Origin: Candidatus Saccharimonadota bacterium
Lineage (GTDB): Bacteria; Patescibacteriota; Saccharimonadia; Saccharimonadales; Saccharimonadaceae
Assembly: GCA_009777795.1 (NCBI GenBank)
Contig: WRLC01000002.1
Span: forward strand, 1-64,000
Length of the DNA: 64,000 nucleotides
Direction of reading: 5' to 3'
Shown here: positions 1 to 64,000 of the stretch, one piece after another
Numbering within the stretch: position 1 is the first letter of the stretch
Layout of the letters: each line of letters starts with the position of its first letter
Notes under the pieces: generated by a model
The model's input: only the letters and a program-made list of their open reading frames with translations
Told to the model about the DNA's origin: nothing
The model's database searches: none
Position numbers and translations under genes: made by a program

Positions 1-285
1 GGACTGTATGGGTGCCTGTACTATAGCCACCTGTAGAAATGTCAGTGCCAGTTAGAGTTAAGTCGATGGCTTGGTTATTGATGGCGGTGATGGTGATGCT
101 TTCGGAGACTGTGGCGTGGATGTTGGCAGAGGCTGTGTCGGTGTCTATGGAGTAGGTGGTGAGGGGGGATAGATGAAGGCCGAGGGTGATGATCAGCGTG
201 AGGCTAAGGAGAGAGAGGATGAGGCAGCGGAGATTAGGCATTGAATGCCCCCCCCCATAGCATTTTGCGTGTTTGCTTTACTCAT
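1..285 (-). CDS. Surface protein N-terminus, partial, G-tract phase-variable start
   Basis: The gene runs off the left edge, so only about 80 codons are visible. Reading from an ATG at position 241 gives a hydrophobic, Leu/Ile-rich signal or anchor segment of about 20 residues, then a Thr/Ser/Ile-rich extracellular-type sequence. A tract of nine G on the coding strand (248-256) lies between upstream ATGs (285 and 258) and this frame. From the 285 ATG the frame is one base short of joining the body, so a tenth G, or loss of two, would give a continuous protein. The ATG at 241 could also be used directly. The upstream promoter block matches that of the surface-protein gene ending at 16498, so the two are probably paralogous or co-regulated. 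Function is not recognisable. Confidence 0.6.
248..256 (-). repeat. Poly-G (C9 on plus strand) slippage tract
   Basis: Nine C on the plus strand (nine G in the coding sense) lie ten codons after the first ATG of the surface-protein gene, just before its signal sequence. Mononucleotide G tracts of this length are typical slipped-strand hotspots. One added base restores the frame from the upstream ATG. Confidence 0.75.
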
Positions 286-318
286 GATGCTCTACCTTCC
301 CTTTTCCTTGTTTACTTT

Positions 319-347
319 AGTTTAGCATAGGCGGTTTGACAATGCAA
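319..347 (-). promoter_or_regulatory. Promoter of phase-variable surface gene 1
   Basis: On the minus strand a -35-like TTGCAT (347-342) and a -10-like TAAACT (324-319) are separated by 17 bp. A block of about 22 bp spanning the -10 is identical to the block upstream of the second G-tract surface gene (18168-18197), which suggests shared control. Confidence 0.5.
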
Positions 348-393
348 GTAGGTGATGAAAGAAAAGTCGAGGGTTGTGATATAATAGCGGTAG

Positions 394-468
394 GCCGCCT
401 TAGCTCAGTGGTAGAGCAACGGTTTTGTAAACCGTAGGTCGTCGGTTCAAGCCCGACAGGCGGCTCCA
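394..468 (+). tRNA. tRNA-Thr (anticodon TGT)
   Basis: This is a full cloverleaf with acceptor stem GCCGCCT/AGGCGGC, anticodon stem ACGGT/ACCGT, loop TTTGTAA, TTCAAGC in the T loop and an encoded CCA end. A TATAAT box lies about 10 bp upstream (380-385), so it has its own promoter. Confidence 0.95.
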
Positions 469-482
469 TTTGTGGTTGATTT

Positions 483-559
483 GGCGGGTTAGCTCAGCTG
501 GATAGAGCAGGAGACTTCTAAGCTCAAGGCCACAGGTTCGAATCCTGTACCCGCTACCA
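483..559 (+). tRNA. tRNA-Arg (anticodon TCT)
   Basis: This cloverleaf has acceptor stem GGCGGGT/ACCCGCT (one GU pair), T stem ACAGG/CCTGT and an encoded CCA. It follows tRNA-Thr by 14 bp, probably co-transcribed. The anticodon loop CTTCTAA reads TCT. The anticodon stem (GGAGA/GCTCA) pairs at only three of five positions, with a G.A and an A.G mismatch at its ends, which is unusually weak. Confidence 0.88.
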
Positions 560-568
560 AGATGATAT

Positions 569-1012
569 TTAGATGACGCCGAGGTCCTGCAGGGCGCGGC
601 GATAAACAGTGACGGCGCGTTTGGCTTGGTCGAAGCCGACTGAGAACTTGCGGGTGTGGGCGATTTCGTTGCGTAATTTGTGGGCGTACCAGACGGCGTT
701 GATGTTTTTGATGCTGGAATTGGCGGCTTTGAGGCGGTCGGCCATGTTTTCGCCTTGGAAACCGAGTTCGCGGAGGACTTCGTCGAGCATTTTATCGAGC
801 TCGAGGACGGTCTCGTTCCAAGATTTGGGTTGCATTTTGTCCAGAGAGTTTTCAATGGCGAGAAAATCGGCCTGATAGCGGACAGTGTCGACTTTGACGA
901 CTTTATGCGAGGTCAGGCTAATGGCGGCGAAAACTAAAACGCCGACGATGAGAATAGCAGCCAGCAAAAAAGCGAGGTTGAACTCGAAAATTGCGGCAAA
1001 ACTGTGTGCCAT
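569..1012 (-). CDS. Membrane-anchored HEPN-like hypothetical protein
   Basis: This 147 aa protein has one hydrophobic segment near the N-terminus (about residues 10-32), then a soluble helical region. The C-terminal third contains an LRNEIAH stretch, matching the R-x4-H pattern of HEPN-type domains, followed by an amphipathic helix. HEPN proteins are often RNases, but many lack activity, so the function is inferred only from the motif. It sits alone between tRNA-Arg and clpP on the minus strand. The start is the ATG at 1012. Confidence 0.6.
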   Translation of the reverse strand: MAHSFAAIFEFNLAFLLAAILIVGVLVFAAISLTSHKVVKVDTVRYQADFLAIENSLDKMQPKSWNETVLELDKMLDEVLRELGFQGENMADRLKAANSSIKNINAVWYAHKLRNEIAHTRKFSVGFDQAKRAVTVYRRALQDLGVI

Positions 1013-1066
1013 GCTAATATATTAACATGGGGGGAGGGCAGAAGTCAAATCCCGGAGCGCCGGGCG

Positions 1067-1663
1067 TTAGCGGGTGAGGATTTGGTCGATTAGGCCGTAG
1101 TCGACGGCGTCATCGGCGGAGAGCCAGTAGTCGCGGTCGGTATCGCGCTCGATGGTTTTAAAGGGTTTGCCGGTGTTATCAGCGAGGATTTGGTTCAACT
1201 TCTTTTTCAGAGCGACGCTCTCGCGCAGGGAAATTTCTTGGTCGGTGATTTTGCCCTCGGTGCCGCTGGATGGTTGGTGGATCATAATCCGGGCGTTGGG
1301 CAGGGCAAAACGCTTGCCCTTGGTGCCGGCGGAAAGCAGCAGGGCGCCCATGCTGGCCGAGAGGCCGACGGCGATGGTCTGGACGTCGGGCTTGACGAGG
1401 CTGATGGTGTCCAAGATGGCCAGCCCGTCGTAGACGCTGCCGCCGGGGGTGTTGATGTAGAGTTTGATGTCGGCTTTGGGGTCTTCGTGCTCGAGGAAGA
1501 GCATCTGGGCGATGACGAGGTTGGAGATATGGCGGTCGACCGCTTCGCCGAGGAAGATGATGCGGTCTTTCAAAAGGCGGGAATAGATGTCGAAAGCGCG
1601 CTCGCCATCAGGGGTGGACTCGAGCACGGTCGGAACGAGGTAGTTTTTGGGGCTTTTATGCAT
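1067..1663 (-). CDS. clpP: ATP-dependent Clp protease proteolytic subunit
   Basis: ClpP is the barrel-forming serine protease that degrades proteins unfolded by Clp ATPases in the cytoplasm. The nucleophile serine is seen in [14 protein letters not shown], the histidine in [11 protein letters not shown], and the aspartate region in [21 protein letters not shown]. Length (about 198 aa) is normal. Two in-frame ATGs exist (1669 and 1663). A TATAAT box at 1675-1670 places transcription start almost on the second, so a leaderless start at 1663 is preferred. It lies upstream of nothing co-oriented; pth and der are separate units on the same strand. Confidence 0.95.
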
Positions 1664-1687
1664 AACCATATTATATCATAGTTGGTC

Positions 1688-2215
1688 TTAAAAGGCAACC
1701 TGCTGGATTTTGGCGACGATTTGGGGCAAGAGGTCAGGGAGGGCGGCCTTTTCGGCGTCGGTGAGTTTAGCGAGGACAAAATCGGCATCGCCGAGCTGGG
1801 CGCGCGAAGGATTGTCGCTGCCGATGCGGACGCGCTTGACTTTTTCGCCCATGTGTGATATAATTGAGAAGAGGCCGTTATTACCACCAGAGGAGCCCCC
1901 CTGACGATAACGGATTTCGCCGAAAGGCAAGTCGAAATCATCACAAACAACCAGAATGTCGCTAACAGGGATTTTATAGAAGTTAGCTATCTGTTGGACA
2001 ACTTCGCCGGACTTGTTGTAAAAAGCTTGAGGTTTGACGAGGAGAGCCTTTTCGTCATTAACGCTAGTTTCAGCGATTTCAGCCTGCCATTTGGGTTTAT
2101 CAGCCCACTTAGCATCCAACTTAATCGCCCAAAAGTCAAGAGCAATAAAACCAAGGTTATGCCGTGTCCAGAGATAGGTGGCGCCGGGGTTGCCGAGGCC
2201 GACGATTAGCTTCAT
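1688..2215 (-). CDS. pth: Peptidyl-tRNA hydrolase
   Basis: Pth recycles tRNA by hydrolysing peptidyl-tRNA released from stalled ribosomes. Seen are GLGNPG at the N-terminus, TRHNLGF with the catalytic histidine, and DDFDLPFG. The family GHNGL motif reads GNNGL here, so the histidine before the conserved Asn is replaced by Asn. Length (175 aa) is normal. The start codon overlaps the der stop by 4 bp, so der and pth form one unit. A near-consensus antisense promoter lies inside the gene (1836-1864). Confidence 0.93.
   Translation of the reverse strand: MKLIVGLGNPGATYLWTRHNLGFIALDFWAIKLDAKWADKPKWQAEIAETSVNDEKALLVKPQAFYNKSGEVVQQIANFYKIPVSDILVVCDDFDLPFGEIRYRQGGSSGGNNGLFSIISHMGEKVKRVRIGSDNPSRAQLGDADFVLAKLTDAEKAALPDLLPQIVAKIQQVAF
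1836..1864 (+). promoter_or_regulatory. Antisense promoter inside pth
   Basis: TTGACT (1836-1841), a 17 bp spacer and TATAAT (1859-1864) lie on the strand opposite to pth. The TGTGA bases before the -10 match those of the intergenic promoters of the orphan small genes. Confidence 0.5.
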
Positions 2216-3663
2216 GGGCGGCCTTTCGGGCTTTTGTAGCGCTTTTCGTGGCCGCCGCTATCGCGGAGACTGAATTTGATAGGGGTGCCGAAGAACGGAA
2301 AGGCGGCGCGGAGCTCATTTTCGAGGTATCTTTGGTAGGAAAAGTGGAGTTTGGTCAAGTTGGAGCCGTAAATGACGAACCAAGGTGGCGCGACGTCGGT
2401 TTGGACGCAGTAGCGCGGGCGAGGCAGCGGCGGGCGGCCGCCGGTGGGCGGGTGGGCCGAGACGGCGTCGAGCAGGACGCGGTTTAGGTCGGAAGTTTTG
2501 ATGGTAGTATGGCGGGATTCGTCGATTTTGAGGGCTAGTTCGAGGAGCTGGGCGACGTTTTTGCCGGTTTTGGCGCTGACCAAGACGACGGGCGAAAAGG
2601 GGGCAAATTTGTAGTCGCGAGAGAGGCGGTTTAGCAGGCTGTCGGCGGCTTGGGGGTCGCTAGTGAGGTCCCATTTGTTGACGGCTAAAATCAAGCCTTT
2701 GCCGGCTTCGAGAATTTCGCCGGCGAGCGAGGCGTCGAAGGCGACAAAGGGGTCGGCGGCGTCGAGGACGAGGACGCAAATGTCGGACTCAAGGATGGCG
2801 CTGGCCGTACGCATGACAGAGAATTTTTCGACGCCGACTTCTTGTTTGCCGCGGCGGCGGACGCCGGCGGTGTCGAGAATCTCGAATTGACGGCCGTAGA
2901 AGCGTAGTTCGGCGCGATTGACGTCGCGCGTGGTGCCGGCTTGGGCGCTCGCTAAGGCCTGCTGTTTGCCAGCGAGCGAGTTAAAAAGTGAGCTTTTGCC
3001 GACGTTGGGGCGACCAATTAGAGCGAGCTTAACTACGCCGCTACTCTCGCCGCCCTCCGCCCCCAAGCCGTCGGTACGGTGTTCGCCCAGCCCATCGTCA
3101 TGGGTGGGCGCCACCTCATGCTCGGCCGTAGCCTGCGCAACGACCTCCGGCCCGGGTTGCGGCAGGGCGGCAGGCAAGGTTTCGCGAATCATTTCTCTTA
3201 GCTTGGGGAGGCCGGTGTTGTGCTCGGCGGAGATTTTGATGATGTCTTTAATACCGAGGCGGAGGAACTCGGATTCGGGGAGGCTGGCGCCCAGGTCGGA
3301 CTTATTGAGGGCGAGGATGACTTTTTTGCCGGATTTGAGGGCTTTTTTGGCGATTTTTTTGTCGTCGTCGTTGGGGTAGAGGGTGGAGTCGAGGGTGAGG
3401 AGGATGAGGTCGGCGCTGGCGATGGCGTCGTCGATTTGGTCTTGGATGGTGGCCTCGAAGTCGTCTTCGGGGTCTTTGAGGCCGGCGGTGTCGACCAGCA
3501 TGACCTCTTGGTCGCCGAGGGCGAGGCGACGCATGACGCGATCGCGCGTGGTGCCGGGGTCGTAGGCGACGATAGCCTCGCGACTTTTGGTCAGGCGATT
3601 AAAAAGCGCGCTTTTGCCGGCGTTGGTCTGGCCGACAATCGCCACCATGGGAAGTTTTTTCAT
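2212..3663 (-). CDS. der: Ribosome-assembly GTPase Der (EngA)
   Basis: Der is a double-GTPase needed for 50S subunit assembly. Two G domains are visible, with P-loops GQTNAGKS (residues 11-18) and GRPNVGKS (about 217-224). Matching NKSD and NKWD specificity motifs are present, and a KH-like domain forms the C-terminus. At 483 aa it is longer than usual because residues about 164-205, between the two G domains, are encoded by a palindrome-ended dispersed repeat that is Glu/Gly/His-rich. The reading frame stays open. It is co-transcribed with pth through a 4 bp overlap. Confidence 0.95.
   Translation of the reverse strand: MKKLPMVAIVGQTNAGKSALFNRLTKSREAIVAYDPGTTRDRVMRRLALGDQEVMLVDTAGLKDPEDDFEATIQDQIDDAIASADLILLTLDSTLYPNDDDKKIAKKALKSGKKVILALNKSDLGASLPESEFLRLGIKDIIKISAEHNTGLPKLREMIRETLPAALPQPGPEVVAQATAEHEVAPTHDDGLGEHRTDGLGAEGGESSGVVKLALIGRPNVGKSSLFNSLAGKQQALASAQAGTTRDVNRAELRFYGRQFEILDTAGVRRRGKQEVGVEKFSVMRTASAILESDICVLVLDAADPFVAFDASLAGEILEAGKGLILAVNKWDLTSDPQAADSLLNRLSRDYKFAPFSPVVLVSAKTGKNVAQLLELALKIDESRHTTIKTSDLNRVLLDAVSAHPPTGGRPPLPRPRYCVQTDVAPPWFVIYGSNLTKLHFSYQRYLENELRAAFPFFGTPIKFSLRDSGGHEKRYKSPKGRP
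3049..3171 (+). repeat. Palindromic in-frame repeat family 1, copy in der
   Basis: The core resembles the leuS copy most closely, sharing GCTCGGCCGTAGCCT. The ends form an imperfect inverted repeat (GCCGCCCT at 3049-3056 against AGGGCGGC at 3164-3171, with pairing continuing inward). The element is antisense relative to der and encodes part of the linker between its G domains. Confidence 0.65.
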
Positions 3664-3701
3664 AATCTTATTTTACCATATTTTTGCCGGTTTGGGTATG
3701 A

Positions 3702-3790
3702 TATAATGTGGGAAGAAGCGGTGGCGCGTCTGGCCCAAAGTATTCTATTTTAGGCGCGAACCTTAAGAGTACGCGCCAGAGGAGGTAGCT
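3702..3790 (+). promoter_or_regulatory. Promoter and structured leader of small orphan gene
   Basis: TATAAT at 3702-3707 is followed by an 80-nt leader. In it a GGCGCG...CGCGCC pair can form a hairpin around the sequence GAACCTTA, just before the AGGAGG ribosome site. The same layout precedes six other genes in this window. Confidence 0.5.
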
Positions 3791-4105
3791 ATGGCAACTA
3801 TAAAGAGAAGCGAACCAGAGGACAGAATCTTGGCCGAAGCGGTTGAAAGGGCCAAAAACGCAAATACCGTATTGCGCGACATACCCATCAGTAAAGCGAA
3901 CCGAGGCATGATTGCGAGAGAGTCGTTAGGGGTATTCCTCAGCAAAGGTTGTCGAAATGTCTCAGAGGCGGAAATCGCGGACGTCCTTAAGGGATGCGAC
4001 ACGCTGGGCGAATTCTTCGACCGCTATGGCGGTTGCACTGAGGAGTTCGACTTCACGATTGAATTTGAACGCCGCATGATGAAGATGCTGCACGAGGCCG
4101 TTTAG
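3791..4105 (+). CDS. Small hypothetical protein, TLG-FF family member 1
   Basis: This 104 aa charged soluble protein has a clear AGGAGG ribosome site 6 nt before the ATG and its own terminator. The C-terminal part contains DTLGEFFDRY followed by a Phe-rich amphipathic helix. The protein at 6819 has QTLGDFFKKV in the same position, so the two look like diverged paralogs. No known domain is recognised. Base use is more balanced (more C) than in neighbouring housekeeping genes. Confidence 0.7.
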   Translation: MATIKRSEPEDRILAEAVERAKNANTVLRDIPISKANRGMIARESLGVFLSKGCRNVSEAEIADVLKGCDTLGEFFDRYGGCTEEFDFTIEFERRMMKMLHEAV

Positions 4106-4119
4106 CGCGTACTAAAGAC

Positions 4120-4156
4120 AAAAATCCCCCGAAACCGGATGATTCGGGGGATTTTT
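4120..4156 (+). terminator. Rho-independent terminator
   Basis: AAATCCCCCGAA and TTCGGGGGATTT form a strong hairpin around an ACCGGATGA loop, followed by T5. It ends the small gene at 3791-4105. The flanking A run would let it also act on the opposite strand. Confidence 0.9.
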
Positions 4157-4183
4157 AATTGCTTTTGCTAGTTTCGGGGCGTC

Positions 4184-4214
4184 AAAACGCCAGCGAGGGT
4201 GGGCTTCGCTGGCG
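4184..4214 (-). terminator. Terminator of minus-strand RNA
   Basis: CGCCAGCG (4188-4195) pairs with CGCTGGCG (4207-4214). On the minus strand the hairpin is followed by a T4 run (A4 at 4184-4187 on plus). Confidence 0.65.
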
Positions 4215-4528
4215 ATTTGACCCTTCGACTCGCCTTTTAGGCCCACCACCGTGGAGCATGACCCACCTCATTATCCTTGGGGTCTGCCGTTCAAAGGGGT
4301 TGTCCTGATTCCATAACCATCAAAAAGTGGAGGTAAGATTACTTTTTGGCTCGAAAATAAATTTTAGAGCCCGAGGAAGGTACAGAAGCAGGCAACACCT
4401 TTCAGGGGTAAAGACCAAGCATAACCGGCGGATATACCGCCTAATAAAGCCTTTACTTTATCCTGAAATATGTTATAGTTTATTTAGGTGCGGGTTAGAG
4501 GAGGCCGATTAAGGCTACTCCTTAACTC
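4184..4528 (-). ncRNA. Probable structured RNA of about 345 nt, class unassigned
   Basis: This gene-free stretch has the hallmarks of an RNA gene on the minus strand. A TGTGATATAAT promoter box lies at 4545-4535, the transcript begins with a bulged hairpin (GAGGAG...CTCCTC enclosing TTAAGG...CCTTAA), and it ends in a hairpin (4184-4214) followed by T4. Other complementary segments such as GGCGG...CCGCC occur inside. I could not match it to RNase P RNA, tmRNA, SRP RNA or 6S RNA by conserved signatures. A 61-codon plus-strand ORF at 4327 overlaps it and is probably chance. Confidence 0.5.
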
Positions 4529-4640
4529 CTCACCATTATATCACAGCTAAGTGCATAAGTCAATACTTTTTGGTTATTTTCTTATAAATACAATGATTAT
4601 ACCATGATAATTGAGCTTATGTTAAAGAAACAGGGGAGAA

Positions 4641-5477
4641 ATGGGGACAACTAGACAGTTGACAAAAGCTGAAAATGGTTTTTTAGCGCATTTTCCGGGA
4701 GAAATTGAGTTTTTTGTGCGGGGCGAGCTGCCGGAGCAGCGGCCGTTGACAGTGGCGATTGTGGGGACACGGAAACCGACGAAATATGGGGAAGAAGCGG
4801 CCTATAATATTGCTTATGAGCTGGCGAGGCGGGGGGCGGCGGTGATTTCGGGGTTGGCGATTGGCATCGACGCGGCGGCGCACAGAGGAGCGCTAGATGG
4901 CGGTGGCTATACGGCTGCGGTGTTGGCGGGCGGGGTGGATAGGATAAATCCGCCGCAAAACGTAGGTTTAGGCGAGCGGATTTTGGCGGATGGTGGAGCA
5001 ATTATCGGTGAGCACCCAGATGGCACTAAGATTAGTCCGTGGCACTTTTTGGAGCGAAACCGGATAGTCTCGGGGCTGGCCGATGCGGTGGTTATTGTTG
5101 AGGCGGCGGCAAAATCGGGGACTTTAGCGACGGCGCGGCATGCGATGAAACAGGGGCGGCCAGTTTTTGTGGTGCCGGGCAGGTTGACGGACAAAATGAG
5201 CGCGGGTTGCCTGTCGCTACTTGAAGCCCACCCTAACAAAATTCGACTTTTCACGTCTATCGCAGTGCTCGGGGTCCTGCCGCACGGGTCCTCCCCATCC
5301 CCCTCTTTTTCTGCGAAAAACCCGGGGGCGGGGTCCCCACCGGGCACCACCCCTCGCTCGCAAAATATACAAAAAATGGTGAAGAGCGGGGCGAGCGCGA
5401 CGGAAATTACGGAGAAACTGGGGGTTTCGGCGGCGGAGGTGGCGATGGTTCAAACAGAGTTAGAGCTATTTGGCTGA
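4641..5477 (+). CDS. dprA: DNA-processing protein DprA (Smf)
   Basis: DprA loads RecA on incoming single-stranded DNA during natural transformation. The Rossmann-like core is clear: [17 protein letters not shown], then [18 protein letters not shown], and a later [18 protein letters not shown] segment. A C-terminal winged-helix-like part (about 245-278) follows. Residues about 209-239 are encoded by an inserted 89-bp dispersed repeat (Pro/Ser/Gly-rich) that separates the two domains without breaking the frame. It has a GGGGAG ribosome site. Its 3' end overlaps the convergent recA by 12 bp. With recA and the pilin, it fits a competence system. Confidence 0.93.
5268..5356 (+). repeat. Palindromic in-frame repeat family 2, copy in dprA
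   Basis: This 89-bp element begins CTCGGGGTCCTG and ends CACCACCCCTCG. A central hairpin (CCCCCTCTTTTT against AAAAACCCGGGGG) is visible. It differs from the leuS copy (13471-13559) at only four positions. Here it is in sense orientation and adds about 30 residues between the DprA domains. Confidence 0.85.
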
Positions 5478-6497
5478 GCCGGCGGAGAGTTCTTGGCGGA
5501 GCTTTTGGTCGACTTCGCCAGTGATTTTCGGGTTGTCGCGAAGGAATTGCTTGGCGGCTTCGCGGCCTTGGCCGATAGTTTGGTCGTTATATTTGTAAAA
5601 CGCGCCGCTTTTGATGACGACGCCGCGGTCGGCGGCGAGGTCGAGCAGGTCGCCGAAGCGCGAGATGCCTTCGTTATACATGATGTCGAACTCGGCGGTG
5701 CGGAAAGGGGCGGCAATCTTGTTTTTGACGACTTTAATCTTGGTGCGGTTGCCGATAATGTCTTCGCCCGATTTGAGCTGACCGATGCGGCGGATGTCAA
5801 GCCGGACCGAGGCATAAAACTTGAGCGCATTGCCACCGGTGGTAGTTTCGGGGTTGCCGAACATGACGCCGATTTTCATACGAATCTGGTTAATGAAAAT
5901 GACGGTGCAGCGGGTTTTGCTGATAATACTGGTGAGTTTGCGCATGGCTTGGCTCATCAGGCGGGCGTGGAGGCCCATGTTAGAATCGCCCATGTCGCCG
6001 TCGATTTCGGCCTGCGGAGTGAGGGCAGCTACCGAGTCGACAACGATGATGTCAACGGCGCCGCTGCGAACGAGAGTTTCACAAATCTCAAGCGCCTGCT
6101 CGCCGCTGTCGGGTTGGCTAAAGACCAGCTTTTCGGTATCGACGCCGATTTTTTTAGCATAGGATGGGTCAAAAGCGTGCTCGGCATCAATAAAAGCGGC
6201 CGCGCCGCCGGCTTTTTGAACCTCGGCCACGGCATGCATGGCAAGAGTGGTTTTACCCGAGCTCTCGGGGCCGTAAATCTCGATAATCCGCCCCTTGGGG
6301 TAGCCGCCGCCCAGCGCGAGATCGAGGGAAAGGGCGCCGCTTGGCACCAGCTCGATGTCGGCCTTGTGGGTCTCGCCTAATTTCATAATCGCTCCATCGC
6401 CAAACTGCTTGGTAATCTGCTCCATCGCTAGCTCTAGCGCCTTGCCCTTGCCGTCCAAACCGCTGGGGCTAGTTGTTTGCTCTGCCTTCTTTGCCAT
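5466..6497 (-). CDS. recA: Recombinase RecA
   Basis: RecA forms filaments on single-stranded DNA for strand exchange and SOS signalling. Walker A is seen as GPESSGKTT and Walker B as [10 protein letters not shown]. The downstream loop regions ([20 protein letters not shown]) are typical. The start at 6497 (MAKKAEQ) is chosen because an AAGGAG ribosome site lies directly upstream; a longer frame from 6527 has no support. Length is 343 aa, with a short C-terminal tail. The 3' end overlaps dprA on the other strand. Confidence 0.97.
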
Positions 6498-6711
6498 AAC
6501 CTCTCCTTTAATGTGATTATAGCACAAATATAACGGGGTGGGAACTCTTTTGCAAGCATAAGGGTGAATGGTTATGGTTTATTTTGGCCTCTGGAGGCTC
6601 TAGGGGTGGGAAACTTATCGAAAAAGTCGTGGTTTCGCGGCAAAAAGAGAAAGATGTGGTGTAATATGGAGCTAGCGAAGGACTGGGTAGTCGACTTTGG
6701 GGGAAATGTGA

Positions 6712-6818
6712 TATAATGGGGAGGGTAGTGAGGGGAGCGAGACGCTCAACCCCTCATTTTTCTTTAATCTTGGGCGCGAAGTTTAATAGGCGCCTAATCA
6801 AACACAGGAGGAAAACAT
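6712..6818 (+). promoter_or_regulatory. Promoter and structured leader of small orphan gene
   Basis: TATAATGGGGAGGGTAG (from 6712) begins a leader of about 100 nt. It contains a hairpin (GAGGGG...CCCCTC), the motif GGCGCGAAGTTTA and an AGGAGG ribosome site. The 200 bp before it, back to the recA promoter region, show nothing else. Confidence 0.55.
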
Positions 6819-7103
6819 ATGCGACAAAAAGCAAGCGAAAGCGCAAAGACCAAGGCGGAAAGAGCAGAGATTCTGAACAGGCTAGACTTGGCCGAGACAT
6901 CGGGCGACAAGCTGCTATTTTTGCAACTTGCGGTCGAAGTAAAGTCGGACGGCGTTTCGGGCGAAGACCTAAAAAGTTGGCTCGACAAAAGCCAAACACT
7001 CGGTGATTTCTTCAAGAAGGTCAATGACGCGGATTTTAGGGAACGGTTCTATACGAGACTGGCCGAATTGGCGGAAATCACAAGACAGGTACTAAACAGT
7101 TAG
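6819..7103 (+). CDS. Small hypothetical protein, TLG-FF family member 2
   Basis: This 94 aa, Lys/Glu/Leu-rich and probably helical protein has no membrane segment. QTLGDFFKKVNDADF near residue 62 corresponds to DTLGEFFDRY in the protein at 3791, indicating a diverged paralog pair. Both sit behind the same kind of long leader and have their own terminators. It has an AGGAGG ribosome site. No domain is recognised and no function can be given. Confidence 0.7.
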   Translation: MRQKASESAKTKAERAEILNRLDLAETSGDKLLFLQLAVEVKSDGVSGEDLKSWLDKSQTLGDFFKKVNDADFRERFYTRLAELAEITRQVLNS

Positions 7104-7109
7104 GCGCAG

Positions 7110-7146
7110 GAAGCACTGGTCAGATGACTGGTGCTTCAACATTTTT
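7110..7146 (+). terminator. Rho-independent terminator
   Basis: GAAGCACTGGTC pairs along 12 bp (two GU) with GACTGGTGCTTC, followed by AACATTTTT. It ends the 6819-7103 gene. Confidence 0.85.
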
Positions 7147-7162
7147 ATGATATAATGGGGGT

Positions 7163-7552
7163 ATGAGGACGAAGAAAGGCTTTACAGCGCTTGAACTAGT
7201 GATTGCGATTTGTTTTGTCGGGGCAGCGGTGGTGTTCTTTTTTATGCAGAAGGCGACTTTGGACGCTTATGCGCGCGACGACCATAACAAAACGGCGATT
7301 AATTCAATCTATTATGCGCTGGAAGATGTGCAGCACTTCACTTTTGGCTACTACCCAGAGGTGTTGACGGAAGAGGCGCTGCGCGGGGCGGACCCGAGGT
7401 TTTTGGTTGACAGCGCGGGGAATTTTGTCAATAGCGTGGGCTCGAGCCTGCATTACGAGCCGGAAAGTTGCAATGACGGGAAGTGTTCGAGCTATGTTTT
7501 GCGGGCGACACTAGAAAAAGAGACGGATTTCATCCGCCGATCCCGTAATTAA
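7163..7552 (+). CDS. Type IV pilin-like protein
   Basis: This 129 aa protein begins with a prepilin signal: basic MRTKK, then the peptidase site G^FTALE with the conserved glutamate at position +5, and a hydrophobic helix of about 20 residues. The rest is a small globular domain with two cysteines (in SCNDGKC). It is probably a minor pilin or pseudopilin for surface motility or DNA uptake. A TATAAT box lies about 10 nt upstream (7150-7155). Its end overlaps the convergent ruvB by 4 bp. Confidence 0.82.
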
Positions 7553-8547
7553 GAGAGGTGCTCACGGGCGCGGGCGGTGACGACGCGGCCGCGCGGGGTG
7601 CGCTCAAGGAGGCCGATTTGGAGGAGGTAGGGTTCGTAGTAATCTTCGATGGTAGAAGTTTCGTCGCCGGTGAGGGCGGCGATGGTTTTGACGCCGACGG
7701 GTCGCTCACTGTAGTGGTCGAGCATAGTTTTTAAGAGGTTGCGGTCGGCGGAGTCGAGGCCGAGGTGGTCGATTTGGAGCAGCTCGAGAGACTTTTGGGC
7801 GATACCGAGATCGATTTTGCCGTCGTTGTTGAGCTCGGCGTAGTCGCGGACGCGCTTCAAGAGGCGGTTGGCGATGCGAGGGGTGAGCCGGGCGCGCTGG
7901 GAGAGGAGGTCGGCGGCTTCGTCGGTGAGAGAGAGGTCAAGAATGCGAGCGGAGCGAGAAATAATCTGTTTTATATCATATATGGCATAATACTCAAGGC
8001 GGTAAACGAGGCCGAAGCGGTCGCGAAGGGGGTTGGCTAGACTGCCAGCGCGAGTGGTGGCGCCGACTAGGGTGAAACGGGGGAGGGGCAGGCGGACGCT
8101 GCGGGCGGCCGGGCCCTTGCCAATCATGATGTCGAGGACGTAATCTTCCATGGCCGAGTAGAGAGTTTCTTCGACGACGCGGCTCAAGCGGTGAATTTCG
8201 TCGATAAAGAGGATGTCGCCGTCTTGGAGGCTGGTGAGGATGGCCGCGAGATCGCCGGGCCGTTCGATGCTAGGGCCAGAGGTCATCTTGACGTTGGTAG
8301 CCATTTCGTTGGCAATCACGCCAGCGAGGGTGGTTTTGCCTAGCCCGGGAGGGCCGAAGAGTAAAACGTGGTCAAGCGGTTCTTTGCGTTGCTTGGCGGC
8401 ATCGATGGCAAGTTGGAGGCCAGTTTTGAGATTCTCCTGACCGATATATTCGGAAAGTCGCTTGGGGCGAAGGGTGTTTTCGTAAGCCCGCTCTTCCGGC
8501 GCTTCGACGCTATCGTCGCTGCTATCCATAATTCTCTTGACCGCCAT
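7549..8547 (-). CDS. ruvB: Holliday junction helicase RuvB
   Basis: RuvB is the AAA+ motor that drives branch migration with RuvA (encoded at 43606). Seen are Walker [13 protein letters not shown], Walker [12 protein letters not shown], sensor [18 protein letters not shown] and the C-terminal winged helix with [15 protein letters not shown]. Length (332 aa) is normal. TATAAT lies 6 nt before the ATG (8559-8554), predicting a leaderless mRNA. Confidence 0.97.
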
Positions 8548-8568
8548 ATGGGTATTATAGCATATATA

Positions 8569-9438
8569 TTAGAGCTTTTGAGCGATGATGACGTGGCGGC
8601 GGTCATAAGTGCCGAGGTTGCTATCATAGGAGCCAGCGCAGGTCATGAGAGAGAGTGTGCTAGGGGCGCCATAAACGAGAGTGGACATTGAGATGAGTTC
8701 GGGGCAGTAGGCGGCGCGATAGGCGGCGATGCCGGCGAGGCGGTTGACGTTGCTGGCGGTGAGGCAGCGGTAGTCAAAGGATTTACGAGAGGAGGCAAGG
8801 TTGACTTGATAGTTTTCGGTGCCGTGTTTGGTGATAACTTGGACGAGGGCGCCGTTTTGGACTTGGCCGAGGGCGGCGAAGATGTTTTGGGAGTTATGAC
8901 CATAAATGAAGCGGGCGCCGCCAACACTGATGTTAGCGACTTTGCCGCTTTGGCGGCTAGGGGTCGAGAGGTCGCTGGCGGCTTGGTTTTGGATGCAGTT
9001 ATTGATGCCGAGGCTTGGAATAAGGATGCGTTCACTACAACCACCTCCTCCAACCAGTCCCTCGGTACTGCTCCCCGTCGCCCCCACTCCTCGCCTTGCA
9101 TCTCCCTCAGACCTAGGAGGGGAAACCCCTACCTCTTGCCCTGCGGGCAATTCACCACCCACGTCTTCGGGAGGTTGCAAGGCCTCGGGTGGGGCCGACC
9201 CTCGCAAATCTGGTTCTCTGGAACTTTCGGAGGCTGGCAAGCCGAGAACGAGACGCGTCTGTCCTGTGGCGACAGGGTCAGACGACGTCGTGCCTGAAGG
9301 GTCGGTTAGCGGGGAGCCGGCCGACAATGGATAGGTTGATGAAGTAGCAAAAACGGAGTTAGTCATGGAAAAGGCGGGCCAGAAAGCCAGCGTGCCGCCA
9401 ATCGCGGCGCTGATTAAGCATCGTAAAACCCCGTGCAT
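8569..9438 (-). CDS. Sortase with repeat-expanded linker
   Basis: Sortases are membrane-anchored transpeptidases that attach proteins to the wall. An N-terminal signal anchor and a C-terminal catalytic domain are seen. The catalytic His is in IYGHNSQ, the Cys in LMTCAGSY and the Arg in YDRRHVII. About 100 residues between anchor and domain are low-complexity, and residues about 39-83 derive from dispersed repeat family 1. The start at 9438 is chosen because a TATAAT box lies 7 nt upstream; an upstream ATG at 9474 would lie before it. A second sortase is at 51244. Confidence 0.85.
   Translation of the reverse strand: MHGVLRCLISAAIGGTLAFWPAFSMTNSVFATSSTYPLSAGSPLTDPSGTTSSDPVATGQTRLVLGLPASESSREPDLRGSAPPEALQPPEDVGGELPAGQEVGVSPPRSEGDARRGVGATGSSTEGLVGGGGCSERILIPSLGINNCIQNQAASDLSTPSRQSGKVANISVGGARFIYGHNSQNIFAALGQVQNGALVQVITKHGTENYQVNLASSRKSFDYRCLTASNVNRLAGIAAYRAAYCPELISMSTLVYGAPSTLSLMTCAGSYDSNLGTYDRRHVIIAQKL
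9190..9322 (-). repeat. Palindromic in-frame repeat family 1, copy in sortase
   Basis: In the sense strand the core reads GGCACGACGTCGTCTG and then CGCGTCTCGTTCTCGGC, close to the trxB and dnaX copies. It translates to TTSSDPVATGQTRLVLGLP. Flanking segments CCGACCC and GGGTCGG can pair. It lies in the linker before the catalytic domain. Confidence 0.75.
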
Positions 9439-9451
9439 ATACTTAATTATA

Positions 9452-10096
9452 TCATAAATATGAGAGGAGCGCAAGTTTTACGTGGTTGCCGAGGGCGATT
9501 TGGCGGGCGGCGGCGGCTAGTTGCTGGAGACTGGGAGCGGCCGGGGCGCGGGCGAGCAGGTTAAGAACTTCGAGGGCGAGGTCGGGTTTTTTGTCGAGAG
9601 CGGCGGCGAGGTCGGCGACTTTGGCGCCCGGCTGGCCAGCGGCGAGAAAGGCGGCGGCTAGTTTTTCGGCGGTGGCAGAAGGTTTTTGGTCGGAGGGGAC
9701 GTAGAAGAGGGCGGCGCGGCTTAGGATAGTGGGCAGGAGTCCGGCGTCCGGGCGGGCGAGGAGGACGAAATGTTGGCGAGCCTCTTCGAGAGTTTTAAGG
9801 AGGGCGCTGCCGGCATTTTGATTGAGTAGTTCGGCGTTTTTGATGATGAGGAAGTTGGGATGTTCAGGGGTGGAGGCGGGGAGGGCGATGTTTTGGCGGA
9901 CGAGCTCTTGGGCGAGGTCGATGGTGAGACCGGCTTTTTTGCTGTCTTTTTCAAAGATAAGGACACGAGGTTGGGGCTGGATTTGGGAGAGGGAGCGGTT
10001 GAAGGAGCGAAGCAGGGCGTCAGGCTGGCCGAAAAAGACGGTCGTGGCAAATTGGGCGGCGATTTGAGGCAGGTCGGCGCTTGGCTCAAGGAACAT
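9452..10096 (-). CDS. holB: DNA polymerase III delta-prime-like subunit (clamp loader)
   Basis: This is a small clamp-loader protein of 214 aa. The AAA+ region keeps LNQNAGSALLKTLEE and TILSRA, both typical of the delta-prime and gamma/tau family, but the N-terminal P-loop is absent, as expected for non-ATPase delta-prime. It is shorter than the usual 300 or more residues, so the C-terminal collar domain is reduced. It lies 14 bp from the sortase start and 11 bp after the pseudouridine synthase. It should partner with DnaX (40235). Confidence 0.8.
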   Translation of the reverse strand: MFLEPSADLPQIAAQFATTVFFGQPDALLRSFNRSLSQIQPQPRVLIFEKDSKKAGLTIDLAQELVRQNIALPASTPEHPNFLIIKNAELLNQNAGSALLKTLEEARQHFVLLARPDAGLLPTILSRAALFYVPSDQKPSATAEKLAAAFLAAGQPGAKVADLAAALDKKPDLALEVLNLLARAPAAPSLQQLAAAARQIALGNHVKLALLSYL

Positions 10097-10107
10097 AACG
10101 GCCTTGC

Positions 10108-11256
10108 TTAGACATATTGGGTAAACTCCAGCGGGGTCTTGGACTTGAAGCTGCGGCGCTGGGAGTTGGGTAAAGTGAGCTCGAGCTCACTGGCGTGGAG
10201 CATGATGCGGGGGGCCTTTTTGCCGCCGTAGGTAGTGTCGCCGAGAATTGGGTGGTTCAAGTAGGCGAGATGGACGCGAAGTTGGTGGGTGCGGCCAGTG
10301 GTGGGGCGAAGTTCAAGGAGGGAGTGGAGCTTCATCGGCGCAGTTTGGGCGACTTTGACGTGAGTTTGGGCGGGTTTGCCATTTTGGCTAACGAGGAAAG
10401 TGGTGGGGCGGCGGAAGTTGCGGGCAATCGGCAGGTCGAGGACGAATTCACTTTCTTTGGGCTCGCCTTCGATGATGGCGAGGTAGGTTTTTTTGACTTT
10501 GCGCTCGGCGAATTGTTTTTGGAGGAAAGCTTCGGCGACGGGGTTTTTGGCCAAAATCATGACACCGGAAGTGCCGCGATCTAACCGATGGACAATGCCG
10601 CTGCGGCCGCTAGAGCTAGTTTTGGGGTTGCGGGCGGCGAGCCAAGTGGCGACGGTTTCTTCGTCATTCGGCTGGCCTTTACTGTGAGACAATATTCCGC
10701 TTGGTTTGTCAATGACTATAACATCTTCGTCTTGGTAAAGGATGGGGAGGTCGAGGGTGTTTTTGAGTTCGGGCTCGGGGAGGAGGTCGATTTTGCCGTC
10801 GATGTCGTATTCGCGACTGGGTTTGGTGGCGGCTTGACCGTCGATTTGGACTTTGCCAGATTCAATTTTGCTTTTGGCGGCGGCGCGGGAGAGGCCGAAA
10901 CGCTCGGCGACGAGGGCGTCGAGGCGGCTTTGGGGGAAACTTTGGACGAGAGCGAGGGTTTTACCGCGGTCTTCGGCGATTTTGACAAATTGGAGGCGGC
11001 TGCCGGGGGCGATTTTTTGGACTTGGCCGAGGGCGGCGGCTTCGAGGTCGGGGGAGTTGTCTTGCGAGAGGTCGAGCGCCCAATAGACAATAGGGCTGCC
11101 AGTGTCAGGGGCGAACTTGAATTCGGTGATGCTAGCGGGCCCGGCGCTGCCATCAATTTGGCGCAGGCCGGTCAGTTTTTCATCATCGACGATTTGTTCG
11201 GGTAGCTGGCCAAAGCGCCAGAGGAAGTCGATGGCTTGCTTTTTGGTCCACCTCAT
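10108..11256 (-). CDS. RluD-type pseudouridine synthase with N-terminal extension
   Basis: The enzyme converts uridine to pseudouridine in rRNA. The catalytic motif GIVHRLDRGTSGVMILAKN is present, preceded by an S4 RNA-binding domain (about residues 118-170). Before the S4 domain there are about 110 extra residues without recognisable motifs, so the protein (382 aa) is longer than usual. The start overlaps the leuS stop by 4 bp, which supports co-transcription and the start choice. The exact rRNA target cannot be told from sequence. Confidence 0.9.
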   Translation of the reverse strand: MRWTKKQAIDFLWRFGQLPEQIVDDEKLTGLRQIDGSAGPASITEFKFAPDTGSPIVYWALDLSQDNSPDLEAAALGQVQKIAPGSRLQFVKIAEDRGKTLALVQSFPQSRLDALVAERFGLSRAAAKSKIESGKVQIDGQAATKPSREYDIDGKIDLLPEPELKNTLDLPILYQDEDVIVIDKPSGILSHSKGQPNDEETVATWLAARNPKTSSSGRSGIVHRLDRGTSGVMILAKNPVAEAFLQKQFAERKVKKTYLAIIEGEPKESEFVLDLPIARNFRRPTTFLVSQNGKPAQTHVKVAQTAPMKLHSLLELRPTTGRTHQLRVHLAYLNHPILGDTTYGGKKAPRIMLHASELELTLPNSQRRSFKSKTPLEFTQYV

Positions 11257-14200
11257 ATGACGATATTTACCAATCTGTTCTTAGCAACCACAATCGTCTT
11301 TTTAATAGGGGTGGGACCGATGAAGGCCTTGACTTTCGGGTCGGAGTGTGCTATACTAGGGAGGGTAGCCTCGTTGATCTGATCGACGGGGACTTTTATT
11401 TTGCTACGGAGTTTGCCGTTAATCTGGATGACAACTTCGGCTTCGTCTTCGACGAGGTCGGCTGGGTCGTAGGTGGGGAAGGCGGCGGCTTCGATTTCGT
11501 GGCCGGTGAGTTTTTGGTAGAGTTCGCTGGCGATGTGGGGGGCGAAAGGCGAGAGGAGGAGGCAGAAGTCGGCGAGGGTGGCGGGGTCGGGGTCGAGCTT
11601 GGAGAGGCCGTTGAGGCCCTCCATCAAGGCGGCGATGGCGGTATTGAAACGCATGGCGTCGAGGTCGGACTGGACGCGCTGGATGGTGCGGGCTCTGACC
11701 TGCTTGGCCTCCGCAAACCGGCTCATTCGGACACGACGTTCGGCCAGCCCGTCGTCACGGGTGGCCGCCGTCTCGTTCTCGGCCGTAGCCTCCGAAAGTT
11801 CCTCATGAGCCGGTTTGCATGCGACCAAGCAGAGGTTCCAGAGGCGGACGAGGAAGCGGTAGGTGCCGGCGACGCCTTCGGGGTTCCAAGGGGTCATTTG
11901 GTCGTAGGGGGCGAGGAAGGCGATGGCGAGGCGGAGGGCATCGGCGCCGTAGCCGTCGTCGATGACGCTAGAGGGGTTGACGACATTGCCGAGAGATTTG
12001 GACATTTTGCGACCGTCGGCGGCGAGGATGATGCCTTGGCCGCGGCGGGCGGCGTAGGGCTCGGGGGTAGGGACGAGGCCTTGGTCATAGAAAAATTGGT
12101 GCCAGAAGCGGGAGTAAAGCAGGTGGAGGGTGGTGTGCTCCATGCCGCCGAGGTAGAGATCGACTTCGCCCCAATATTTGAGCTTGTCGGGGGCGGCGAA
12201 GGCTTCGGAGTTGCGGGGGTCGAAATAGCGGAGGTAGTACCAGCTGGAGCCGGCCCAGTTGGGCATGGTGTCGGTTTCGCGCTTGGCGTTTCGGCCGCAA
12301 ACGGGGCAGGGAACGTTGACCCAATCGTGTACGTTGGCTAGGGGTGATTGGCCGGTGTCGGTCGGTTCGTAGCTTTCGACGGGGGGCAGGACGACGGGCA
12401 AATCCGCGTCGGGGACGGGGACGGCGCCGCAGGAATCGCAGTGGATGATTGGAATCGGCTCACCCCAGTAGCGTTGACGGCTAAAAATCCAGTCGCGAAG
12501 CTTGTAGGTAGTCTTTTTGCTTGCGAGGTTCTTCTTGGCTAGAGTTTCGATAATCTTTTCGCCGGCTTCGGATGAAGAGAGGCCGTCGAATTCGCCGCTG
12601 TTAATCATGACGCCACAATCTGTATGGCAGATGGACTTGTCGTCGAGCCAGTCGAGCATGTATTCGCGGCCTTCGATGGGCGCGAGGTCTTTGAGCTTTT
12701 TGCGCGGGGTCCATTCGACTTGGATGTCTTCGGATTTTTCGGTTTCGTCGAGACAGCGCTCACATTGGTCGAGGTCAACGAGCTCGAAGCTGACGATGGT
12801 GGTCATGATGTCGCGGTTGACGTCTTTGTGGGCGGCGTAGAATTTGCTGTTGATGGAAATCGGCATGGTGCCGAGGTAGCGCATGTTCTTGTAGCCGGTT
12901 TCTTCGGTGATTTCGCGGCGGGCGGCTTCCTCTGGGGTCTCGCCGTCTTCGATGCCTCCCTTGGGTAGATTGTGCCAGCCGCGTTTTGGCCACTTTAGGG
13001 TGAGGTATTTGTCTTCGGTCGGGTGCTTAACTAGGCAGTTGACGGTGTTTCGGGTGGTGTCTTTTTTGCCTTTTTTAGGGGGGTTTTGGGTGTCGGACTC
13101 GAACGGGGCGATGACTTGGACCACGGGGAGGGAGTATTTTTCGGCGAATTCGCGGTCGCGTTCGTCGTGGGCGGGGACAGCCATGATGGCGCCCTCACCG
13201 TAGCCCATGAGCACGTAGTCGGCAATCCAAATCGGGATTTTGGCTTTGGTCAAGGGGTGGATGGCGTAGGCGCCGGTGAAAACGCCGGTTTTTTCTTTGT
13301 CTTCGGCGCGGTCGATGTCGCTTTTACCGGCGACCATTTTTTTGTAAGAGTTGACTTCTTGGAGGGCGTCAGGGGTGGTGATTTGGTCGACTAGCGGGTG
13401 CTCGGGCGCCAAGACGAGGAAGGTGGCGCCGGCGAGTGTGTCGGGGCGAGTGGTGAAAACTTTGATACAGCTCGGGGTCCTGTCGCCCGGGTCCTCCCCA
13501 TCCCCCTCTTTTTCTTCGAAAAACCCGGGGGCGGGGTCCCCGCCGGGCACCACCCCTCGATCAAGAATGAAAGAGATTTCGGCGCCGTCGGAGCGGCCGA
13601 TCCAGTTGACTTGTTGGTCGGCGATGCGGGGGGGGAAGTCGACGGTCGCGAGGCCCTCGATGAGGCGGTCGGCGTATTCGGTGATGCGAAGCATCCATTG
13701 TTTGAGCTCCTTTTTTTCAACGAGGGTATCGCAGCGTTCGTGGCGGCCGGCGATGACTTCTTCGTTGGCGAGGCCGGTTTTGCAGCGCGGGCACCAGTTG
13801 ATGGCGCTTTCGGCTTGGTAGGCCATGTCGTGTTTGAAAAATTGGAGGAAGAGCCATTGGGTCCATTTATAGTAGTCGGGGTCGGTGGTGTTGACGAGGC
13901 GGGAGTAGTCGATTGAGAGGCCGAGGCTACGAAATTGCTGGGTGAAGGTTTTGACGTTTTGGGCGGTGGCTTTTTGGGGGGTGATGTGGTTTTTGATGGC
14001 GTAGTTTTCGGTCGGCAGGCCGAAGGCGTCGAAACCCATGGGATAGAGGACGTTATAGCCCTGCAAGCGCTTGTAGCGGGCGAGGATGTCGCCGTAGGTG
14101 TACTCGCGGGTGTGGCCGAGGTGGAGGCCGTCGCCACTGGGGTAGGGGAATTCGGTGAGCATGACGAATTTAGGCTTCTTCGCGAAGTCTTCGGCCAAGT

Positions 14201-14264
14201 AGGGGTGCTCTTGCCAGTGTTTTTGCCATTTTTGCTCGACGGCTCCCGGGTTGTATTTCTCCAT
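11253..14264 (-). CDS. leuS: Leucyl-tRNA synthetase with inserted Nudix domain and two repeats
   Basis: LeuRS charges tRNA-Leu. The HIGH motif (HLGH, about 48-51), zinc-site cysteines (CPRC, CDSC, CPVC) and KMSKS (753-757) are present. At 1003 aa it is well above the usual 810-880. Three insertions explain this. Residues about 236-268 come from repeat family 2 and about 815-850 from repeat family 1. Residues about 398-545 form a Nudix domain with a perfect Nudix box (GGIEDGETPEEAARREITEETGY region). The Nudix domain interrupts the CP1 editing domain between VVQVI and GVMINSGEFDGL. TATAAT lies 9 nt before the ATG. Confidence 0.95.
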   Translation of the reverse strand: MEKYNPGAVEQKWQKHWQEHPYLAEDFAKKPKFVMLTEFPYPSGDGLHLGHTREYTYGDILARYKRLQGYNVLYPMGFDAFGLPTENYAIKNHITPQKATAQNVKTFTQQFRSLGLSIDYSRLVNTTDPDYYKWTQWLFLQFFKHDMAYQAESAINWCPRCKTGLANEEVIAGRHERCDTLVEKKELKQWMLRITEYADRLIEGLATVDFPPRIADQQVNWIGRSDGAEISFILDRGVVPGGDPAPGFFEEKEGDGEDPGDRTPSCIKVFTTRPDTLAGATFLVLAPEHPLVDQITTPDALQEVNSYKKMVAGKSDIDRAEDKEKTGVFTGAYAIHPLTKAKIPIWIADYVLMGYGEGAIMAVPAHDERDREFAEKYSLPVVQVIAPFESDTQNPPKKGKKDTTRNTVNCLVKHPTEDKYLTLKWPKRGWHNLPKGGIEDGETPEEAARREITEETGYKNMRYLGTMPISINSKFYAAHKDVNRDIMTTIVSFELVDLDQCERCLDETEKSEDIQVEWTPRKKLKDLAPIEGREYMLDWLDDKSICHTDCGVMINSGEFDGLSSSEAGEKIIETLAKKNLASKKTTYKLRDWIFSRQRYWGEPIPIIHCDSCGAVPVPDADLPVVLPPVESYEPTDTGQSPLANVHDWVNVPCPVCGRNAKRETDTMPNWAGSSWYYLRYFDPRNSEAFAAPDKLKYWGEVDLYLGGMEHTTLHLLYSRFWHQFFYDQGLVPTPEPYAARRGQGIILAADGRKMSKSLGNVVNPSSVIDDGYGADALRLAIAFLAPYDQMTPWNPEGVAGTYRFLVRLWNLCLVACKPAHEELSEATAENETAATRDDGLAERRVRMSRFAEAKQVRARTIQRVQSDLDAMRFNTAIAALMEGLNGLSKLDPDPATLADFCLLLSPFAPHIASELYQKLTGHEIEAAAFPTYDPADLVEDEAEVVIQINGKLRSKIKVPVDQINEATLPSIAHSDPKVKAFIGPTPIKKTIVVAKNRLVNIVI
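11329..11357 (+). promoter_or_regulatory. Antisense promoter inside leuS
   Basis: TTGACT (11329-11334), a 17 bp spacer and TATACT (11352-11357) are followed by AGGGAGGGTAGCC. The bases after the -10 match the start of the leaders of the orphan small genes, which read GGGGAGGGTAGC. Confidence 0.55.
11713..11818 (+). repeat. Palindromic in-frame repeat family 1, copy in leuS
   Basis: This 106-bp element is bounded by a perfect 14-bp inverted repeat, GCAAACCGGCTCAT (11713-11726) and ATGAGCCGGTTTGC (11805-11818). The core contains GCCCGTCGTCACGGGTGG and TCTCGTTCTCGGCC. It is antisense relative to leuS and encodes a charged insertion in the anticodon-binding region. Confidence 0.85.
13471..13559 (+). 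repeat. Palindromic in-frame repeat family 2, copy in leuS
   Basis: This 89-bp copy has 85 positions identical to the dprA copy but lies in the opposite orientation relative to its host gene, so it encodes an unrelated Gly/Pro/Glu/Asp-rich peptide. The frame stays open in both genes. Confidence 0.9.
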
Positions 14265-14298
14265 AACAATATAATTATATCATAGACGGGGGGAGCGG

Positions 14299-14970
14299 TT
14301 AAGGGCGGCGAGGGGAGTTTTGGGCGCGCCAGCGGGCGATTTCGGCGTGGTGGCCGGAGAGGAGGACGTCGGGGACTTTTAGCTCTTGGCCGGTGTCGGT
14401 GGTGAAAACCTCGGGGCGGGTGTATTGGGGGTATTCTAAATTGTTGCCGTCGGAGAAGCTTTCGATGGCGGCGGAGTTCTCGCCGCCGAGGACGCCGGGG
14501 AGGAGGCGGACGATGCTGTCGACGAGGACCATGGCGGGCAGTTCGCCGCCAGTTAGGACATAGTCGCCGATGGAGATTTGTTGATCGACGATTTCGAGGA
14601 CGCGTTCGTCGACGCCTTCGTAATGACCGCAGATGAGGATGAGATTATCTGGGCTTGCGGCGTGGGTGCGGGCAACCGGCTGGGACCAAGTTTGGCCGCG
14701 AGGGCTCAATAAAACAACTTTTGCGCCCGGCTCTAGAAGTTGTTTGGCGTGGGCGACGGCGGCGAAGATGGGTTCGGGCATGAGGAGCATGCCGTCGCCA
14801 CCGCCGTAGACGGTGTCGTCGACTTGGCGGCGGGGGCCGAGGCCGAACTGGCGTAAATCAACGAGATGGAACTGGGCGGCGCCGACTTCGGCGGCCTTCC
14901 ACATCATGCTGGTGCCGAGGACTTTTTCAAACATTTCGGGAAAAAGAGTGATGATGGCAAATTTTTTCAT
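14299..14970 (-). CDS. trmD: tRNA (guanine-37-N1) methyltransferase
   Basis: TrmD methylates G37 of tRNAs to prevent frameshifting. The SPOUT knot is seen in LICGHYEGVDERVL and IGDYVLTGGELPAMVLVDSIVRLLPGVLG. Length (223 aa) is slightly under the usual 240-250. Its start overlaps the gltX stop by 4 bp, so gltX and trmD are one transcript. Confidence 0.95.
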   Translation of the reverse strand: MKKFAIITLFPEMFEKVLGTSMMWKAAEVGAAQFHLVDLRQFGLGPRRQVDDTVYGGGDGMLLMPEPIFAAVAHAKQLLEPGAKVVLLSPRGQTWSQPVARTHAASPDNLILICGHYEGVDERVLEIVDQQISIGDYVLTGGELPAMVLVDSIVRLLPGVLGGENSAAIESFSDGNNLEYPQYTRPEVFTTDTGQELKVPDVLLSGHHAEIARWRAQNSPRRP

Positions 14971-16460
14971 GCGTTTGGGGTCTCCGCGAGGGCGGCCATG
15001 ACTTTTTTGAGGCGAGAGATGGTTTCGTCGGGGCCGAGGACGGCGAAAGTGCGGGGCAATTCAGGCGAAAATGGGGCGAAGGAGACGGCGATGCGAAGGA
15101 GCGAGAAGAGCTCGGCGGGCTTGCGGGCGGTGTCGGCGAGGAGGTCGTTAAGGGCGGCTTGGAGGGACTCGGTATTCCAGTGTCCGGACATTGGCAACAG
15201 AGGAGAATCGGAAGTGCCGGACACTCGGGCAAGGGTTTCAAGCTTCAAAATCGAGACTTCGAGCATGGTGATAAGCTGGGGCCGAGTGAGATTTTTGAGG
15301 GATTTGTGCTCGGTAATCATGGCGAGGTCGATTTGAGGTGGGGCGAAAAAATATTCGGTGAGGGCGGGGAGGTCGGCGAGGGTCTTGAGGCGCTCTTGGA
15401 CGGCCTCGAGAACCTCCATTTTGCGTGATTCTGAGGTGCTTTTAGCGGTGGGACCCCAGAAATCACGCACATAAGAAAAGAGTTTGGCAAGGTCGAGCCG
15501 GCGAATCCACTGCCCGTTGAGCCAGAGGAGCCGCTTTTCGTCAAAGCGGGCGCCAGCGCGCTGGACACGAGTTAAATCAAATTTGGCGGTCATGTCGGCG
15601 AGGCTGAAGATGTCGGTGGTGGTGCCGTCGTTCCAGCCGAGCATGACGAGGAAATTAAGCATGGCTTCGGGCAAATAGCCCTCGGCGCGGTATTCTTGGA
15701 CAGATTTGGCGCCGTCGCGTTTGCCGAGTTTTTTATTGCCGGAGGGTGCCATGATGTGGGGCATGTGGACGAAAATTGGCGGTTTGAGCTCAAGGGCGTC
15801 GTAGAGGGCGAGGTAGTTGGCCATGGAGCTAAGGTATTCGATGCCGCGGGTGACGTGGGTGCATTTCATCTCGGCGTCGTCGACGATGTGAGCAAAGTTG
15901 TAGGTGGGGAGGCCGTCGGCCTTGATGAGGATGAAATCGTCGAGGGTTTCGGCGCCGGCCTCGAGGTCGCCCATGATGGCGTCGTGCCAGTATTTGCGCT
16001 CGATTTTGGTTTGTTTGAAGCGGAGGGGGAGGCCGATTTGCCATTTTGGTGGGTTTTCGGGGCGGTAATTGCGGTAGAGAAAGGGTTTTTTGGATTTTTC
16101 GGACTCTTTGCGGAAGGCGTCAACTTCTTCGGGGGTGTAGGGGTCGGCGTAGGCGAGGCCTTTTTTGATTAGTTTTTCGGCCCATTTGATATAGTGGTCG
16201 CGGCGCTCGGTCTGGCGGTAGGGGGCGTAGGGGCCGCCAATGTCGGGGCCTTCGTCCCATTCGAGGCCGAGCCATTTAAGGGTGTCGATGAGGACGGCCT
16301 CGGCGTCGGCGACGAAGCGGTTTTGGTCGGTGTCTTCGATGCGGAGGATGAATTTGCCGGCGTTTTGCTTGGCGAGAAGGTAGGGGAAGAGGGCGGCGCG
16401 GATGTTGCCGATGTGGACGTAGCCGGTAGGGCTAGGGGCGAAGCGAGTTCTGACTTTCAT
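14967..16460 (-). CDS. gltX: Glutamyl-tRNA synthetase
   Basis: This is a class I synthetase that charges tRNA-Glu, and probably tRNA-Gln if a GatCAB route exists. The HIGH region is FAPSPTGYVHIGNIR and the KMSKS region is KKLGKRDGAKSV. The start at 16460 (MKVRTRFAP) is chosen because TATAAT (16473-16468) lies 7 nt upstream; the frame extends further but only through the promoter. A 47-bp stretch with inverted GTGTCCGG ends (15179-15225) resembles an intergenic repeat near 44200. Length is 497 aa. Confidence 0.95.
   Translation of the reverse strand: MKVRTRFAPSPTGYVHIGNIRAALFPYLLAKQNAGKFILRIEDTDQNRFVADAEAVLIDTLKWLGLEWDEGPDIGGPYAPYRQTERRDHYIKWAEKLIKKGLAYADPYTPEEVDAFRKESEKSKKPFLYRNYRPENPPKWQIGLPLRFKQTKIERKYWHDAIMGDLEAGAETLDDFILIKADGLPTYNFAHIVDDAEMKCTHVTRGIEYLSSMANYLALYDALELKPPIFVHMPHIMAPSGNKKLGKRDGAKSVQEYRAEGYLPEAMLNFLVMLGWNDGTTTDIFSLADMTAKFDLTRVQRAGARFDEKRLLWLNGQWIRRLDLAKLFSYVRDFWGPTAKSTSESRKMEVLEAVQERLKTLADLPALTEYFFAPPQIDLAMITEHKSLKNLTRPQLITMLEVSILKLETLARVSGTSDSPLLPMSGHWNTESLQAALNDLLADTARKPAELFSLLRIAVSFAPFSPELPRTFAVLGPDETISRLKKVMAALAETPNA
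15179..15225. repeat. Possible short palindromic repeat family 3, copy in gltX
   Basis: AGTGTCCGGACA and TGCCGGACACT form inverted ends around an AACAGAGG-containing centre. The intergenic stretch 44193-44228 has a similar order of AACAGAGG and CCGGACACTCGGG. It is encoded in frame in gltX. Two copies are too few to be sure. Confidence 0.35.
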
Positions 16461-16497
16461 AACTGTTATTATATCACAATTTGTTGAAAGGGGAAGA

Positions 16498-18140
16498 CTA
16501 GGGCGCGACACAACGGACAGAGTTGCCGCCGCCCTTATCGGTCGTGGTCGCAGGAGCGACATTGGAGCTGCTGAAGTACAGCCTGAAGGCAAGGGTGGTG
16601 GTGCTAACAGTAGAAGACCAATAGTAGCCGTATGAGCCCTGATTGAAGAATAAGCCACTGTAGAGGAGGCCGGCGTACATATAAAGGCCATTAGCGAAGA
16701 GGCCGCTTGGGCTAGAGGTTGAGCCGCCATTGAGAGTATTGTTGAGGAGAGTGAGCTCACCTACTGTGTCGCCAGTTGGTAAGCGCCAGCCGGAGGGGCA
16801 GATGTTGTAGATAGTAGTGCCCGTGGCACCTGCTCCGCTGCCGCCATTGACGGACTGGTTGGGTTGAGTGGCGGCGGTCGTCTGGCAAGCTGCTGATTGT
16901 CCGGCCATGGCGGTGCACCAGCTATAAAGGTAGCCGAATTGAGCTCGAGTGCTGGCTGGGCGGGCATCGATTGTCGCATTGTCAACCCCTACACCGCCAT
17001 CCGTAGCTCCCGACGGGTCGGTACTGCCAGAAGTTGGGTTGGCGTTCAAAGGTATCCAGTAGCACATTGCTGTGGGGTTTGCCGCCATAGTAGCGCCATC
17101 GCCATAGCAAGCCTGCCCACTAGCGATATTGGCGCCAGTGCCTTGAGTAAAAGGAGGTAAGGTATCGCCGTAAGTGTTGGTGCCACCCCCAGCATAAGCT
17201 AAGTTAGTCTCCATCCAGCAGAGGTCAGTGCCACCTGCTCCTGTGCCGTTGATGCGGCGGACCCAATAAGTGTTGCCGTCTCTTGCGTCCCTTACGCGGG
17301 TTCTGGTAGTGGGGCAGAAGTAGTTGCCGGGTGTACCATCAAGAGTGATGCGTTGGATGTCGGAGCCAGTGGGGGCTGCGATAGGTTGAGGTGGGAGGTT
17401 AGCGAGACCGGAGATAGTAATAAGGCCAGAGTATTGGTCGGTAGGGAGAGTGGGGCCAGCAGAAACAGCGAAGAAGATGTTGTAGAGGTCGTCGGTGGTG
17501 GTGGGAGCGTCGGTCGTGGAGAAGATGGTGGGGGTGGTGGGGAGGGCGGCGTATTTGGCAGTGTTGGTGGTATTGTCGATACCGAGGGCTTGATAGGTAG
17601 GGTCAAAGCCGTTAGGGAGATCGCCACCGGAGAGGACAGTGCCTTGGAGTTGGCCGCTCGGGATGGCAAAGCCCCATGCACCACCACTGGTCTGGGTAGC
17701 AAAGATGGCAGGGCTAGCGAGAGTGCCGACTGTAGGAGTGATGTGGGCTGTGTTGTCGCTATTGCTGAGGTTGCCGGTGGTGGGGCCTTGGATAGTGAGG
17801 GTGTAGCCGAAGGTGCCGTCAGTACTGATGGCGTAGGTGATGCAGTCGGCGACAAGGCGGAGGTTGCGGCTCTCGAGGGTGAGGGTGGAGGTGGTGGCAT
17901 TGTAGTTCTGGCAGGTGGTGTCGGCGAGGGAGGTGATGGAGAGTGAGCCGGAGGAGTTGTCGAGAGTGATGGTGTTAGCGAGATTGGCGTGGCCATAGTG
18001 GAATTGATTGGCGATAGTGGCGGAGAGGATTAAGAAAGCCGCGATACTGAGGGTCGCGGTGGATATGCGTTGGGCGATTTGGATTAAATCAAGCTTTGAA
18101 TCCCCCCCCCCAACTGTGTGTGCATTATTGTGCTTGTCAT
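16498..18140 (-). CDS. FISUMP-domain surface protein, G-tract phase-variable, currently out of frame
   Basis: A continuous open frame of about 535 codons runs from the G tract (18111-18102) to the stop at 16498. It encodes a hydrophobic anchor (ISTATLSIAAFLIL), a long Thr/Ser/Gly-rich extracellular region, and a C-terminal FISUMP-like domain (CPSGWRLPTGDTVGEL, YYWSS, VRCVAP). No ATG, GTG or TTG lies in this frame upstream. The ATGs at 18140 and 18125 are in another frame and hit a stop soon after the ten-G tract. One extra G (or two fewer) joins them to the body. Promoter TTGACT/TAAACT is shared with the gene at 1-285. It is probably a cell-surface adhesin-type protein switched by slippage. 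Confidence 0.75.
18102..18111 (-). repeat. Poly-G (C10 on plus strand) slippage tract
   Basis: Ten C on plus (ten G in the coding sense) lie between the first ATGs and the signal anchor of the FISUMP surface gene. The count leaves the body one base out of frame with both ATGs. Confidence 0.8.
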
Positions 18141-18167
18141 GCTTTGGCCCTTATCCTTGTTTATTTT

Positions 18168-18197
18168 AGTTTAGCATAGGCGGTTTGGGTAAGTCAA
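18168..18197 (-). promoter_or_regulatory. Promoter of phase-variable surface gene 2
   Basis: On the minus strand TTGACT (18197-18192) and TAAACT (18173-18168) are separated by 18 bp. Around the -10, 22 bases are identical to the promoter at 319-347. Confidence 0.6.
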
Positions 18198-18246
18198 GGG
18201 TTTTGGGGTTTTTGGGAAATGGGTTTTTGTGATATAATGGGAGCAT

Positions 18247-18987
18247 ATGGAGATATTATTAGCGTTATTGTTGCTGTGTTCGATTTTAATTTTGGTAAGG
18301 GTGTGTACGGTGGCACCGATTGTGATTACGCGGCGGCGGGTGTTGGTGGATACGTCGATTTTGATGGACGGGCGGGTGCTGGGGGTGGCGCGGACGGGGT
18401 TGATTGGCGATTATTTGCTGGTGCTGGAGAGTACGCTAAAAGAGATGCAGATGTTGGCGGACGGCAATGATACGGAGAAGCGGACGCGGGCGCGGGCGGG
18501 GATGGAGACGCTGAAGCAGCTGAGTGATATTGATGGGATGATGGTGAAAATTATCCCGATGCCGCGGAATGTTAAAAAGGTGGATGATGCGCTGCTGGTG
18601 GTGGCAAAACGGCGCAAGGCGCTGATTATGACGAATGATTTTAATCTGGGGCAGGTGGCGCATGCGGAGGGGATTAAGACGATTAACATGAACGATTTGG
18701 GGCAAAATCTGCGGGTGGAACATTTGCCGGGCGAGATGGTGGCGATTAATCTGACGCAAAAGGGGAGCGGGCCGCGGCAGGCGGTGGGGTATCTGGACGA
18801 CGGGACGATGGTGGTGGTGGATGAGGCGGAGAGTATGATTGGCGAGCGAGCAGAGGTGGAGGTGACGCGGTTTTTCCAGACGCAGGCGGGGCGGATGATG
18901 TTTGCGCGGCTGAAGGGGAGGCAAAATGGGCGCGGAGGCGGCCGAGAGGGGAGGCGAAATGACGGGCGAGGCGGAAGACGTAATTGA
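18247..18987 (+). CDS. PIN-TRAM membrane protein (YacL-like)
   Basis: This 246 aa protein has one N-terminal membrane segment, a PIN-type nuclease fold and a TRAM-like RNA-binding region, then a Gly/Arg-rich tail. Acidic residues typical of PIN domains are seen in VLVDTSILMDGR, in VDDALLV and in IMTNDFNL. Compared with YacL of Firmicutes, which has several membrane helices, the membrane part is cut to one. The Arg/Gly tail suggests nucleic acid binding. TATAAT lies 8 nt before the ATG. It overlaps the trxB start. Confidence 0.82.
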   Translation: MEILLALLLLCSILILVRVCTVAPIVITRRRVLVDTSILMDGRVLGVARTGLIGDYLLVLESTLKEMQMLADGNDTEKRTRARAGMETLKQLSDIDGMMVKIIPMPRNVKKVDDALLVVAKRRKALIMTNDFNLGQVAHAEGIKTINMNDLGQNLRVEHLPGEMVAINLTQKGSGPRQAVGYLDDGTMVVVDEAESMIGERAEVEVTRFFQTQAGRMMFARLKGRQNGRGGGREGRRNDGRGGRRN

Positions 18988-19849
18988 TGTAATAGTGGTG
19001 GGTGCGGGGCCGGCGGGATTGAGCGCTGCGTTGTCGCTGGCGCGGGAGCATTTTTCGGTTTTGGTGTTGGAGAAGGCGGCGATTGGGGGAAATTTGCTGA
19101 AAATCGCCGATTTGGAGAATTATGCGGGGTTTCGTGGGCCGGGGGCGGAGTTGGCGCGGGTGATGAAAGAGCAGGTGAAAAGCTTTGGTGGTAAAATTGA
19201 TTACGCCTCCGCAATAGCAATCTCTTCAGGCACAACGTCGGTCCAGCCCGTCGCCACGGGTGAACCGCGTCTCGTTCTCGGCTTGCCAGCCTCCGAAAGT
19301 CCTTTAGAGATTGCCACTGCGGAGCCTAACAAAACTTACCGCGCGAAGGCGGTGATTGTGGCGAATGGGATGAGGGCGCGGGAGCTGTCGATTCCGGGGT
19401 TGAGGGCGGCGGTGCATGGTTGTGCGACCTGCGATGGGCCGGTGTATAAAGATAAAAAAGTCGCCGTGATTGGCGGCGGTGATAGTGCGTTTCAGACGGC
19501 GTTGTTTTTGGCGAGTATGTGTTCCTCAGTATACATTATATCACGTTCTAAGCCGCGTGTCAAGGGGACGCTGCTAAAACGGGCGGAAGAGAACCAAAAA
19601 ATCACGATTTTAACAGAGACGACGGCGACAAAAGAGCTTTTGGACGAAAAATTGCAAATTGCTGGTGTTTTCTTGGAAATTGGCAGCGAGCGGCAGGAGT
19701 TGCCGAAGGTGGCGGCGGAGCTGGAGGGGGCGGCGAATGTGTTTTATGCGGGGGATTGTCATGAGGGGGTGCGGCGGCAGGTGGTGTCGGCGGCGGCGGA
19801 TGGGGCCGAGGCGGCGGAAAAGGCGAGAGAGTGGCTTGCAAGCCAGTAG
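18959..19849 (+). CDS. trxB: Thioredoxin reductase-like flavoprotein with inserted repeat
   Basis: This FAD- and NADPH-dependent disulfide reductase shows the FAD site VVGAGPAGLSAAL, the redox pair CATC (about residue 155) and the NADPH site IGGGDSAFQ. The start at 18959 is chosen for the GGGGAGG ribosome site; an ATG at 18926 is also in frame. Residues about 83-122 come from repeat family 1 and sit in the FAD domain. At 296 aa with the insert, the native part is short. The final GDCHEG region resembles the usual GDV motif with a change. Confidence 0.88.
   Translation: MTGEAEDVIDVIVVGAGPAGLSAALSLAREHFSVLVLEKAAIGGNLLKIADLENYAGFRGPGAELARVMKEQVKSFGGKIDYASAIAISSGTTSVQPVATGEPRLVLGLPASESPLEIATAEPNKTYRAKAVIVANGMRARELSIPGLRAAVHGCATCDGPVYKDKKVAVIGGGDSAFQTALFLASMCSSVYIISRSKPRVKGTLLKRAEENQKITILTETTATKELLDEKLQIAGVFLEIGSERQELPKVAAELEGAANVFYAGDCHEGVRRQVVSAAADGAEAAEKAREWLASQ
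19207..19324 (+). repeat. Palindromic in-frame repeat family 1, copy in trxB
   Basis: This 118-bp element has 19-bp inverted ends with 17 matches (CTCCGCAATAGCAATCTCT, and its near-complement at 19306-19324). The core is about 68 of 76 identical to the dnaX copy. It is in sense orientation and encodes TTSVQPVATGEPRLVLGLP. Confidence 0.9.
19535..19563 (-). promoter_or_regulatory. Antisense promoter inside trxB
   Basis: On the minus strand TTGACA (19563-19558), a 17 bp spacer and TATAAT (19540-19535) form a perfect consensus promoter opposite to trxB, with TGA before the -10. Confidence 0.55.
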
Positions 19850-19870
19850 AGTTTTTGATATGATAAAAAT

Positions 19871-20953
19871 ATGAGAAGACTACGTTTGACGAAGAACCAG
19901 ATTATTTTGATAGTGAGCGCGGTGGTGCTGGTGGCGATTGCGATAGTCGGAGGGATGGCGCTGGCGCGATATTTGAATCGGATTGAGGAGCCGGAGACGG
20001 CGCAGGGAGGTGGACCGGATGCGGCGCCGGATGTGGATTATGCACCGCTGACGGGGGCGCCAATTGAGACACCGATCGCGGCGAATACGCCGGTGATTGC
20101 GGTGATGGTTCCGCAGAGTACGGAGTATCGAACGCAGTCGGGGCTGGCAGAGGCGGAGATTGTTTATGAAGCGATTGCCAATGGCGGGGTGCCGCGGTTG
20201 ATGGCGCTGTATCAGGCGAACCAGCCGAGCTTAATTGGGCCGGTGCGGAGTATGCGGTTGCAATATATTGAGTTGTTTCGGCCGTATCAGGCGTCGATTG
20301 CCTATTCGGGAGCGGCGGATTATGTGTTGCAGGCGCTTCGAGGGCAGCGGGATATTGGGGTGAATGTGGTGCCGAGTGCTTATTACCGGGAGAATCAGGT
20401 TGACCGCAACGGAGTGCGGCGGCCGACGGAGTATACATTATATACGACTTTTGCGCGGCTGGCCGAGGCGAATCGGAACCGGGGCTATACGACGTCGGAT
20501 TTTACGCCGTGGCCAAGGAGCGATGAGCCGGCGACTTGTGCGGACCCGAATGACAGCGATTGCAAGGCAAATCAGATAACTTTGGGGGTCTCGAGCGGGA
20601 CTTATAATGTGAGCTACGAATATGACGCGGCGAGCAAGACTTACAAGCGAAAATGGGGCGATGGGCGGGCGCATATGGACCGGGAACAGGGGCAGTTGGC
20701 GCCGAGTGTGGTGATTGCGATGCGGACGCAGCAGCGGTCAATCGGTTCGGATAGGGAGGATATAACCTTGACCGGCACGGGGTATGCGGTGATTTTCCAG
20801 AACGGGCAGGCGATTACGGCGCGCTGGAGCAAGGACGGTCAGGCGGCAGGGCTGAAGTTTTATGACAGGGCGGGAAATGAGGTGGTGCTGGCGCGGGGGC
20901 AGACTTGGGTGTCGTTAATCCCGAATAATAATCGAATAGAATGGCGGCCGTAA
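19871..20953 (+). CDS. DUF3048 (YerB-like) membrane-anchored protein
   Basis: This 360 aa protein has an N-terminal membrane anchor (about residues 10-32) and an extracytoplasmic domain. Typical DUF3048 features are seen: PLTGAPIE, QSGLAEAEIVYEAIANGGVPRLMALY and GPVRSMRLQYIELF. The molecular role of the family is not established; wall or surface functions are suspected. A TATGAT box lies 6 nt before the ATG, predicting a leaderless mRNA. The downstream gene starts on its stop codon. Confidence 0.88.
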   Translation: MRRLRLTKNQIILIVSAVVLVAIAIVGGMALARYLNRIEEPETAQGGGPDAAPDVDYAPLTGAPIETPIAANTPVIAVMVPQSTEYRTQSGLAEAEIVYEAIANGGVPRLMALYQANQPSLIGPVRSMRLQYIELFRPYQASIAYSGAADYVLQALRGQRDIGVNVVPSAYYRENQVDRNGVRRPTEYTLYTTFARLAEANRNRGYTTSDFTPWPRSDEPATCADPNDSDCKANQITLGVSSGTYNVSYEYDAASKTYKRKWGDGRAHMDREQGQLAPSVVIAMRTQQRSIGSDREDITLTGTGYAVIFQNGQAITARWSKDGQAAGLKFYDRAGNEVVLARGQTWVSLIPNNNRIEWRP

Positions 20954-21576
20954 TGGACCCGAATGGTGAGGCTTATGGCAGTGCGGATGTGATAAATAAC
21001 TCGGAGTATTTGGGGGAGATTGCAGCAGCGCCGCCACCAAAACAGCGGGTTTGGCCGAAGTGGCTGGCGATTATCGGGGGTGGGATTGCGATTTTTACGG
21101 CGCTGGTGTTTATCGTGATGAATGCGGCGAGCGATCCGCGGCCGACGGTAGTGAACGACGCGCAGCAAGCTTATGGGCGGGCGCAGACGCTAAGCACGCT
21201 GACAAGGGAGCAAAGAGGATACTTTAATAGCGGGGAGTTGCGGGCAGTGAGCGCGGATTTGCAGAGCGTGCTGGAGAACTTGCAGCGGAATATCACGGTG
21301 ATTTTGGATGCGAACGGGGTAAGGAGCCCATCGGCACCGGCGTCCGAAGCGGAGGTGAAGGCGGAGTTGGAGCAGCAGTTTCAGGATGCGCGGATTTTGA
21401 TGACTTTGGAGCGGACGTATGTCTCGGAGATGACATTCCAGATTGAGATGCTACGGGCGCTGTTGTTCCAGCTGGAGACGAAATTGACGGTGATTGACCA
21501 CAGGACGTTTATTTCGGATATTTATGAGCAGCTAGAGGTGGTGAGCGAGCGGCTGAACCGGATTCTGCTGACTTAA
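20953..21576 (+). CDS. Single-pass membrane protein with coiled-coil, unknown
   Basis: This protein of about 207 aa has one membrane segment (about residues 36-56) and then a long, helical, Glu/Gln/Leu-rich extracytoplasmic region. The start is taken at 20953 because the ATG shares its A with the TAA of the upstream DUF3048 gene (TAATG), typical of translational coupling; an ATG at 20941 is possible. Coupling suggests the two act together at the envelope. No domain is recognised. Confidence 0.72.
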   Translation: MDPNGEAYGSADVINNSEYLGEIAAAPPPKQRVWPKWLAIIGGGIAIFTALVFIVMNAASDPRPTVVNDAQQAYGRAQTLSTLTREQRGYFNSGELRAVSADLQSVLENLQRNITVILDANGVRSPSAPASEAEVKAELEQQFQDARILMTLERTYVSEMTFQIEMLRALLFQLETKLTVIDHRTFISDIYEQLEVVSERLNRILLT

Positions 21577-21587
21577 GACCTCTTAAC

Positions 21588-21672
21588 TTGACAAAATGCT
21601 CGTGGTATGATATAATGGGGAGGGTAGGCGTCGCCCCGAGAGGCGCCGAAAACTTTTACAAGGAGGGCAGAT
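21588..21672 (+). promoter_or_regulatory. Consensus promoter and structured leader
   Basis: TTGACA (21588-21593), a 17 bp spacer and TATAAT (21611-21616) are followed by GGGGAGGGTAG, a GGCG(T)C...G(A)GGCGCC hairpin, CGAAAACTTTTA and an AGGAGG ribosome site. It is one of seven similar leaders. Confidence 0.7.
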
Positions 21673-21915
21673 ATGAAGATTTGCGTAAAGGCGATTAACG
21701 CCCGCGGGTTCCTGTCGGAACAGGAGCAGGCCTATTATGGGTCATGCACGGCGGGCATCGCGATGGCGGATGAGCTTATCGCCGCCGTCCAGAACAATTT
21801 CAATGGTATCTATTATGGTCGAGGCGACCGCGAATTAAACAACGCACAAGCGCGCAAGACCCATTACCAGCACGAGCTGGAGAAATTCGGGGGCATCAAC
21901 TTTGCAATTTCGTAA
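21673..21915 (+). CDS. Small hypothetical protein
   Basis: This 80 aa soluble protein has a good AGGAGG ribosome site and its own promoter and terminator. It contains two cysteines and a Tyr/Gly stretch (GIYYGRGDREL). It matches no family I recognise. As with the other leader-linked small genes, codon third positions are more balanced than in the housekeeping genes on either side. Confidence 0.65.
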   Translation: MKICVKAINARGFLSEQEQAYYGSCTAGIAMADELIAAVQNNFNGIYYGRGDRELNNAQARKTHYQHELEKFGGINFAIS

Positions 21916-21929
21916 TTATATCCTCCCGC

Positions 21930-21956
21930 AAACCCATCACTTGGTGATGGGTTTTT
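21930..21956 (+). terminator. Rho-independent terminator
   Basis: AACCCATCAC pairs with GTGATGGGTT across a TTG loop, followed by TTT. It separates the small gene from dnaG. Confidence 0.88.
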
Positions 21957-21979
21957 GCACGTTATGATATACTGAAAGG

Positions 21980-23644
21980 GTGAATAACGCGGTGAAAGAG
22001 GAGATTAAGGCGCGCTTGCCAGTGGAGGATGTAATCGGGCGCTATTTGGAGCTGAAGCGGGCGGGGCGGAATTTGAAGGCGCTTTCGCCATTTACGAACG
22101 AGAAGACGCCGAGCTTTATGGTCAGCCCGGAGCGGAATGTTTGGCATGATTATTCGAGTGGCAAGGGCGGGGATATTTTTCAGTTTGTGATGGAGGTGGA
22201 GGGGCTGGGATTTGTTGAGGCGCTGAAGCTTTGTGCCGGTTGGGCGGGGGTGAATCTGGAGCTTTATGATAGCGCGAGCGACCGGGAGCTGGCGGCCAAG
22301 ACGAAGCGGATGAGAGAGATCCTGGAGGCGAGTACGAAATATTATCAGTTTGCGCTCTCGAAAAATCCGCCGGTGTTGGACTATGCGTTTTACAAGCGGA
22401 ATTTGAATAAAAAGTCGGTGGCGGATTTTCGGATTGGCTATGCGCCGGCGAGCGGGGATGCGCTGTGCCAGTTTTTGGCGAGCCGGGGGTTTACGGAGCG
22501 GGAGGCGGAGGATGCTGGGCTGTTGAATCGGCGCAAGAACGACCTCTTTCGGGCGCGGTTGATGATACCGCTATCGGACCAAAATGGGAATATTGTGGGT
22601 TATACGGCGCGGATTTTGGATGACAAGATCAAGGACTCGCCGAAATATTTGAACTCGCCAGAGACCTTGCTCTACCATAAAAGTCGGCATGTTTTTGGGT
22701 TGGCGCAGGCGAAAAAGGCGATTATTGCAAGTGGTTATGCGGTTTTGGTGGAGGGGAATATGGATGTAATTTCGAGCCATCAGGGCGGGGTGAAAGAGGC
22801 GGTGGCGACGGCGGGAACGGCGATGACCTCGGAGCACTTGAAGGGTTTGGCGCGGTTTGCGAAGGATCTGCGGATTGCTTATGATAGCGATGCGGCGGGG
22901 TTAAAGGCGACGGAGCGGGCGATTATTTTGTCGAGCGGGCTGGGTTTGCATTTACGAGTAATCGCGGATTATGGCGCGAAAGACCCGGATGAGTTAATCC
23001 AGCGCGACCCGAAATTATGGCAAGAGGCGGTGGAGAAACCACAAGCGGCGATGGAGTGGCTGATGGACGAGTATGCGAAGCGATTTGACGTGGAAAGCGG
23101 GGCGGGGAAGCGAGAGTACGCGGAGGCGATGATTGGGATAATCAATAGTGTGCCGGACGAGTTGGAGCGGGAGGCCTACCAACAGAATTTGGCGGCGAGA
23201 TTGCAGGTGAAAAGTGAGGTGTTGGCGAAAAAATCGCGGGCGCTCGAGAAGCCGGCGCGGTTGAAGCAAGTGCAGACGAAAAAGACGGCGGCGGTTTCGT
23301 TGCCGCTAGAGAATTTGTTGGCGCTCTACGCGTGGCTAAAAGAAAGCGACGAGAAGTTGTTTATGGAATTAAAATCTGATGAAATACTTGACCAGCATGG
23401 CGAGATACTGTATACTAGGCTCAATGAGCTGGCTTTGCGCGCAGAAAACAGGTATAACGGATGGAGTAAAGAAAGACTCCAGCAAGAGATGCGGATGCTG
23501 ACTGGCAAAATTAAAGAAGTGGAATCTTCGTGGCGGCAGGCTGAGCTTTCGGGTGCGATTGAGGCGGCGGAAGCCGATGGCGATACAGAGACAGTTGACC
23601 TGTTGCTAGCGGAAATGAACAAATTAAATAACAGAAAAGAGTAA
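21980..23644 (+). CDS. dnaG: DNA primase without zinc-ribbon cysteines
   Basis: DnaG makes RNA primers for replication. The N-terminal domain keeps the family layout (SPFTNEKTPSF, then HDYSSGKGGDIFQFV), but all cysteine and histidine zinc ligands of the CHC2 motif are replaced. The catalytic core is intact, with the Toprim motifs EGNMD and DSDAAG. A C-terminal helicase-binding-like helical region is present. GTG at 21980 is the start; TATACT ends 6 nt upstream, predicting a leaderless mRNA. Length is 554 aa. rpoD follows after 1 bp. Confidence 0.95.
   Translation: MNNAVKEEIKARLPVEDVIGRYLELKRAGRNLKALSPFTNEKTPSFMVSPERNVWHDYSSGKGGDIFQFVMEVEGLGFVEALKLCAGWAGVNLELYDSASDRELAAKTKRMREILEASTKYYQFALSKNPPVLDYAFYKRNLNKKSVADFRIGYAPASGDALCQFLASRGFTEREAEDAGLLNRRKNDLFRARLMIPLSDQNGNIVGYTARILDDKIKDSPKYLNSPETLLYHKSRHVFGLAQAKKAIIASGYAVLVEGNMDVISSHQGGVKEAVATAGTAMTSEHLKGLARFAKDLRIAYDSDAAGLKATERAIILSSGLGLHLRVIADYGAKDPDELIQRDPKLWQEAVEKPQAAMEWLMDEYAKRFDVESGAGKREYAEAMIGIINSVPDELEREAYQQNLAARLQVKSEVLAKKSRALEKPARLKQVQTKKTAAVSLPLENLLALYAWLKESDEKLFMELKSDEILDQHGEILYTRLNELALRAENRYNGWSKERLQQEMRMLTGKIKEVESSWRQAELSGAIEAAEADGDTETVDLLLAEMNKLNNRKE
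23388..23416 (+). promoter_or_regulatory. Sense promoter inside dnaG, upstream of rpoD
   Basis: TTGACC (23388-23393), a 17 bp spacer and TATACT (23411-23416) lie about 230 bp before the rpoD start, so this could be a separate rpoD promoter. Confidence 0.5.
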
Positions 23645-23645
23645 A

Positions 23646-24821
23646 ATGATTGAAGAAAAAAATTTAGAGCTCGGTGATTTGACTGATGTCGAGGAACTGG
23701 ATCAGGCGGAGATTGAAGCGGATTTGGAGACTGTGGCGGAGGATGTGGAAGGGTTTGCTGATGACTCGATAAAAATTTATTTGAAGGAAATCGGCAGCAC
23801 GCCGTTGTTGTCGTTTGAAGAGGAAGAGAAGTTGTCGGCGCAGATTTTGACGAATCGGCCGCGGCTCTCGGAGCTGGAAAAGAAGCGAAGCGAATACGAG
23901 ACGCTGGTGGCGAAACTGGCGCGCTCGGAGGCGGCGCTGGCAGAATGGAATAACCGGGCGCCGGGGTCGAAAGGCCGGGCGGAGGGGATTGCGCGAAATA
24001 GCAAGCGGGCGGAAGAGCTAAAGGGCGAACTGAAGAAAAAGAAGTTGACCATCCGCGAGGAGAATGAGATTAGGAAGTTATCGCGACCGAGCGACCATAT
24101 GGTGACGGCGAACATGCGGTTGGTGGTGTCGATCGCGAAGCGCTATTTGAACCGAGGGCTGGACTTTCAGGATCTCATCCAAGAGGGCGGCATCGGGCTA
24201 ATGCGGGCGGTGAATAAATTTGACCCGACGCGAGGCTTTCGCTTTTCGACCTATGCTACTTGGTGGGTGCGGCAGAGTATCACGCGGGCGATTGCCGACC
24301 AGTCACGAACAGTGCGAGTGCCAGTGCATATGGTGGACACAATTAACCGCTTGGCACGGGCGACGAAGAAGCTTTCGGCAAAATTGAACCGCGAGCCGAC
24401 TTTGGAAGAGCTGTCGGAAGAATTGGATATGGAAAAGGTGAAAATCGAGCAAATTTTGAAAATCCGGCAGGAGTCGACTTCGCTGGATGCGACGATTTCG
24501 CGCGGCAACGGGGCAGGAGATGAGGATTCGGTGTTGTCGGACTTTATCGAAGACACGACACATCTGACGCCGGAAGAGTCGACGGACAAGACTTTGATGT
24601 TGCAGCAGATTGCCAAGGCGCTGGATGTGTTATCAGACAGGGAGCGAAAAATTATCCAATTGCGGTATGGGATTGGTGGCGAGCGGGTACACACGCTGGA
24701 AGAAGTGGGGGCGGAGTTTTCGGTGACGAGGGAGCGGATTCGTCAGATCGAGGCGAAGGCTTTGACGCGGCTACGCAAGCACAAGGAAAGCTCGAAGTTG
24801 GTCAATTTCATTGGGCAGTAG
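23646..24821 (+). CDS. rpoD: RNA polymerase primary sigma factor
   Basis: This is the housekeeping sigma factor that recognises -35 and -10 boxes. Region 1.2 (DDSIKIYLKEIGSTPLLSFEEEE), region 2 (FSTYATWWVRQSITRAIADQSRTVRVPVHMV) and region 4 (LEEVGAEFSVTRERIRQIEAKAL) are clear. At 391 aa it lacks the long non-conserved region of E. coli. It starts 1 bp after the dnaG stop, the classic dnaG-rpoD pair. The TATAAT-rich promoters in this window fit it. Confidence 0.97.
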   Translation: MIEEKNLELGDLTDVEELDQAEIEADLETVAEDVEGFADDSIKIYLKEIGSTPLLSFEEEEKLSAQILTNRPRLSELEKKRSEYETLVAKLARSEAALAEWNNRAPGSKGRAEGIARNSKRAEELKGELKKKKLTIREENEIRKLSRPSDHMVTANMRLVVSIAKRYLNRGLDFQDLIQEGGIGLMRAVNKFDPTRGFRFSTYATWWVRQSITRAIADQSRTVRVPVHMVDTINRLARATKKLSAKLNREPTLEELSEELDMEKVKIEQILKIRQESTSLDATISRGNGAGDEDSVLSDFIEDTTHLTPEESTDKTLMLQQIAKALDVLSDRERKIIQLRYGIGGERVHTLEEVGAEFSVTRERIRQIEAKALTRLRKHKESSKLVNFIGQ

Positions 24822-24826
24822 ACACC

Positions 24827-25270
24827 ATGAAGGACTTTGACAGATGCCCGTTTTGCAGTTCAGATAGGATTATTGAGGGAAACAATTCAGCATATATTCT
24901 AGCGAGCAACCCGCGATTAACATTCGGGCATTTACTAGTTGTACCTAAGCGGCATATCGAGAAACCATGGGAAATGAGTGATGGCGAAGCCGCAGATGTA
25001 TGGGCACTGATCAAGAAATACCAAAAGCTATTGGCGGAACACATTGGGGAGGGTTGCGATATACGCGAGAACTATCGCCCGTTCTTAAAACAGAGCAGCT
25101 TGAAAGTCGACCATATCCATTGGCATTTGATACCACGTACTAATCAAGACGAGATCTATCTAAAAACACAGATTGGCGAAAAGGAGTTATTCAGAAACCT
25201 ATCGGAAGACGAATTGGATAGGCTGCATCAAGCCCTTCCCGCCCCTCAACCAATGATTAATTTGGTGTAA
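24827..25270 (+). CDS. HIT-family nucleotide hydrolase
   Basis: This 147 aa protein has the histidine triad seen as VDHIHWHLIPR, and a CPFC pair near the N-terminus that may bind zinc. HIT proteins hydrolyse nucleoside polyphosphates or phosphoramidates; the substrate cannot be told here. It starts 5 bp after rpoD. Its end overlaps the convergent tsaD by 14 bp. Base composition is more AT-balanced than rpoD. Confidence 0.9.
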   Translation: MKDFDRCPFCSSDRIIEGNNSAYILASNPRLTFGHLLVVPKRHIEKPWEMSDGEAADVWALIKKYQKLLAEHIGEGCDIRENYRPFLKQSSLKVDHIHWHLIPRTNQDEIYLKTQIGEKELFRNLSEDELDRLHQALPAPQPMINLV

Positions 25271-26282
25271 TGCTGAGGTCGCGAGGGTTGGTGGGTGGCA
25301 GGTCGGCGTAGAGGGCGGCGCGGGCAATCATAACGGCGTTGTCGGTGGAAAGGGAGGGCTCGGGCAGTAAGAGTTTGCCCGTGAAGAGTTGCTCGGCTTG
25401 GTCGCGGAGCCGTTGGTTAGCGGCGACGCCGCCAGCAATGATAATTTGCTCGGGGCGAAACTCTTGGTCGGCTTTTTGAAGGACGTTGAGTAATATGGCG
25501 ATGGCTGACTCTTGGAAGAGGCTGGCTAGTTGGTCTTTTTGCTCGGGCGAGAGGAGCTTGGCAACATCAAGACTAGACATGCGGAAATCACCGCCAGCCA
25601 GCTCTTGGGCGCGACGGAGAAAGGCAGTCTTGAGGCCAGAAAATGAGAAGTCGTAGGGGTTATCAAGCTTGGGTGTGGGCAACAAGGGTGTAGGTGATGC
25701 GGCTTTGGCTGCTGCCTTGGCTATGCTAGGGCCGCCGGGGTAGGAGAGGCCGAGGATTTTGGCGGCCTTGTCGAAGGCTTCGCCGACGGCGTCGTCGCGG
25801 GTTTGGCCGAGAATCTGGTGGTCGCTGTGGGACTGGAGGAGATAGAGGGTGGTGTGGCCGCCGGAGATGACGAGAGCGAGGGCAGGGAAGCGGATTTCCT
25901 CGGGGTTAACGCCGTAGATGTGGGCATAGACGTGGTCGACGGCGACAAGCGGTAGGTCGAGGACCTCGGCCATGGTCTTGGCAGTCATGGCGCCAATCAT
26001 CAGACCGCCGATGAGGCCGGGGCGATTGGCGATGGCGATGGCGTCAAGCTCGCCCGGCAATTCAGTAAGCTTGGCATTTTGGAGGGCGAGTTTGATGGTA
26101 GGCAGGATGGCGCGAAGGTGTTCGCGGGCGGCGATTTCGGGAAAGACGCCACCGAACGGCTGATGAATGGCAACTTGTGAAGCGACGATGCTGCTAAGAG
26201 TTTCGACGCCAGCAGAGACGCTGCCGCTAATGACGGCGGCGGCGGTTTCATCGCAGGTGCTTTCGATGCCGAGGACTTTCAT
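25257..26282 (-). CDS. tsaD: tRNA t6A threonylcarbamoyltransferase TsaD
   Basis: TsaD transfers threonylcarbamoyl to A37 of ANN-reading tRNAs. The N-terminal GIESTCDETAAAVI and the metal-binding VDHVYAHIYG (two histidines) are seen, with IIAGGVAANQRLR further on. The start at 26282 is preferred because TATAAT (26294-26289) ends 6 nt upstream; an ATG at 26288 is also in frame. Length is 341 aa. Confidence 0.95.
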   Translation of the reverse strand: MKVLGIESTCDETAAAVISGSVSAGVETLSSIVASQVAIHQPFGGVFPEIAAREHLRAILPTIKLALQNAKLTELPGELDAIAIANRPGLIGGLMIGAMTAKTMAEVLDLPLVAVDHVYAHIYGVNPEEIRFPALALVISGGHTTLYLLQSHSDHQILGQTRDDAVGEAFDKAAKILGLSYPGGPSIAKAAAKAASPTPLLPTPKLDNPYDFSFSGLKTAFLRRAQELAGGDFRMSSLDVAKLLSPEQKDQLASLFQESAIAILLNVLQKADQEFRPEQIIIAGGVAANQRLRDQAEQLFTGKLLLPEPSLSTDNAVMIARAALYADLPPTNPRDLSITPN

Positions 26283-26315
26283 TTGCATATTATAGCATAT
26301 TTTGGGCTAATGTGC

Positions 26316-26387
26316 TATAATAGGAGAACGCGCGCCAGATGGCGCGTGAATATAGCGGGGAGACCCGTGAACTTTAGGAGTGTGCTT
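26316..26387 (+). promoter_or_regulatory. Promoter and structured leader of SLOG gene
   Basis: CTATAAT (TATAAT 26316-26321) is followed by a CGCGCCA...TGGCGCG hairpin, then GTGAACTTTA and an AGGAG ribosome site. It belongs to the shared leader type. Confidence 0.55.
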
Positions 26388-26882
26388 ATGGAAGAAGCTA
26401 CAAAGAGGCAAATTACGTGCTGCTTTACCGGCCACCGGATGATAGCCGAGGGGGACAAAGAGACGCTGGGGCAACGGACAAGAGCGGCGGCTGAAGAGTT
26501 GATTCGAGAGGGGGTGGAATGCTTCCTGTGCGGTGGCGCTATCGGTTTTGATACGATGGCCGGTCAGGTCATTGTAGGCCTGCGGCAGGAATACCCTAAG
26601 GTGAAACTGAAGATGATTCTGCCATGTAAGAATCAAGATGCAAAATGGAGCGCCGAAGAAAAGGCGGCCTATCAAGAGTTGCTGAAAGTGGCGGATGAAC
26701 GTATCTATGTTTCAGAGGAAGATTATTTTGATGGCTGCATGAAGGCGCGAAATATCCGTCTGGTGGAAGAGAGCGGCTATTGCATAGCTTACATGAGGAA
26801 GGCAGTCAGAAGCGGTACCGCTCAAACTGTGCGTTTGGCTAAGAAGCAAGGTCTCAAGATAATCAACTTGGCAGAGCAATGA
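26388..26882 (+). CDS. SLOG-family protein (DUF1273/YpsA-like)
   Basis: This 164 aa protein has CCFTGHRM near the N-terminus and a CGGAIGFDTMAGQ glycine-rich loop, typical of YpsA-type SLOG proteins with a Rossmann fold that may bind a nucleotide ligand. It has the same type of leader as the orphan small genes. The start at 26388 follows an AGGAG site; longer in-frame readings run through the promoter and leader. In B. subtilis YpsA affects cell division, but its role here is unknown. Confidence 0.85.
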   Translation: MEEATKRQITCCFTGHRMIAEGDKETLGQRTRAAAEELIREGVECFLCGGAIGFDTMAGQVIVGLRQEYPKVKLKMILPCKNQDAKWSAEEKAAYQELLKVADERIYVSEEDYFDGCMKARNIRLVEESGYCIAYMRKAVRSGTAQTVRLAKKQGLKIINLAEQ

Positions 26883-26900
26883 GCAACGCACCACACAAGA

Positions 26901-26924
26901 AAACACGCCCAAGAGGGCGTGTTT
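26901..26924. terminator. Bidirectional terminator
   Basis: AAACACGCCC and GGGCGTGTTT pair perfectly across an AAGA loop. It lies between the convergent SLOG gene and tuf. Confidence 0.85.
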
Positions 26925-26943
26925 CCATTTTGGTACGGATTGC

Positions 26944-28128
26944 TTATTTGACAATCTTGGTGATGACACCAGCACCAACTGTGCGGCCACCTTCGCGGAT
27001 AGCGAAGTTGTCGTTGTTGTTCATAGCGATTGGAGCAAGCAACTTGACCTTGAAAGTGACGGTGTCGCCCGGCATGACAATCTCTTTGTCAGCTGGTAGC
27101 TCGACTTCGCCGGTGACGTCGGTGGTGCGGAAGTAGAACTGTGGCTTGTAGCCCTTGGCAAATGGGGTGTGGCGGCCGCCTTCTTCCTTTTTCAAGATGT
27201 AAACTTCAGCCTCAAACTCGGTGTGAGGGTCAATCGTGCCGGGAGCAGCGAGAACTTGACCACGCTCGATTTGCTCGCGCTCAATACCGCGGAGCAAGAG
27301 GCCGGCGTTGTCGCCAGCGCGACCTTCGTCAAGAGTCTTTTTGAAGGCTTCGATACCGGTGACGACGGATTTCTGGGTAGGTTTCAAACCGACAATTTCG
27401 ATCTCGTCGTTAAGCTTGATGATACCTTGCTCGATACGGCCAGTAGCAACGGTGCCACGACCCTTAATCGAGAAGACGTCTTCGACTGGCATGAGGAATG
27501 GCTTGTCGACTTCGCGCTTTGGTTCCTCAACCCATTCGTCGAGAGCTTTGACAAGCTCCATGATGGCGTCTTCGTTAGCGGCGTCGCCCTCAAGGGCTTT
27601 GGCAGCCGAACCTTTGATGATTGGGGCGTTGTCGCCATCGTAGCCGTTTTTGGTCAAGAGTTCGCGGATGTCCATCTCAACGAGGTCAACGAGTTCTGGG
27701 TCAGCGAGGTCCATTTTGTTCATAAAGACGACAATTTTTGGAACGTTAACTTGGCGCGCCAAGAGAACGTGCTCGCGGGTCTGAGGTAGTGGGCCGTCGT
27801 TGGCTGCAACAACCAAGATAGCGCCATCGACCTGGGCGGCACCGGTAATCATATTCTTAACATAGTCGGCGTGGCCCGGCATGTCGACGTGAGCATAGTG
27901 GCGGTTAGCGCTCTCGTACTCTTGGTGCGAGGTAGCGATGGTGATACCGCGGGCCTTTTCCTCTGGTGCGTTGTCGATCTTGTCGTAAGCGACCGGTTTG
28001 TTAGTTTCGCTTGGAAGTTTCTTTGCCAAGACGTGTGTGAGAGCTGCCGTCAAAGTAGTCTTACCGTGGTCGACATGACCCATAGTACCGACATTAACGT
28101 GAGGCTTGCTCCTGTCAAAATTTGCCAT
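26944..28128 (-). CDS. tuf: Elongation factor Tu
   Basis: EF-Tu delivers aminoacyl-tRNA to the ribosome. [23 protein letters not shown] and NKMD ([11 protein letters not shown]) are seen. The start at 28128 ([14 protein letters not shown]) has an AAGGAG site just upstream; the longer frame is not supported. Length is 394 aa. It stands alone, not in an str operon. Codon choice is C-rich, as expected of a highly expressed gene. Confidence 0.98.
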
Positions 28129-28220
28129 TTGTTTCTCCTTCTTATCTTCGGGCACTAATAATAACCAGCCCAATTTACCATAATTATATAGTATGGTCAG
28201 GCAAAAATCAAGAGTTTTTG

Positions 28221-29666
28221 CTAGATAGTGCGAACTTGGATGGTGTCAGTACCGCCGACAACGCCTTGCTGGCGGCCAGAGAGAATGACAACGACGGTAT
28301 CTTCGCTTTCGTGGCCGATGACGCCGGCGGCTTCGAGGCGTTCGGCTAGCATAAAGCCGAAGTTATGCTCGAAGGGAGCGACGTAGCTATCGACACCGTA
28401 GCACATGACTAGTTGGTTGGCGACGCGGGGGTCGTCGGAGACGCTGACAATGCGGATGCTCGGGCGATTGGCGCTGGCGAGCCAAGTGGTGAAGCCGGTT
28501 TTGGTCTCGGCGACGATGGCGTCGGCCTCGATGCCTTCGGCGACTTTGACGCCTTGGCGGCAGATTCGCTCAACCGGGAGCTCGACATCGGGCTTGAGGT
28601 ATTCGACGGGGTTGTTCTCCTGCGTGTATTCGATGATTTCACGGAGGGCCTGGATAGTTTCGAGAGGGAATTCGCCAACGGCGGTCTCTTCGGAGAGCAT
28701 GATGGCATCGGCGCCCATGATGACGGCACTGGCGACGTTGTCGGCCTCGGCGCGGGTAGGGATGGGGCTATTGTACATGGTACCCATGGTTTGGGTAGCG
28801 ACGATGACTTGGGTGCCGTAGCGGCGGCAGAAGTGGACGAGTTTGCGCTGTATGGTAGGAACGGCTTGCATGCCGACCTCATAGGCCATGTCGCCGCGGG
28901 CGACCATGACGACGTCGGCCTCGCGGGCGATGGCGTCCATGGCGGCATCACTAACGACGGATTGCTTGGTCTCGATTTTGGCTATAATCTTAATTGAGTC
29001 GGGGTAGCCGGCTTCTTTTAAGAGGCGGCGGCCTTCAACGATGTTGTCGGCGCTTTGGATGAAGGAGAGGGCGACAAAATCGATGTCTTTATCGGCACCA
29101 AAACGCATGTCTTCGAGGTCTTTTTCAGGGAAGACGTCGGAGCCAAAGTCGGTGTCGGGAAGATTGATGCCTTTTTTGCGTTTGATTTCGCCGTCGTTTT
29201 CAACCCGGACTTTGATGGCGGTGGGGCTGGAGATTTCGATAATAGTAGTTTTGACCTTGCCGTCGAAGATCCAAGCGATTTCGCCGGGTTTGACCTTTTC
29301 GGCCAAGTTGTACTGGAGGGGGAGGGTGTGGCTGCCGTCGTGCTCGGCGTCGCGGAGGGCGTAGTCGAGGACGAGTTCGTCGCCGGTTTTGACGTGGAGG
29401 CTGTCGTCTTTGATGTCGCCGAGGCGGATTTTGGGGCCTTGGAGGTCTTGGACGATGGCAACTCGGCGGCCGAGGCGTTCAGAGGCGGCGCGGATGTCGC
29501 GGATGACATGCTCCTTTTCCTCAAAAGAGCCGTGGGAGAAGTTGAGGCGGTAGATGTCGACCCCGGCATTCATGATGCTTTCGATTGCTTGCTGGCCATC
29601 GGTAGGGTTCCAAGTTGCAGGCCCGATGGTGGCCATGATTTTGGTGCGTTTGAATATGTTGCTCAT
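28221..29666 (-). CDS. pyk: Pyruvate kinase
   Basis: The enzyme makes pyruvate and ATP from phosphoenolpyruvate. KIMATIGPA at the start, IKIIAKIET with the catalytic lysine, and [14 protein letters not shown] are seen. Length is 481 aa, with a full C-terminal domain. The start overlaps the stop of the upstream DUF975 gene by 4 bp. It is the only glycolytic enzyme in this window. Confidence 0.96.
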
Positions 29667-30259
29667 TTTTTGTCAGACTTGGCGTTGGATTTAATTTTGT
29701 CATAGAAGGCAGCGAGGGTGAGCTCCATGTAAGGGCCGACGTAGATGAAGGCGAGGCCGAAAGTGATGCCGACGAGGAGAATCCAAGGGAGGAAAGAGAG
29801 GTAGAGGACGAAGATGTCCATTTTGTGGCCGTTCATGATGGCGATGGATTTCTTCTGAGCTTCGCCGGCGGTGATGTCTTTGTTGTCAGCGAGAACGTAG
29901 AAAGTTTGGGAATAGGCGAGGCCTTTGATGATGCCGGGGATGATGAAGAGGAGCGACCAGAGGAAGGTGAAGAAGACGACGCGGAGGTAGCCTTCGAGAG
30001 TGCGGCCGAAGTTGTTGTTTTTGAAGCCGGCGAAGAGGTCGTCGAGCTTGGGTTGGGTGTTTTTGCGGAGGCTGGTGAGGAAGATGAAGGCCAAGGCGTA
30101 GGCGAGGGCACCGCCGAGGATGAAGACGGCGAGTGAGCCCCAAACGGTGAGGCCAATGAGGGAGAAAACTAATGTCGGCAAGAATAAGATAAGGAAAAAG
30201 TTGAAGACCTTGCCACTGAGGACCTTTTTGGCTTGGGTTTTTAGTTCTGCTCGATTCAT
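29663..30259 (-). CDS. DUF975 family membrane protein
   Basis: This protein of about 198 aa has four to five hydrophobic segments and the family-type sequence LLFIIPGIIKGLAYSQTFYVLADN followed by a KKSIAIMNGHKMD stretch. The function of the family is unknown. The start at 30259 (MNRAELKTQAK) is preferred over the upstream ATG. It is translationally coupled to pyk. Confidence 0.82.
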   Translation of the reverse strand: MNRAELKTQAKKVLSGKVFNFFLILFLPTLVFSLIGLTVWGSLAVFILGGALAYALAFIFLTSLRKNTQPKLDDLFAGFKNNNFGRTLEGYLRVVFFTFLWSLLFIIPGIIKGLAYSQTFYVLADNKDITAGEAQKKSIAIMNGHKMDIFVLYLSFLPWILLVGITFGLAFIYVGPYMELTLAAFYDKIKSNAKSDKK

Positions 30260-30384
30260 ATATACTCCTATTTTGAAATAGTATATCACACAATTTAGCA
30301 CTTTGTAGGCGAATTTTGCGTGTTATATGTATTTAAAGACCTAGCTAAGGATGAGCTAAATGCCTTATGTGATATACTGGAAAC

Positions 30385-31353
30385 ATGATAGTAATTTTGC
30401 TCATTCTCTACATGGTAGCGGTATTTTTGGTCGCGGTGCGGCCGACCCATTCGATTTTGAGCCATTATGAGCTGGAACGGCGGGCCAAAAGTGGCGACCA
30501 GCAGGCCAAAAAAGCGATTTTTCGCGAGAAAATGCTGCCGAGCGTCTTGGTTTTGCGCGATTTTTTGGTTTTTCTGGCTATTCTCGGCTTTGCGGTTGTG
30601 GCGCATTTTGAGTACGGCTTCTCGGCGGCGCTCTTTATCACGGCGCTAGCGGCTATCACGCTTGCGGTAGTGCGCAATATCCGCACTTGGTCGAATTTAG
30701 CCACCCGCATCTATCGCCATGCGGAGCCAGAACTATTGAACTTTGTCAAATATCTTTATGTGGTTTTGAAGTTTTTTGCTGGAGTCAAGGACGATTTCAT
30801 TAACCCGGCCATCGGCAGCAAAGACGAGCTGATGCGTCTCGTCCAAACTGCCAGCGACGGGGTAGTTTCGAGCGAAGAAAAGCAGCTTTTGATTGGTGCC
30901 TTGCAGTTTTCGGAATATAAGGCCAGCGACATTATGACGCCCATCGACCAAGCGGTTATGGTTAAGGCCTCGACCGAGCTGACACCAACTAAAATCGACG
31001 AATTGGCCCGCGTCCACCTCCGCCGCTTCCCGGTCTTCGACAAAAATGAGGATAACATCGTCGGCATTCTCAATATCCGCCGCCTCACCAGCCTCTCGGT
31101 CAAAGAAACCTTGACTGCGCGCGAAATTATGCGGCCCAAAGTTTATTTTGCCCGCACCGATAATACACTCGACGACGTGCTGGCGATTTTTGCCCGCACC
31201 AATACATTTATGTTAATTGTCATCGACCGCAAAAAGAAACCGCGCGGTATTCTCACCGTTTCCGACATCTTCGAGCGCTTGCTCGGCCGGCCGCTCTCCG
31301 ACGATTTTGAGTTCGATGCTGACGCTGACGCTGTCGCTTCGCGCATCAAGTAA
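30385..31353 (+). CDS. CNNM/HlyC-type membrane protein with CBS pair
   Basis: This 322 aa protein has two or three N-terminal hydrophobic segments and then two CBS-type repeats (IMTPIDQAVMV and IMRPKVYFARTDNT, ending in GILTVSDIFERLLG). This layout belongs to CorC/HlyC or CNNM-like putative ion transporters. The C-terminal corC/HlyC extension is missing. TATACT ends 9 nt before the ATG. A terminator follows. Confidence 0.85.
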   Translation: MIVILLILYMVAVFLVAVRPTHSILSHYELERRAKSGDQQAKKAIFREKMLPSVLVLRDFLVFLAILGFAVVAHFEYGFSAALFITALAAITLAVVRNIRTWSNLATRIYRHAEPELLNFVKYLYVVLKFFAGVKDDFINPAIGSKDELMRLVQTASDGVVSSEEKQLLIGALQFSEYKASDIMTPIDQAVMVKASTELTPTKIDELARVHLRRFPVFDKNEDNIVGILNIRRLTSLSVKETLTAREIMRPKVYFARTDNTLDDVLAIFARTNTFMLIVIDRKKKPRGILTVSDIFERLLGRPLSDDFEFDADADAVASRIK

Positions 31354-31355
31354 AA

Positions 31356-31411
31356 ACGGCTGCCGTCGTTTGCCGAAGCTACTAGTCTACAGCCGTTATT
31401 TATATTTTTGG
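31356..31411 (+). terminator. Terminator of CBS-domain gene
   Basis: ACGGCTG (31356-31362) pairs with CAGCCGT (31390-31396), followed by a T-rich stretch. Confidence 0.7.
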
Positions 31412-31439
31412 TTGCTTGGGCTTTCGCCAAACCAACGCT

Positions 31440-31823
31440 GCTTTTAACTGGGTTTATTTGATATTCATCAACATTCTCGGCGCTCAAAACGCTTACCTGA
31501 TGCGTAAAAGATAAACACTCGGGAACACTAGACCCCGGAAAGAGGACAGCCCGCCAGCCAATATTCTGATTCGTGCCGCCCGTGCCCCTACCGAACGCGA
31601 AGACGCCAGCAGCCGCGCCATTCTCCGCCTGTCCGCCACGTGCGAACCACGGATTCGCCGCAGTCGGCGACTCCGAGCGGTCCCCGCCCCAGCCGCCAAG
31701 ACCGGAGGCCGTTGCTTGGGCATTGGACGGACACGCAAATGGAGAGTAGATGTTCGTCATCGTTAAGAGCCACAACCGCCATACGTGATTGCTATCTTTA
31801 TTATACACTACCTGACCGCCTAC
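31440..31823 (-). pseudogene. Fragment resembling a DGR variable-region domain
   Basis: A minus-strand frame after a stop at 31824 encodes a Gly/Trp-rich sequence with WFARGGQAENGAAAGVFAF and then GGTNQNIGWRAVLF. This is the pattern at the C-terminus of diversity-generating retroelement target proteins (RGG..xNG..AGVFAF....NIGFR). The full lectin-like domain, a signal sequence and a proper stop are missing, and the frame reads on into the neighbouring terminator and gene. No reverse transcriptase or template repeat is seen in this window. It is most likely a remnant. Confidence 0.5.
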
Positions 31824-31832
31824 TTAGTTCGT

Positions 31833-31843
31833 GGGGGGGGGGG
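31833..31843 (+). repeat. Poly-G tract (G11) upstream of ybaB promoter
   Basis: Eleven G lie 24 bp before the TATAAT (31868-31873) of the ybaB-recR unit, roughly where a -35 element would be. It is the third long G/C run in the window. Length changes could alter promoter spacing or mark the edge of the decayed fragment next to it. Confidence 0.6.
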
Positions 31844-31889
31844 AATTGTAAAGGGCGGGCGATATGCTATAATAGAGAAAAGGAGAAGG

Positions 31890-32180
31890 ATGGCTTTTGA
31901 ACAATTGAAGATGCTAAACGAACTGAAAAAGGCGCAAAAAGCTCTGGCGAACGAGATTATCGAGGTCGAGGCAGGCGAGGGCGCGGTGGTAGTGCGGGTG
32001 AATGGCGAGTTAAAAATCCAGAAAATCGCGCTTGACCCAGAGAAAATCGATTTTGACGACATGGCGGAGCTCGAGCGCTGGCTGGAAAAGGCGATTGCCG
32101 AGGCTTACACGCGGGCGCAGAAGATTGCGCAGGAGAAAATGACCCCGCTGATGGGCTCACTCGGGTTAGGCGGCAAATAA
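31890..32180 (+). CDS. Nucleoid-associated protein YbaB/EbfC
   Basis: This 96 aa protein has the helical N-terminus and VRVNGELKIQKIALDPEKID strand region of the YbaB family of small DNA-binding dimers. GGAGAAGG precedes the ATG. It lies 15 bp before recR, the usual ybaB-recR pairing. Confidence 0.9.
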   Translation: MAFEQLKMLNELKKAQKALANEIIEVEAGEGAVVVRVNGELKIQKIALDPEKIDFDDMAELERWLEKAIAEAYTRAQKIAQEKMTPLMGSLGLGGK

Positions 32181-32195
32181 GGCGAGTGATCGGAA

Positions 32196-32813
32196 ATGAG
32201 TCAAAATTTGCTTCCTAAGGCCTTCCAGAGTTTGATTGAGGCGTTCGGCAAGATCCCGGGGGTGGGGGCGCGGACGGCGGAGCGTTATGCTTATTTTATT
32301 TGGAAGTCCGATCCATTGGTAGCAAAAAAGCTAGCAGATTCGCTAGCGGAGTTGCATGATTCGCTAAAATTATGCCCAAAAACCTTTGCTCTTATCTCGG
32401 GGGATGAAGAAGCATGCCCCCTCTATTATAGCACAGATAGGGACAGAAGTCAAGTTTTGGTGGTTGAGGAGCCGCTCGACATCATCGCGGTCGAGAAAAC
32501 GGGAGGCTACACGGGGACCTATCATTGTCTGGGGGGAGCGATTTCGCCGATTGATAATTTGATGCCGGAGCAACTGCGGGTGGCGGAGCTGATGGAGCGG
32601 ATAAAGGAGGACGAGGTGGCAGAGGTGATTATCGCGACGAACGCGAGCATTGAGGGCGAGAGCACGGCGATTTATCTGGCGCGGTTGATTCATGAGAAGT
32701 TTCCGAAAGTGAAGACCAGTCGGCTGGCGCGGGGGATTCCGATTGGGGTGGATTTGGAATATGCGGATAGCTTGACGCTGTCGCAGGCCCTGAAAGGCCG
32801 GACCGATATTTGA
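32196..32813 (+). CDS. recR: Recombination mediator RecR with degenerate zinc finger
   Basis: RecR works with RecO and RecF to load RecA at gaps. The helix-hairpin-helix (KIPGVGARTAERYAYF), Toprim-type segment (VLVVEEPLDIIAVEKTGGYTGTYHCLGG) and C-terminal RGIPIGVDLEYADSLTLSQAL are clear. Of the four zinc-finger cysteines only two remain (LCPKTF and ACPLYY). Length is 205 aa. An antisense consensus promoter lies inside. Confidence 0.95.
   Translation: MSQNLLPKAFQSLIEAFGKIPGVGARTAERYAYFIWKSDPLVAKKLADSLAELHDSLKLCPKTFALISGDEEACPLYYSTDRDRSQVLVVEEPLDIIAVEKTGGYTGTYHCLGGAISPIDNLMPEQLRVAELMERIKEDEVAEVIIATNASIEGESTAIYLARLIHEKFPKVKTSRLARGIPIGVDLEYADSLTLSQALKGRTDI
32425..32453 (-). promoter_or_regulatory. 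Antisense promoter inside recR
   Basis: On the minus strand TTGACT (32453-32448), a 17 bp spacer and TATAAT (32430-32425) oppose recR transcription. Confidence 0.5.
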
Positions 32814-32867
32814 CGGCTGGCGCCGAGTTTCCTTAGCGCTTTGTTTGATTGTGGTATAATATATTAG

Positions 32868-33857
32868 ATGAGCAGGATTTTAGAATTTACTAAAGAATAC
32901 CGGCGGATTGTGGTGGTGCAGGCGGAGAATCCGGATGCGGATAGCTTGGGGTCGGCGCTGGCGCTAGAGGAGGCCTTGCCAAACGAGATAGTGTCGCTCT
33001 ATTGCCCGGTGCAGGTGCCGAAATACTTACGGTATCTGCAGGGATGGGACAGAGTGGTGGACGATTTTGATTTAGAGGCCGAGGCGGCGATTATTGTTGA
33101 CACAAGTGCGCAAATCCTACTATCGAAGACACTGATGAAGCCGGAAATCGCCAATTTCTTGCAGAATAAGCCGGTTTTGGTGATTGATCATCACGAGACG
33201 GAGCCGGATTTGCCGTTTGAGTTTGCGGAGATTAGGGCGCCGGTCGAGAGTACGACGAGACTGATTTTCGAGGACTTGACAGAGGACGGGCAGACGATTA
33301 GCGCGAGCGTGGCGCAGAATCTACTGGCGGGGTTGATGAGCGACACGCTGGGCTTAACCACGGCGAGTACAGGGGCGGGGAGTTTTCGTCTGGCGGCTGA
33401 CTTGATTGATCGAGGGGCGAACATCTACCAGCTAGAGCAGAGCCGCTACGAGCTAATGAAGAAGTCGCAGCGGGTTTTGCGCTACAAGGCCGACCTGATC
33501 GAGCGAGTGGAGTACCATTTGGACGGCAGGCTGGCGACGGTGTTGATTCCATTTGAAGAAATCCAGAAATATTCGGACGAATATAATCCAAATGTGTTGA
33601 TTTTGGATGAGCTCAGGATGGTTGAGGGGGTTGAGCTGGCGGTGGCGCTAAAGACTTATCCGGATGGCAAGCTGACGGGTAAACTGCGCGCAAGTAAGCC
33701 GGTGGCCGAGGAGCTAGCAGCGGCGTTTGGCGGCGGGGGACACCCCTATGCGGCGGGTTTTCGGATTTATGAAGATTATGCGAAGTTCTTACCAGAACTA
33801 ATTAAGGTGGCAGCGGACCTGCTAGAACGGCTCGAGACAGACGAGGAGGCAGGGTGA
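32868..33857 (+). CDS. DHH-family phosphoesterase (NrnA-like)
   Basis: This is probably an oligoribonuclease or cyclic-dinucleotide phosphodiesterase. NPDADSLGSALAL, VIDHHETEPD and the DHHA1 motif FGGGGHPYAAGFRI are seen. Length (329 aa) is normal. TATAAT ends 7 nt before the ATG, predicting a leaderless mRNA. The stop overlaps the GTG start of the next gene. Confidence 0.92.
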   Translation: MSRILEFTKEYRRIVVVQAENPDADSLGSALALEEALPNEIVSLYCPVQVPKYLRYLQGWDRVVDDFDLEAEAAIIVDTSAQILLSKTLMKPEIANFLQNKPVLVIDHHETEPDLPFEFAEIRAPVESTTRLIFEDLTEDGQTISASVAQNLLAGLMSDTLGLTTASTGAGSFRLAADLIDRGANIYQLEQSRYELMKKSQRVLRYKADLIERVEYHLDGRLATVLIPFEEIQKYSDEYNPNVLILDELRMVEGVELAVALKTYPDGKLTGKLRASKPVAEELAAAFGGGGHPYAAGFRIYEDYAKFLPELIKVAADLLERLETDEEAG

Positions 33858-35224
33858 AAATCCTAAAGACCCGGTTCACGGGCACGATTACTTACCAATT
33901 GCGCTACGTCTGGCTTTATATTGTAATCGGGGCGTTGTTGCTGGGCTCAATTATCGCGATGCCGTCGCTAACGGGCATGCGTTTATCAGAGGCGGAGCGG
34001 GCGAGCGCGCTAATTTCGGTTGACGCGGAGTTGAGTTTAGCGAACTTCCCATACCATCTTTTGCAAGATTTGTCAATCCGGCTACTCGGGATGACGCCAC
34101 TGGCAATCAAGCTGCCCTCGATAGTGCTGGGGGTGATTACGGCCATCCTGCTGACCCTCTTGTTGAACCGGTGGTATCGCAATCTGACGGCTTTTACGAC
34201 CGCCACCTTGATTGTCTCGAGCGTCGCCTTCTTGGACTTGACGAGTCAAGGGACGCCGGGGATTCTTTATGTCTTGTTCCCAGTGCTAATGCTATGGCTA
34301 GGCTCGCAAATCATTGACGAGAAGCCAAAAGCAATCACGGTCGCGGCGCTAGCGGCGACGACAATTATCGCGGCATTTATACCTTATATGATATATTTTA
34401 ACATAGCCATGTTCGTTCTAGTAATCGCCCACCCACACTTGCGCTTTGCCTTGCGCGGCGTGAGCAAACGCTCGGTAGGGATGGCGGCTGGATTGGCCGC
34501 GGTATTGGTTCTGCCGCTGCTATTCTTCACGGGGAACTTCGACTTTTGGAGCTTAGTGGGGCCAAACCTCGACATGATGCAAAACGCCACCGCAACTTGG
34601 CGGCAAATTGCCGGGCTCGGCCAGCCATTATCGTGGTTTTCGCTACCGGTCTTGCTCCTAGCGCTCATTGGTACTTATGCGACATTTTTGGACTATCACA
34701 TCGCGAGGAACAATATCGCTTTCGTATTGATGCTTCTGACAGCGGCAGCTTCGCTCTTCTGGCCACCGCTATTTACGATAGTAATTTTGCTAATCGCGAT
34801 TCTGGTGGGCAACGGGGTAGGCTTCTTAGCGCGAAATTGGCGAGGCATCTTCCCGCACAATGTTTATGCGACTTTAATCGCGCTTATGCCACTTATGGCA
34901 TTTTGCCTAATGACAGCGGCGGGGAGCATCAGCTTCTTCCATGTGGCGCCGCGGACAATCGCGAGCGTACATTATGGAGCAAATACCGACTACCAGATAT
35001 TGGCGGAACATCTGGAAGAAAAGGACGTACTGGTGATTGAGCAGGGCACGGATTTTTACGCGCGAGCATTTGCCGGGCACGAGACTTATGGGAGTTGGCA
35101 GCAAGACAACGTCAACGGTAGCCGAATTATCGCGGATAGGCCGCTAACGACTAACCGGCGGCTAGAACAGGTCTTGACGAACAGTAGCGCGACATCGAGC
35201 GCGCGGTTTTACATATATAGATAG
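33854..35224 (+). CDS. GT-C type membrane glycosyltransferase-like protein
   Basis: This 456 aa protein has about ten hydrophobic segments and a short C-terminal extracytoplasmic part. The first loop carries SEAERASALISVDAELSLANFPYH and then RLLGMTPLAIKLPSIVLG, resembling ArnT/PMT-like GT39 transferases that use lipid-linked sugars. Sugar and acceptor are unknown. The GTG start overlaps the nrnA stop by 4 bp. Confidence 0.75.
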   Translation: MKILKTRFTGTITYQLRYVWLYIVIGALLLGSIIAMPSLTGMRLSEAERASALISVDAELSLANFPYHLLQDLSIRLLGMTPLAIKLPSIVLGVITAILLTLLLNRWYRNLTAFTTATLIVSSVAFLDLTSQGTPGILYVLFPVLMLWLGSQIIDEKPKAITVAALAATTIIAAFIPYMIYFNIAMFVLVIAHPHLRFALRGVSKRSVGMAAGLAAVLVLPLLFFTGNFDFWSLVGPNLDMMQNATATWRQIAGLGQPLSWFSLPVLLLALIGTYATFLDYHIARNNIAFVLMLLTAAASLFWPPLFTIVILLIAILVGNGVGFLARNWRGIFPHNVYATLIALMPLMAFCLMTAAGSISFFHVAPRTIASVHYGANTDYQILAEHLEEKDVLVIEQGTDFYARAFAGHETYGSWQQDNVNGSRIIADRPLTTNRRLEQVLTNSSATSSARFYIYR

Positions 35225-35277
35225 AGTTTTGCCGAAAACCCTTGTGTTTATTAAAAACTTTGATACAATATAAGAAT

Positions 35278-36558
35278 ATGAGGCGAGGTAAATTACGGAT
35301 ATTGATGTTGGGCTGGGAACTACCTCCTCACAACAGTGGCGGCTTAGGGGTCGCTTGTTTTCATATGGCGCGGGCGATTGCGCAAAAAGGTGGTGAGATC
35401 GCTTTTGTGCTACCTTATAGTGCCGGGCACGACTGCGACTTCATGAACATCCTAGCGGCGACGAATTTGGACCCGCTTGAACGATTCGGAGGGAGTGCTT
35501 ATGACCACTTGGATCTTGACGCGCCGACTTTCCAAGCGCCGGACGGCGGTTTTTCGATTCGCGATGTGCAGGCGAAATATGCCGAGTTTGTGGTCAAGCA
35601 TCTGGAGCAGAGCGACTACGACGTAGTCCACGCACATGACTGGTTGACCTTGGAAGCGGGGATGGCGGCGAAGCTGGAGTTTGGCATACCACTGGTGGCG
35701 CACATCCACGCGACGGAGTTTGACCGCTCGGGGGGCGAGAGGGGGAACCCGATTATTCATGAGATTGAGCGCGAGGGCCTAATTATGGCCGATAAAATTA
35801 TCGCGGTGTCGGAATATACAAAAAAACTGATTGCGGAGCGCTACGAGATACCGCTGGACAAGATTGATGTGGCGCATAACGGCTTCGACCCGGATGATTG
35901 GGGCCAGTACGACTACGACCCATCCCGTCTAGCTTACATCGAGCAGAAAAAGCAAGAGGGCTTCAAAGTAGTGTCGACAATCTCGCGGTTGACGATTCAA
36001 AAGGGCTTGGTGCATCTGTTGCGCTCATTTGCGTTGGCGTTAAAATACAACCCAAAGATGCTCCTAGTGATTGCGGGAGACGGCGACCAGCGGGACGAAC
36101 TTTTGGAGCTATCGGCGGAGCTGGGCGTGATGCAAAAAGTCCTCTTTACTGGCTTTATCAGGGGCCAAGAAATCCGCGATGTCTACGCGAGCGCGGATAT
36201 TTTTGTGATGAGCAGCCGTTCCGAGCCGTTTGGCCTGACCGCTTTTGAGGCCGCGCACCATGGCAGCGCGGTTGTGCTGACCCGGCAGTCGGGCGTGGCA
36301 GAGGTGCTGCTAAATGTCTTGAAATACGACTTCTGGGACGAGCATCGGCTAGCCGACATTATGGTGAATATCGCCCAATCGCCGGGGCTAGCGGAGGATT
36401 TAAAGGAAAACATCCGGCGAGAATACACGAAATTACCATGGAGCAAGGTGGCGGAGGCGATTTTGGGGTCCTACCAGAGCGCGGTTAGGGGGATGGCGAC
36501 GGTACAGGCGGCGCGCCGGGCGGTCGGCAGCCGAGTAGGGGCAAGGAGGGCAGCATGA
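35278..36558 (+). CDS. GT4-family glycosyltransferase (glycogen-synthase-like)
   Basis: This 426 aa protein has a GT-B fold. GGLGVACFHMARAIAQKGG near the N-terminus, VVHAHDW, and SRSEPFGLTAFEAAHHGSAVV with the catalytic-type E-x7-E are present. The start at 35278 follows TACAAT by 8 nt; a longer frame has no support. Paired with the GH57 enzyme through a 4 bp overlap, it probably builds or remodels an alpha-glucan. Confidence 0.9.
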   Translation: MRRGKLRILMLGWELPPHNSGGLGVACFHMARAIAQKGGEIAFVLPYSAGHDCDFMNILAATNLDPLERFGGSAYDHLDLDAPTFQAPDGGFSIRDVQAKYAEFVVKHLEQSDYDVVHAHDWLTLEAGMAAKLEFGIPLVAHIHATEFDRSGGERGNPIIHEIEREGLIMADKIIAVSEYTKKLIAERYEIPLDKIDVAHNGFDPDDWGQYDYDPSRLAYIEQKKQEGFKVVSTISRLTIQKGLVHLLRSFALALKYNPKMLLVIAGDGDQRDELLELSAELGVMQKVLFTGFIRGQEIRDVYASADIFVMSSRSEPFGLTAFEAAHHGSAVVLTRQSGVAEVLLNVLKYDFWDEHRLADIMVNIAQSPGLAEDLKENIRREYTKLPWSKVAEAILGSYQSAVRGMATVQAARRAVGSRVGARRAA

Positions 36559-37739
36559 AAAAGACGAGTAAGCCAACAATTGTGCTCTATTTGCACATGC
36601 ACCAGCCGTGGCGGGTGCGGCCGTATTCGCTCTTTGAGGTCGGGCGCGACCATAACTATTACGGGCCGGATAACGAACAAGTCTTTCGCAAAGTAGCGGA
36701 TAAGTCCTACCGGCCGATGTTGAAATTGCTGGGCCAGCTACTCGAGCGCTACCCGGATTTCGCTTTTTCGCTCTCGATTACGGGGACATTTATTGAGCAT
36801 GCGGAGCTCTGGGGCAAGGACGTGATTGAAAAGCTAAAGCAGTTGGTCAAGAGCGGGCGAGTGGAGATCGTGGCGGAGACTTATTATCATTCGCTGGCTT
36901 TCTTTTACGACAGCGAGGAGTTCGAGCGGCAGGTGAGACTGCATCAGGCCAAGATTAAGGACTTGTTTGGGGTGGAGATGAAGGCTTTTCGCAACACAGA
37001 GCTAGCTTATAACGACGCGCTGGCGGAGAAAGTCGCGGCGATGGGCTTTAAGACAGTGATTGCAGAAGGGTGGGATAACATCCTAGGCTGGCGCGGGCCG
37101 GGGTATGTTTATAATGCGAAAGCGTCGAAACCACTTCGGTTATTGCTGAAGAACTACCGGCTGAGCGATGATATCGCCTTTCGTTTCTCGGATCGGAAGT
37201 GGAGCGAGCACCCGCTTTCGGCGACGAAATACTTTGATTGGGCGAAAGAGGCTACAGCCGGCGCGCCGCTTTTGAACTTATTTATGGACTTTGAGACTTT
37301 CGGCGAACACCAGTGGGCGGACACTGGCATTTTTGAATTTTTTGAGAAATTTGTTGAGATGTGGAGTAAAAAAGGCGATTTTCAGACTATTTCGGAAGCG
37401 GCCGGGGCGCATGAGCCGAAGGACACAATTTCGATGCCAGAGACGGTGACTTGGGCCGACACCGAGCGCGACTTGACGGCTTGGATAGGTAATGCGATGC
37501 AGCGCGAGAGCTTGCAGCAGCTCTATTCATTATTGCCAGCGATTCTGAAGTGCAACGACGAGAAGCTGCTTGATGATTTCCGCAATCTGACCACCTCTGA
37601 CCACTCGTACTACATGTGCACTAAATACTGGAATGACGGCGACGTGCATGCGTATTTTTCGGCCTATGAGTCGCCGTATGATGCCTTTCTGTATGTGAGC
37701 AACGCGATACGGGATATCGAATATCGGTCTAAGGCTTGA
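36555..37739 (+). CDS. GH57-family alpha-amylase/branching-type enzyme
   Basis: This 394 aa protein has HMHQPWR at the N-terminus, FRNTELAYND with the probable nucleophile Glu, and FMDFETFGEHQW with the acid/base Asp, all GH57 signatures. Members hydrolyse or branch alpha-glucans. It is coupled to the GT4 gene before it, so the pair likely handles storage polysaccharide. It ends in TGA, which supports the standard code. Confidence 0.92.
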   Translation: MKKTSKPTIVLYLHMHQPWRVRPYSLFEVGRDHNYYGPDNEQVFRKVADKSYRPMLKLLGQLLERYPDFAFSLSITGTFIEHAELWGKDVIEKLKQLVKSGRVEIVAETYYHSLAFFYDSEEFERQVRLHQAKIKDLFGVEMKAFRNTELAYNDALAEKVAAMGFKTVIAEGWDNILGWRGPGYVYNAKASKPLRLLLKNYRLSDDIAFRFSDRKWSEHPLSATKYFDWAKEATAGAPLLNLFMDFETFGEHQWADTGIFEFFEKFVEMWSKKGDFQTISEAAGAHEPKDTISMPETVTWADTERDLTAWIGNAMQRESLQQLYSLLPAILKCNDEKLLDDFRNLTTSDHSYYMCTKYWNDGDVHAYFSAYESPYDAFLYVSNAIRDIEYRSKA

Positions 37740-37785
37740 CATCCGCCGCCCATAATATATAATATAGGTAAAAATAAAGGGGAGT

Positions 37786-38292
37786 ATGCCAGACAAACAA
37801 CTTCGACGTCTGAAAACACTACTGCAAGAGGCAGAGACTAATCTTGCGGCGGCGCGAGAGTTGCTTTCGAGCGTGCTTTCGGACGAGGGGTCGATTGTCG
37901 CACCGGCGGACCCAGTGGCGACCCCAGAGGGTAAGGTTGTAGAGGGTATTTTTGACGGCCAAGTGATGATTGGCCCAGACAACCGCAACTACCCAGTGCC
38001 GTCGAACTACGCCTCGAAGTCGAAGTTGGTCGAAGGCGACGTGCTGAAATTGACGATTACGCCAGAGGGCAACTTCCTCTACAAGCAGATTGACCCAGCG
38101 GCGCGGCGCAACGCCGTAGGCTTGTTAAAGATGCGCGACGGCGTTTATTATGTTGATGTTGATGGCAGGGATTACCGGGTGCTGCTGGCCTCGGTGACCT
38201 TCTTCAAGTTGAAAGTGGGCGAGCGAGTGGCGGTGATTGTACCGGCGGATAATGCTGACGCCTCTTGGGCAGCGGTCGAAATGGCCCTATAA
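37786..38292 (+). CDS. Conserved hypothetical protein, coiled coil plus beta domain
   Basis: This 168 aa protein has a helical N-terminus (about residues 5-32) followed by beta-rich segments with two repeats of a GDVLKL/VGERVAVI type, reminiscent of OB or KOW-like barrels. No catalytic motif or membrane segment is seen. It has its own promoter (TTGACA, about 16 bp, TATAAT) and an AAGGGGAG site. Function is not assigned. Confidence 0.7.
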   Translation: MPDKQLRRLKTLLQEAETNLAAARELLSSVLSDEGSIVAPADPVATPEGKVVEGIFDGQVMIGPDNRNYPVPSNYASKSKLVEGDVLKLTITPEGNFLYKQIDPAARRNAVGLLKMRDGVYYVDVDGRDYRVLLASVTFFKLKVGERVAVIVPADNADASWAAVEMAL

Positions 38293-38293
38293 C

Positions 38294-38382
38294 TTGACTT
38301 TTTAGCTTAAGTGTGATATAATGGGGAGGGTAGCCCGTTAACGGGCTCGAAACTTTACATTAATGACTAGGAGGGCAAAACA
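38294..38382 (+). promoter_or_regulatory. Consensus promoter and structured leader
   Basis: TTGACT (38294-38299), a 17 bp spacer and TATAAT (38317-38322) are followed by GGGGAGGGTAG, the hairpin AGCCCGTTAACGGGCT, CGAAACTTTA and an AGGAGG site. Confidence 0.75.
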
Positions 38383-39054
38383 ATGAAGACTCTGCACTAC
38401 TCAAGCGAAGAGAAAAACGCAGAAGCGAAAACTGGCATATTCCTGAGACATCTGGCGTGGTTGGAAAGTAATTTCTCGTATCTTGTCCCGAGAGGCTGGC
38501 GTTGCATCATCAAAATGCAAACGGACGGTGAGATTGACCCGTTTTGGATGATCGACGTACAGAGTGAGCAAGGCGGCGGCAGTTATGCCGAGGCGAAGAT
38601 GAGCACACTGGAGCGATTTTTAGCGAAGGCAGCGACCGGCGGCGAAAGTATCGCCGACATCATGCGGATGCTGGAGCAGCTGAAGCTTGACAACACTGGC
38701 TTGGCGAAATTAATCCGAGAGCTGAAAGACCCGGAACAGATGACCAAGGATATGTACGAGTGGCTGCGCGACGGAGCGGGGATTGCGCCGTATTACGGTG
38801 GGGTTCGGATTATGTACAAGGATTTGATTGTCGAAGGTACGGAAATCAGGAAAGAAACGGGCGAGATTCGGATTGCTTTTAGTGGCGCGAGCGAGGAACA
38901 GGATTTGTTCTTTGCTTTGTCGATACTTAGGGAGCTGAATGGCTCGTTCGCCAAGCTCTACCCTAACACGCAGGGCAAGCTGGATCTTAGCGAGCTGGAG
39001 AAAATCCCGGCCGCGAAACTTTGGCTGGACCTGTTCAAGCTAAAGGGAGTATAG
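38383..39054 (+). CDS. Hypothetical soluble protein
   Basis: This 223 aa charged protein has no membrane segment and no motif I recognise. A Trp/Tyr-rich first half (HLAWLESNFSYLVPRGWR) is followed by helical, Glu/Lys/Leu-rich sequence. It sits behind the shared leader type with AGGAGG, is flanked by a bidirectional terminator, and forms a single-gene unit. Its base composition resembles the other leader-linked genes. Confidence 0.7.
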   Translation: MKTLHYSSEEKNAEAKTGIFLRHLAWLESNFSYLVPRGWRCIIKMQTDGEIDPFWMIDVQSEQGGGSYAEAKMSTLERFLAKAATGGESIADIMRMLEQLKLDNTGLAKLIRELKDPEQMTKDMYEWLRDGAGIAPYYGGVRIMYKDLIVEGTEIRKETGEIRIAFSGASEEQDLFFALSILRELNGSFAKLYPNTQGKLDLSELEKIPAAKLWLDLFKLKGV

Positions 39055-39067
39055 TCATTAGAGTTTG

Positions 39068-39098
39068 AAACCGCTGGACTTAGAGTTTAGCGGTTTTC
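39068..39098. terminator. Bidirectional terminator
   Basis: AAACCGCT pairs with AGCGGTTT, flanked by T/A runs, between convergent genes. Confidence 0.75.
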
Positions 39099-39104
39099 GA
39101 CGTG

Positions 39105-39485
39105 TCAGGGGCGGTATTGTTTGATTTCTTTGCGGTAGGCGCGGTAGTGGGGGCAGTATTTGGCGACCTCGGACCAGAAGGCGGGGGAGTGGTTCATATG
39201 CCTTATATGGCATAATTCGTGGATGATGACGTAGTTAATTAGGTGGTCGGGCAGGCGGACGAGGCCGATATTGAGCGAGATGGTGCCGCTAGAGCTGCGC
39301 GAGCCCCAGCGGGTGCGCATATGGCCGAGGCGGATACCATCGCGGGCTAAGTTATAGTCGATGCCGGTGGTTTTGACGAGGTCGACGAGGCGGGGAGGCA
39401 AGACACGCTTGGCTTTAGCACGCAGGGCATCCTGATTCTCGAGCGCTAGGCGCTCGCGCATCGAGAGAGCGGCTGGGCGGGTCAT
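39105..39485 (-). CDS. YgjP-like zinc metallopeptidase domain protein (DUF45)
   Basis: This 126 aa protein has the zinc motif IIHELCHIRHMNHSPAFW (HExxH). It is about half the usual 230 residues and consists of the C-terminal catalytic part, preceded by RWGSRSSSGTISLN, which is typical of the family. It starts 4 bp into the end of the upstream kinase-like gene. Substrate is unknown. Confidence 0.85.
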   Translation of the reverse strand: MTRPAALSMRERLALENQDALRAKAKRVLPPRLVDLVKTTGIDYNLARDGIRLGHMRTRWGSRSSSGTISLNIGLVRLPDHLINYVIIHELCHIRHMNHSPAFWSEVAKYCPHYRAYRKEIKQYRP

Positions 39486-39988
39486 TTAGTGGCGAGTTTT
39501 TCGAGGACGGAGCGAACTTGGGTAGAAAAAATATGCTTACCGCTGATGAAGAGGGCGCGTTCTTGCGGCTCGGGCAGCTCGACTTCCTTCATAGCGGAGG
39601 TGAAGATGTCAGTGGTGAGGCCGTCGGACTTGATGCGCTCGGTGAAGCGGCGCTTGAGGGTCGGCTGGTCGACTTGGAGCCAAACGATGGTCGTCTGGTA
39701 GCCAGCGCGCTCGGCCATGACGCGCCATTTTTGGCGCTCGGCGAAAGTCTCGCCACCGACGGCTAACAAGGGGTAGCCAGCAGCCATGAAGGTGCGCAAC
39801 ATAATAAAGGCGACCTTGTGCGCGAGCCGGCTCTCGACTTCGGAGTAGTCGGGTTTGCGCTTCAAGTCATAGCGGATGGCCTCGACATCGACGGCCGGCG
39901 CTTTAAAAAGGGTTGAAAACTGCTCTGCAAAGCTCGACTTTCCACTCCCAATCGGTCCTGCGATAATCAAAAAATGTGGCTTTGCCAT
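39482..39988 (-). CDS. AAA/P-loop kinase-like protein (zeta-toxin-like fold)
   Basis: This 168 aa protein has the Walker A IAGPIGSGKSSFAEQF at the N-terminus and an arginine-rich lid region (KRRFTERIKSDG). It belongs to the AAA_33 or zeta-like P-loop group, which includes small-molecule kinases. No antitoxin gene is beside it, so a toxin role is not supported. It is coupled to the YgjP-like gene and has an AGGAGG-type site. Confidence 0.75.
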   Translation of the reverse strand: MAKPHFLIIAGPIGSGKSSFAEQFSTLFKAPAVDVEAIRYDLKRKPDYSEVESRLAHKVAFIMLRTFMAAGYPLLAVGGETFAERQKWRVMAERAGYQTTIVWLQVDQPTLKRRFTERIKSDGLTTDIFTSAMKEVELPEPQERALFISGKHIFSTQVRSVLEKLATK

Positions 39989-40057
39989 GAATCCTCCTAT
40001 CTAATTAGATTATATCACACTGGATTTTAACAGGCAAATCTTATATAATGGACAGGG

Positions 40058-40132
40058 AGGGGCGTGGTCCAATGGTTACGATAGAGGTCTCCAAAACCTT
40101 TGATTGCAGTTCGATTCTGCACGCCCCTGCCA
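40058..40132 (+). tRNA. tRNA-Trp (anticodon CCA)
   Basis: Acceptor AGGGGCG/CGCCCCT, anticodon loop CTCCAAA on a GAGGT/ACCTT stem, T loop TTCGATT and encoded CCA are seen. TATAAT lies about 10 bp upstream. The CCA anticodon and TGA stops elsewhere rule out a UGA-Trp or UGA-Gly reading here. Confidence 0.95.
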
Positions 40133-40234
40133 TAGAGGACAGTCTGAGCCGTTTGGCAATGTGCTAAGCGGCTCTCCGAGTGTAAAATCAAAAAATCACT
40201 CGGTGTGTCCGTGTTTGCGTGTTATAATGGAGAT

Positions 40235-41647
40235 ATGAAGGCGCTTTATAGGAGGTATCGGAGTTTGTCGTTGGCGGACGTGGCGGGGCAGGAGGCGGTG
40301 GTGGGGGCGCTGACGAAGGCTTTGGCGGCGGGGAAAATCGGGCATGCTTATCTGTTGTCGGGGCCGCGGGGGACGGGGAAGACTTCGGTGGCGCGGATTT
40401 TGGCGCATGAGGTGAATGGATTTAAGTATGAGTTGGAGGCGACGCATCCGGATATTATTGAGATTGATGCGGCCTCGAATACAGGGGTGGATAATATTCG
40501 GGAGCTGATTGAGCGGGCGGCGCTAAGGCCGACGATGGGGAAATATAAAGTATATATTATAGATGAGGTGCATATGCTGTCGAAGTCGGCGTTTAATGCG
40601 CTGCTGAAGACGCTGGAGGAGCCGCCGAGTTCGGTGATTTTTGTGCTGGCGACGACCGATCCGGAGAAGGTGCCGTTGACGATTTTGTCGCGGGTGCAGC
40701 ATTTGAAGTTTGGCTTGGCGGAGGCTAAGGTGGTGGCGGAGCGTTTGCGGGAGGTGGCGAAGAAAGAGGGGCTGGCAATCACGGACGATGCGCTGGAGTT
40801 TTTGGCGGAAAATAGCGGCGGCAGTTTTCGCGATGCTCTGTCGCTTTTAGAGCAGGCGGCGACGGTTTGTGGGTCGGGGTCGGCGAAGGAGATCAAGCGG
40901 GCGGAATTGGAGCAGGCCTTTGGGGTGCCAAATGGGCAGAGCATAAGCGATTTGTTGGCGGCGTTTGACAGGGTTGATGAGGGAGCTATACTTGACATCT
41001 TGGACAAGGTGTGCTATAATGGGGGGGGTAATTATAAATCTTTGGTTGAGGGGTTAGCGAGACAAGTTTTGAAAACGCCAACGGCGAGTACGTTGGCGCT
41101 AATCGATGGTCTGCTGGCGGCGCTTCGGAATCCGGCGATTGATGTGGGGTTGCAGGTTCGCTTGGTTTTTTTGGAGCAGCTTATGCCGGCCAACCGCCTC
41201 ATAACCAACCCCTCCGGCACGACGTCGGTTAAGCCCGTCGCCACGGGTGAACCGCGTCTCGTTCTCGGGCTGCCGCCCTCCGAATGTCCTTCGGGGTCGG
41301 TTAGTGAGGGGTCGGCCCCTGAAGAAGCGATGGAAGCGGGAGAGTTGGATTGGGAGGGGGTGAAAGAGGAGATTAAGCGGTCGGATATTGGGTTGTGGGC
41401 GGTGTTGGCGAAGCGGCAGGTGGAAATCGGCGAGGGTGAGGTAAAGATTTATGCGGAGAAGCCGCTCTGGGCGGGGAAATTGGAGAAGGCGGAGAATTTC
41501 GCGAAGATTTCGCGGTTGGTTGCGCCGAGGAAATTGGTGGTACTAGCGGAAAAAGCGCCGCCAAGCGAGACTTTGAGCAAAGTTTCTGCTATAATTGGGG
41601 TAGATGCGGGAGAGTTAAAGGAAGTGGAGGTGCCAGATGGAATCTGA
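40235..41647 (+). CDS. dnaX: DNA polymerase III gamma/tau subunit with inserted repeat
   Basis: This is the clamp-loader ATPase. GPRGTGKTSVARI (Walker A), YIIDEVHMLS (Walker B) and NALLKTLEEPP are seen. The zinc module normally between Walker A and the DEIDAASN region is missing: the sequence goes from ILAHEVNG straight to PDIIEIDAASNTG with no cysteine. Residues about 321-358 come from repeat family 1. The start at 40235 has TATAAT 6 nt upstream. A perfect promoter lies inside. The dnaB ATG overlaps the stop. Confidence 0.95.
   Translation: MKALYRRYRSLSLADVAGQEAVVGALTKALAAGKIGHAYLLSGPRGTGKTSVARILAHEVNGFKYELEATHPDIIEIDAASNTGVDNIRELIERAALRPTMGKYKVYIIDEVHMLSKSAFNALLKTLEEPPSSVIFVLATTDPEKVPLTILSRVQHLKFGLAEAKVVAERLREVAKKEGLAITDDALEFLAENSGGSFRDALSLLEQAATVCGSGSAKEIKRAELEQAFGVPNGQSISDLLAAFDRVDEGAILDILDKVCYNGGGNYKSLVEGLARQVLKTPTASTLALIDGLLAALRNPAIDVGLQVRLVFLEQLMPANRLITNPSGTTSVKPVATGEPRLVLGLPPSECPSGSVSEGSAPEEAMEAGELDWEGVKEEIKRSDIGLWAVLAKRQVEIGEGEVKIYAEKPLWAGKLEKAENFAKISRLVAPRKLVVLAEKAPPSETLSKVSAIIGVDAGELKEVEVPDGI
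40992..41020 (+). promoter_or_regulatory. Perfect sense promoter inside dnaX
   Basis: TTGACA (40992-40997), a 17 bp spacer and TATAAT (41015-41020) are followed by G8. It lies 617 bp before dnaB and could drive dnaB or a short RNA covering the repeat. Confidence 0.6.
41197..41309 (+). repeat. Palindromic in-frame repeat family 1, copy in dnaX
   Basis: The ends form an inverted repeat (CCTCATAACCAACCCC against a near-complement ending at 41309), and pairing extends a further 8 bp outward. The core encodes TTSVKPVATGEPRLVLGLP, almost the same peptide as in trxB. Confidence 0.85.
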
Positions 41648-42989
41648 TAGCGCGAAGGAGAGCGGGCGAGTGCCGCCGCAGGACCTAGAGGCGGAAAAGA
41701 GTTTGCTGGGGGCGATTTTGCTCTTGGAAGATAATATTGCGCTGGCGCTGGAGGAAGTGGGGCCGAGCGATTTTTATAGTCCGGCGCACCAGATGATTTT
41801 TCAGGCGATGGTTGACCTCTATAATGGGCACCAGAAAATCGACCTTTTGACGTTGAAGAGCGCTTTGACGCGGGGCAAAAAGCTGACGGAGGTGGGCGGG
41901 GCGAGCTATCTATCGACTTTGACGCAATATGTGCCGACGGCGAGCCATGCGGACGCTTATGCGAAAATTGTGGCGGATACGGCGGCGCGGCGACGGATGA
42001 TTGAGAAGGCGACGGAAATTTTGAAAATGGCGTTTGAGGACGCGGGCGAGATTGACGATTTACTGGACCGGGCGGAGAGCCAGCTCTACTCGATTGCCGA
42101 TCGGACAGGGAAGGCGGATGATATTTCGTGGTTGCCGGAGCTCTTAGATCAGTCGTTTGGCCAGATTGAGAAAATGTACAAGCAAAAAGACTCGATGACG
42201 GGGCTGAAGACGGGGTTTCGCGATTTGGACAACAAGACGGCGGGGTTGCATGGGTCGGATTTGATTATTTTGGCGGCGCGACCGGCGATGGGTAAGACGA
42301 CTTTTGCGACGAATTTGGCTTATAATGTGAGCACGATTAATAAGCGAGGGGTGTTGATTTTCTCGCTCGAGATGGCGAAAGAGCAAATTGTGATGAGGAT
42401 GATTGCCGACGCGGCAGGGGTGGATGGGTTCGCGCTTCGAACGGGACGGCTTTCGGAAGATGATTTTCTAAGGGTGAGCGAGGCGATGGGTGAGATGGCG
42501 GAGGCGAATATTGGGATTATCGACTCGACGGGGCTGAACCCGACGCAGATGCGGATTAAGGCGCGGAAGGCGGTGCATGATAATAATGTGGGGATGGTGG
42601 TGATTGACTATTTGCAGCTGATGGAGGGGTCGCAGCTAGGGAAGATGAATGGGCGGGTGCAGGAGGTGAGCGAGATTAGCCGTGAGCTGAAAAAGATGGC
42701 GAGGGAGTTAAATGTGCCGGTGGTGGCGTTGTCGCAATTAAACCGGGCGGTGGAGAGCCGGGATAATAAGATTCCGATGTTGGCGGATTTGCGTGAGTCG
42801 GGGTCGATCGAGCAGGACGCAGATATTGTGATGTTTTTGCACCGCGAGGACTATTATAATAAGGAGACGGAGCGGCAGCATATCACGGATTTGGTGATTG
42901 CGAAGCATCGAAACGGGCCGGTGGGGTCGCTGGAGCTGTACTTTGATCCGGAGCATTTGAGATTTATGAGTTTGGACAAGCAGAGTTAG
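41637..42989 (+). CDS. dnaB: Replicative DNA helicase DnaB
   Basis: This hexameric helicase moves the replication fork. The N-terminal helical domain (VPPQDLEAEKSLLGAILL) and RecA-like domain with AARPAMGKTTFATN, VVIDYLQLM and LSQLNRAVESR are present. Length (450 aa) is typical, with no intein. Its start overlaps the dnaX end, so the two are translationally coupled. Confidence 0.97.
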   Translation: MESDSAKESGRVPPQDLEAEKSLLGAILLLEDNIALALEEVGPSDFYSPAHQMIFQAMVDLYNGHQKIDLLTLKSALTRGKKLTEVGGASYLSTLTQYVPTASHADAYAKIVADTAARRRMIEKATEILKMAFEDAGEIDDLLDRAESQLYSIADRTGKADDISWLPELLDQSFGQIEKMYKQKDSMTGLKTGFRDLDNKTAGLHGSDLIILAARPAMGKTTFATNLAYNVSTINKRGVLIFSLEMAKEQIVMRMIADAAGVDGFALRTGRLSEDDFLRVSEAMGEMAEANIGIIDSTGLNPTQMRIKARKAVHDNNVGMVVIDYLQLMEGSQLGKMNGRVQEVSEISRELKKMARELNVPVVALSQLNRAVESRDNKIPMLADLRESGSIEQDADIVMFLHREDYYNKETERQHITDLVIAKHRNGPVGSLELYFDPEHLRFMSLDKQS

Positions 42990-43012
42990 GCTAAGTCTGA
43001 TATAATTAGATT

Positions 43013-43609
43013 ATGAGGATTTTGTGGAAGGTTTTGATGCGAGTGGTTTGGGCGCTGGTAGTGCTGGGGGTCGGGTTTGCGGTGTTTTTGGGGATTTATG
43101 GGGGCCGGGATACGGTCAAATATGACGAAGATGTGGCGATTGTGCTAGGGAATGGGATTGTTTGCGGTCAGGATGACCAGGGCGAGCCAAATGACGTGCT
43201 AGGTGCGCGTTTGGACAAGGCGGTAGAGTATCATGAGCGAAATCCCGAGGCGAAGATTATCGTGGCCGGGGGGAATGAGCGGAATTTGTGCGAGAGCGAG
43301 GCGGCGGTGATGAAAAAATACCTTATAAGGCATAATGTCAGGGAAGAAATCATTTTGCTGGAGGACCGGTCGAGTTCGACGGCGGAGAATTTGCGATTTT
43401 CACGCGAGATAATGCGGGAACAGGGGTTGGAGCGGGCGGTGATTATCACGAGCCGGTCGCATATGTTTCGGGCGGCGCAAAATGCCGAGCGGCTGGGGAT
43501 GGCGGCAAAGCGCCTAGCGGCGCCGGAGCCATGGTATAGAATACCGCTGGTGTATGGCTATGAGGTGGTGCGGACGACTTGGTTTTGGTTTGAGGGGAGA
43601 GCGGAATGA
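43013..43609 (+). CDS. YdcF/DUF218 family membrane protein
   Basis: This 198 aa protein has an N-terminal membrane segment and the DUF218 pattern: VAIVLGNGI, RLDKAVEYHERNPEAKIIVAGG, ENLRFSREIM and AVIITSRSHMFRAAQNAERLG. The family is linked to envelope or vancomycin-resistance-type functions, without a settled reaction. TATAAT ends 6 nt before the ATG. It overlaps ruvA by 4 bp. Confidence 0.9.
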   Translation: MRILWKVLMRVVWALVVLGVGFAVFLGIYGGRDTVKYDEDVAIVLGNGIVCGQDDQGEPNDVLGARLDKAVEYHERNPEAKIIVAGGNERNLCESEAAVMKKYLIRHNVREEIILLEDRSSSTAENLRFSREIMREQGLERAVIITSRSHMFRAAQNAERLGMAAKRLAAPEPWYRIPLVYGYEVVRTTWFWFEGRAE

Positions 43610-44175
43610 TAGCGCGGCTAGCCGGGAAAATCGTCGAAAAAACCGACAAATCGGCAATAATTGATGTTGCGGGAGTCGGTTATGAGGTGTTTGTGGCGAG
43701 CGTCGACCACGAAGCGCTGGTGCTGGGCGAGGCGGCGACGCTTTATACTTATCATCATGTGCGGGAGACGAGTCAGGAGTTGTTTGGCTTTTCGACCTTG
43801 GTCGGCAAGCGGTTGTTTGAGCTTTTGCTGACGGTGCAAGGAGTGGGGCCGAAGGCGGCGATGGCGATTTTGTCGGTGGGAGATTTTGAGAATGTGCGGC
43901 ATGCGATTGGGCAGAATGACGCTTTGATGATTGCGCAGGCGGCGGGCGTGGGGCGGAAAACGGCGGAACGGGTGGTCTTGGAGCTGCATGACAAGGTGGG
44001 GGAGAGCAACTTGGCGAGCGCTGGATTTGTGGTGGGTCGGGGGGCGATCCGGGACGATGCGTTGGAGGCTTTGATCGCGCTGGGTTATTCGTTGGCGGAT
44101 GCGACGGCTCGGTTGCAGGAGCTGCCGGCGGACTTGTCGACGGAAGAAAAGATTCGCCGGGCTTTGGCGCAATAA
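43606..44175 (+). CDS. ruvA: Holliday junction DNA-binding protein RuvA
   Basis: RuvA grips the junction for RuvB. The N-terminal OB domain (MIARLAGKIVEKTDKSAIIDVAGVGYEV region), the HhH repeats (TVQGVGPKAAMAIL and AAGVGRKTAERVVLEL) and domain III are present. Length (189 aa) is normal. It lies far from ruvB (7549) and follows ydcF; ruvC is not in the window. Confidence 0.95.
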   Translation: MIARLAGKIVEKTDKSAIIDVAGVGYEVFVASVDHEALVLGEAATLYTYHHVRETSQELFGFSTLVGKRLFELLLTVQGVGPKAAMAILSVGDFENVRHAIGQNDALMIAQAAGVGRKTAERVVLELHDKVGESNLASAGFVVGRGAIRDDALEALIALGYSLADATARLQELPADLSTEEKIRRALAQ

Positions 44176-44179
44176 AAAG

Positions 44180-44229
44180 CGCCGGGCGCTCAGGAACAGA
44201 GGTCCTAGCGAGTGTCCGGACACTCGGGG
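44180..44229. other. Convergent intergenic palindromes with possible repeat family 3
   Basis: Between convergent ruvA and murA lie AGCGCCGGGCGCT and a 16-bp palindrome GAGTGTCCGGACACTC enclosed by CTAGC...GCTAG. They may act as terminators although T runs are lacking. The AACAGAGG and CCGGACACTCGGG parts resemble gltX 15179-15225. Confidence 0.4.
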
Positions 44230-45798
44230 CTAGATGCCGACGACTTTTTTGACGTCGGCGCCGAGGGAGTTGAGGCGGCGAACGATGTCGGCGTAGCCGC
44301 GGTTAATCATGTAGACGTTGCGCAGGATTGAGCGGCCGGGGGCGGCGAGCATGGCGAGGAGGAGGACCATGGCGGGGCGGAGGGCAGGCGGGGTCATCAT
44401 GCTGGCGGGGCGGAAGTGAGTTGGGCCGGTGATGAAGACGCGGTGGGCGTCCAAAAGTTGGACTTTGACGCCGACGCGGTCGAGCTCGGAGAGATAGATG
44501 GCGCGGTTTTCGAAGACCCAGTCGTGGATGAGGGTGCGTCCGTTAGCGATGGCGGCGATGATGGCGAAGAAGGGGAGGTTGTCGATGTTAAGGCCGGGGA
44601 AGGGCATGGGGGTGATTTTGTCGATCGGGGCGACGAGTTGGGATTTGCGTAAATAGAGGTCGACGAGGCGGGAGCGGCCGTTGGTGCTAAGGTATTCGGG
44701 CGAGAGGTCGAACTCGGCGCCCATGGTGCGCAGGACTTGGAGCTCAATTTCCATGAACTCGATGGGGACGCGCTTGATGGTGATGCTTGAATTGGTGACG
44801 AGTCCGGCGGCGATGAAGGTCATGGCCTCGATCGGGTCCTCGGCAGGGGCGTACTCGATGTCGGCTTTGAGCTTCTTTTTGCCGTAGATGGTGAGGGTGG
44901 TGGTGCCGATGCCCTCGAATTTGACGCCGAGTTTCTCGAGGAAGAAGCAGACGTCTTGGACCATGTAGTTGGGGCTGGCGTTTTTGATGATGGTTTTGGC
45001 GGGGACTTGGGCGGCGGCGATGATGGCGTTTTCGGTGGTAGTGTCGCCGCGTTCGGTTAAAATAATGACTTGGTCTTGGGGTTGCCAGTCGGCGACGGTG
45101 GCGGTGTAAAAGCCGTTCTCGCAGCGGGTGTCAACGTCGAGACCGAAGTGGGAGAGGGCCTGCAAGTGCGGTTCGACGGTGCGTTCGCCAAGCGAACAGC
45201 CGCCGGCGAAGGGGAGTTTGAAGCTTTTGAAGCGGTGGAGGAAGGTGCTCATCATCATCAGGGCGGAGCGGGTGCGGCGGGCGGTGTCAATGTCCATGAG
45301 GTCGAGGTTGAATTCGCGCGGCGGGGTGAGTTTGAGGTCTTTGCGGTGGTTTTTCCACTCGATTTCAAAGCCGATGCTCTCGATGACCTCGATGATGCGG
45401 TTGCACTCTTCGACGCGGCTGATGCCTTTGATGGTGGTGGTGCCGCGGTTGGCGAGGGCGGCGCAGAGGACGCCGAGCGAGGCGTTTTTGCTGGCGAGGA
45501 CGCCGATGCTGCCTTTGAGTTCGTTGCCGCCGTTGACGAGGAAGCTAGCAATCTCGCTGTCGTTGATGGTAAGGATGGGCTGGTGAAGGACGCGGCCGAG
45601 GTGGTTGATGGTGTCGAGAGTAATATTGCGGTCGCCGTTTTCGATGCGGGCGATGGCGGACTGGGAGGTGCCGAGTTTCTTGGCGAGCTCGCTTTGGGTC
45701 CAGCCGTGGCGGAGGCGGAGGCTCTCGACGAGCCTGCCCACCTGAGATTTATACGACTGCCGTCGAGTTTCCTTAGCGCTTGGTTTTGATTCGCTCAT
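44230..45798 (-). CDS. murA: UDP-GlcNAc enolpyruvyl transferase with N-terminal HTH domain
   Basis: MurA starts peptidoglycan precursor synthesis. The transferase part (about residues 85-522) shows the catalytic-cysteine loop AGGCSLGERTVEPHLQAL and FIAAGLVTNSSI. Before it, residues about 15-80 form an XRE/Cro-type helix-turn-helix (WTQSELAKKLGTSQSAIARIENGD). Length is 522 aa against about 420. This domain could let the enzyme bind DNA or be a fixed fusion in the lineage. It lies 17 bp after efp. Confidence 0.93.
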   Translation of the reverse strand: MSESKPSAKETRRQSYKSQVGRLVESLRLRHGWTQSELAKKLGTSQSAIARIENGDRNITLDTINHLGRVLHQPILTINDSEIASFLVNGGNELKGSIGVLASKNASLGVLCAALANRGTTTIKGISRVEECNRIIEVIESIGFEIEWKNHRKDLKLTPPREFNLDLMDIDTARRTRSALMMMSTFLHRFKSFKLPFAGGCSLGERTVEPHLQALSHFGLDVDTRCENGFYTATVADWQPQDQVIILTERGDTTTENAIIAAAQVPAKTIIKNASPNYMVQDVCFFLEKLGVKFEGIGTTTLTIYGKKKLKADIEYAPAEDPIEAMTFIAAGLVTNSSITIKRVPIEFMEIELQVLRTMGAEFDLSPEYLSTNGRSRLVDLYLRKSQLVAPIDKITPMPFPGLNIDNLPFFAIIAAIANGRTLIHDWVFENRAIYLSELDRVGVKVQLLDAHRVFITGPTHFRPASMMTPPALRPAMVLLLAMLAAPGRSILRNVYMINRGYADIVRRLNSLGADVKKVVGI

Positions 45799-45814
45799 AT
45801 CTTGGAACTCCCAC

Positions 45815-46375
45815 CTACTTTTGACGTTCCCTGTAAGTTAGATTTTCTGTATCGATGGAGACCACGTCGCCGACTTTGATGAAGGCGGGGACTTTGATAA
45901 CGAGGCCGGTTTCGAGCTCGGCGTCCTTCATGACGCTAGAGGTGGTGTCGCCTTTGACAACGTTTTCGGTGTGGGCGACGGTGAGCCAGAGGTTTTTAGG
46001 CAGGACGAGACCGACAATGGCGCCGTTGAAGAATTGGAGATCGAGTTCGGAGTTTTCCTTAAGGAAGCTTTTGGCGTCGCCGACGATTTCGAGGGGGAGT
46101 TGGTATTGTTCGTAAGTTTCGGGGTCCATGAAGAAGAAATCGCTGGCGTCGTCGTAGAGGAACTGGACGCGGCGATTGTTGACTTCGGCAGGGGTGATTT
46201 TGTCTTGGCCTTTGAAGGTTTTGGGGATAAGGGCGCCGGTCAGGAGGTTTTTGAGCTTGACGTTGACGATGGAACCGCCGCGGCCGACGACTTTCTGGGA
46301 ATATTCGACAACTTTGAAGGGGGCGCCGTCAAGTTCGATGACGGTATTTTTCTTGAGGTCGGTGGGTGAGTACAT
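45815..46375 (-). CDS. efp: Elongation factor P
   Basis: EF-P relieves ribosome stalling at proline runs. Three beta-barrel domains are implied by length (186 aa) and by FLYDDASDFFFMDPETYEQ. The tip loop reads VVGRGGSIVNV, with Arg where many bacteria have a modified Lys. It lies in the row rpsF, ssb, rpsR, efp, murA. Confidence 0.95.
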   Translation of the reverse strand: MYSPTDLKKNTVIELDGAPFKVVEYSQKVVGRGGSIVNVKLKNLLTGALIPKTFKGQDKITPAEVNNRRVQFLYDDASDFFFMDPETYEQYQLPLEIVGDAKSFLKENSELDLQFFNGAIVGLVLPKNLWLTVAHTENVVKGDTTSSVMKDAELETGLVIKVPAFIKVGDVVSIDTENLTYRERQK

Positions 46376-46378
46376 ATC

Positions 46379-46576
46379 TTAACCCTCCGCAACAAAGGCG
46401 ATCAGACCGAGGTGGCGGGCTCGCTTAATGGCCACCGCTAGTTGACGCTGTTGTTTGCTGGAAAGCCCGGTTTTGCTGGCAGGCTCGATGCGGCCAAAAG
46501 AGTCGATGTGGCGGATTAGCTGCTTGGGGTTCCTGTAATCGAAATAGGCTTGTTTATCTACTTTAAATTTTCTCAT
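46379..46576 (-). CDS. rpsR: 30S ribosomal protein bS18
   Basis: This 65 aa protein has YFDYRNPKQLIRHIDSFGRIEPASKTGLSSKQQRQLAVAIKRARHL-type sequence, covering nearly all of S18. A Shine-Dalgarno AGGAG lies before the ATG. It follows ssb by 9 bp. Confidence 0.96.
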   Translation of the reverse strand: MRKFKVDKQAYFDYRNPKQLIRHIDSFGRIEPASKTGLSSKQQRQLAVAIKRARHLGLIAFVAEG

Positions 46577-46585
46577 ATTTACTCC

Positions 46586-47023
46586 TTAAAATGGGACGTC
46601 GTCCAAGTTGATAGTGTCTTCGATGTCGACTGGGGCGACATCTTTGGCTTTGCCGGCGGCAGCGTCGTCGGATGGGGTGAAGCCGCCAGAGTCGCCCTTG
46701 CGCCCGGCGAAAGTCCAGTTGTCGGCGATGAACTCAGGGGAAATGCCAGTGGTGCCGTCGGACTTGGTGTAGGTGCGGATGTCGAGATTCTGGCCGGCGA
46801 CAATGACGCCGGAACCTTTGTCGAGGTATTTGGCGGCGTTTTCAGCGCGAGCACCAAAAACTGAAGCGCGGTAAAAAGTGGTTTGCTGGTTGTCGGGAGC
46901 GCCCTTCTTGTAGGTGCTGACGGCGACGTTAATCTCGGCGACATCAAGCCCCGAAGGGGTCTTTTTGAGCTCGGGTTTGCGGGTCAAATTACCCGAAATT
47001 ACGATATTTGAAAAACCTGCCAT
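46586..47023 (-). CDS. ssb: Single-stranded DNA-binding protein
   Basis: This 145 aa protein has an N-terminal OB fold, a Gly/Asp-rich linker and the conserved acidic C-terminal tip ending DDVPF, used to recruit partners. It lies between rpsF and rpsR as in many bacteria. Confidence 0.96.
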   Translation of the reverse strand: MAGFSNIVISGNLTRKPELKKTPSGLDVAEINVAVSTYKKGAPDNQQTTFYRASVFGARAENAAKYLDKGSGVIVAGQNLDIRTYTKSDGTTGISPEFIADNWTFAGRKGDSGGFTPSDDAAAGKAKDVAPVDIEDTINLDDVPF

Positions 47024-47024
47024 A

Positions 47025-47378
47025 TTATTCTTCCTCCTTTAAATCTTTTGCTTCCTTTTTTTCGCTTTCGCGGGCTTTGCGGGCCTCAATAACTTTGGGG
47101 TCAGCCGCGACCACGAGGTGGCGGATGACTTCGTTCATGAGCACAAGGGCGCGGTCAAGTTTGGCGACGTTGCTAGGCTCGAGTTTGACGTCGTAGTAAT
47201 AAAAAATCGCGCTGTCGAGACCGGCGATTTTGTAGGCCAATTTTTTGCGGCCCTCTTCGGTAGTGTTGGCGATTGCACCGCCCAAATCGGCGATGGCTTT
47301 CTCGACCCGTTCGATTGCCGGGCTGAGGTTGAGTTCCAAATCAGGATGGAACAAGATTGATACTTCGTATTCGCGCAT
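47025..47378 (-). CDS. rpsF: 30S ribosomal protein bS6
   Basis: This 117 aa protein begins MREYEVSILFHPDLE, and the segments KLAYKIAGLDSAIFYYYDVKLE and VIRHLVV are typical of S6. The tail is Lys/Glu-rich. It is the first gene of the rpsF-ssb-rpsR-efp-murA unit. Confidence 0.96.
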   Translation of the reverse strand: MREYEVSILFHPDLELNLSPAIERVEKAIADLGGAIANTTEEGRKKLAYKIAGLDSAIFYYYDVKLEPSNVAKLDRALVLMNEVIRHLVVAADPKVIEARKARESEKKEAKDLKEEE

Positions 47379-47488
47379 TGCTTCCTTTCTTAAAGCTTGG
47401 TTTGTGGCCGGCGCTTTCCGCCGACTAGGCTAATAACATACTTATTTTATCATATCTGGCGAGGAATGCAATAGCTGGACCTGCTTTC

Positions 47489-47593
47489 TTGACTTTTGGG
47501 GGGAAGTGTGATATAATGGGGAGGGTGCCTTATGGCGCGAAAAATAATTTTGAGATGCGCCGAAGGTGGCGCGCACTTTAGGAGGGAAAACAG
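47489..47593 (+). promoter_or_regulatory. Consensus promoter and structured leader
   Basis: TTGACT (47489-47494), a 17 bp spacer and TATAAT (47512-47517) are followed by GGGGAGGGTG, a GCGCGAA...GCGCC-type fold, CGCACTTTAGGAGGG and the start codon. Confidence 0.75.
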
Positions 47594-48337
47594 ATGAGGC
47601 GATTGATGTGGAAACTAACGCAATGGTGCCGCAGGGAACCGGGGTTGTCTGCACTGTCCATCGCTGCTTTGCTCGCCACCTTGTGCCTGATATTAGCCAT
47701 TGGTGGAACGCTAGGAATCGTTGGTAAAGGGAAGCTCGACAGAGCGAATACGAGCCTCTGGCAGGCGAGACAGGAGAGCGAACGATTATTGGCGGAAGTC
47801 AAAGCGGCGGAGTCGAGGCAGGATGAGCTAATCGCAAGCCTGCGGGCGGAGATAGCTGGTTATCAGGCGGCGGCGGCCGAAGGGCTGGTGGTGGCGCGAG
47901 CAAGTGCGGCGCTGGTGGCAGCGGATGCGATGACGCCAGAGGTGGTTTGGCGGTACGAGACAGGCGGCCGGATGCAGATAACTGTACGGGCCGAGGTCAA
48001 TGTACGGCCGGCGCCGACGGTGTCGTGCGGGATTAGTTTCGGGATGGTACCGAAGGAACTACAGATAGGGCCGGATTATTTCTACAGCAAAACCGAGCCG
48101 AACGCGGACGGCAGTTTGTCGTCTGGGAACTGGATTGGTGTGCCGGTGATGAGCGTGGCGCGCTATCTGGATGCCGAGGCGCTGGACGACCCGGACGGGG
48201 TGGTCTGGATCTCGATTGACTATCTGAGCTTTTCGGATTGGCTACGAAACTATCCGCCAAAAGAAGTGAGTTTAAGGCCCGAGCCGGAGCCAGCGGAGAC
48301 GCTGCCGGTGGAAATGGAGCCGGGGCAGACGAAATAA
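47594..48337 (+). CDS. Single-pass membrane protein, unknown
   Basis: This 247 aa protein has one membrane segment (about residues 22-44), a coiled-coil-like stretch (about 50-100) and a C-terminal domain rich in Val/Pro/Gly ending in a Pro/Glu tail. No family is recognised. A short leader with an AGGAGG site precedes it. The downstream lysozyme-like gene has a similar leader and also one or more N-terminal membrane segments, so both may act at the envelope. Confidence 0.7.
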   Translation: MRRLMWKLTQWCRREPGLSALSIAALLATLCLILAIGGTLGIVGKGKLDRANTSLWQARQESERLLAEVKAAESRQDELIASLRAEIAGYQAAAAEGLVVARASAALVAADAMTPEVVWRYETGGRMQITVRAEVNVRPAPTVSCGISFGMVPKELQIGPDYFYSKTEPNADGSLSSGNWIGVPVMSVARYLDAEALDDPDGVVWISIDYLSFSDWLRNYPPKEVSLRPEPEPAETLPVEMEPGQTK

Positions 48338-48343
48338 TGCCCA

Positions 48344-48367
48344 AAGCCCCCAGTTAACTGGGGGCTT
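48344..48367 (+). terminator. Stem-loop after membrane-protein gene
   Basis: AAGCCCCCAGTTAACTGGGGGCTT is a perfect palindrome just after the stop; only a weak T/A run follows. Confidence 0.65.
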
Positions 48368-48403
48368 AAAACCGGGAACTTTGGGCGGTTTGGGGCTAAA
48401 GTA

Positions 48404-48522
48404 TTGACTTTTAAGCGTAAGTGTGATATAATGGTGAGAGATACCCCGATAGATGTTGAAATCCACAAGGGTGAACTTTAACTTATGAGTGTACACCCGA
48501 CCTTAAAAAGGAGGAACTGAAA
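48404..48522 (+). promoter_or_regulatory. Consensus promoter and long leader
   Basis: TTGACT (48404-48409), a 17 bp spacer and TATAAT (48427-48432) precede a leader of about 90 nt with GGGTGAACTTTA and an AGGAGG site. Confidence 0.7.
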
Positions 48523-49758
48523 ATGACCAAGTCAAAAGCAACTCGGCCCCGAACGATTGGGGCAAGAATAGGCAAGATTTTGGAATTTGCTCCGTGCACA
48601 ACAGAGCTAATCAAATCCCGAAATCAAGCCGTCAGCAAACGACATCAGATGGGACAAAAGCCGCTTAACCCGGCAATCCAAGCGATAATAATCGCTGGGA
48701 TACTGCTGGTGCGACTAATCGAGTTCGTCCTGATGGCGACGGTTGGTATGTTGGTCGGCTGTCTGATGATGGCGGTCTGGCGATGGGGCTGGAAGCGGTT
48801 TGCCGTTTGCAGTCTGATGATTGTGGTGCTGTTAGCCAACAGCGCGATGTTTCCCAAGATGCTAAGAGATCTCTACGCTAGCGAACAAGAGTCGCGGCAA
48901 GCTTTGATGGCGACGATTTGGGCCGAAACGGAAGAGCAGCGGAGATTTGACAATCTGTTGTGGGAACTGAGCGCAAGTGGCGAGCTAAGTGGCGTGGAAT
49001 CGATTTACCAAGATGAAAACGGCGAGTATGTAGTCGAGTTTTCGGCCGAATGGCTGGAAGAGAAGGCATTTTGGCAGGCGATGGCGGCCTACAAGCAGCA
49101 ACAAGAGGAAGAACAGGCGCGGATAGAATTCTTGCTGGCAACTGATGAAGAGTTTGCGTTAGAGTACTATCTGCAGCACTTCCCGCAGTACGCGGTCGCT
49201 GAAGAGACGCAAGTGCTTGATGAGTTGCCAGAGGCGACAATTAAGTACGTGCTGCCGGAAAGCTTTACGATTGGCGGCGGCGTGTTCTCGGCGACGAACA
49301 ATAACCAGCAAAGGTACCAGAATGTGAGCGAGTTTTTCGAGTTTTGGGACGCGAAAGGGCTGACATTGGAGGGAATTTGCGGGTTAGCTGGAAATTGGTT
49401 CAAGGAATACTCATTTTATGTGAATTCCAACCCGTATGCGACAGACAACAGCCATTTTGGTATGTGGCAGCTGGGCCGAACCTACAATGGCCAGCCGGCG
49501 GAACTGTTCAGGTTGTATGAGAACCAGTATGTCGACCGCAATTCGCTGGAAACACAGTGCCAGTTTGTCTATGATATAATAACTGGCAAGTGGGACGAGC
49601 GGCTAACAGTGAAGTATGGCCATGTTTGGGATCTCTTGATGGAGGCGGAAAGCGCGGCGGAAGCGGCGAGAATCTTCAATCGAGATTTCGAGAAAGGCGG
49701 CCACACTGAGAACAGGGCGCGGCATGCGGGAACCATCTATGAGCAGCTGCGACCTTAG
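48523..49758 (+). CDS. Membrane-anchored lysozyme-like protein
   Basis: This 411 aa protein has basic N-terminal residues, two hydrophobic segments (about 50-110), a helical Glu/Gln-rich region, and a C-terminal domain resembling phage-tail-type lysozymes (GICGLAGNWFKEYSF, HFGMWQLG, then ARIFNRDFEKGG with ENRARHAG). It probably cleaves peptidoglycan, of the host bacterium or of the cell itself. The catalytic Glu is not certain. It has its own promoter with a leader, and a terminator. Confidence 0.75.
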   Translation: MTKSKATRPRTIGARIGKILEFAPCTTELIKSRNQAVSKRHQMGQKPLNPAIQAIIIAGILLVRLIEFVLMATVGMLVGCLMMAVWRWGWKRFAVCSLMIVVLLANSAMFPKMLRDLYASEQESRQALMATIWAETEEQRRFDNLLWELSASGELSGVESIYQDENGEYVVEFSAEWLEEKAFWQAMAAYKQQQEEEQARIEFLLATDEEFALEYYLQHFPQYAVAEETQVLDELPEATIKYVLPESFTIGGGVFSATNNNQQRYQNVSEFFEFWDAKGLTLEGICGLAGNWFKEYSFYVNSNPYATDNSHFGMWQLGRTYNGQPAELFRLYENQYVDRNSLETQCQFVYDIITGKWDERLTVKYGHVWDLLMEAESAAEAARIFNRDFEKGGHTENRARHAGTIYEQLRP

Positions 49759-49783
49759 GTTGTACACAAAAATTAAGTGGTAG

Positions 49784-49819
49784 AAATCCCCGTTCGCGAT
49801 AGCGAAATGGGGATTTTCT
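49784..49819. terminator. Bidirectional terminator
   Basis: AAATCCCCGTTCGC and GCGAAATGGGGATTT pair around an ATA loop between convergent genes. Confidence 0.85.
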
Positions 49820-49831
49820 ATGTCGGTTTAA

Positions 49832-50254
49832 TTAGTCGATGACTTCGACGCCCATGGAGCGGGCGGAGCCGGCGACGATTTTGATGGCGGCCTCGATGTC
49901 GTTGGCGTTAAGGAGGTCCTGCTTGGCCTCGGCGATTTCTTTAAGCTGGGCTTTGCTGATTTTGCCGACTTTCTCGAGGTTAGGCTTGCCGGAGCCTTTG
50001 GGGATGTTGATTTTTTCGCGAATCAGGTCGTCGACGGGGCGGCCGAGGCAGTTCCAAGTGAAGGTGCGGTCGTCGTAGACTTGGATGTGGACGATGACGT
50101 CTTTGCCTTGGAATTCTTTGGTAGCTTCGTTGAAGGGGTTGATGAAGTCCATCATATTGAGGCCCCACTGACCGAGGGTCGAGCCGACTGGTGGACCAGC
50201 GGTGGCGCGGCCACCGGGGACGCGTAGTTTAAGATTACCGATAATTTGTTTCAT
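49832..50254 (-). CDS. rplK: 50S ribosomal protein uL11
   Basis: This 140 aa protein has LKLRVPGGRATAGPPVGSTLGQWGLNMMDF at the N-terminus and AGSARSMGVEV at the C-terminus, both L11 marks. It is the last gene of the secE-nusG-rplK row; rplA does not follow here. Confidence 0.97.
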   Translation of the reverse strand: MKQIIGNLKLRVPGGRATAGPPVGSTLGQWGLNMMDFINPFNEATKEFQGKDVIVHIQVYDDRTFTWNCLGRPVDDLIREKINIPKGSGKPNLEKVGKISKAQLKEIAEAKQDLLNANDIEAAIKIVAGSARSMGVEVID

Positions 50255-50324
50255 AGGTTTCCTTTAATTAAATAAGCTGTGCGTAACGGTTATATTATAG
50301 CAAATTTGAGGGGAATTGCAAGGG

Positions 50325-50876
50325 TCAAGAAATTTTTTCGACTTGGAGGGCGTCAAGCTCGGATTGGGTTTCGCGGCCGAACATCGAGAGCATGACTTTG
50401 ATTTTGCCTTTGTCTTCGTCGATTTCGGAGACGGAGCCGTCGAAGCCGCGGAAGGGGCCGTCTTTGACGCGAACGATTTCGCCGATGGCGTATTTGACGG
50501 AGAACTTAGGGTCGTCGGAGCCGAGGCGGCGTTGGATGGCGTCGATTTCGCGTGGGCTGACAGGGGAGGGGTGGGTGCCGGTGCCGATGAAACCGGTGGC
50601 GCCGGGGACATTGCGGACGGCGTACCAGCTTTCGTCGGAGAGTTTCATTTCGACCAGAACGTAGCCGTTAAAGATTTTGCGGTCGGCGACGCGACGTTTG
50701 CCGTTTTTGATTTCGATTTGCTTTTCTTTGGGGACGATGGCGTCAAAAATTAGGTCTTTGTAGTGGTCGTCCTCGACTAGGGCGAGGATGCCGTCTTTGA
50801 CTTTGTCCTCGTGACCGGAGTAGGTCGAAACGGCGTACCAGTTGCGAGCGTTATCGTAATTAAATCGGTTGGCCAT
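50325..50876 (-). CDS. nusG: Transcription antitermination factor NusG
   Basis: This 183 aa protein has NWYAVSTYSGHEDKVKDGI, GYVLVEMKL and the C-terminal KOW motif KDGPFRGFDGSVSEID. It follows secE and precedes rplK as usual. Confidence 0.97.
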   Translation of the reverse strand: MANRFNYDNARNWYAVSTYSGHEDKVKDGILALVEDDHYKDLIFDAIVPKEKQIEIKNGKRRVADRKIFNGYVLVEMKLSDESWYAVRNVPGATGFIGTGTHPSPVSPREIDAIQRRLGSDDPKFSVKYAIGEIVRVKDGPFRGFDGSVSEIDEDKGKIKVMLSMFGRETQSELDALQVEKIS

Positions 50877-50904
50877 GGTTATTTTTCTCCTTTACTTATA
50901 ATAA

Positions 50905-51180
50905 TCATCCTAATATCCTTTGAAAAACTGCGCTCCAAAAGGCGTCGAGCAACGAGATGAAGATGAAGAAAATGAGGGCGTAGATGATGACGGCGAAGGT
51001 CATTTTCCATGCGGCTTTGCGGTTGGGGAAGCGCATGAGGCGCAGTTCGCGGAAGCTGGCGGCAATGTAGCTGCCAAACCGGATGAATGGTCGGAAGATT
51101 TTGGGGCTGCCCCCGGATTTTTGGGTGGCCTTTTTGGCCTGTTTGGGCGTACGCTTTTGGCGTTTTGCTGAATTCTTCAT
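50905..51180 (-). CDS. secE: Preprotein translocase subunit SecE
   Basis: This 91 aa protein has a Lys-rich N-terminus, then the SecE pattern ELRLMRFPNRKAAWKMTFAVI followed by one membrane helix. It is slightly longer than minimal SecE. It lies at the head of the secE-nusG-rplK unit. Confidence 0.93.
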   Translation of the reverse strand: MKNSAKRQKRTPKQAKKATQKSGGSPKIFRPFIRFGSYIAASFRELRLMRFPNRKAAWKMTFAVIIYALIFFIFISLLDAFWSAVFQRILG

Positions 51181-51243
51181 TTCGCTCCTATAAAAATAGT
51201 CTGCACGCAGACTGTCAATAGTATAGCAAAGATTTTTGGGATG

Positions 51244-51828
51244 TCAAGTGCGGCGAGCGCGGATGATGAGACGATGGGTGTAGGTGTCGATGGCGTGGTT
51301 GAAATCGCCGGCACAAGTCATGACGACGAGTTCGTGAGTGTAATCTTCGGGGGCGAGGACTTGGCGCATACTGATGGACTCGCGGACCTCTGTGGAGATA
51401 GAATAAACCTGATAGGCTACCCCCCCTATTGTATCAGAAGCGAGGTGAATTGTCAAGTGGTCGCCGATTTGGAGGGCTTCGAGGCCTTGAAAAATGCCGT
51501 CGTTGTGGCCGACAAGGAAGACGACCCCGGGGTCTTGGGGGGCGGCGTTGGGCTCAAACCAGCCGACGTCGTGGTCGGGGACGGCGATTTGGCGGGTGGC
51601 GGAGTCGAGGCCGACAGGGGTGATGGGGGCGGAGAGGTTGAGGGCGGGGATTTCGAGGCGGGTGGGTTCGTGGTCGGCGCGGTAAAGGGGGATTTGGGAG
51701 TCGGCGCGGGAGGTTTGGAAGTCTTGGAAGAGGAAGAAGGCGGCGGAGGCGAGGAGGGCGAGAAAGACGCAAATAAGTGAGGAAAAAGCGAAAAAGCGGC
51801 TTTTTCGGTTGTGGTTATAGACCTCCAT
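51244..51828 (-). CDS. Sortase (second copy)
   Basis: This 194 aa protein has one N-terminal membrane anchor and a catalytic domain with VGHNDG, VMTCAGDF and THRLIIRA (His, Cys, Arg). It has no repeat insertion, unlike the sortase at 8569. A consensus promoter lies inside it in sense direction. Substrates could include the surface proteins at 1-285 and 16498-18140. Confidence 0.9.
   Translation of the reverse strand: MEVYNHNRKSRFFAFSSLICVFLALLASAAFFLFQDFQTSRADSQIPLYRADHEPTRLEIPALNLSAPITPVGLDSATRQIAVPDHDVGWFEPNAAPQDPGVVFLVGHNDGIFQGLEALQIGDHLTIHLASDTIGGVAYQVYSISTEVRESISMRQVLAPEDYTHELVVMTCAGDFNHAIDTYTHRLIIRARRT
51428..51456 (-). promoter_or_regulatory. Sense promoter inside sortase 2
   Basis: On the minus strand TTGACA (51456-51451), a 17 bp spacer and TACAAT (51433-51428) are followed by AGGGGGGG. 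It points towards secE. Confidence 0.45.
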
Positions 51829-51899
51829 ATGTATCTAGAATACAGGAAAATATAGGCATAAGCAATACTTGAAAAATGAGCGGATTTGTAAAAAGACTC

Positions 51900-51928
51900 T
51901 TGACAAATTTTTGGCGTGTGGCTATACT
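51900..51928 (+). promoter_or_regulatory. Promoter of sigma-like/HARE-HTH gene
   Basis: TTGACA (51900-51905), a 17 bp spacer and TATACT (51923-51928) lie about 30 bp before the start codon. Confidence 0.7.
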
Positions 51929-51958
51929 AGTAATACGTTAATGAAGGGAGAGAGGCAG

Positions 51959-53008
51959 ATGCGAACAGAGAGCGAGGAGGTCGAGAATCGTGAAATCGTG
52001 GCGCGTGCGGTGGATGGTGTCCTGAAGGGAACGGATCAACAGAGGGAGCGGGATGTGGCGAGAAAGCGGGGCGGCCTGAAGCTCGACCGGGCGACTTTGG
52101 ATGAGGTAGGTAAGGAATTGGGGGTGACGCGTGAGCGGGTGCGTCAGATAGAAAAATCAGTTTTTGTGCGGCTAAAGTTATATGCCGAGAGTGGGAAGGC
52201 CGAAGCTTTGGCAGCCGCAGAAAAAGTGATTTTGCGGGAGTTGACGCAGGTGCGGATTATGCAGGTGGAGACGTTGGCCCTGAAAATGTTCGGCGAGAAA
52301 TATAGCCGGAAGGATGTGTCGGCGGTGGTGCTGTTGGCGCGGGTGTCAGGGAAGTTGACGCTGATAGACAATAACGAGAAGTATTTTGCAAGTGTGGGGA
52401 TTGGCGAATTTGGCACGGCGCGGGAGTGGATGGCGCGGATTGATGCGGCAGTGAGTGCGATTAACAAGCATGGCAAGCCGCTGACGTTGGCGGAGCTGGA
52501 TAAGAAGTTGGACTACCAGCATCCGGACCATTTGGAGGCGGTGCTGCTAAGTGCGCGACAGGTGGCGGAGTTTAATGGGGTGTGGGGGCTGGCGAAGTGG
52601 CCAGAGGTGAACCCGCGAAATATCCGGGATAAGATCTTTGCGGTGCTGTCGAAGTTGAAGGAGCCGACGCATTTTAGCACGATTGCGGAGCAGATTAACA
52701 GCGATAACTTTGGTAAGAAGCCGGCGACGCCACAGGCGATTCATAATGAGTTGATTCGAGATGGGCGGTTTGTGCTGGTGGGGCGGGGGATTTATGCGCT
52801 GGCGGACTGGGGTTTCAGTAAGGGAACAGTGGCGGATGTAATTAAGCAGGTGCTGGCGAAGAATGGCGGCAAAATGAATCGGGATGAGATTCTGGAAGAG
52901 GTGCTACGGGTGCGACAGGTGAAGACGACGACGGTGACGTTGGCGCTACAAAACCGAGAAGATTTTGTGAAGTTAGACAAAAACACCTACGGCTTGGCGA
53001 AGAAATAA
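51959..53008 (+). CDS. Sigma-region-4-like and HARE-HTH DNA-binding protein
   Basis: This protein of about 349 aa has an N-terminal helix-turn-helix like sigma-70 region 4 (LDEVGKELGVTRERVRQIEKSV). Two copies of a winged-helix HARE-like unit follow (about residues 230-290 and 300-345), related to the N-terminal domain of RNA polymerase delta. It lacks sigma region 2, so it is probably a transcription regulator acting with RNA polymerase. The start at 51959 follows GGGAGAGAGG; ATG at 51941 is also possible. Confidence 0.75.
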   Translation: MRTESEEVENREIVARAVDGVLKGTDQQRERDVARKRGGLKLDRATLDEVGKELGVTRERVRQIEKSVFVRLKLYAESGKAEALAAAEKVILRELTQVRIMQVETLALKMFGEKYSRKDVSAVVLLARVSGKLTLIDNNEKYFASVGIGEFGTAREWMARIDAAVSAINKHGKPLTLAELDKKLDYQHPDHLEAVLLSARQVAEFNGVWGLAKWPEVNPRNIRDKIFAVLSKLKEPTHFSTIAEQINSDNFGKKPATPQAIHNELIRDGRFVLVGRGIYALADWGFSKGTVADVIKQVLAKNGGKMNRDEILEEVLRVRQVKTTTVTLALQNREDFVKLDKNTYGLAKK

Positions 53009-53049
53009 AAGTGTGATATAATTAGGGAGAGTATGGAGGAGATTGCCGG

Positions 53050-55737
53050 ATGAGTTGGTGGCTGTGGTTGCTGATAGGGGTGGCGGTGGTGCTGTTTTTG
53101 CTGGCGCGGCGGAATTTCAAGAAAGGGGATAAAATTAAGTCGGGGAGCACGGATAATGTACTTTTGCTTTTGGAAATCCCGAAAAATAATGATAAAAAGG
53201 AGCTGGCGGCGGAGCAGCTATTTGCGGCGCTGCATGGAATTTTGCGGGATGAGAGTGAGTTGAAGAACAGTGGTGGAGTGCAGGAGCATTTGAGCTTTGA
53301 GATTGTTAGCCACAAGGGGATGATTCAGTTTTTTGTTTGGTGCCCGCGGCCGCTTCGGAGTTTTGTTGAGGGGCAGATTTATTCGCAATATCCGACGGTG
53401 CAAATTAAGGCGGTGGACGAGGATTATTTGTCGCACCAGCGCGATCATACGGTGATTGCGACGACGGATTTGGTTTTGACCGAGAACGAGGCGTTGCCAA
53501 TCAAGACGTTTGATACGTTTGATGTGGACCCGCTGGCGGGGATTACGGGGACGCTGGCGAAGTTGGAGAACACGAATGAGGAGCTGTGGGTGCAGATTCT
53601 GGTGCGGCCGATTAACGACGACTGGCACAAAAAATCGAAGGATTGGATTGAGAGCGTCAAGAATCCGAAAAAGTTTATTTTTGGTGATTTGTTGGATTTC
53701 AAGTGGCTGGCGGGGTTGATTTCGGCGCTTTGGACGCCGCCGGAGACGGGGTCGCTAACGGCGCCGAAGGTTGTGGCGAGCGAGCTATCGGACCGAGACA
53801 AGACGCGGATTAGCGCGGCGGAAGAAAAAATGGGGCGGCTGGGCTATGCGCTAAAAATTCGTCTGGTATATTTGGGCGAGGAGAGGGAGAACGCGCGGCT
53901 GAACTTGCAGGCGCTGACAGGAAGCTTCAAGCAGTTTAATACTCCGGTGTTGAACGGTTTTCGCTCGACAGGGCTGGATTTTAGCGGTAATTTGACAGGT
54001 TATCGGCTGCGGGAGTTTAACGGGGATGGTTTTGTGCTAAATATCAAGGAGCTAGCGAGTGTCTATCACTTACCAAACACCAGTGTGGAGACGCCGAATA
54101 TTGTTTGGGCGACGACGCGGGTGGCAGAGCCGCCGGCGAAGTTGCCGCTTTTGACCGGCAACCCAGAGGTGGATAAGGAGATTTCGGCCTTTGGGTTGAC
54201 CAACTTTCGAGGGATTAATCATCAATTTGGAATTTGGCGACGTGATCGGTCGCGACATATATATATTATAGGGCAAACAGGGGCGGGGAAGAGCGGTTTA
54301 CTGGAGTTATTTGCGCTGTCGGACATTTTTTATGATCAGGGGTATGCGATTATCGACCCGCATGGGGATTTTGCGATAAGTAATCTGCACTTTATACCGG
54401 AACATCGAGTGAAGGATGTGATTTATTTTAACCCGTCGGACAAGGAGTTTCCGATTGCGTTTAACCCGCTGGAGGTGACGGACGAAAATCGGAAGCCGAA
54501 TATTTCGTCGGAGGTGATTGGGGTGTTGAAGCGGATGTTTGGCGAGAGTTGGGGGCCGCGGTTGGAGCATATTTTGCGTTATACGTTGCTAGCGCTGCTC
54601 GATCGGCCGTCGACGACGCTTTTGGATGTGTCGCGGATGTTGACGTCGGCGAGCTTTCGGCGCGAGACTTTGGAATATTGTAAGGATGTGACGGTGCTGC
54701 AATTTTGGAAGCAAGAGTTTGGGCAATGGAGCGAAAAACAGGTGAACGAGAGCGTGGCGCCGATTTTGAACAAGGTGGGGGCATTTACGGCAAACCCGAT
54801 AATTCGCAATATTATTGGCCAGCCGAAGAGTAGTTTTGATATGCGGCAGATTATGGATGAGGGGAAAATTTTGGTGGTGAACCTGAGTAAGGGGATGATT
54901 GGCGAGGATAATGCGTCGATTTTGGGGGCGTTTTTGGTGACGAAAATCCAGCTGGCGGCAATGAGCCGGGCGGATATTGATAAGCTGGAAGATCGGCGGG
55001 CGTTTTTCCTCTATGTGGATGAGTTTCAGAACTTTGCGACGGATAGCTTTGCGGTGATTTTGTCGGAAGCGCGAAAATACGGCTTGAATTTGACGGTGGC
55101 GAACCAATATATCGCGCAGATGAGCGATTCGGTGCGTGATGCGGTGTTTGGCAACGTGGGGTCGATGATTAGTTTTCGAGTGTCGGCGGAAGATGCGGAG
55201 TTTTTGGCGCGGCAATTTGAGCCGGAGTTTACGGCGCAGGATTTGCTGGCGATGAACAACCGGAATTTTGTGATAAATATGATTATTAATGGGGAGAAGG
55301 CGCGGGCGTTTTCGGCGACGACACTGAATATACCAGCAGCGCCAGAGCAGGGGACTTTTGATAAGATTTTGGCGCATTCGCGTGAGAAATATGCTCGGAC
55401 GCGCAAGGAGGTGGAGCAGGAGATTGCGTCATACGTGGGCGGGGCGGAGAAGTATATGGACGAGCTAAGAGAGGAGAACCGAACAAAAACCGAACAGGCC
55501 TTGGAGGAACAGAAGACGTGGATTAAGAGCCCTAAAACGAAAATGGCGTTTAAGCCAAAGGAAGCGCCGGGCGCGAGCCGTGAAAATGGCGAAAATGGGC
55601 GCGAAAAAAAGCCGTTTGTGCGGACGCCAGAATCGGAATTTCGCAAAATGAAAATGAGCCCGAATGCGGTTAAGGGCGAAAAAACGGCGTCGTTGAAGGA
55701 TCTTGGTGAGCTGGTAATCGAACATAAGAAGAAATAG
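53050..55737 (+). CDS. VirD4/TraG-like or DUF87-type membrane ATPase
   Basis: This 895 aa protein has one membrane segment at the N-terminus (SWWLWLLIGVAVVLFLLARR), then a long N-terminal domain. An ATPase core carries Walker A GQTGAGKSGLLELF, DPHGDFA, Walker B FFLYVDEFQNF, and SEARKYGLNLTVANQYIAQM. A C-terminal coiled-coil, Lys-rich tail follows. It resembles coupling ATPases of type IV secretion and pilus/DNA transfer. Without other T4SS genes nearby, the role in DNA or protein export is inferred. Confidence 0.85.
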   Translation: MSWWLWLLIGVAVVLFLLARRNFKKGDKIKSGSTDNVLLLLEIPKNNDKKELAAEQLFAALHGILRDESELKNSGGVQEHLSFEIVSHKGMIQFFVWCPRPLRSFVEGQIYSQYPTVQIKAVDEDYLSHQRDHTVIATTDLVLTENEALPIKTFDTFDVDPLAGITGTLAKLENTNEELWVQILVRPINDDWHKKSKDWIESVKNPKKFIFGDLLDFKWLAGLISALWTPPETGSLTAPKVVASELSDRDKTRISAAEEKMGRLGYALKIRLVYLGEERENARLNLQALTGSFKQFNTPVLNGFRSTGLDFSGNLTGYRLREFNGDGFVLNIKELASVYHLPNTSVETPNIVWATTRVAEPPAKLPLLTGNPEVDKEISAFGLTNFRGINHQFGIWRRDRSRHIYIIGQTGAGKSGLLELFALSDIFYDQGYAIIDPHGDFAISNLHFIPEHRVKDVIYFNPSDKEFPIAFNPLEVTDENRKPNISSEVIGVLKRMFGESWGPRLEHILRYTLLALLDRPSTTLLDVSRMLTSASFRRETLEYCKDVTVLQFWKQEFGQWSEKQVNESVAPILNKVGAFTANPIIRNIIGQPKSSFDMRQIMDEGKILVVNLSKGMIGEDNASILGAFLVTKIQLAAMSRADIDKLEDRRAFFLYVDEFQNFATDSFAVILSEARKYGLNLTVANQYIAQMSDSVRDAVFGNVGSMISFRVSAEDAEFLARQFEPEFTAQDLLAMNNRNFVINMIINGEKARAFSATTLNIPAAPEQGTFDKILAHSREKYARTRKEVEQEIASYVGGAEKYMDELREENRTKTEQALEEQKTWIKSPKTKMAFKPKEAPGASRENGENGREKKPFVRTPESEFRKMKMSPNAVKGEKTASLKDLGELVIEHKKK

Positions 55738-55752
55738 CGCCGATAGCCAACC

Positions 55753-55898
55753 CAAAAAGCCCATCCTCGCACAAAAGTTTTCAGTCCTACGCTCTAAATC
55801 TATTAAAAATCACGAGCCTCTTCCTTCGGGGTTCTCATGATTTTTAATAGACTAATTCGCTCGGTGAAAACTTACTGTGCTCGGATAGGCTTTTGTAG
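55753..55898. repeat. Long imperfect inverted repeat after VirD4-like gene
   Basis: Two arms of about 65-68 bp surround a short loop near TTCCTTCGG. The inner 18 bp (TCTATTAAAAATCACGAG) match with one change. An internal mismatch region follows, then AAAAGTTTTC/GAAAACTT and AAAAGCCYATCC parts match again. It could be a terminator, a structured RNA (shape recalls 6S RNA with a central bubble) or a palindromic element. The remaining 340 bp to 56243 show only CCGAAC repeats. Confidence 0.7.
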
Positions 55899-56242
55899 TT
55901 TGAGGGGAGACATAAGTAGGGCACAAGCAGGATTAGGGAGAGAAGACGTATGTGGAGTCGTGTTAGGGTTATTTTCTTAATGTCGCACAATGTACCTTTT
56001 GCGACATTGAGCATGGGGTTGTAGGTTGGGATATGGGCTTGGGGCTGATTTTGCTGGTTTTGGGCCTGTTGTTTTCGGCTTGATTTTTGATTTTATTTTT
56101 CCCTGCTCTACTCTAAGTTTTTGTGAGTGAGAGAGAGGGAAACTGTGGTATTGGGATAATCTTGGTGAAAAACAGCTGCTGAGAAACCGAACAAAAACCG
56201 AACGCCTCGGGGAGTAGTATAGACCGAACATTCGCGCCCCGG

Positions 56243-56839
56243 TCAATAGTAGAATAGGCGGCGGGGGGTGCGGATGTCGAGGTAGTGGGAGGCGAGGATT
56301 TCGTCGTCAAGCCAGAGGTCGAAGACGTGGATGGCGTCGGAAGCGGTGGCTGTGGCGAGGCGGGTGGTTGAGCAACGAATCTGGATGGTCTGTAAGGTGG
56401 GTTCGAGGTCGGGGTCGTCGCCTGTGGTGGCTTCCCTGCTCATGACGAGATTGAATTCGCGGAGATAGCCTTGTGGTATGATGACCTCCTCTACCCGGAA
56501 GCCGCGGTCTTCGACGATTTTGACGACTTCGGCGGCTAAGATGATAATGGCGCTGTTCTCTGCCCTGCTGAGGCCATTCTGGTCGGTGAAGCGACCAACG
56601 AGGAGTGAATCGACCTCTGTTGTAATAGAGGTGGAGTGGAGATGGTTGGGGGGAGAGGTGTGGCCAGAGGCGGAACTCCGGTGAGATTGGAGAGAAACCA
56701 ATCCGAACATGAGGAGGCCCCAGATGAGAATAAGGGCAAACATGACCTTAGGAGTGGAACTGGAGGGCTTGGTGGCAGCAGGAGGGTTAGACTTAGGACT
56801 GGATGCGGCTTTGGCGGTGCGATGGGTGTAAGTTTTCAT
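56243..56839 (-). CDS. FtsQ/DivIB-like division protein (divergent)
   Basis: This 198 aa protein has a basic, Pro/Ser/Thr-rich N-terminus, one membrane segment (about residues 30-50) and an extracytoplasmic domain that ends YLDIRTPRRLFYY, like the final strand of FtsQ. Its position after murG at the end of the division cluster supports this. The POTRA domain is not clear. It overlaps the murG stop by 4 bp. Confidence 0.6.
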   Translation of the reverse strand: MKTYTHRTAKAASSPKSNPPAATKPSSSTPKVMFALILIWGLLMFGLVSLQSHRSSASGHTSPPNHLHSTSITTEVDSLLVGRFTDQNGLSRAENSAIIILAAEVVKIVEDRGFRVEEVIIPQGYLREFNLVMSREATTGDDPDLEPTLQTIQIRCSTTRLATATASDAIHVFDLWLDDEILASHYLDIRTPRRLFYY

Positions 56840-57978
56840 GGAAGCTTCCCTGTTGTTGGGTCGAGAAGAAGCTTGGCAAGGGTGTTTGCAGCATCATAGC
56901 GGCCGAGCTGGTGAAGTTTGGCGCCGAGACTCTGTCGCTGGGCTGGGTCGGCGAGGAGGTTGGCGACGGTGAGCGGAAGCTGGTCGTCGGCAAGGGTGCT
57001 GCCGTCGTAATCTATGACGGCGTTAGCTCTGGCGAGGAGGGCGGCGTTTTTCTCCTGATGACCGCCGGGGAGAGTGGCTTTGGCAATCAAAACGACGGCG
57101 CGGCTGGCAGCGGCGAGCTCCGCAATAGTGGTGGCGCCGGCGCGGGCGACGACGAGGTCGGCGCTTCTGACGATTTGGGCTAGTTCGGCAGCGGAAGAAA
57201 CGAAGCGATGGGTAGCAACGCCGAACTGCTGGAGCTCTTGTTCGAGCTTGAGGCTTTCTTTGTCGCCGATGATGGCGGTGATGGCGACTTTATCTTGGAA
57301 GTATTTGGCCATTTTGACTGCCTCGAGATTAAGGCTGTGGGCGCCGAGGCCGCCGCCTAAGACAACAACACTTGGGCGACCGGGTTTAGCGGGATTAGGG
57401 GTGCCGGTTTTATGTATACGAGGAGCTTGGAACCAGACGGCGTCAATGGGGATGCCGGTGTAGATAGCCTTGGCTTTGAGGCTTGGAGGGAGACTGTCGC
57501 TTGGCGGGAGGCCGAGGGCGACGATTCGGGCGTGCCCGGCGAGAAGGCGGTTGGCGAGGCCGAGGTCGGAGTCGGATTCGTGGATGATATAAGGGATGCG
57601 AAGGAAGCGAGCGGCAAAGCCGACAGGAACGCTGGTGAAGCCGCCTTTTAAGAAAATGATGTCGGGGCGAGAGAATAATAGGCGGAAGAAGCTCTGTAGT
57701 GTGCCAAAGGCAATGCGAAAGATGTCGAGGAAATTCTGGAATCGTTCGCGGAGAGGAGTTTTACGGCCGACGTAGCGGCGGTATTTGCCGCTGATGATAG
57801 TGCGGACCGGGACAGGACCGGCATTAGCGAGACGAGCTCGGGCGGCGGGGGCCATTTTGCGATCGGTCCAGATTTCGGTTTTAGTTTGAGGAGCTTCGGC
57901 CAAAATAGCGTCGCGGATAGCGAAGAGAGGGGTTAAATGGCCACCAGAGCCGCCGCCGACGAGGAGAATCTTTTTCAT
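56836..57978 (-). CDS. murG: UDP-GlcNAc:lipid I transferase MurG
   Basis: MurG makes lipid II at the inner membrane face. GGGSGGHLTPLFAIRDAI, PYIIHESDSDLGLANRLL (family HEQN pattern) and the donor site AGATTIAELAAASRAVVLI are seen. Length is 380 aa. It overlaps ftsW by 4 bp. Confidence 0.95.
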   Translation of the reverse strand: MKKILLVGGGSGGHLTPLFAIRDAILAEAPQTKTEIWTDRKMAPAARARLANAGPVPVRTIISGKYRRYVGRKTPLRERFQNFLDIFRIAFGTLQSFFRLLFSRPDIIFLKGGFTSVPVGFAARFLRIPYIIHESDSDLGLANRLLAGHARIVALGLPPSDSLPPSLKAKAIYTGIPIDAVWFQAPRIHKTGTPNPAKPGRPSVVVLGGGLGAHSLNLEAVKMAKYFQDKVAITAIIGDKESLKLEQELQQFGVATHRFVSSAAELAQIVRSADLVVARAGATTIAELAAASRAVVLIAKATLPGGHQEKNAALLARANAVIDYDGSTLADDQLPLTVANLLADPAQRQSLGAKLHQLGRYDAANTLAKLLLDPTTGKLP

Positions 57979-59174
57979 TTGGCCCTCCGGGTGTATTTGG
58001 AAAGCTGGAAAGTGAGGCCGAGCATGACGGCGGAGGTGAGCATGCTGGTGCCGCCGGAGCTGAGGAACGGCAAGGTGATACCGGTGAGCGGGATGAGGGC
58101 GGTGAGGGCCATGATATTAATCAAGGCTTGGCCAATGAGCCACGCAAAGGCGCCGGCGACAATGAGACGTTCGGCGTCATTGTCGAGAAGGTTGGCGATA
58201 GCAAGGAGACGCCAGCCGATGAGGCCGAAGAGTATGAGGACGAGGAGGCAACCGAGAAGGCCAAAAACCTCGCCGATGCTAGCAAAAACGGCATCGGAAA
58301 GAGGTTCGGGTAGGTAGCTGGTGGCTTGGACGGCGTTGCCAGCACCAACACCGAGGAGGCCGCCGGAGCCGATGGCAACCATGGCTTGGCGGAGCTGATA
58401 GGCATCGTCGGAATAGTTAGTGAGGACAGACGTGGGGGCGCCGACGGTCTCGAAGTAAGTAGTGACGCGGCGCATGCGATAGGGGGCGACGAGAATCATA
58501 AGGGCGGCGCCGGCGATGGCAAGGGCGCCGGCGATAGCAACCCAGCGGAGCTTGAGCCCGGCTAAAATCCACATGACAAAGGTGATGGCAGCGATGGAGA
58601 GGCCGGAGCCCAAATCACTTTGGACAACAACAACAAAGAAAAGGGAGAGGCCGGCGACGGCCATCACCCAAAGGGCGGTTTTGAGGTCGGTGACGCTCCC
58701 CTCTTCGCGGCGGCGGGCGAAAAACATGGCAAAAAATAGGACAAGAGCAAGCTTTAAGAACTCGGCGGGCTGGACGGTCGTAAGGCCGACATTAAGCCAG
58801 CGGCAGGCGCCGCGACTGCAGTGGGCGAGGCCGCTTCCACTCCAGATGGCGGCCGCAAGCGCTAGATTGATGAAGAGAGCGGCAAGCAGGAGCCAGCCGG
58901 CGGCTTTGAGCCAAACTTTATTGACGGAGATTTTGGCGGCAAGGAAGAAGCCGGTGAGCCCCATGGCGACCGCGATAAGTTGGTCTCTAAGAAAAATGTA
59001 GTTGTTCTCGTAGCCGAGGTAGCCGACATTATGCATGTAGGCGGCACGACGGACGCCGACGACGACGGACATGACTATGCTGAGAGACATGAGAAGGAGC
59101 ATAAAAATTAAGAGTCGGTAATCCGGGCGATGGGCGCGCTGAGCGGCGTCGGTTTTTTTAACGGCCGGCGACAT
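57975..59174 (-). CDS. ftsW: Lipid II polymerase FtsW (SEDS family)
   Basis: This 399 aa protein has about ten membrane segments, with SEDS features NVGLTTVQPAEFLKLALVLFFA and ITLPFLSSGGTSM. It polymerises glycan strands with FtsI at the septum. Its start overlaps mraY by 17 bp. Confidence 0.93.
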   Translation of the reverse strand: MSPAVKKTDAAQRAHRPDYRLLIFMLLLMSLSIVMSVVVGVRRAAYMHNVGYLGYENNYIFLRDQLIAVAMGLTGFFLAAKISVNKVWLKAAGWLLLAALFINLALAAAIWSGSGLAHCSRGACRWLNVGLTTVQPAEFLKLALVLFFAMFFARRREEGSVTDLKTALWVMAVAGLSLFFVVVVQSDLGSGLSIAAITFVMWILAGLKLRWVAIAGALAIAGAALMILVAPYRMRRVTTYFETVGAPTSVLTNYSDDAYQLRQAMVAIGSGGLLGVGAGNAVQATSYLPEPLSDAVFASIGEVFGLLGCLLVLILFGLIGWRLLAIANLLDNDAERLIVAGAFAWLIGQALINIMALTALIPLTGITLPFLSSGGTSMLTSAVMLGLTFQLSKYTRRAK

Positions 59175-60168
59175 AGAGCAAAATCCCGAATAAGGCTGCT
59201 ACGCAGGCGAGAACCCAAAAGCGCATGACAATCTTAGCCTCAGGCCAGCCAGAAGCTTCGAGGTGCCAATGGAGAGGGGCGGCGAGGAAGAGCTTCTTTT
59301 TGCGTAGTACCTTGCTGAGAGTTTGGAGGACGACGGAGCCGGACTCGATGACAAAAATAAAGCCGAAAAGTGGCACAAGAAGGAAGGCATTAGTCATCAT
59401 TGCGACGACAGCGAGGGCTGTACCGTAGGCGAAACTGCCGACATCACCCATCATGAAGCGAGCTGGGGTGATATTGAACCAAAGGTATGACAGAAGGACG
59501 CCGACCATCGTACCGCAAAAAACAGCGACACCGTAGCGCTGGCCAATCAGGGCAATGATACCGAACGAAGCGAAGGCAATGGCGAGGAGACCACCGGAGA
59601 GGCCATCGCGGCCGTCGGTGATGTTGACGGAATTAGCGATGGAAGTGACGGCAAAGGCAAAGAGTGGGATAATGCCCCAATAGATGTTGACGTCGCCGAC
59701 GAACGGAATAAAGAGGGTGCTCCAGCCCATTTTGGAGTAGAACCACCAGCCAAGAAAGACGCCGATAGCGATGGTCATGAAAAGCTTGGCGCGGGCGTCG
59801 AGGCCGGCTGTCCCCCGCCCGGCGCTCCAGATGTTGATGATGTCGTCGAGCATACCGACGAAACCGCCCATTAAGAGGCCAAGGGTGGCGAGGTAGGTTT
59901 GGGAGCGAGTCCAGTTGAAGAGCAAGGTGAGGATGGCGGCGGCCACGACGCCGATGACGCCGGCCATAGTTGGAAAGCGGCGCTCGATTTGCTTTTTGGC
60001 TTTGATAGAGCTAATGACGGGCATCTCACGGCCGAGCAGGTCAAGTTTGCGCTCGCGCTTCCACCATTTGTATTTGTAAGCTAAGGTGGTGTAAAAAGGC
60101 GTCAGACAAGTGGCGAGGAGCCAGCCTCCGACCGCAAAGACTAGAACTCTGATAATTGCGTTCTCCAT
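59158..60168 (-). CDS. mraY: Phospho-MurNAc-pentapeptide transferase MraY
   Basis: This 336 aa protein has about ten membrane helices. GGFVGMLDDIINI, ANSVNITDGRDGLSGG and a C-terminal PLHWHLEASGWPEAKIVMRFW, all MraY motifs, are seen. TATACT ends 6 nt before the ATG, so transcription can start here although it lies within the cluster. Confidence 0.95.
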   Translation of the reverse strand: MENAIIRVLVFAVGGWLLATCLTPFYTTLAYKYKWWKRERKLDLLGREMPVISSIKAKKQIERRFPTMAGVIGVVAAAILTLLFNWTRSQTYLATLGLLMGGFVGMLDDIINIWSAGRGTAGLDARAKLFMTIAIGVFLGWWFYSKMGWSTLFIPFVGDVNIYWGIIPLFAFAVTSIANSVNITDGRDGLSGGLLAIAFASFGIIALIGQRYGVAVFCGTMVGVLLSYLWFNITPARFMMGDVGSFAYGTALAVVAMMTNAFLLVPLFGFIFVIESGSVVLQTLSKVLRKKKLFLAAPLHWHLEASGWPEAKIVMRFWVLACVAALFGILLYVAGR

Positions 60169-60172
60169 AGCT

Positions 60173-61867
60173 TTAGTATATCACACCTTCTGCATATGGG
60201 ATGACGTCGCGCATAATATCATCCCAAATACGCTTGGCGTTGCTACCGCCGCCGCGGACGCCAGCGCCACCGTAGCGGACGCCGACAATGAGGCTAGGCA
60301 AGGTGTCGGCATCAGGTGTGCAGAAACCAAAGTAAGAACCGGTTTGACGGTCGTTAAAATAACCGCCGGCTGGGTTAGGAACTTGGGCGGTGCCAGTCTT
60401 GCCAGCACAGTAGCGACTGGAGAATGGCTCGGTGAGTGATGTGGTGTATAATTTTTGTGCATTATGGAGGACCTCGCGGAGCTCACGGCTGGTTTCTTCC
60501 CTGATAATGCCAGACTCGAGGACTTCCCCGCCCTGACCTTGGACGACCGTAGGACGGTAGCGGATGCCGTTATTAGCGAGTGCACCGTAAGCGACAGCAA
60601 GTTGGAGCATAGATACGGATCCACACTGTCCGAAAGTCATGTTGGCATAGCAGTGGTTAAGGGCGTAGCCGCTGTCGGGGGCGCGAACGAGCCCAGCAGC
60701 ATCGGGCAACTCAATGCCGGTGCGACTGCCAAAACCGAGACGGCGCTGGAAGTCATAGAGCTTCTGGCGGGCATCGAGGTTAATCGATCCGCCACCGATG
60801 CGCTCAAGCATGGCGATAGAGCCGATGTTGAAAGACCAGTCCATGGCCTCTTGGAAAGTTTGCATGGCGCCAGCAGCGCGGTCAGTCATGTTTTGGACCC
60901 AGAGGCCATCAATAAAGAGCCCACGGTGATTAAGATATAAATCGGTGGGCTGAAGGACGCCGAGGTTGAGGGCAGCGGCCATGGTGATAGTCTTCATGAC
61001 GCTGGCAGGCTCGTAAGTGTCGGTCAGAACAGGGTTAGAAAAGCGATCAAGGCTGAAGCGCTCAAAATTAGAGGGGTCGTAGCCATCGCGGCTGGCCATG
61101 GCTAGGACTTCGCCATTCTGGGCGTTATAAACTATGATGTCGACGAACTCGGCGCCGTATTCGTAGGCCCAACTTTTGGCTTTAGCTTCGGACATGGCTT
61201 GAATGTTGCGGTCGATGGTGAGGCGCAGATTAGCGCCATTTTCGGCGGGTACGAGAGCGTCCCCTTGCCCGACTGAGAGAGGGACTTTGCGTAAGTCGGT
61301 GACGGCCTTGCGGAGGCCGTCGCGGCCGGTGAGCTGTTGGTTGAAGGCGCCCTCAACGCCATATTGTCCTTGCCCGTCTTGGTTGACGAAGCCGAGGATT
61401 CGAGAGCCGAGCTCGCCTTCTGGGTAGACGCGTTTGGTGCTTTCTTCAAAACCGATACCAGCGAGGTCGGCGTCTTTGACAGCCTCGGCGGCGGCGCGAG
61501 AGAGGTTGCGGCCAAGGATGGCATAGCGACTGCGCCGGGCTTGCATAGCTTCGTCAAACTTGATGGCAGCCTCGGCGCCTAAAAACTGGGCTAGGACGGC
61601 GCGAGTTTGGTTGGCGTCTTTGACCATGGCATAGTCGACAAAAACAAGGTAGACGTTTTCGTTGAGAGCGGCGGGGACGTTGGTCGAGCCGTCGCGCCAA
61701 TAAATCAGGCCACGCGTGGCGCGGAGCTTCCACTCGTGGACTTGGGTTTGTTCGGCGGCGAGGACGTATTCCTCGCGATTTAGAATCTGCATGCCAAAAA
61801 GGCGGCCGATGATAGCGAGAAATGCCAGAGCCGAACAGAGAGTGATGATTATAATGCGTTTCTGCAT
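60173..61867 (-). CDS. ftsI: Class B penicillin-binding protein (FtsI-like)
   Basis: This 564 aa protein has an N-terminal membrane anchor, a dimerisation domain, and the transpeptidase motifs EPASVMKTIT (SxxK), WSFN (SxN) and AGKTGTAQV (KTG). It cross-links septal peptidoglycan with FtsW. TATAAT ends 6 nt before the ATG. Confidence 0.95.
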   Translation of the reverse strand: MQKRIIIITLCSALAFLAIIGRLFGMQILNREEYVLAAEQTQVHEWKLRATRGLIYWRDGSTNVPAALNENVYLVFVDYAMVKDANQTRAVLAQFLGAEAAIKFDEAMQARRSRYAILGRNLSRAAAEAVKDADLAGIGFEESTKRVYPEGELGSRILGFVNQDGQGQYGVEGAFNQQLTGRDGLRKAVTDLRKVPLSVGQGDALVPAENGANLRLTIDRNIQAMSEAKAKSWAYEYGAEFVDIIVYNAQNGEVLAMASRDGYDPSNFERFSLDRFSNPVLTDTYEPASVMKTITMAAALNLGVLQPTDLYLNHRGLFIDGLWVQNMTDRAAGAMQTFQEAMDWSFNIGSIAMLERIGGGSINLDARQKLYDFQRRLGFGSRTGIELPDAAGLVRAPDSGYALNHCYANMTFGQCGSVSMLQLAVAYGALANNGIRYRPTVVQGQGGEVLESGIIREETSRELREVLHNAQKLYTTSLTEPFSSRYCAGKTGTAQVPNPAGGYFNDRQTGSYFGFCTPDADTLPSLIVGVRYGGAGVRGGGSNAKRIWDDIMRDVIPYAEGVIY

Positions 61868-61886
61868 ACTTGTATTATACCACGCC

Positions 61887-62243
61887 CTAAGGCGTCATGG
61901 TGTCTGCTAGCTCGGAGCTGCGCACCGCGGAGTAGGAGGAGTTCTTGGCGTTCTCGAGGATGAGTTCGGCGCGTTTTTGGGCGAGTTCGCTAACAGACTG
62001 CTCTTGCTCGGAAATCTTGTAGTCAAACTCTGAAACTCTCGCTCCGAGAGCGAGAGTTAAAACGCCGAGTACGAGCACCGCAAGGGCGGCGATGACGGTG
62101 AGAAAGACCATGCTATTTGACCCACTGCTAGAACCGCCGCCGCGGACGCCGTTTTTGCGGACACTATAAACACGCGAGAAGTTGGCGCGAGCAAAGGCGC
62201 GATCGTTTGGCTCTTCGTAAAAATTATTTTTAAATTGACGCAT
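61887..62243 (-). CDS. FtsL-like small division protein
   Basis: This 118 aa protein from the start at 62243 (MRQFKNNFYEE) has a cytoplasmic basic region, one membrane helix (about residues 48-70) and a coiled coil with heptad-like Leu/Ile/Val, ending near VRSSELADTMTP. Position between rsmH and ftsI is that of ftsL. No sequence motif confirms it. The 228 bp before it hold GC-rich hairpins such as GAGATGCG...CGCATCTC. Confidence 0.7.
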   Translation of the reverse strand: MRQFKNNFYEEPNDRAFARANFSRVYSVRKNGVRGGGSSSGSNSMVFLTVIAALAVLVLGVLTLALGARVSEFDYKISEQEQSVSELAQKRAELILENAKNSSYSAVRSSELADTMTP

Positions 62244-62471
62244 GTTGTAGATGGCTGACGCCGGGTTCTCCTTTAGTGCCCTCGGAGATGCGCGTGAAAG
62301 CAACACACACGCATCTCGGCGGGCGAGTCATAAACAAAAGTTGGCTAACGCCCGCGTCGCACAGCGATAGTCGCCGTCGAAGACGCAAATTTGACAAAAA
62401 TTTGTCGTGGCATCTTGCCTCCTTGTTTGTTTTTGTGTTTGTTTTACGAATGCTGACGCTTGCTAAGAGCG

Positions 62472-63341
62472 CTAGACTCGCGCGGCGAAGCGGATCTTAG
62501 CAGATCGCGCCCGCGGATTATTTTCTAGCTCGGGAACACCACTGGTTAGGATGGATTTGCTGACGTTTAACCGGCTCTCTAAGCCCCGGCCCGCCTCGTC
62601 GGCAAGCCAGTTTTTAACTAGGCGGTCTTCTAGACTGTGGAAGGTGATGATACACAAGCGGCCGTCGGGTTTGAGTAGGTCGGGTAGTAGAGGGAGGATC
62701 CGCTCAAGCAGATTGAGCTCGTCGTTGGTCTCAATGCGGAGAGCCTGAAAGAATTGGGTTGCAGGATGGCGCTTGCTGTAAGGAGAGGCGTGTTTGATGA
62801 ATTCGGCAAGAGCTTCGGTAGTCTGGAAAGGCCGCGCGTGAACAATCTCGCGAGCAACTTTCTGGGCAAGGCCGCTTTTTACTTCACCGTATTCTATGAA
62901 AAGCTGGGCAAGTTCTCGTTCGCTATAGGAATTGACAACTATTTTGGCTGTCAAGTCTTGGCGCTGGTCCATTCGCATGTCCAAGTCGCCATCATGCATA
63001 AACGAGAAGCCGCGTTCGCCTCTGTCTAACTGTGGTGATGAAACTCCCAAATCGGCCAAAATCAAGTCAAATCGTCTTTTCTCCACGAAAAGCGCGTCGG
63101 CAGCAGTTAAGAAGTCCGCGTGCATTAGTGTAGCACCTTTGGCTGCTAAGTCAGAAAGACTGTCAATAGCCATCTGGTCACGGTCAACTAATACGGACTG
63201 CTCATACGCCCCGGTCCGCTCCAAAATCTCTCTCGCGTGCCCGCCAAAGCCGGCGGTCAAGTCAAGAAGACTGTCGCCTGTTTTTGGTTTAAGCACCTCA
63301 AGTACTTCGCCCAACATGACTGGTTGATGAGGTTGTTTCAT
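62472..63341 (-). CDS. rsmH: 16S rRNA m4C1402 methyltransferase RsmH (MraW)
   Basis: This 289 aa protein has HQPVMLGEVLEVL, DLTAGFGGHAREIL (SAM site), LADLGVSSPQLD, RGFSF and ITFHSLEDRLVK. It opens the division cluster; mraZ is not seen upstream. A TAAAAT box lies 6 nt before the ATG. Confidence 0.96.
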   Translation of the reverse strand: MKQPHQPVMLGEVLEVLKPKTGDSLLDLTAGFGGHAREILERTGAYEQSVLVDRDQMAIDSLSDLAAKGATLMHADFLTAADALFVEKRRFDLILADLGVSSPQLDRGERGFSFMHDGDLDMRMDQRQDLTAKIVVNSYSERELAQLFIEYGEVKSGLAQKVAREIVHARPFQTTEALAEFIKHASPYSKRHPATQFFQALRIETNDELNLLERILPLLPDLLKPDGRLCIITFHSLEDRLVKNWLADEAGRGLESRLNVSKSILTSGVPELENNPRARSAKIRFAARV

Positions 63342-63359
63342 TTTTTTATTTTATCACAT

Positions 63360-63610
63360 AGTCTAGACATCTGATAACCAAGCGTGTTTGTTTTGTTTTT
63401 ATGTTAAAGACACCGTTTCGTTATGCTTACGACCGACAAGTGCCGGGCGCCAAGTAAAAGTTGAGAGACTTATATAAAACGGCGTTAAGGGTTTGGGAGG
63501 TTACAACTTATTTATTTGTTGTAAAGTAAAGTGCATTCGCGGTGTTTAATCGAGGTCGCGTAGTCTTGTTTTTCTTCCCCTCGTCGCTTTTGCTACCAGA
63601 TGTCTAGACT
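63360..63610. repeat. Inverted-repeat-bounded intergenic segment
   Basis: AGTCTAGACATCTG (63360-63373) is repeated exactly inverted as CAGATGTCTAGACT (63597-63610), enclosing 223 bp with no ORF. Inside is a hairpin with TTACAAC...GTTGTAA arms. It lies just upstream of the rsmH promoter and could be a small mobile-element scar, a regulatory site pair or an RNA. Confidence 0.6.
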
Positions 63611-63667
63611 TGTGATTTGTTAATGTACTTATGTTTGTTGTTTGGTCTGTCTAACCTCATTCTACAA

Positions 63668-63815
63668 TGCTTTTTTGGGCTTTGCAAGACCTTTTTTATA
63701 TTTTTTTGATTTTGCAAATACTTTTCCACAGTCTTATCTTTTGGCAAGGGGGATTTTGGCTGTGGAAAAGTCTGCCTTCCCCTGTTAGCTCGGTTCTTAG
63801 GCGGGTTTTCCACTA
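63668..63815. other. AT-rich tract with DnaA-box-like sites
   Basis: TTTTCCACA (63722-63730) and its inverse TGTGGAAAA (63761-63769) are one base from the TTATCCACA DnaA box, with a weaker TTTTCCACT near 63805. An AT-rich stretch (63690-63720) lies beside them. This may be part of an origin or a DnaA-controlled region; dnaA itself is not visible. Confidence 0.35.
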
Positions 63816-63923
63816 TTGCGCTATTGCTCGTTTTATGGTGCAATGCCCGAACAGAAAACCGAACACTAGGGCTTGATTTTGCATAGGATTTATTTTATAA
63901 AAACCGAACGCTAGAGGTGGCTG

Positions 63924-64000
63924 CTAGGAATTTTGGTCGTCGGTATCTAAGAGCTTTTTGCCTTTGACTTCGTAGCGCTTGCCAGTGGTGGCGGAGACGA
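63924..64000 (-). CDS. C-terminus of an unidentified protein (partial)
   Basis: The minus-strand frame from the right edge ends with the stop at 63926-63924 and encodes about 24 residues ending VKGKKLLDTDDQNS. It is too short to identify. It is co-oriented with the division cluster and separated from it by about 580 bp. Confidence 0.5.
   Translation of the reverse strand, partial: VSATTGKRYEVKGKKLLDTDDQNS

Follow-up and report, generated by a model that had tools for sequence, protein, structure and literature searches.

A long reading frame without a start codon, separated from two upstream ATGs by a run of ten G, raises the question of whether the gene is broken, misread or switched off. 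Such a locus lies on the minus strand within the window, which here denotes the whole 64,000-nucleotide stretch analysed from a Candidatus Saccharimonadota bacterium. The initial annotation considered it a FISUMP surface gene turned OFF by phase variation, with a body open for about 535 codons and no start codon. The body was confirmed, at 533 codons up to the TAG at 16498-16500 (minus strand), and no in-frame ATG, GTG or TTG occurs before codon 295. It was also claimed, correctly, that the ATGs at 18140 and 18125 are joined to the body by a gain of one base or a loss of two at the tract: their common frame reaches a stop five codons beyond the G10 tract, and +1 G or −2 G would fuse it with the body frame. 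The FISUMP identity held as well. The features of the gene are as follows.

16498..18099, minus strand: FISUMP body frame, 533 codons plus stop, OFF by −1; dN/dS 0.27-0.64 against paralogues
16507..17223, minus strand: Fib_succ_major (FISUMP, PF09603) domain, a Pfam profile match
18004..18093, minus strand: predicted N-terminal transmembrane or signal helix, body residues 3-32
18102..18111, minus strand: G10 homopolymer tract separating the start frame from the body frame
18123..18125, minus strand: second ATG, in the frame of the first, 14 nt 5' of the tract
18138..18140, minus strand: ATG start codon, 29 nt 5' of the tract
18148..18158, minus strand: Shine-Dalgarno-like AAGGATAAGGG, read from the sequence, the same in paralogues
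18168..18197, minus strand: possible sigma-70-like promoter TTGACT-18-TAAACT 5' of the OFF gene, 9/12 matches

The PF09603 match (E 7.8e-10, 39.8 bits) exceeds the curated Pfam cut-off of 33.9. The product is predicted to begin with a membrane helix and to continue with a beta-rich domain; its C-terminal domain is FISUMP. Structure comparison found a weak resemblance of the N-terminal beta domain to FimA; the model of the FISUMP domain, of too low confidence to judge a C-type lectin fold, gave no fold match, and a weak Lcl_C match fell below cut-off. Neither the promoter nor the tract is persuasive in isolation. About one promoter match of this quality is expected by chance, hence the box is no more than a possible promoter, and a G10 run is not very rare in a window of 55% GC (0.59 overlapping matches expected, 3 found). 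When the 5' region was searched as DNA against 150 relatives, only paralogues in the same genome were matched; the nearest same-genus genome has no FISUMP gene at the position corresponding by GltX synteny, and the viral contigs searched yielded a single distant relative.

The initial annotation overlooked that the gene belongs to a family. The source genome is a 559-kb draft, 63% complete, in seven contigs (C1, C2 and so on), with the window on C2. It contains 28 matches to PF09603, and all 22 family domains match this profile. Runs of at least eight G were listed across the genome and their contexts were then read. A G9-G11 tract is present in each of the 14 FISUMP genes whose 5' end is assembled; in ten it falls within the first codons and in four within a leader ORF. 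About 0.03 same-strand tracts would be expected at such positions by chance. It is this recurrence across FISUMP genes, not the lone G10, that far exceeds chance. The tract-bearing genes, and a second family member within the window, are listed below.

C1 to C3: C1:27588, C1:118038, C1:137403, C2:18102 (the window gene), C3:51061
C4 and C5: C4:6493, C4:11207, C4:41305, C4:43621, C4:53092, C4:60981, C4:78558, C5:3899, C5:41513
Window 248..256, minus strand: G9 tract of the second family member, ATG at 283-285, −1 phase; the body leaves the contig end

Six more tracts with like surroundings are found where contigs end; two have identical flanks and may represent a single locus. Among the six, C3:812 shows FISUMP motifs and a length of 269 codons. 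Contig ends fall within this repeat family, as might be expected of a short-read assembly, the sequencing technology being unknown. Two 5' designs were distinguished. Class A consists of a Shine-Dalgarno sequence of the AAGGATAAGGG type, an ATG, about 28-30 nt and the tract, while class B has a conserved ATGTCGCACAAT stretch followed by G11. The class B tract directly abuts the body at C4:60981, C5:3899 and C3:812.

If the tracts act as switches, members of the family need not share one phase. Phase was read only in members whose body reaches 269 codons or more, 11 in all. All three phases are present: two members are ON (C1:137403 and C3:812) and nine are OFF, six at −1 and three at +1. Such a mixture is compatible with independent drift of each tract between phases, though it does not establish it. 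Tract length also differs where the surroundings do not. The window gene (G10) and its nearest paralogue, C4:78558 (G9), are identical at 59/60 bases upstream and 30/30 downstream of the tract. Between these mostly OFF bodies, dN/dS over the first 260 codons is 0.17-0.64 where computable; values below 1 indicate that the OFF frames have been maintained. The tract, the frames, the family, the mixed phases, the length differences between paralogues and the conservation of OFF bodies are all shown. Change of tract length is observed between paralogues and between species, and ON and OFF states across members, not at one locus.

Other in-gene tracts of the same genome served as controls. Seven of the eight G8-G10 tracts that were read are in frame, compared with 2/11 in the FISUMP family (P = 0.005), which argues against a general assembly error. 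Those in frame include uppS (G9), a MurC/Mpl-like ligase (G9) and glycosyltransferase-type genes (G8, G10), the names being our reading of the sequences. The sole exception, a zinc-ribbon membrane protein at C3:82284 with an internal G10, is possibly a further phase-variable gene.

The same design was found in other genomes of the order. In G006, an independent assembly from another genus, seven surface genes have an ATG, 32-55 nt and a G9-G13 tract, three ON and four OFF. Three of these have PF09603 matches just downstream and the others share an N-terminal region; copies with 30/30 identical downstream bases have unequal tract lengths. In the genus of the source genome, G002 has one FISUMP gene with an ATG, 37 nt and a G9, in the OFF phase. 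A promoter-spacer arrangement was also observed, with a G9 between TTGACA and TATAAT near FISUMP genes in G023, and several tracts likewise set between −35-like and −10-like boxes in G009. The automatic tract classifier also flags internal tracts of ordinary genes, and its 5'-coding counts for G009 and G074 were excluded as evidence. As a separate observation, two membrane or secreted proteins of G003 have G9-G10 about 23 nt past the ATG, both in frame. Tracts of G9 or longer number from none to 96 per genome across the order (GC content not controlled), and this census suggests that the poly-G design distinguishes lineages. MutS_V was detected in only 2/151 genomes of the order. Near-absence of MutS throughout an order in which tract counts vary so widely means that repair loss alone is insufficient to explain the difference.

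Slipped-strand switching of surface proteins is well known in host-associated pathogens. We consider it very likely that the window gene is a phase-variable member of a poly-G-switched, membrane-anchored FISUMP surface family. This reading is supported because each gene has its tract, ON and OFF members coexist, lengths differ between matched flanks and OFF bodies are conserved, and further because control tracts are in frame, the design recurs in other genera and MutS is nearly absent from the order. The comparative support is strong, and the switching itself is inferred. Under the proposed mechanism, promoter, Shine-Dalgarno sequence and ATG stand just 5' of the tract, and replication would add or remove G, shifting the frame. 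Slippage would go largely uncorrected because the order is (almost) without MutS. Translation would then either enter the body (ON) or end within a few codons (OFF), the state of the sequenced window copy. Since each tract would change on its own, the subset of the family on display would vary from cell to cell. Ongoing switching, surface display and a role in host-cell contact or phage escape are inferred. The suggestion that an episymbiont thereby varies its contact surface has a similar standing: episymbiosis rests on taxonomy alone (an order of Saccharibacteria), and the variation of the contact surface is inferred. The nearest named GltX stands at 75%, and those that follow it include Saccharimonas and Saccharibacteria. 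The earlier claim of phase variation is thus supported by the pattern of the family, while length change within a population remains inferred in the absence of reads or strains. Conservatively speaking, this is a reading from sequence alone, of a draft genome with a weak promoter match and without expression, read or second-strain data.

Three other explanations were considered. The true window tract may be one base longer and the gene intact, the shorter run being an assembly or sequencing error; a fixed tract of 11 G had been named in advance as a result that would refute the switch. Long G runs are error-prone, and a shortfall of exactly one base recurs in many class A tracts. Most of class A is one base short (6/8, or 11/13 with contig-end fragments), to which shared history or consensus bias may contribute. 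Against this explanation, control tracts of G8-G10 in uppS, the ligase, the glycosyltransferases and others are in frame in 7/8 cases, one added G would not bring the class B members or C4:78558 into frame, C1:137403 and C3:812 are already ON, and the independent G006 assembly has the same ON/OFF mixture. Error is therefore unlikely, and for the window locus it is still not excluded.

The remaining two explanations fare no better. If ribosomes made a programmed −1 frameshift on the G run, or transcription slipped there, the gene would be expressed constantly at some level; this idea could draw on the 6/11 readable members that need a −1 shift and on the inferred slipperiness of G GGG GGG. A fixed site, however, would conserve one phase, whereas other members with the same type of body are in +1 or 0 phase. 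We regard this as very unlikely, while noting that it does not exclude phase variation. A dead, decaying member with a frameshifted start is, if anything, harder to credit. The one available sequence does show the window gene out of frame, but the gene's 533 codons contain no other disruption, dN/dS against paralogues is below 1, the Shine-Dalgarno sequence and start are intact, and the sole disruption lies at a hypermutable tract, as it does in eight other members. Phase variation remains the preferred reading.

A second source of diversity, also absent from the initial annotation, is a diversity-generating retroelement (DGR). A reverse transcriptase (RT) at C1:120902-122098 (RVT_1, 3.6e-13) adjoins a FISUMP gene and a template repeat. 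Its best PDB match is 8ub7 (3.8e-27), which we take to be a DGR RT, and it carries IGNLTSQ; the motif IGxxxSQ is typical of DGR RTs. An ORF adjoining the RT had no match to the accessory (Avd) family. All 22 differences between the cis variable repeat and the template are at template adenines, with none at the 132 other positions. The repeat of the window gene is:

16499..16677, minus strand: variable repeat matching the template repeat at C1 (about 122150-122328)

Here 21/50 template adenines differ versus 10/129 other bases (P = 3.5e-7). Altogether, 18 family repeats match the one template, and every one leans to adenine (P from 1.7e-14 to 0.015 per repeat; pooled P = 1e-83), with no adenine bias in the sequence flanking the repeats. 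The template and the variable repeats are shown directly. Repeats with few non-adenine differences are likely recent targets. The window gene is a trans member of the DGR, and its 10 non-adenine differences suggest either an older target or relation by descent; active retrohoming is inferred. A second RT, at C2:109828-110427, is accompanied by two repeats whose differences all fall at adenines (14/14), and probably marks a second retroelement.

The DGR, whose template repeat matches gene 3' ends, would diversify the C-terminal tip of displayed proteins separately from the choice made by the tracts. In G006, the retroelement templates that were found do not target the tract genes, and the tract and DGR layers are therefore not always coupled.

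Four class B members (C1:27588, C1:118038, C3:51061 and C4:11207) have the tract inside a leader ORF; next come a conserved element and then a FISUMP gene that has a start of its own. At C3:51061, as read from the sequence, the leader stop overlaps the FISUMP start. The element, of about 100 nt between the G11 leader ORF and the gene, contains a strong terminator-like hairpin (z −3.5 to −6.3). It was found in the source genome only, and Rfam has no family for it. An ftsK-like gene at C6:20203 may have a divergent version of the element upstream. The leader ORF, running towards the transcription terminator, could make termination depend on its frame, a phase-variable attenuation in this subset of members; such control is inferred. 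Joined together, the two layers suggest a bolder reading, in which these Saccharibacteria diversify their surface through binding tips altered by one DGR and poly-G choice among genes, in a subset by attenuation at poly-G leaders. We lean towards this joint reading, by a small margin. The combination of DGR and poly-G switching is more surprising than phase variation by itself.

The tracts resemble the poly-G contingency loci of Neisseria, Campylobacter, Helicobacter and Bordetella. There, surface-related genes are turned ON or OFF by slippage of a G tract, placed either 5' in the coding region or in the promoter spacer, and copies differ in tract length. The FISUMP case differs in that each assembled gene of a single paralogous family carries a tract, in a reduced genome of Saccharibacteria type without detectable MutS. 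The retroelement resembles known DGRs (BPP-1 mtd; CPR DGRs, PMC10221324) in having an RT with the IGNLTSQ motif, a template repeat and target genes whose 3' ends differ specifically at adenines, and differs from them in that one template matches 18 repeats over many loci and the targets carry poly-G switches of their own. A hypervariable PTD-repeat gene in the CPR bacterium Gracilibacterium BD1-5 has been discussed with slipped-strand mispairing (PMC6851277); unlike the FISUMP family, it has 9-mer repeats in one gene and no homopolymer ON/OFF switch on a family. In the literature searched, which left out most subscription journals, we found no report of poly-G phase variation in Saccharibacteria or other Patescibacteria, nor any work joining DGRs with homopolymer switching of the same genes; novelty is unproven.

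The means by which episymbiotic Saccharibacteria recognise their host cells and alter them are an open question, for which the FISUMP family offers named genes and a testable mechanism. If the reading is true, poly-G phase variation extends to a major, mostly uncultured group, and live surface genes would be scored as broken in consensus genomes of such organisms or fail to assemble there, the latter being a concern since many contig ends of the source genome fall in this family.

Two further observations concern possible regulatory runs outside the family. A promoter and leader with a C9-C10 run (TATAATG...C9...) recurs in several same-genus genomes and is likewise without an Rfam family. Within the window, a G11 run at 31833-31843 stands immediately 5' of a TATAAT-like box, possibly a further transcriptional switch.
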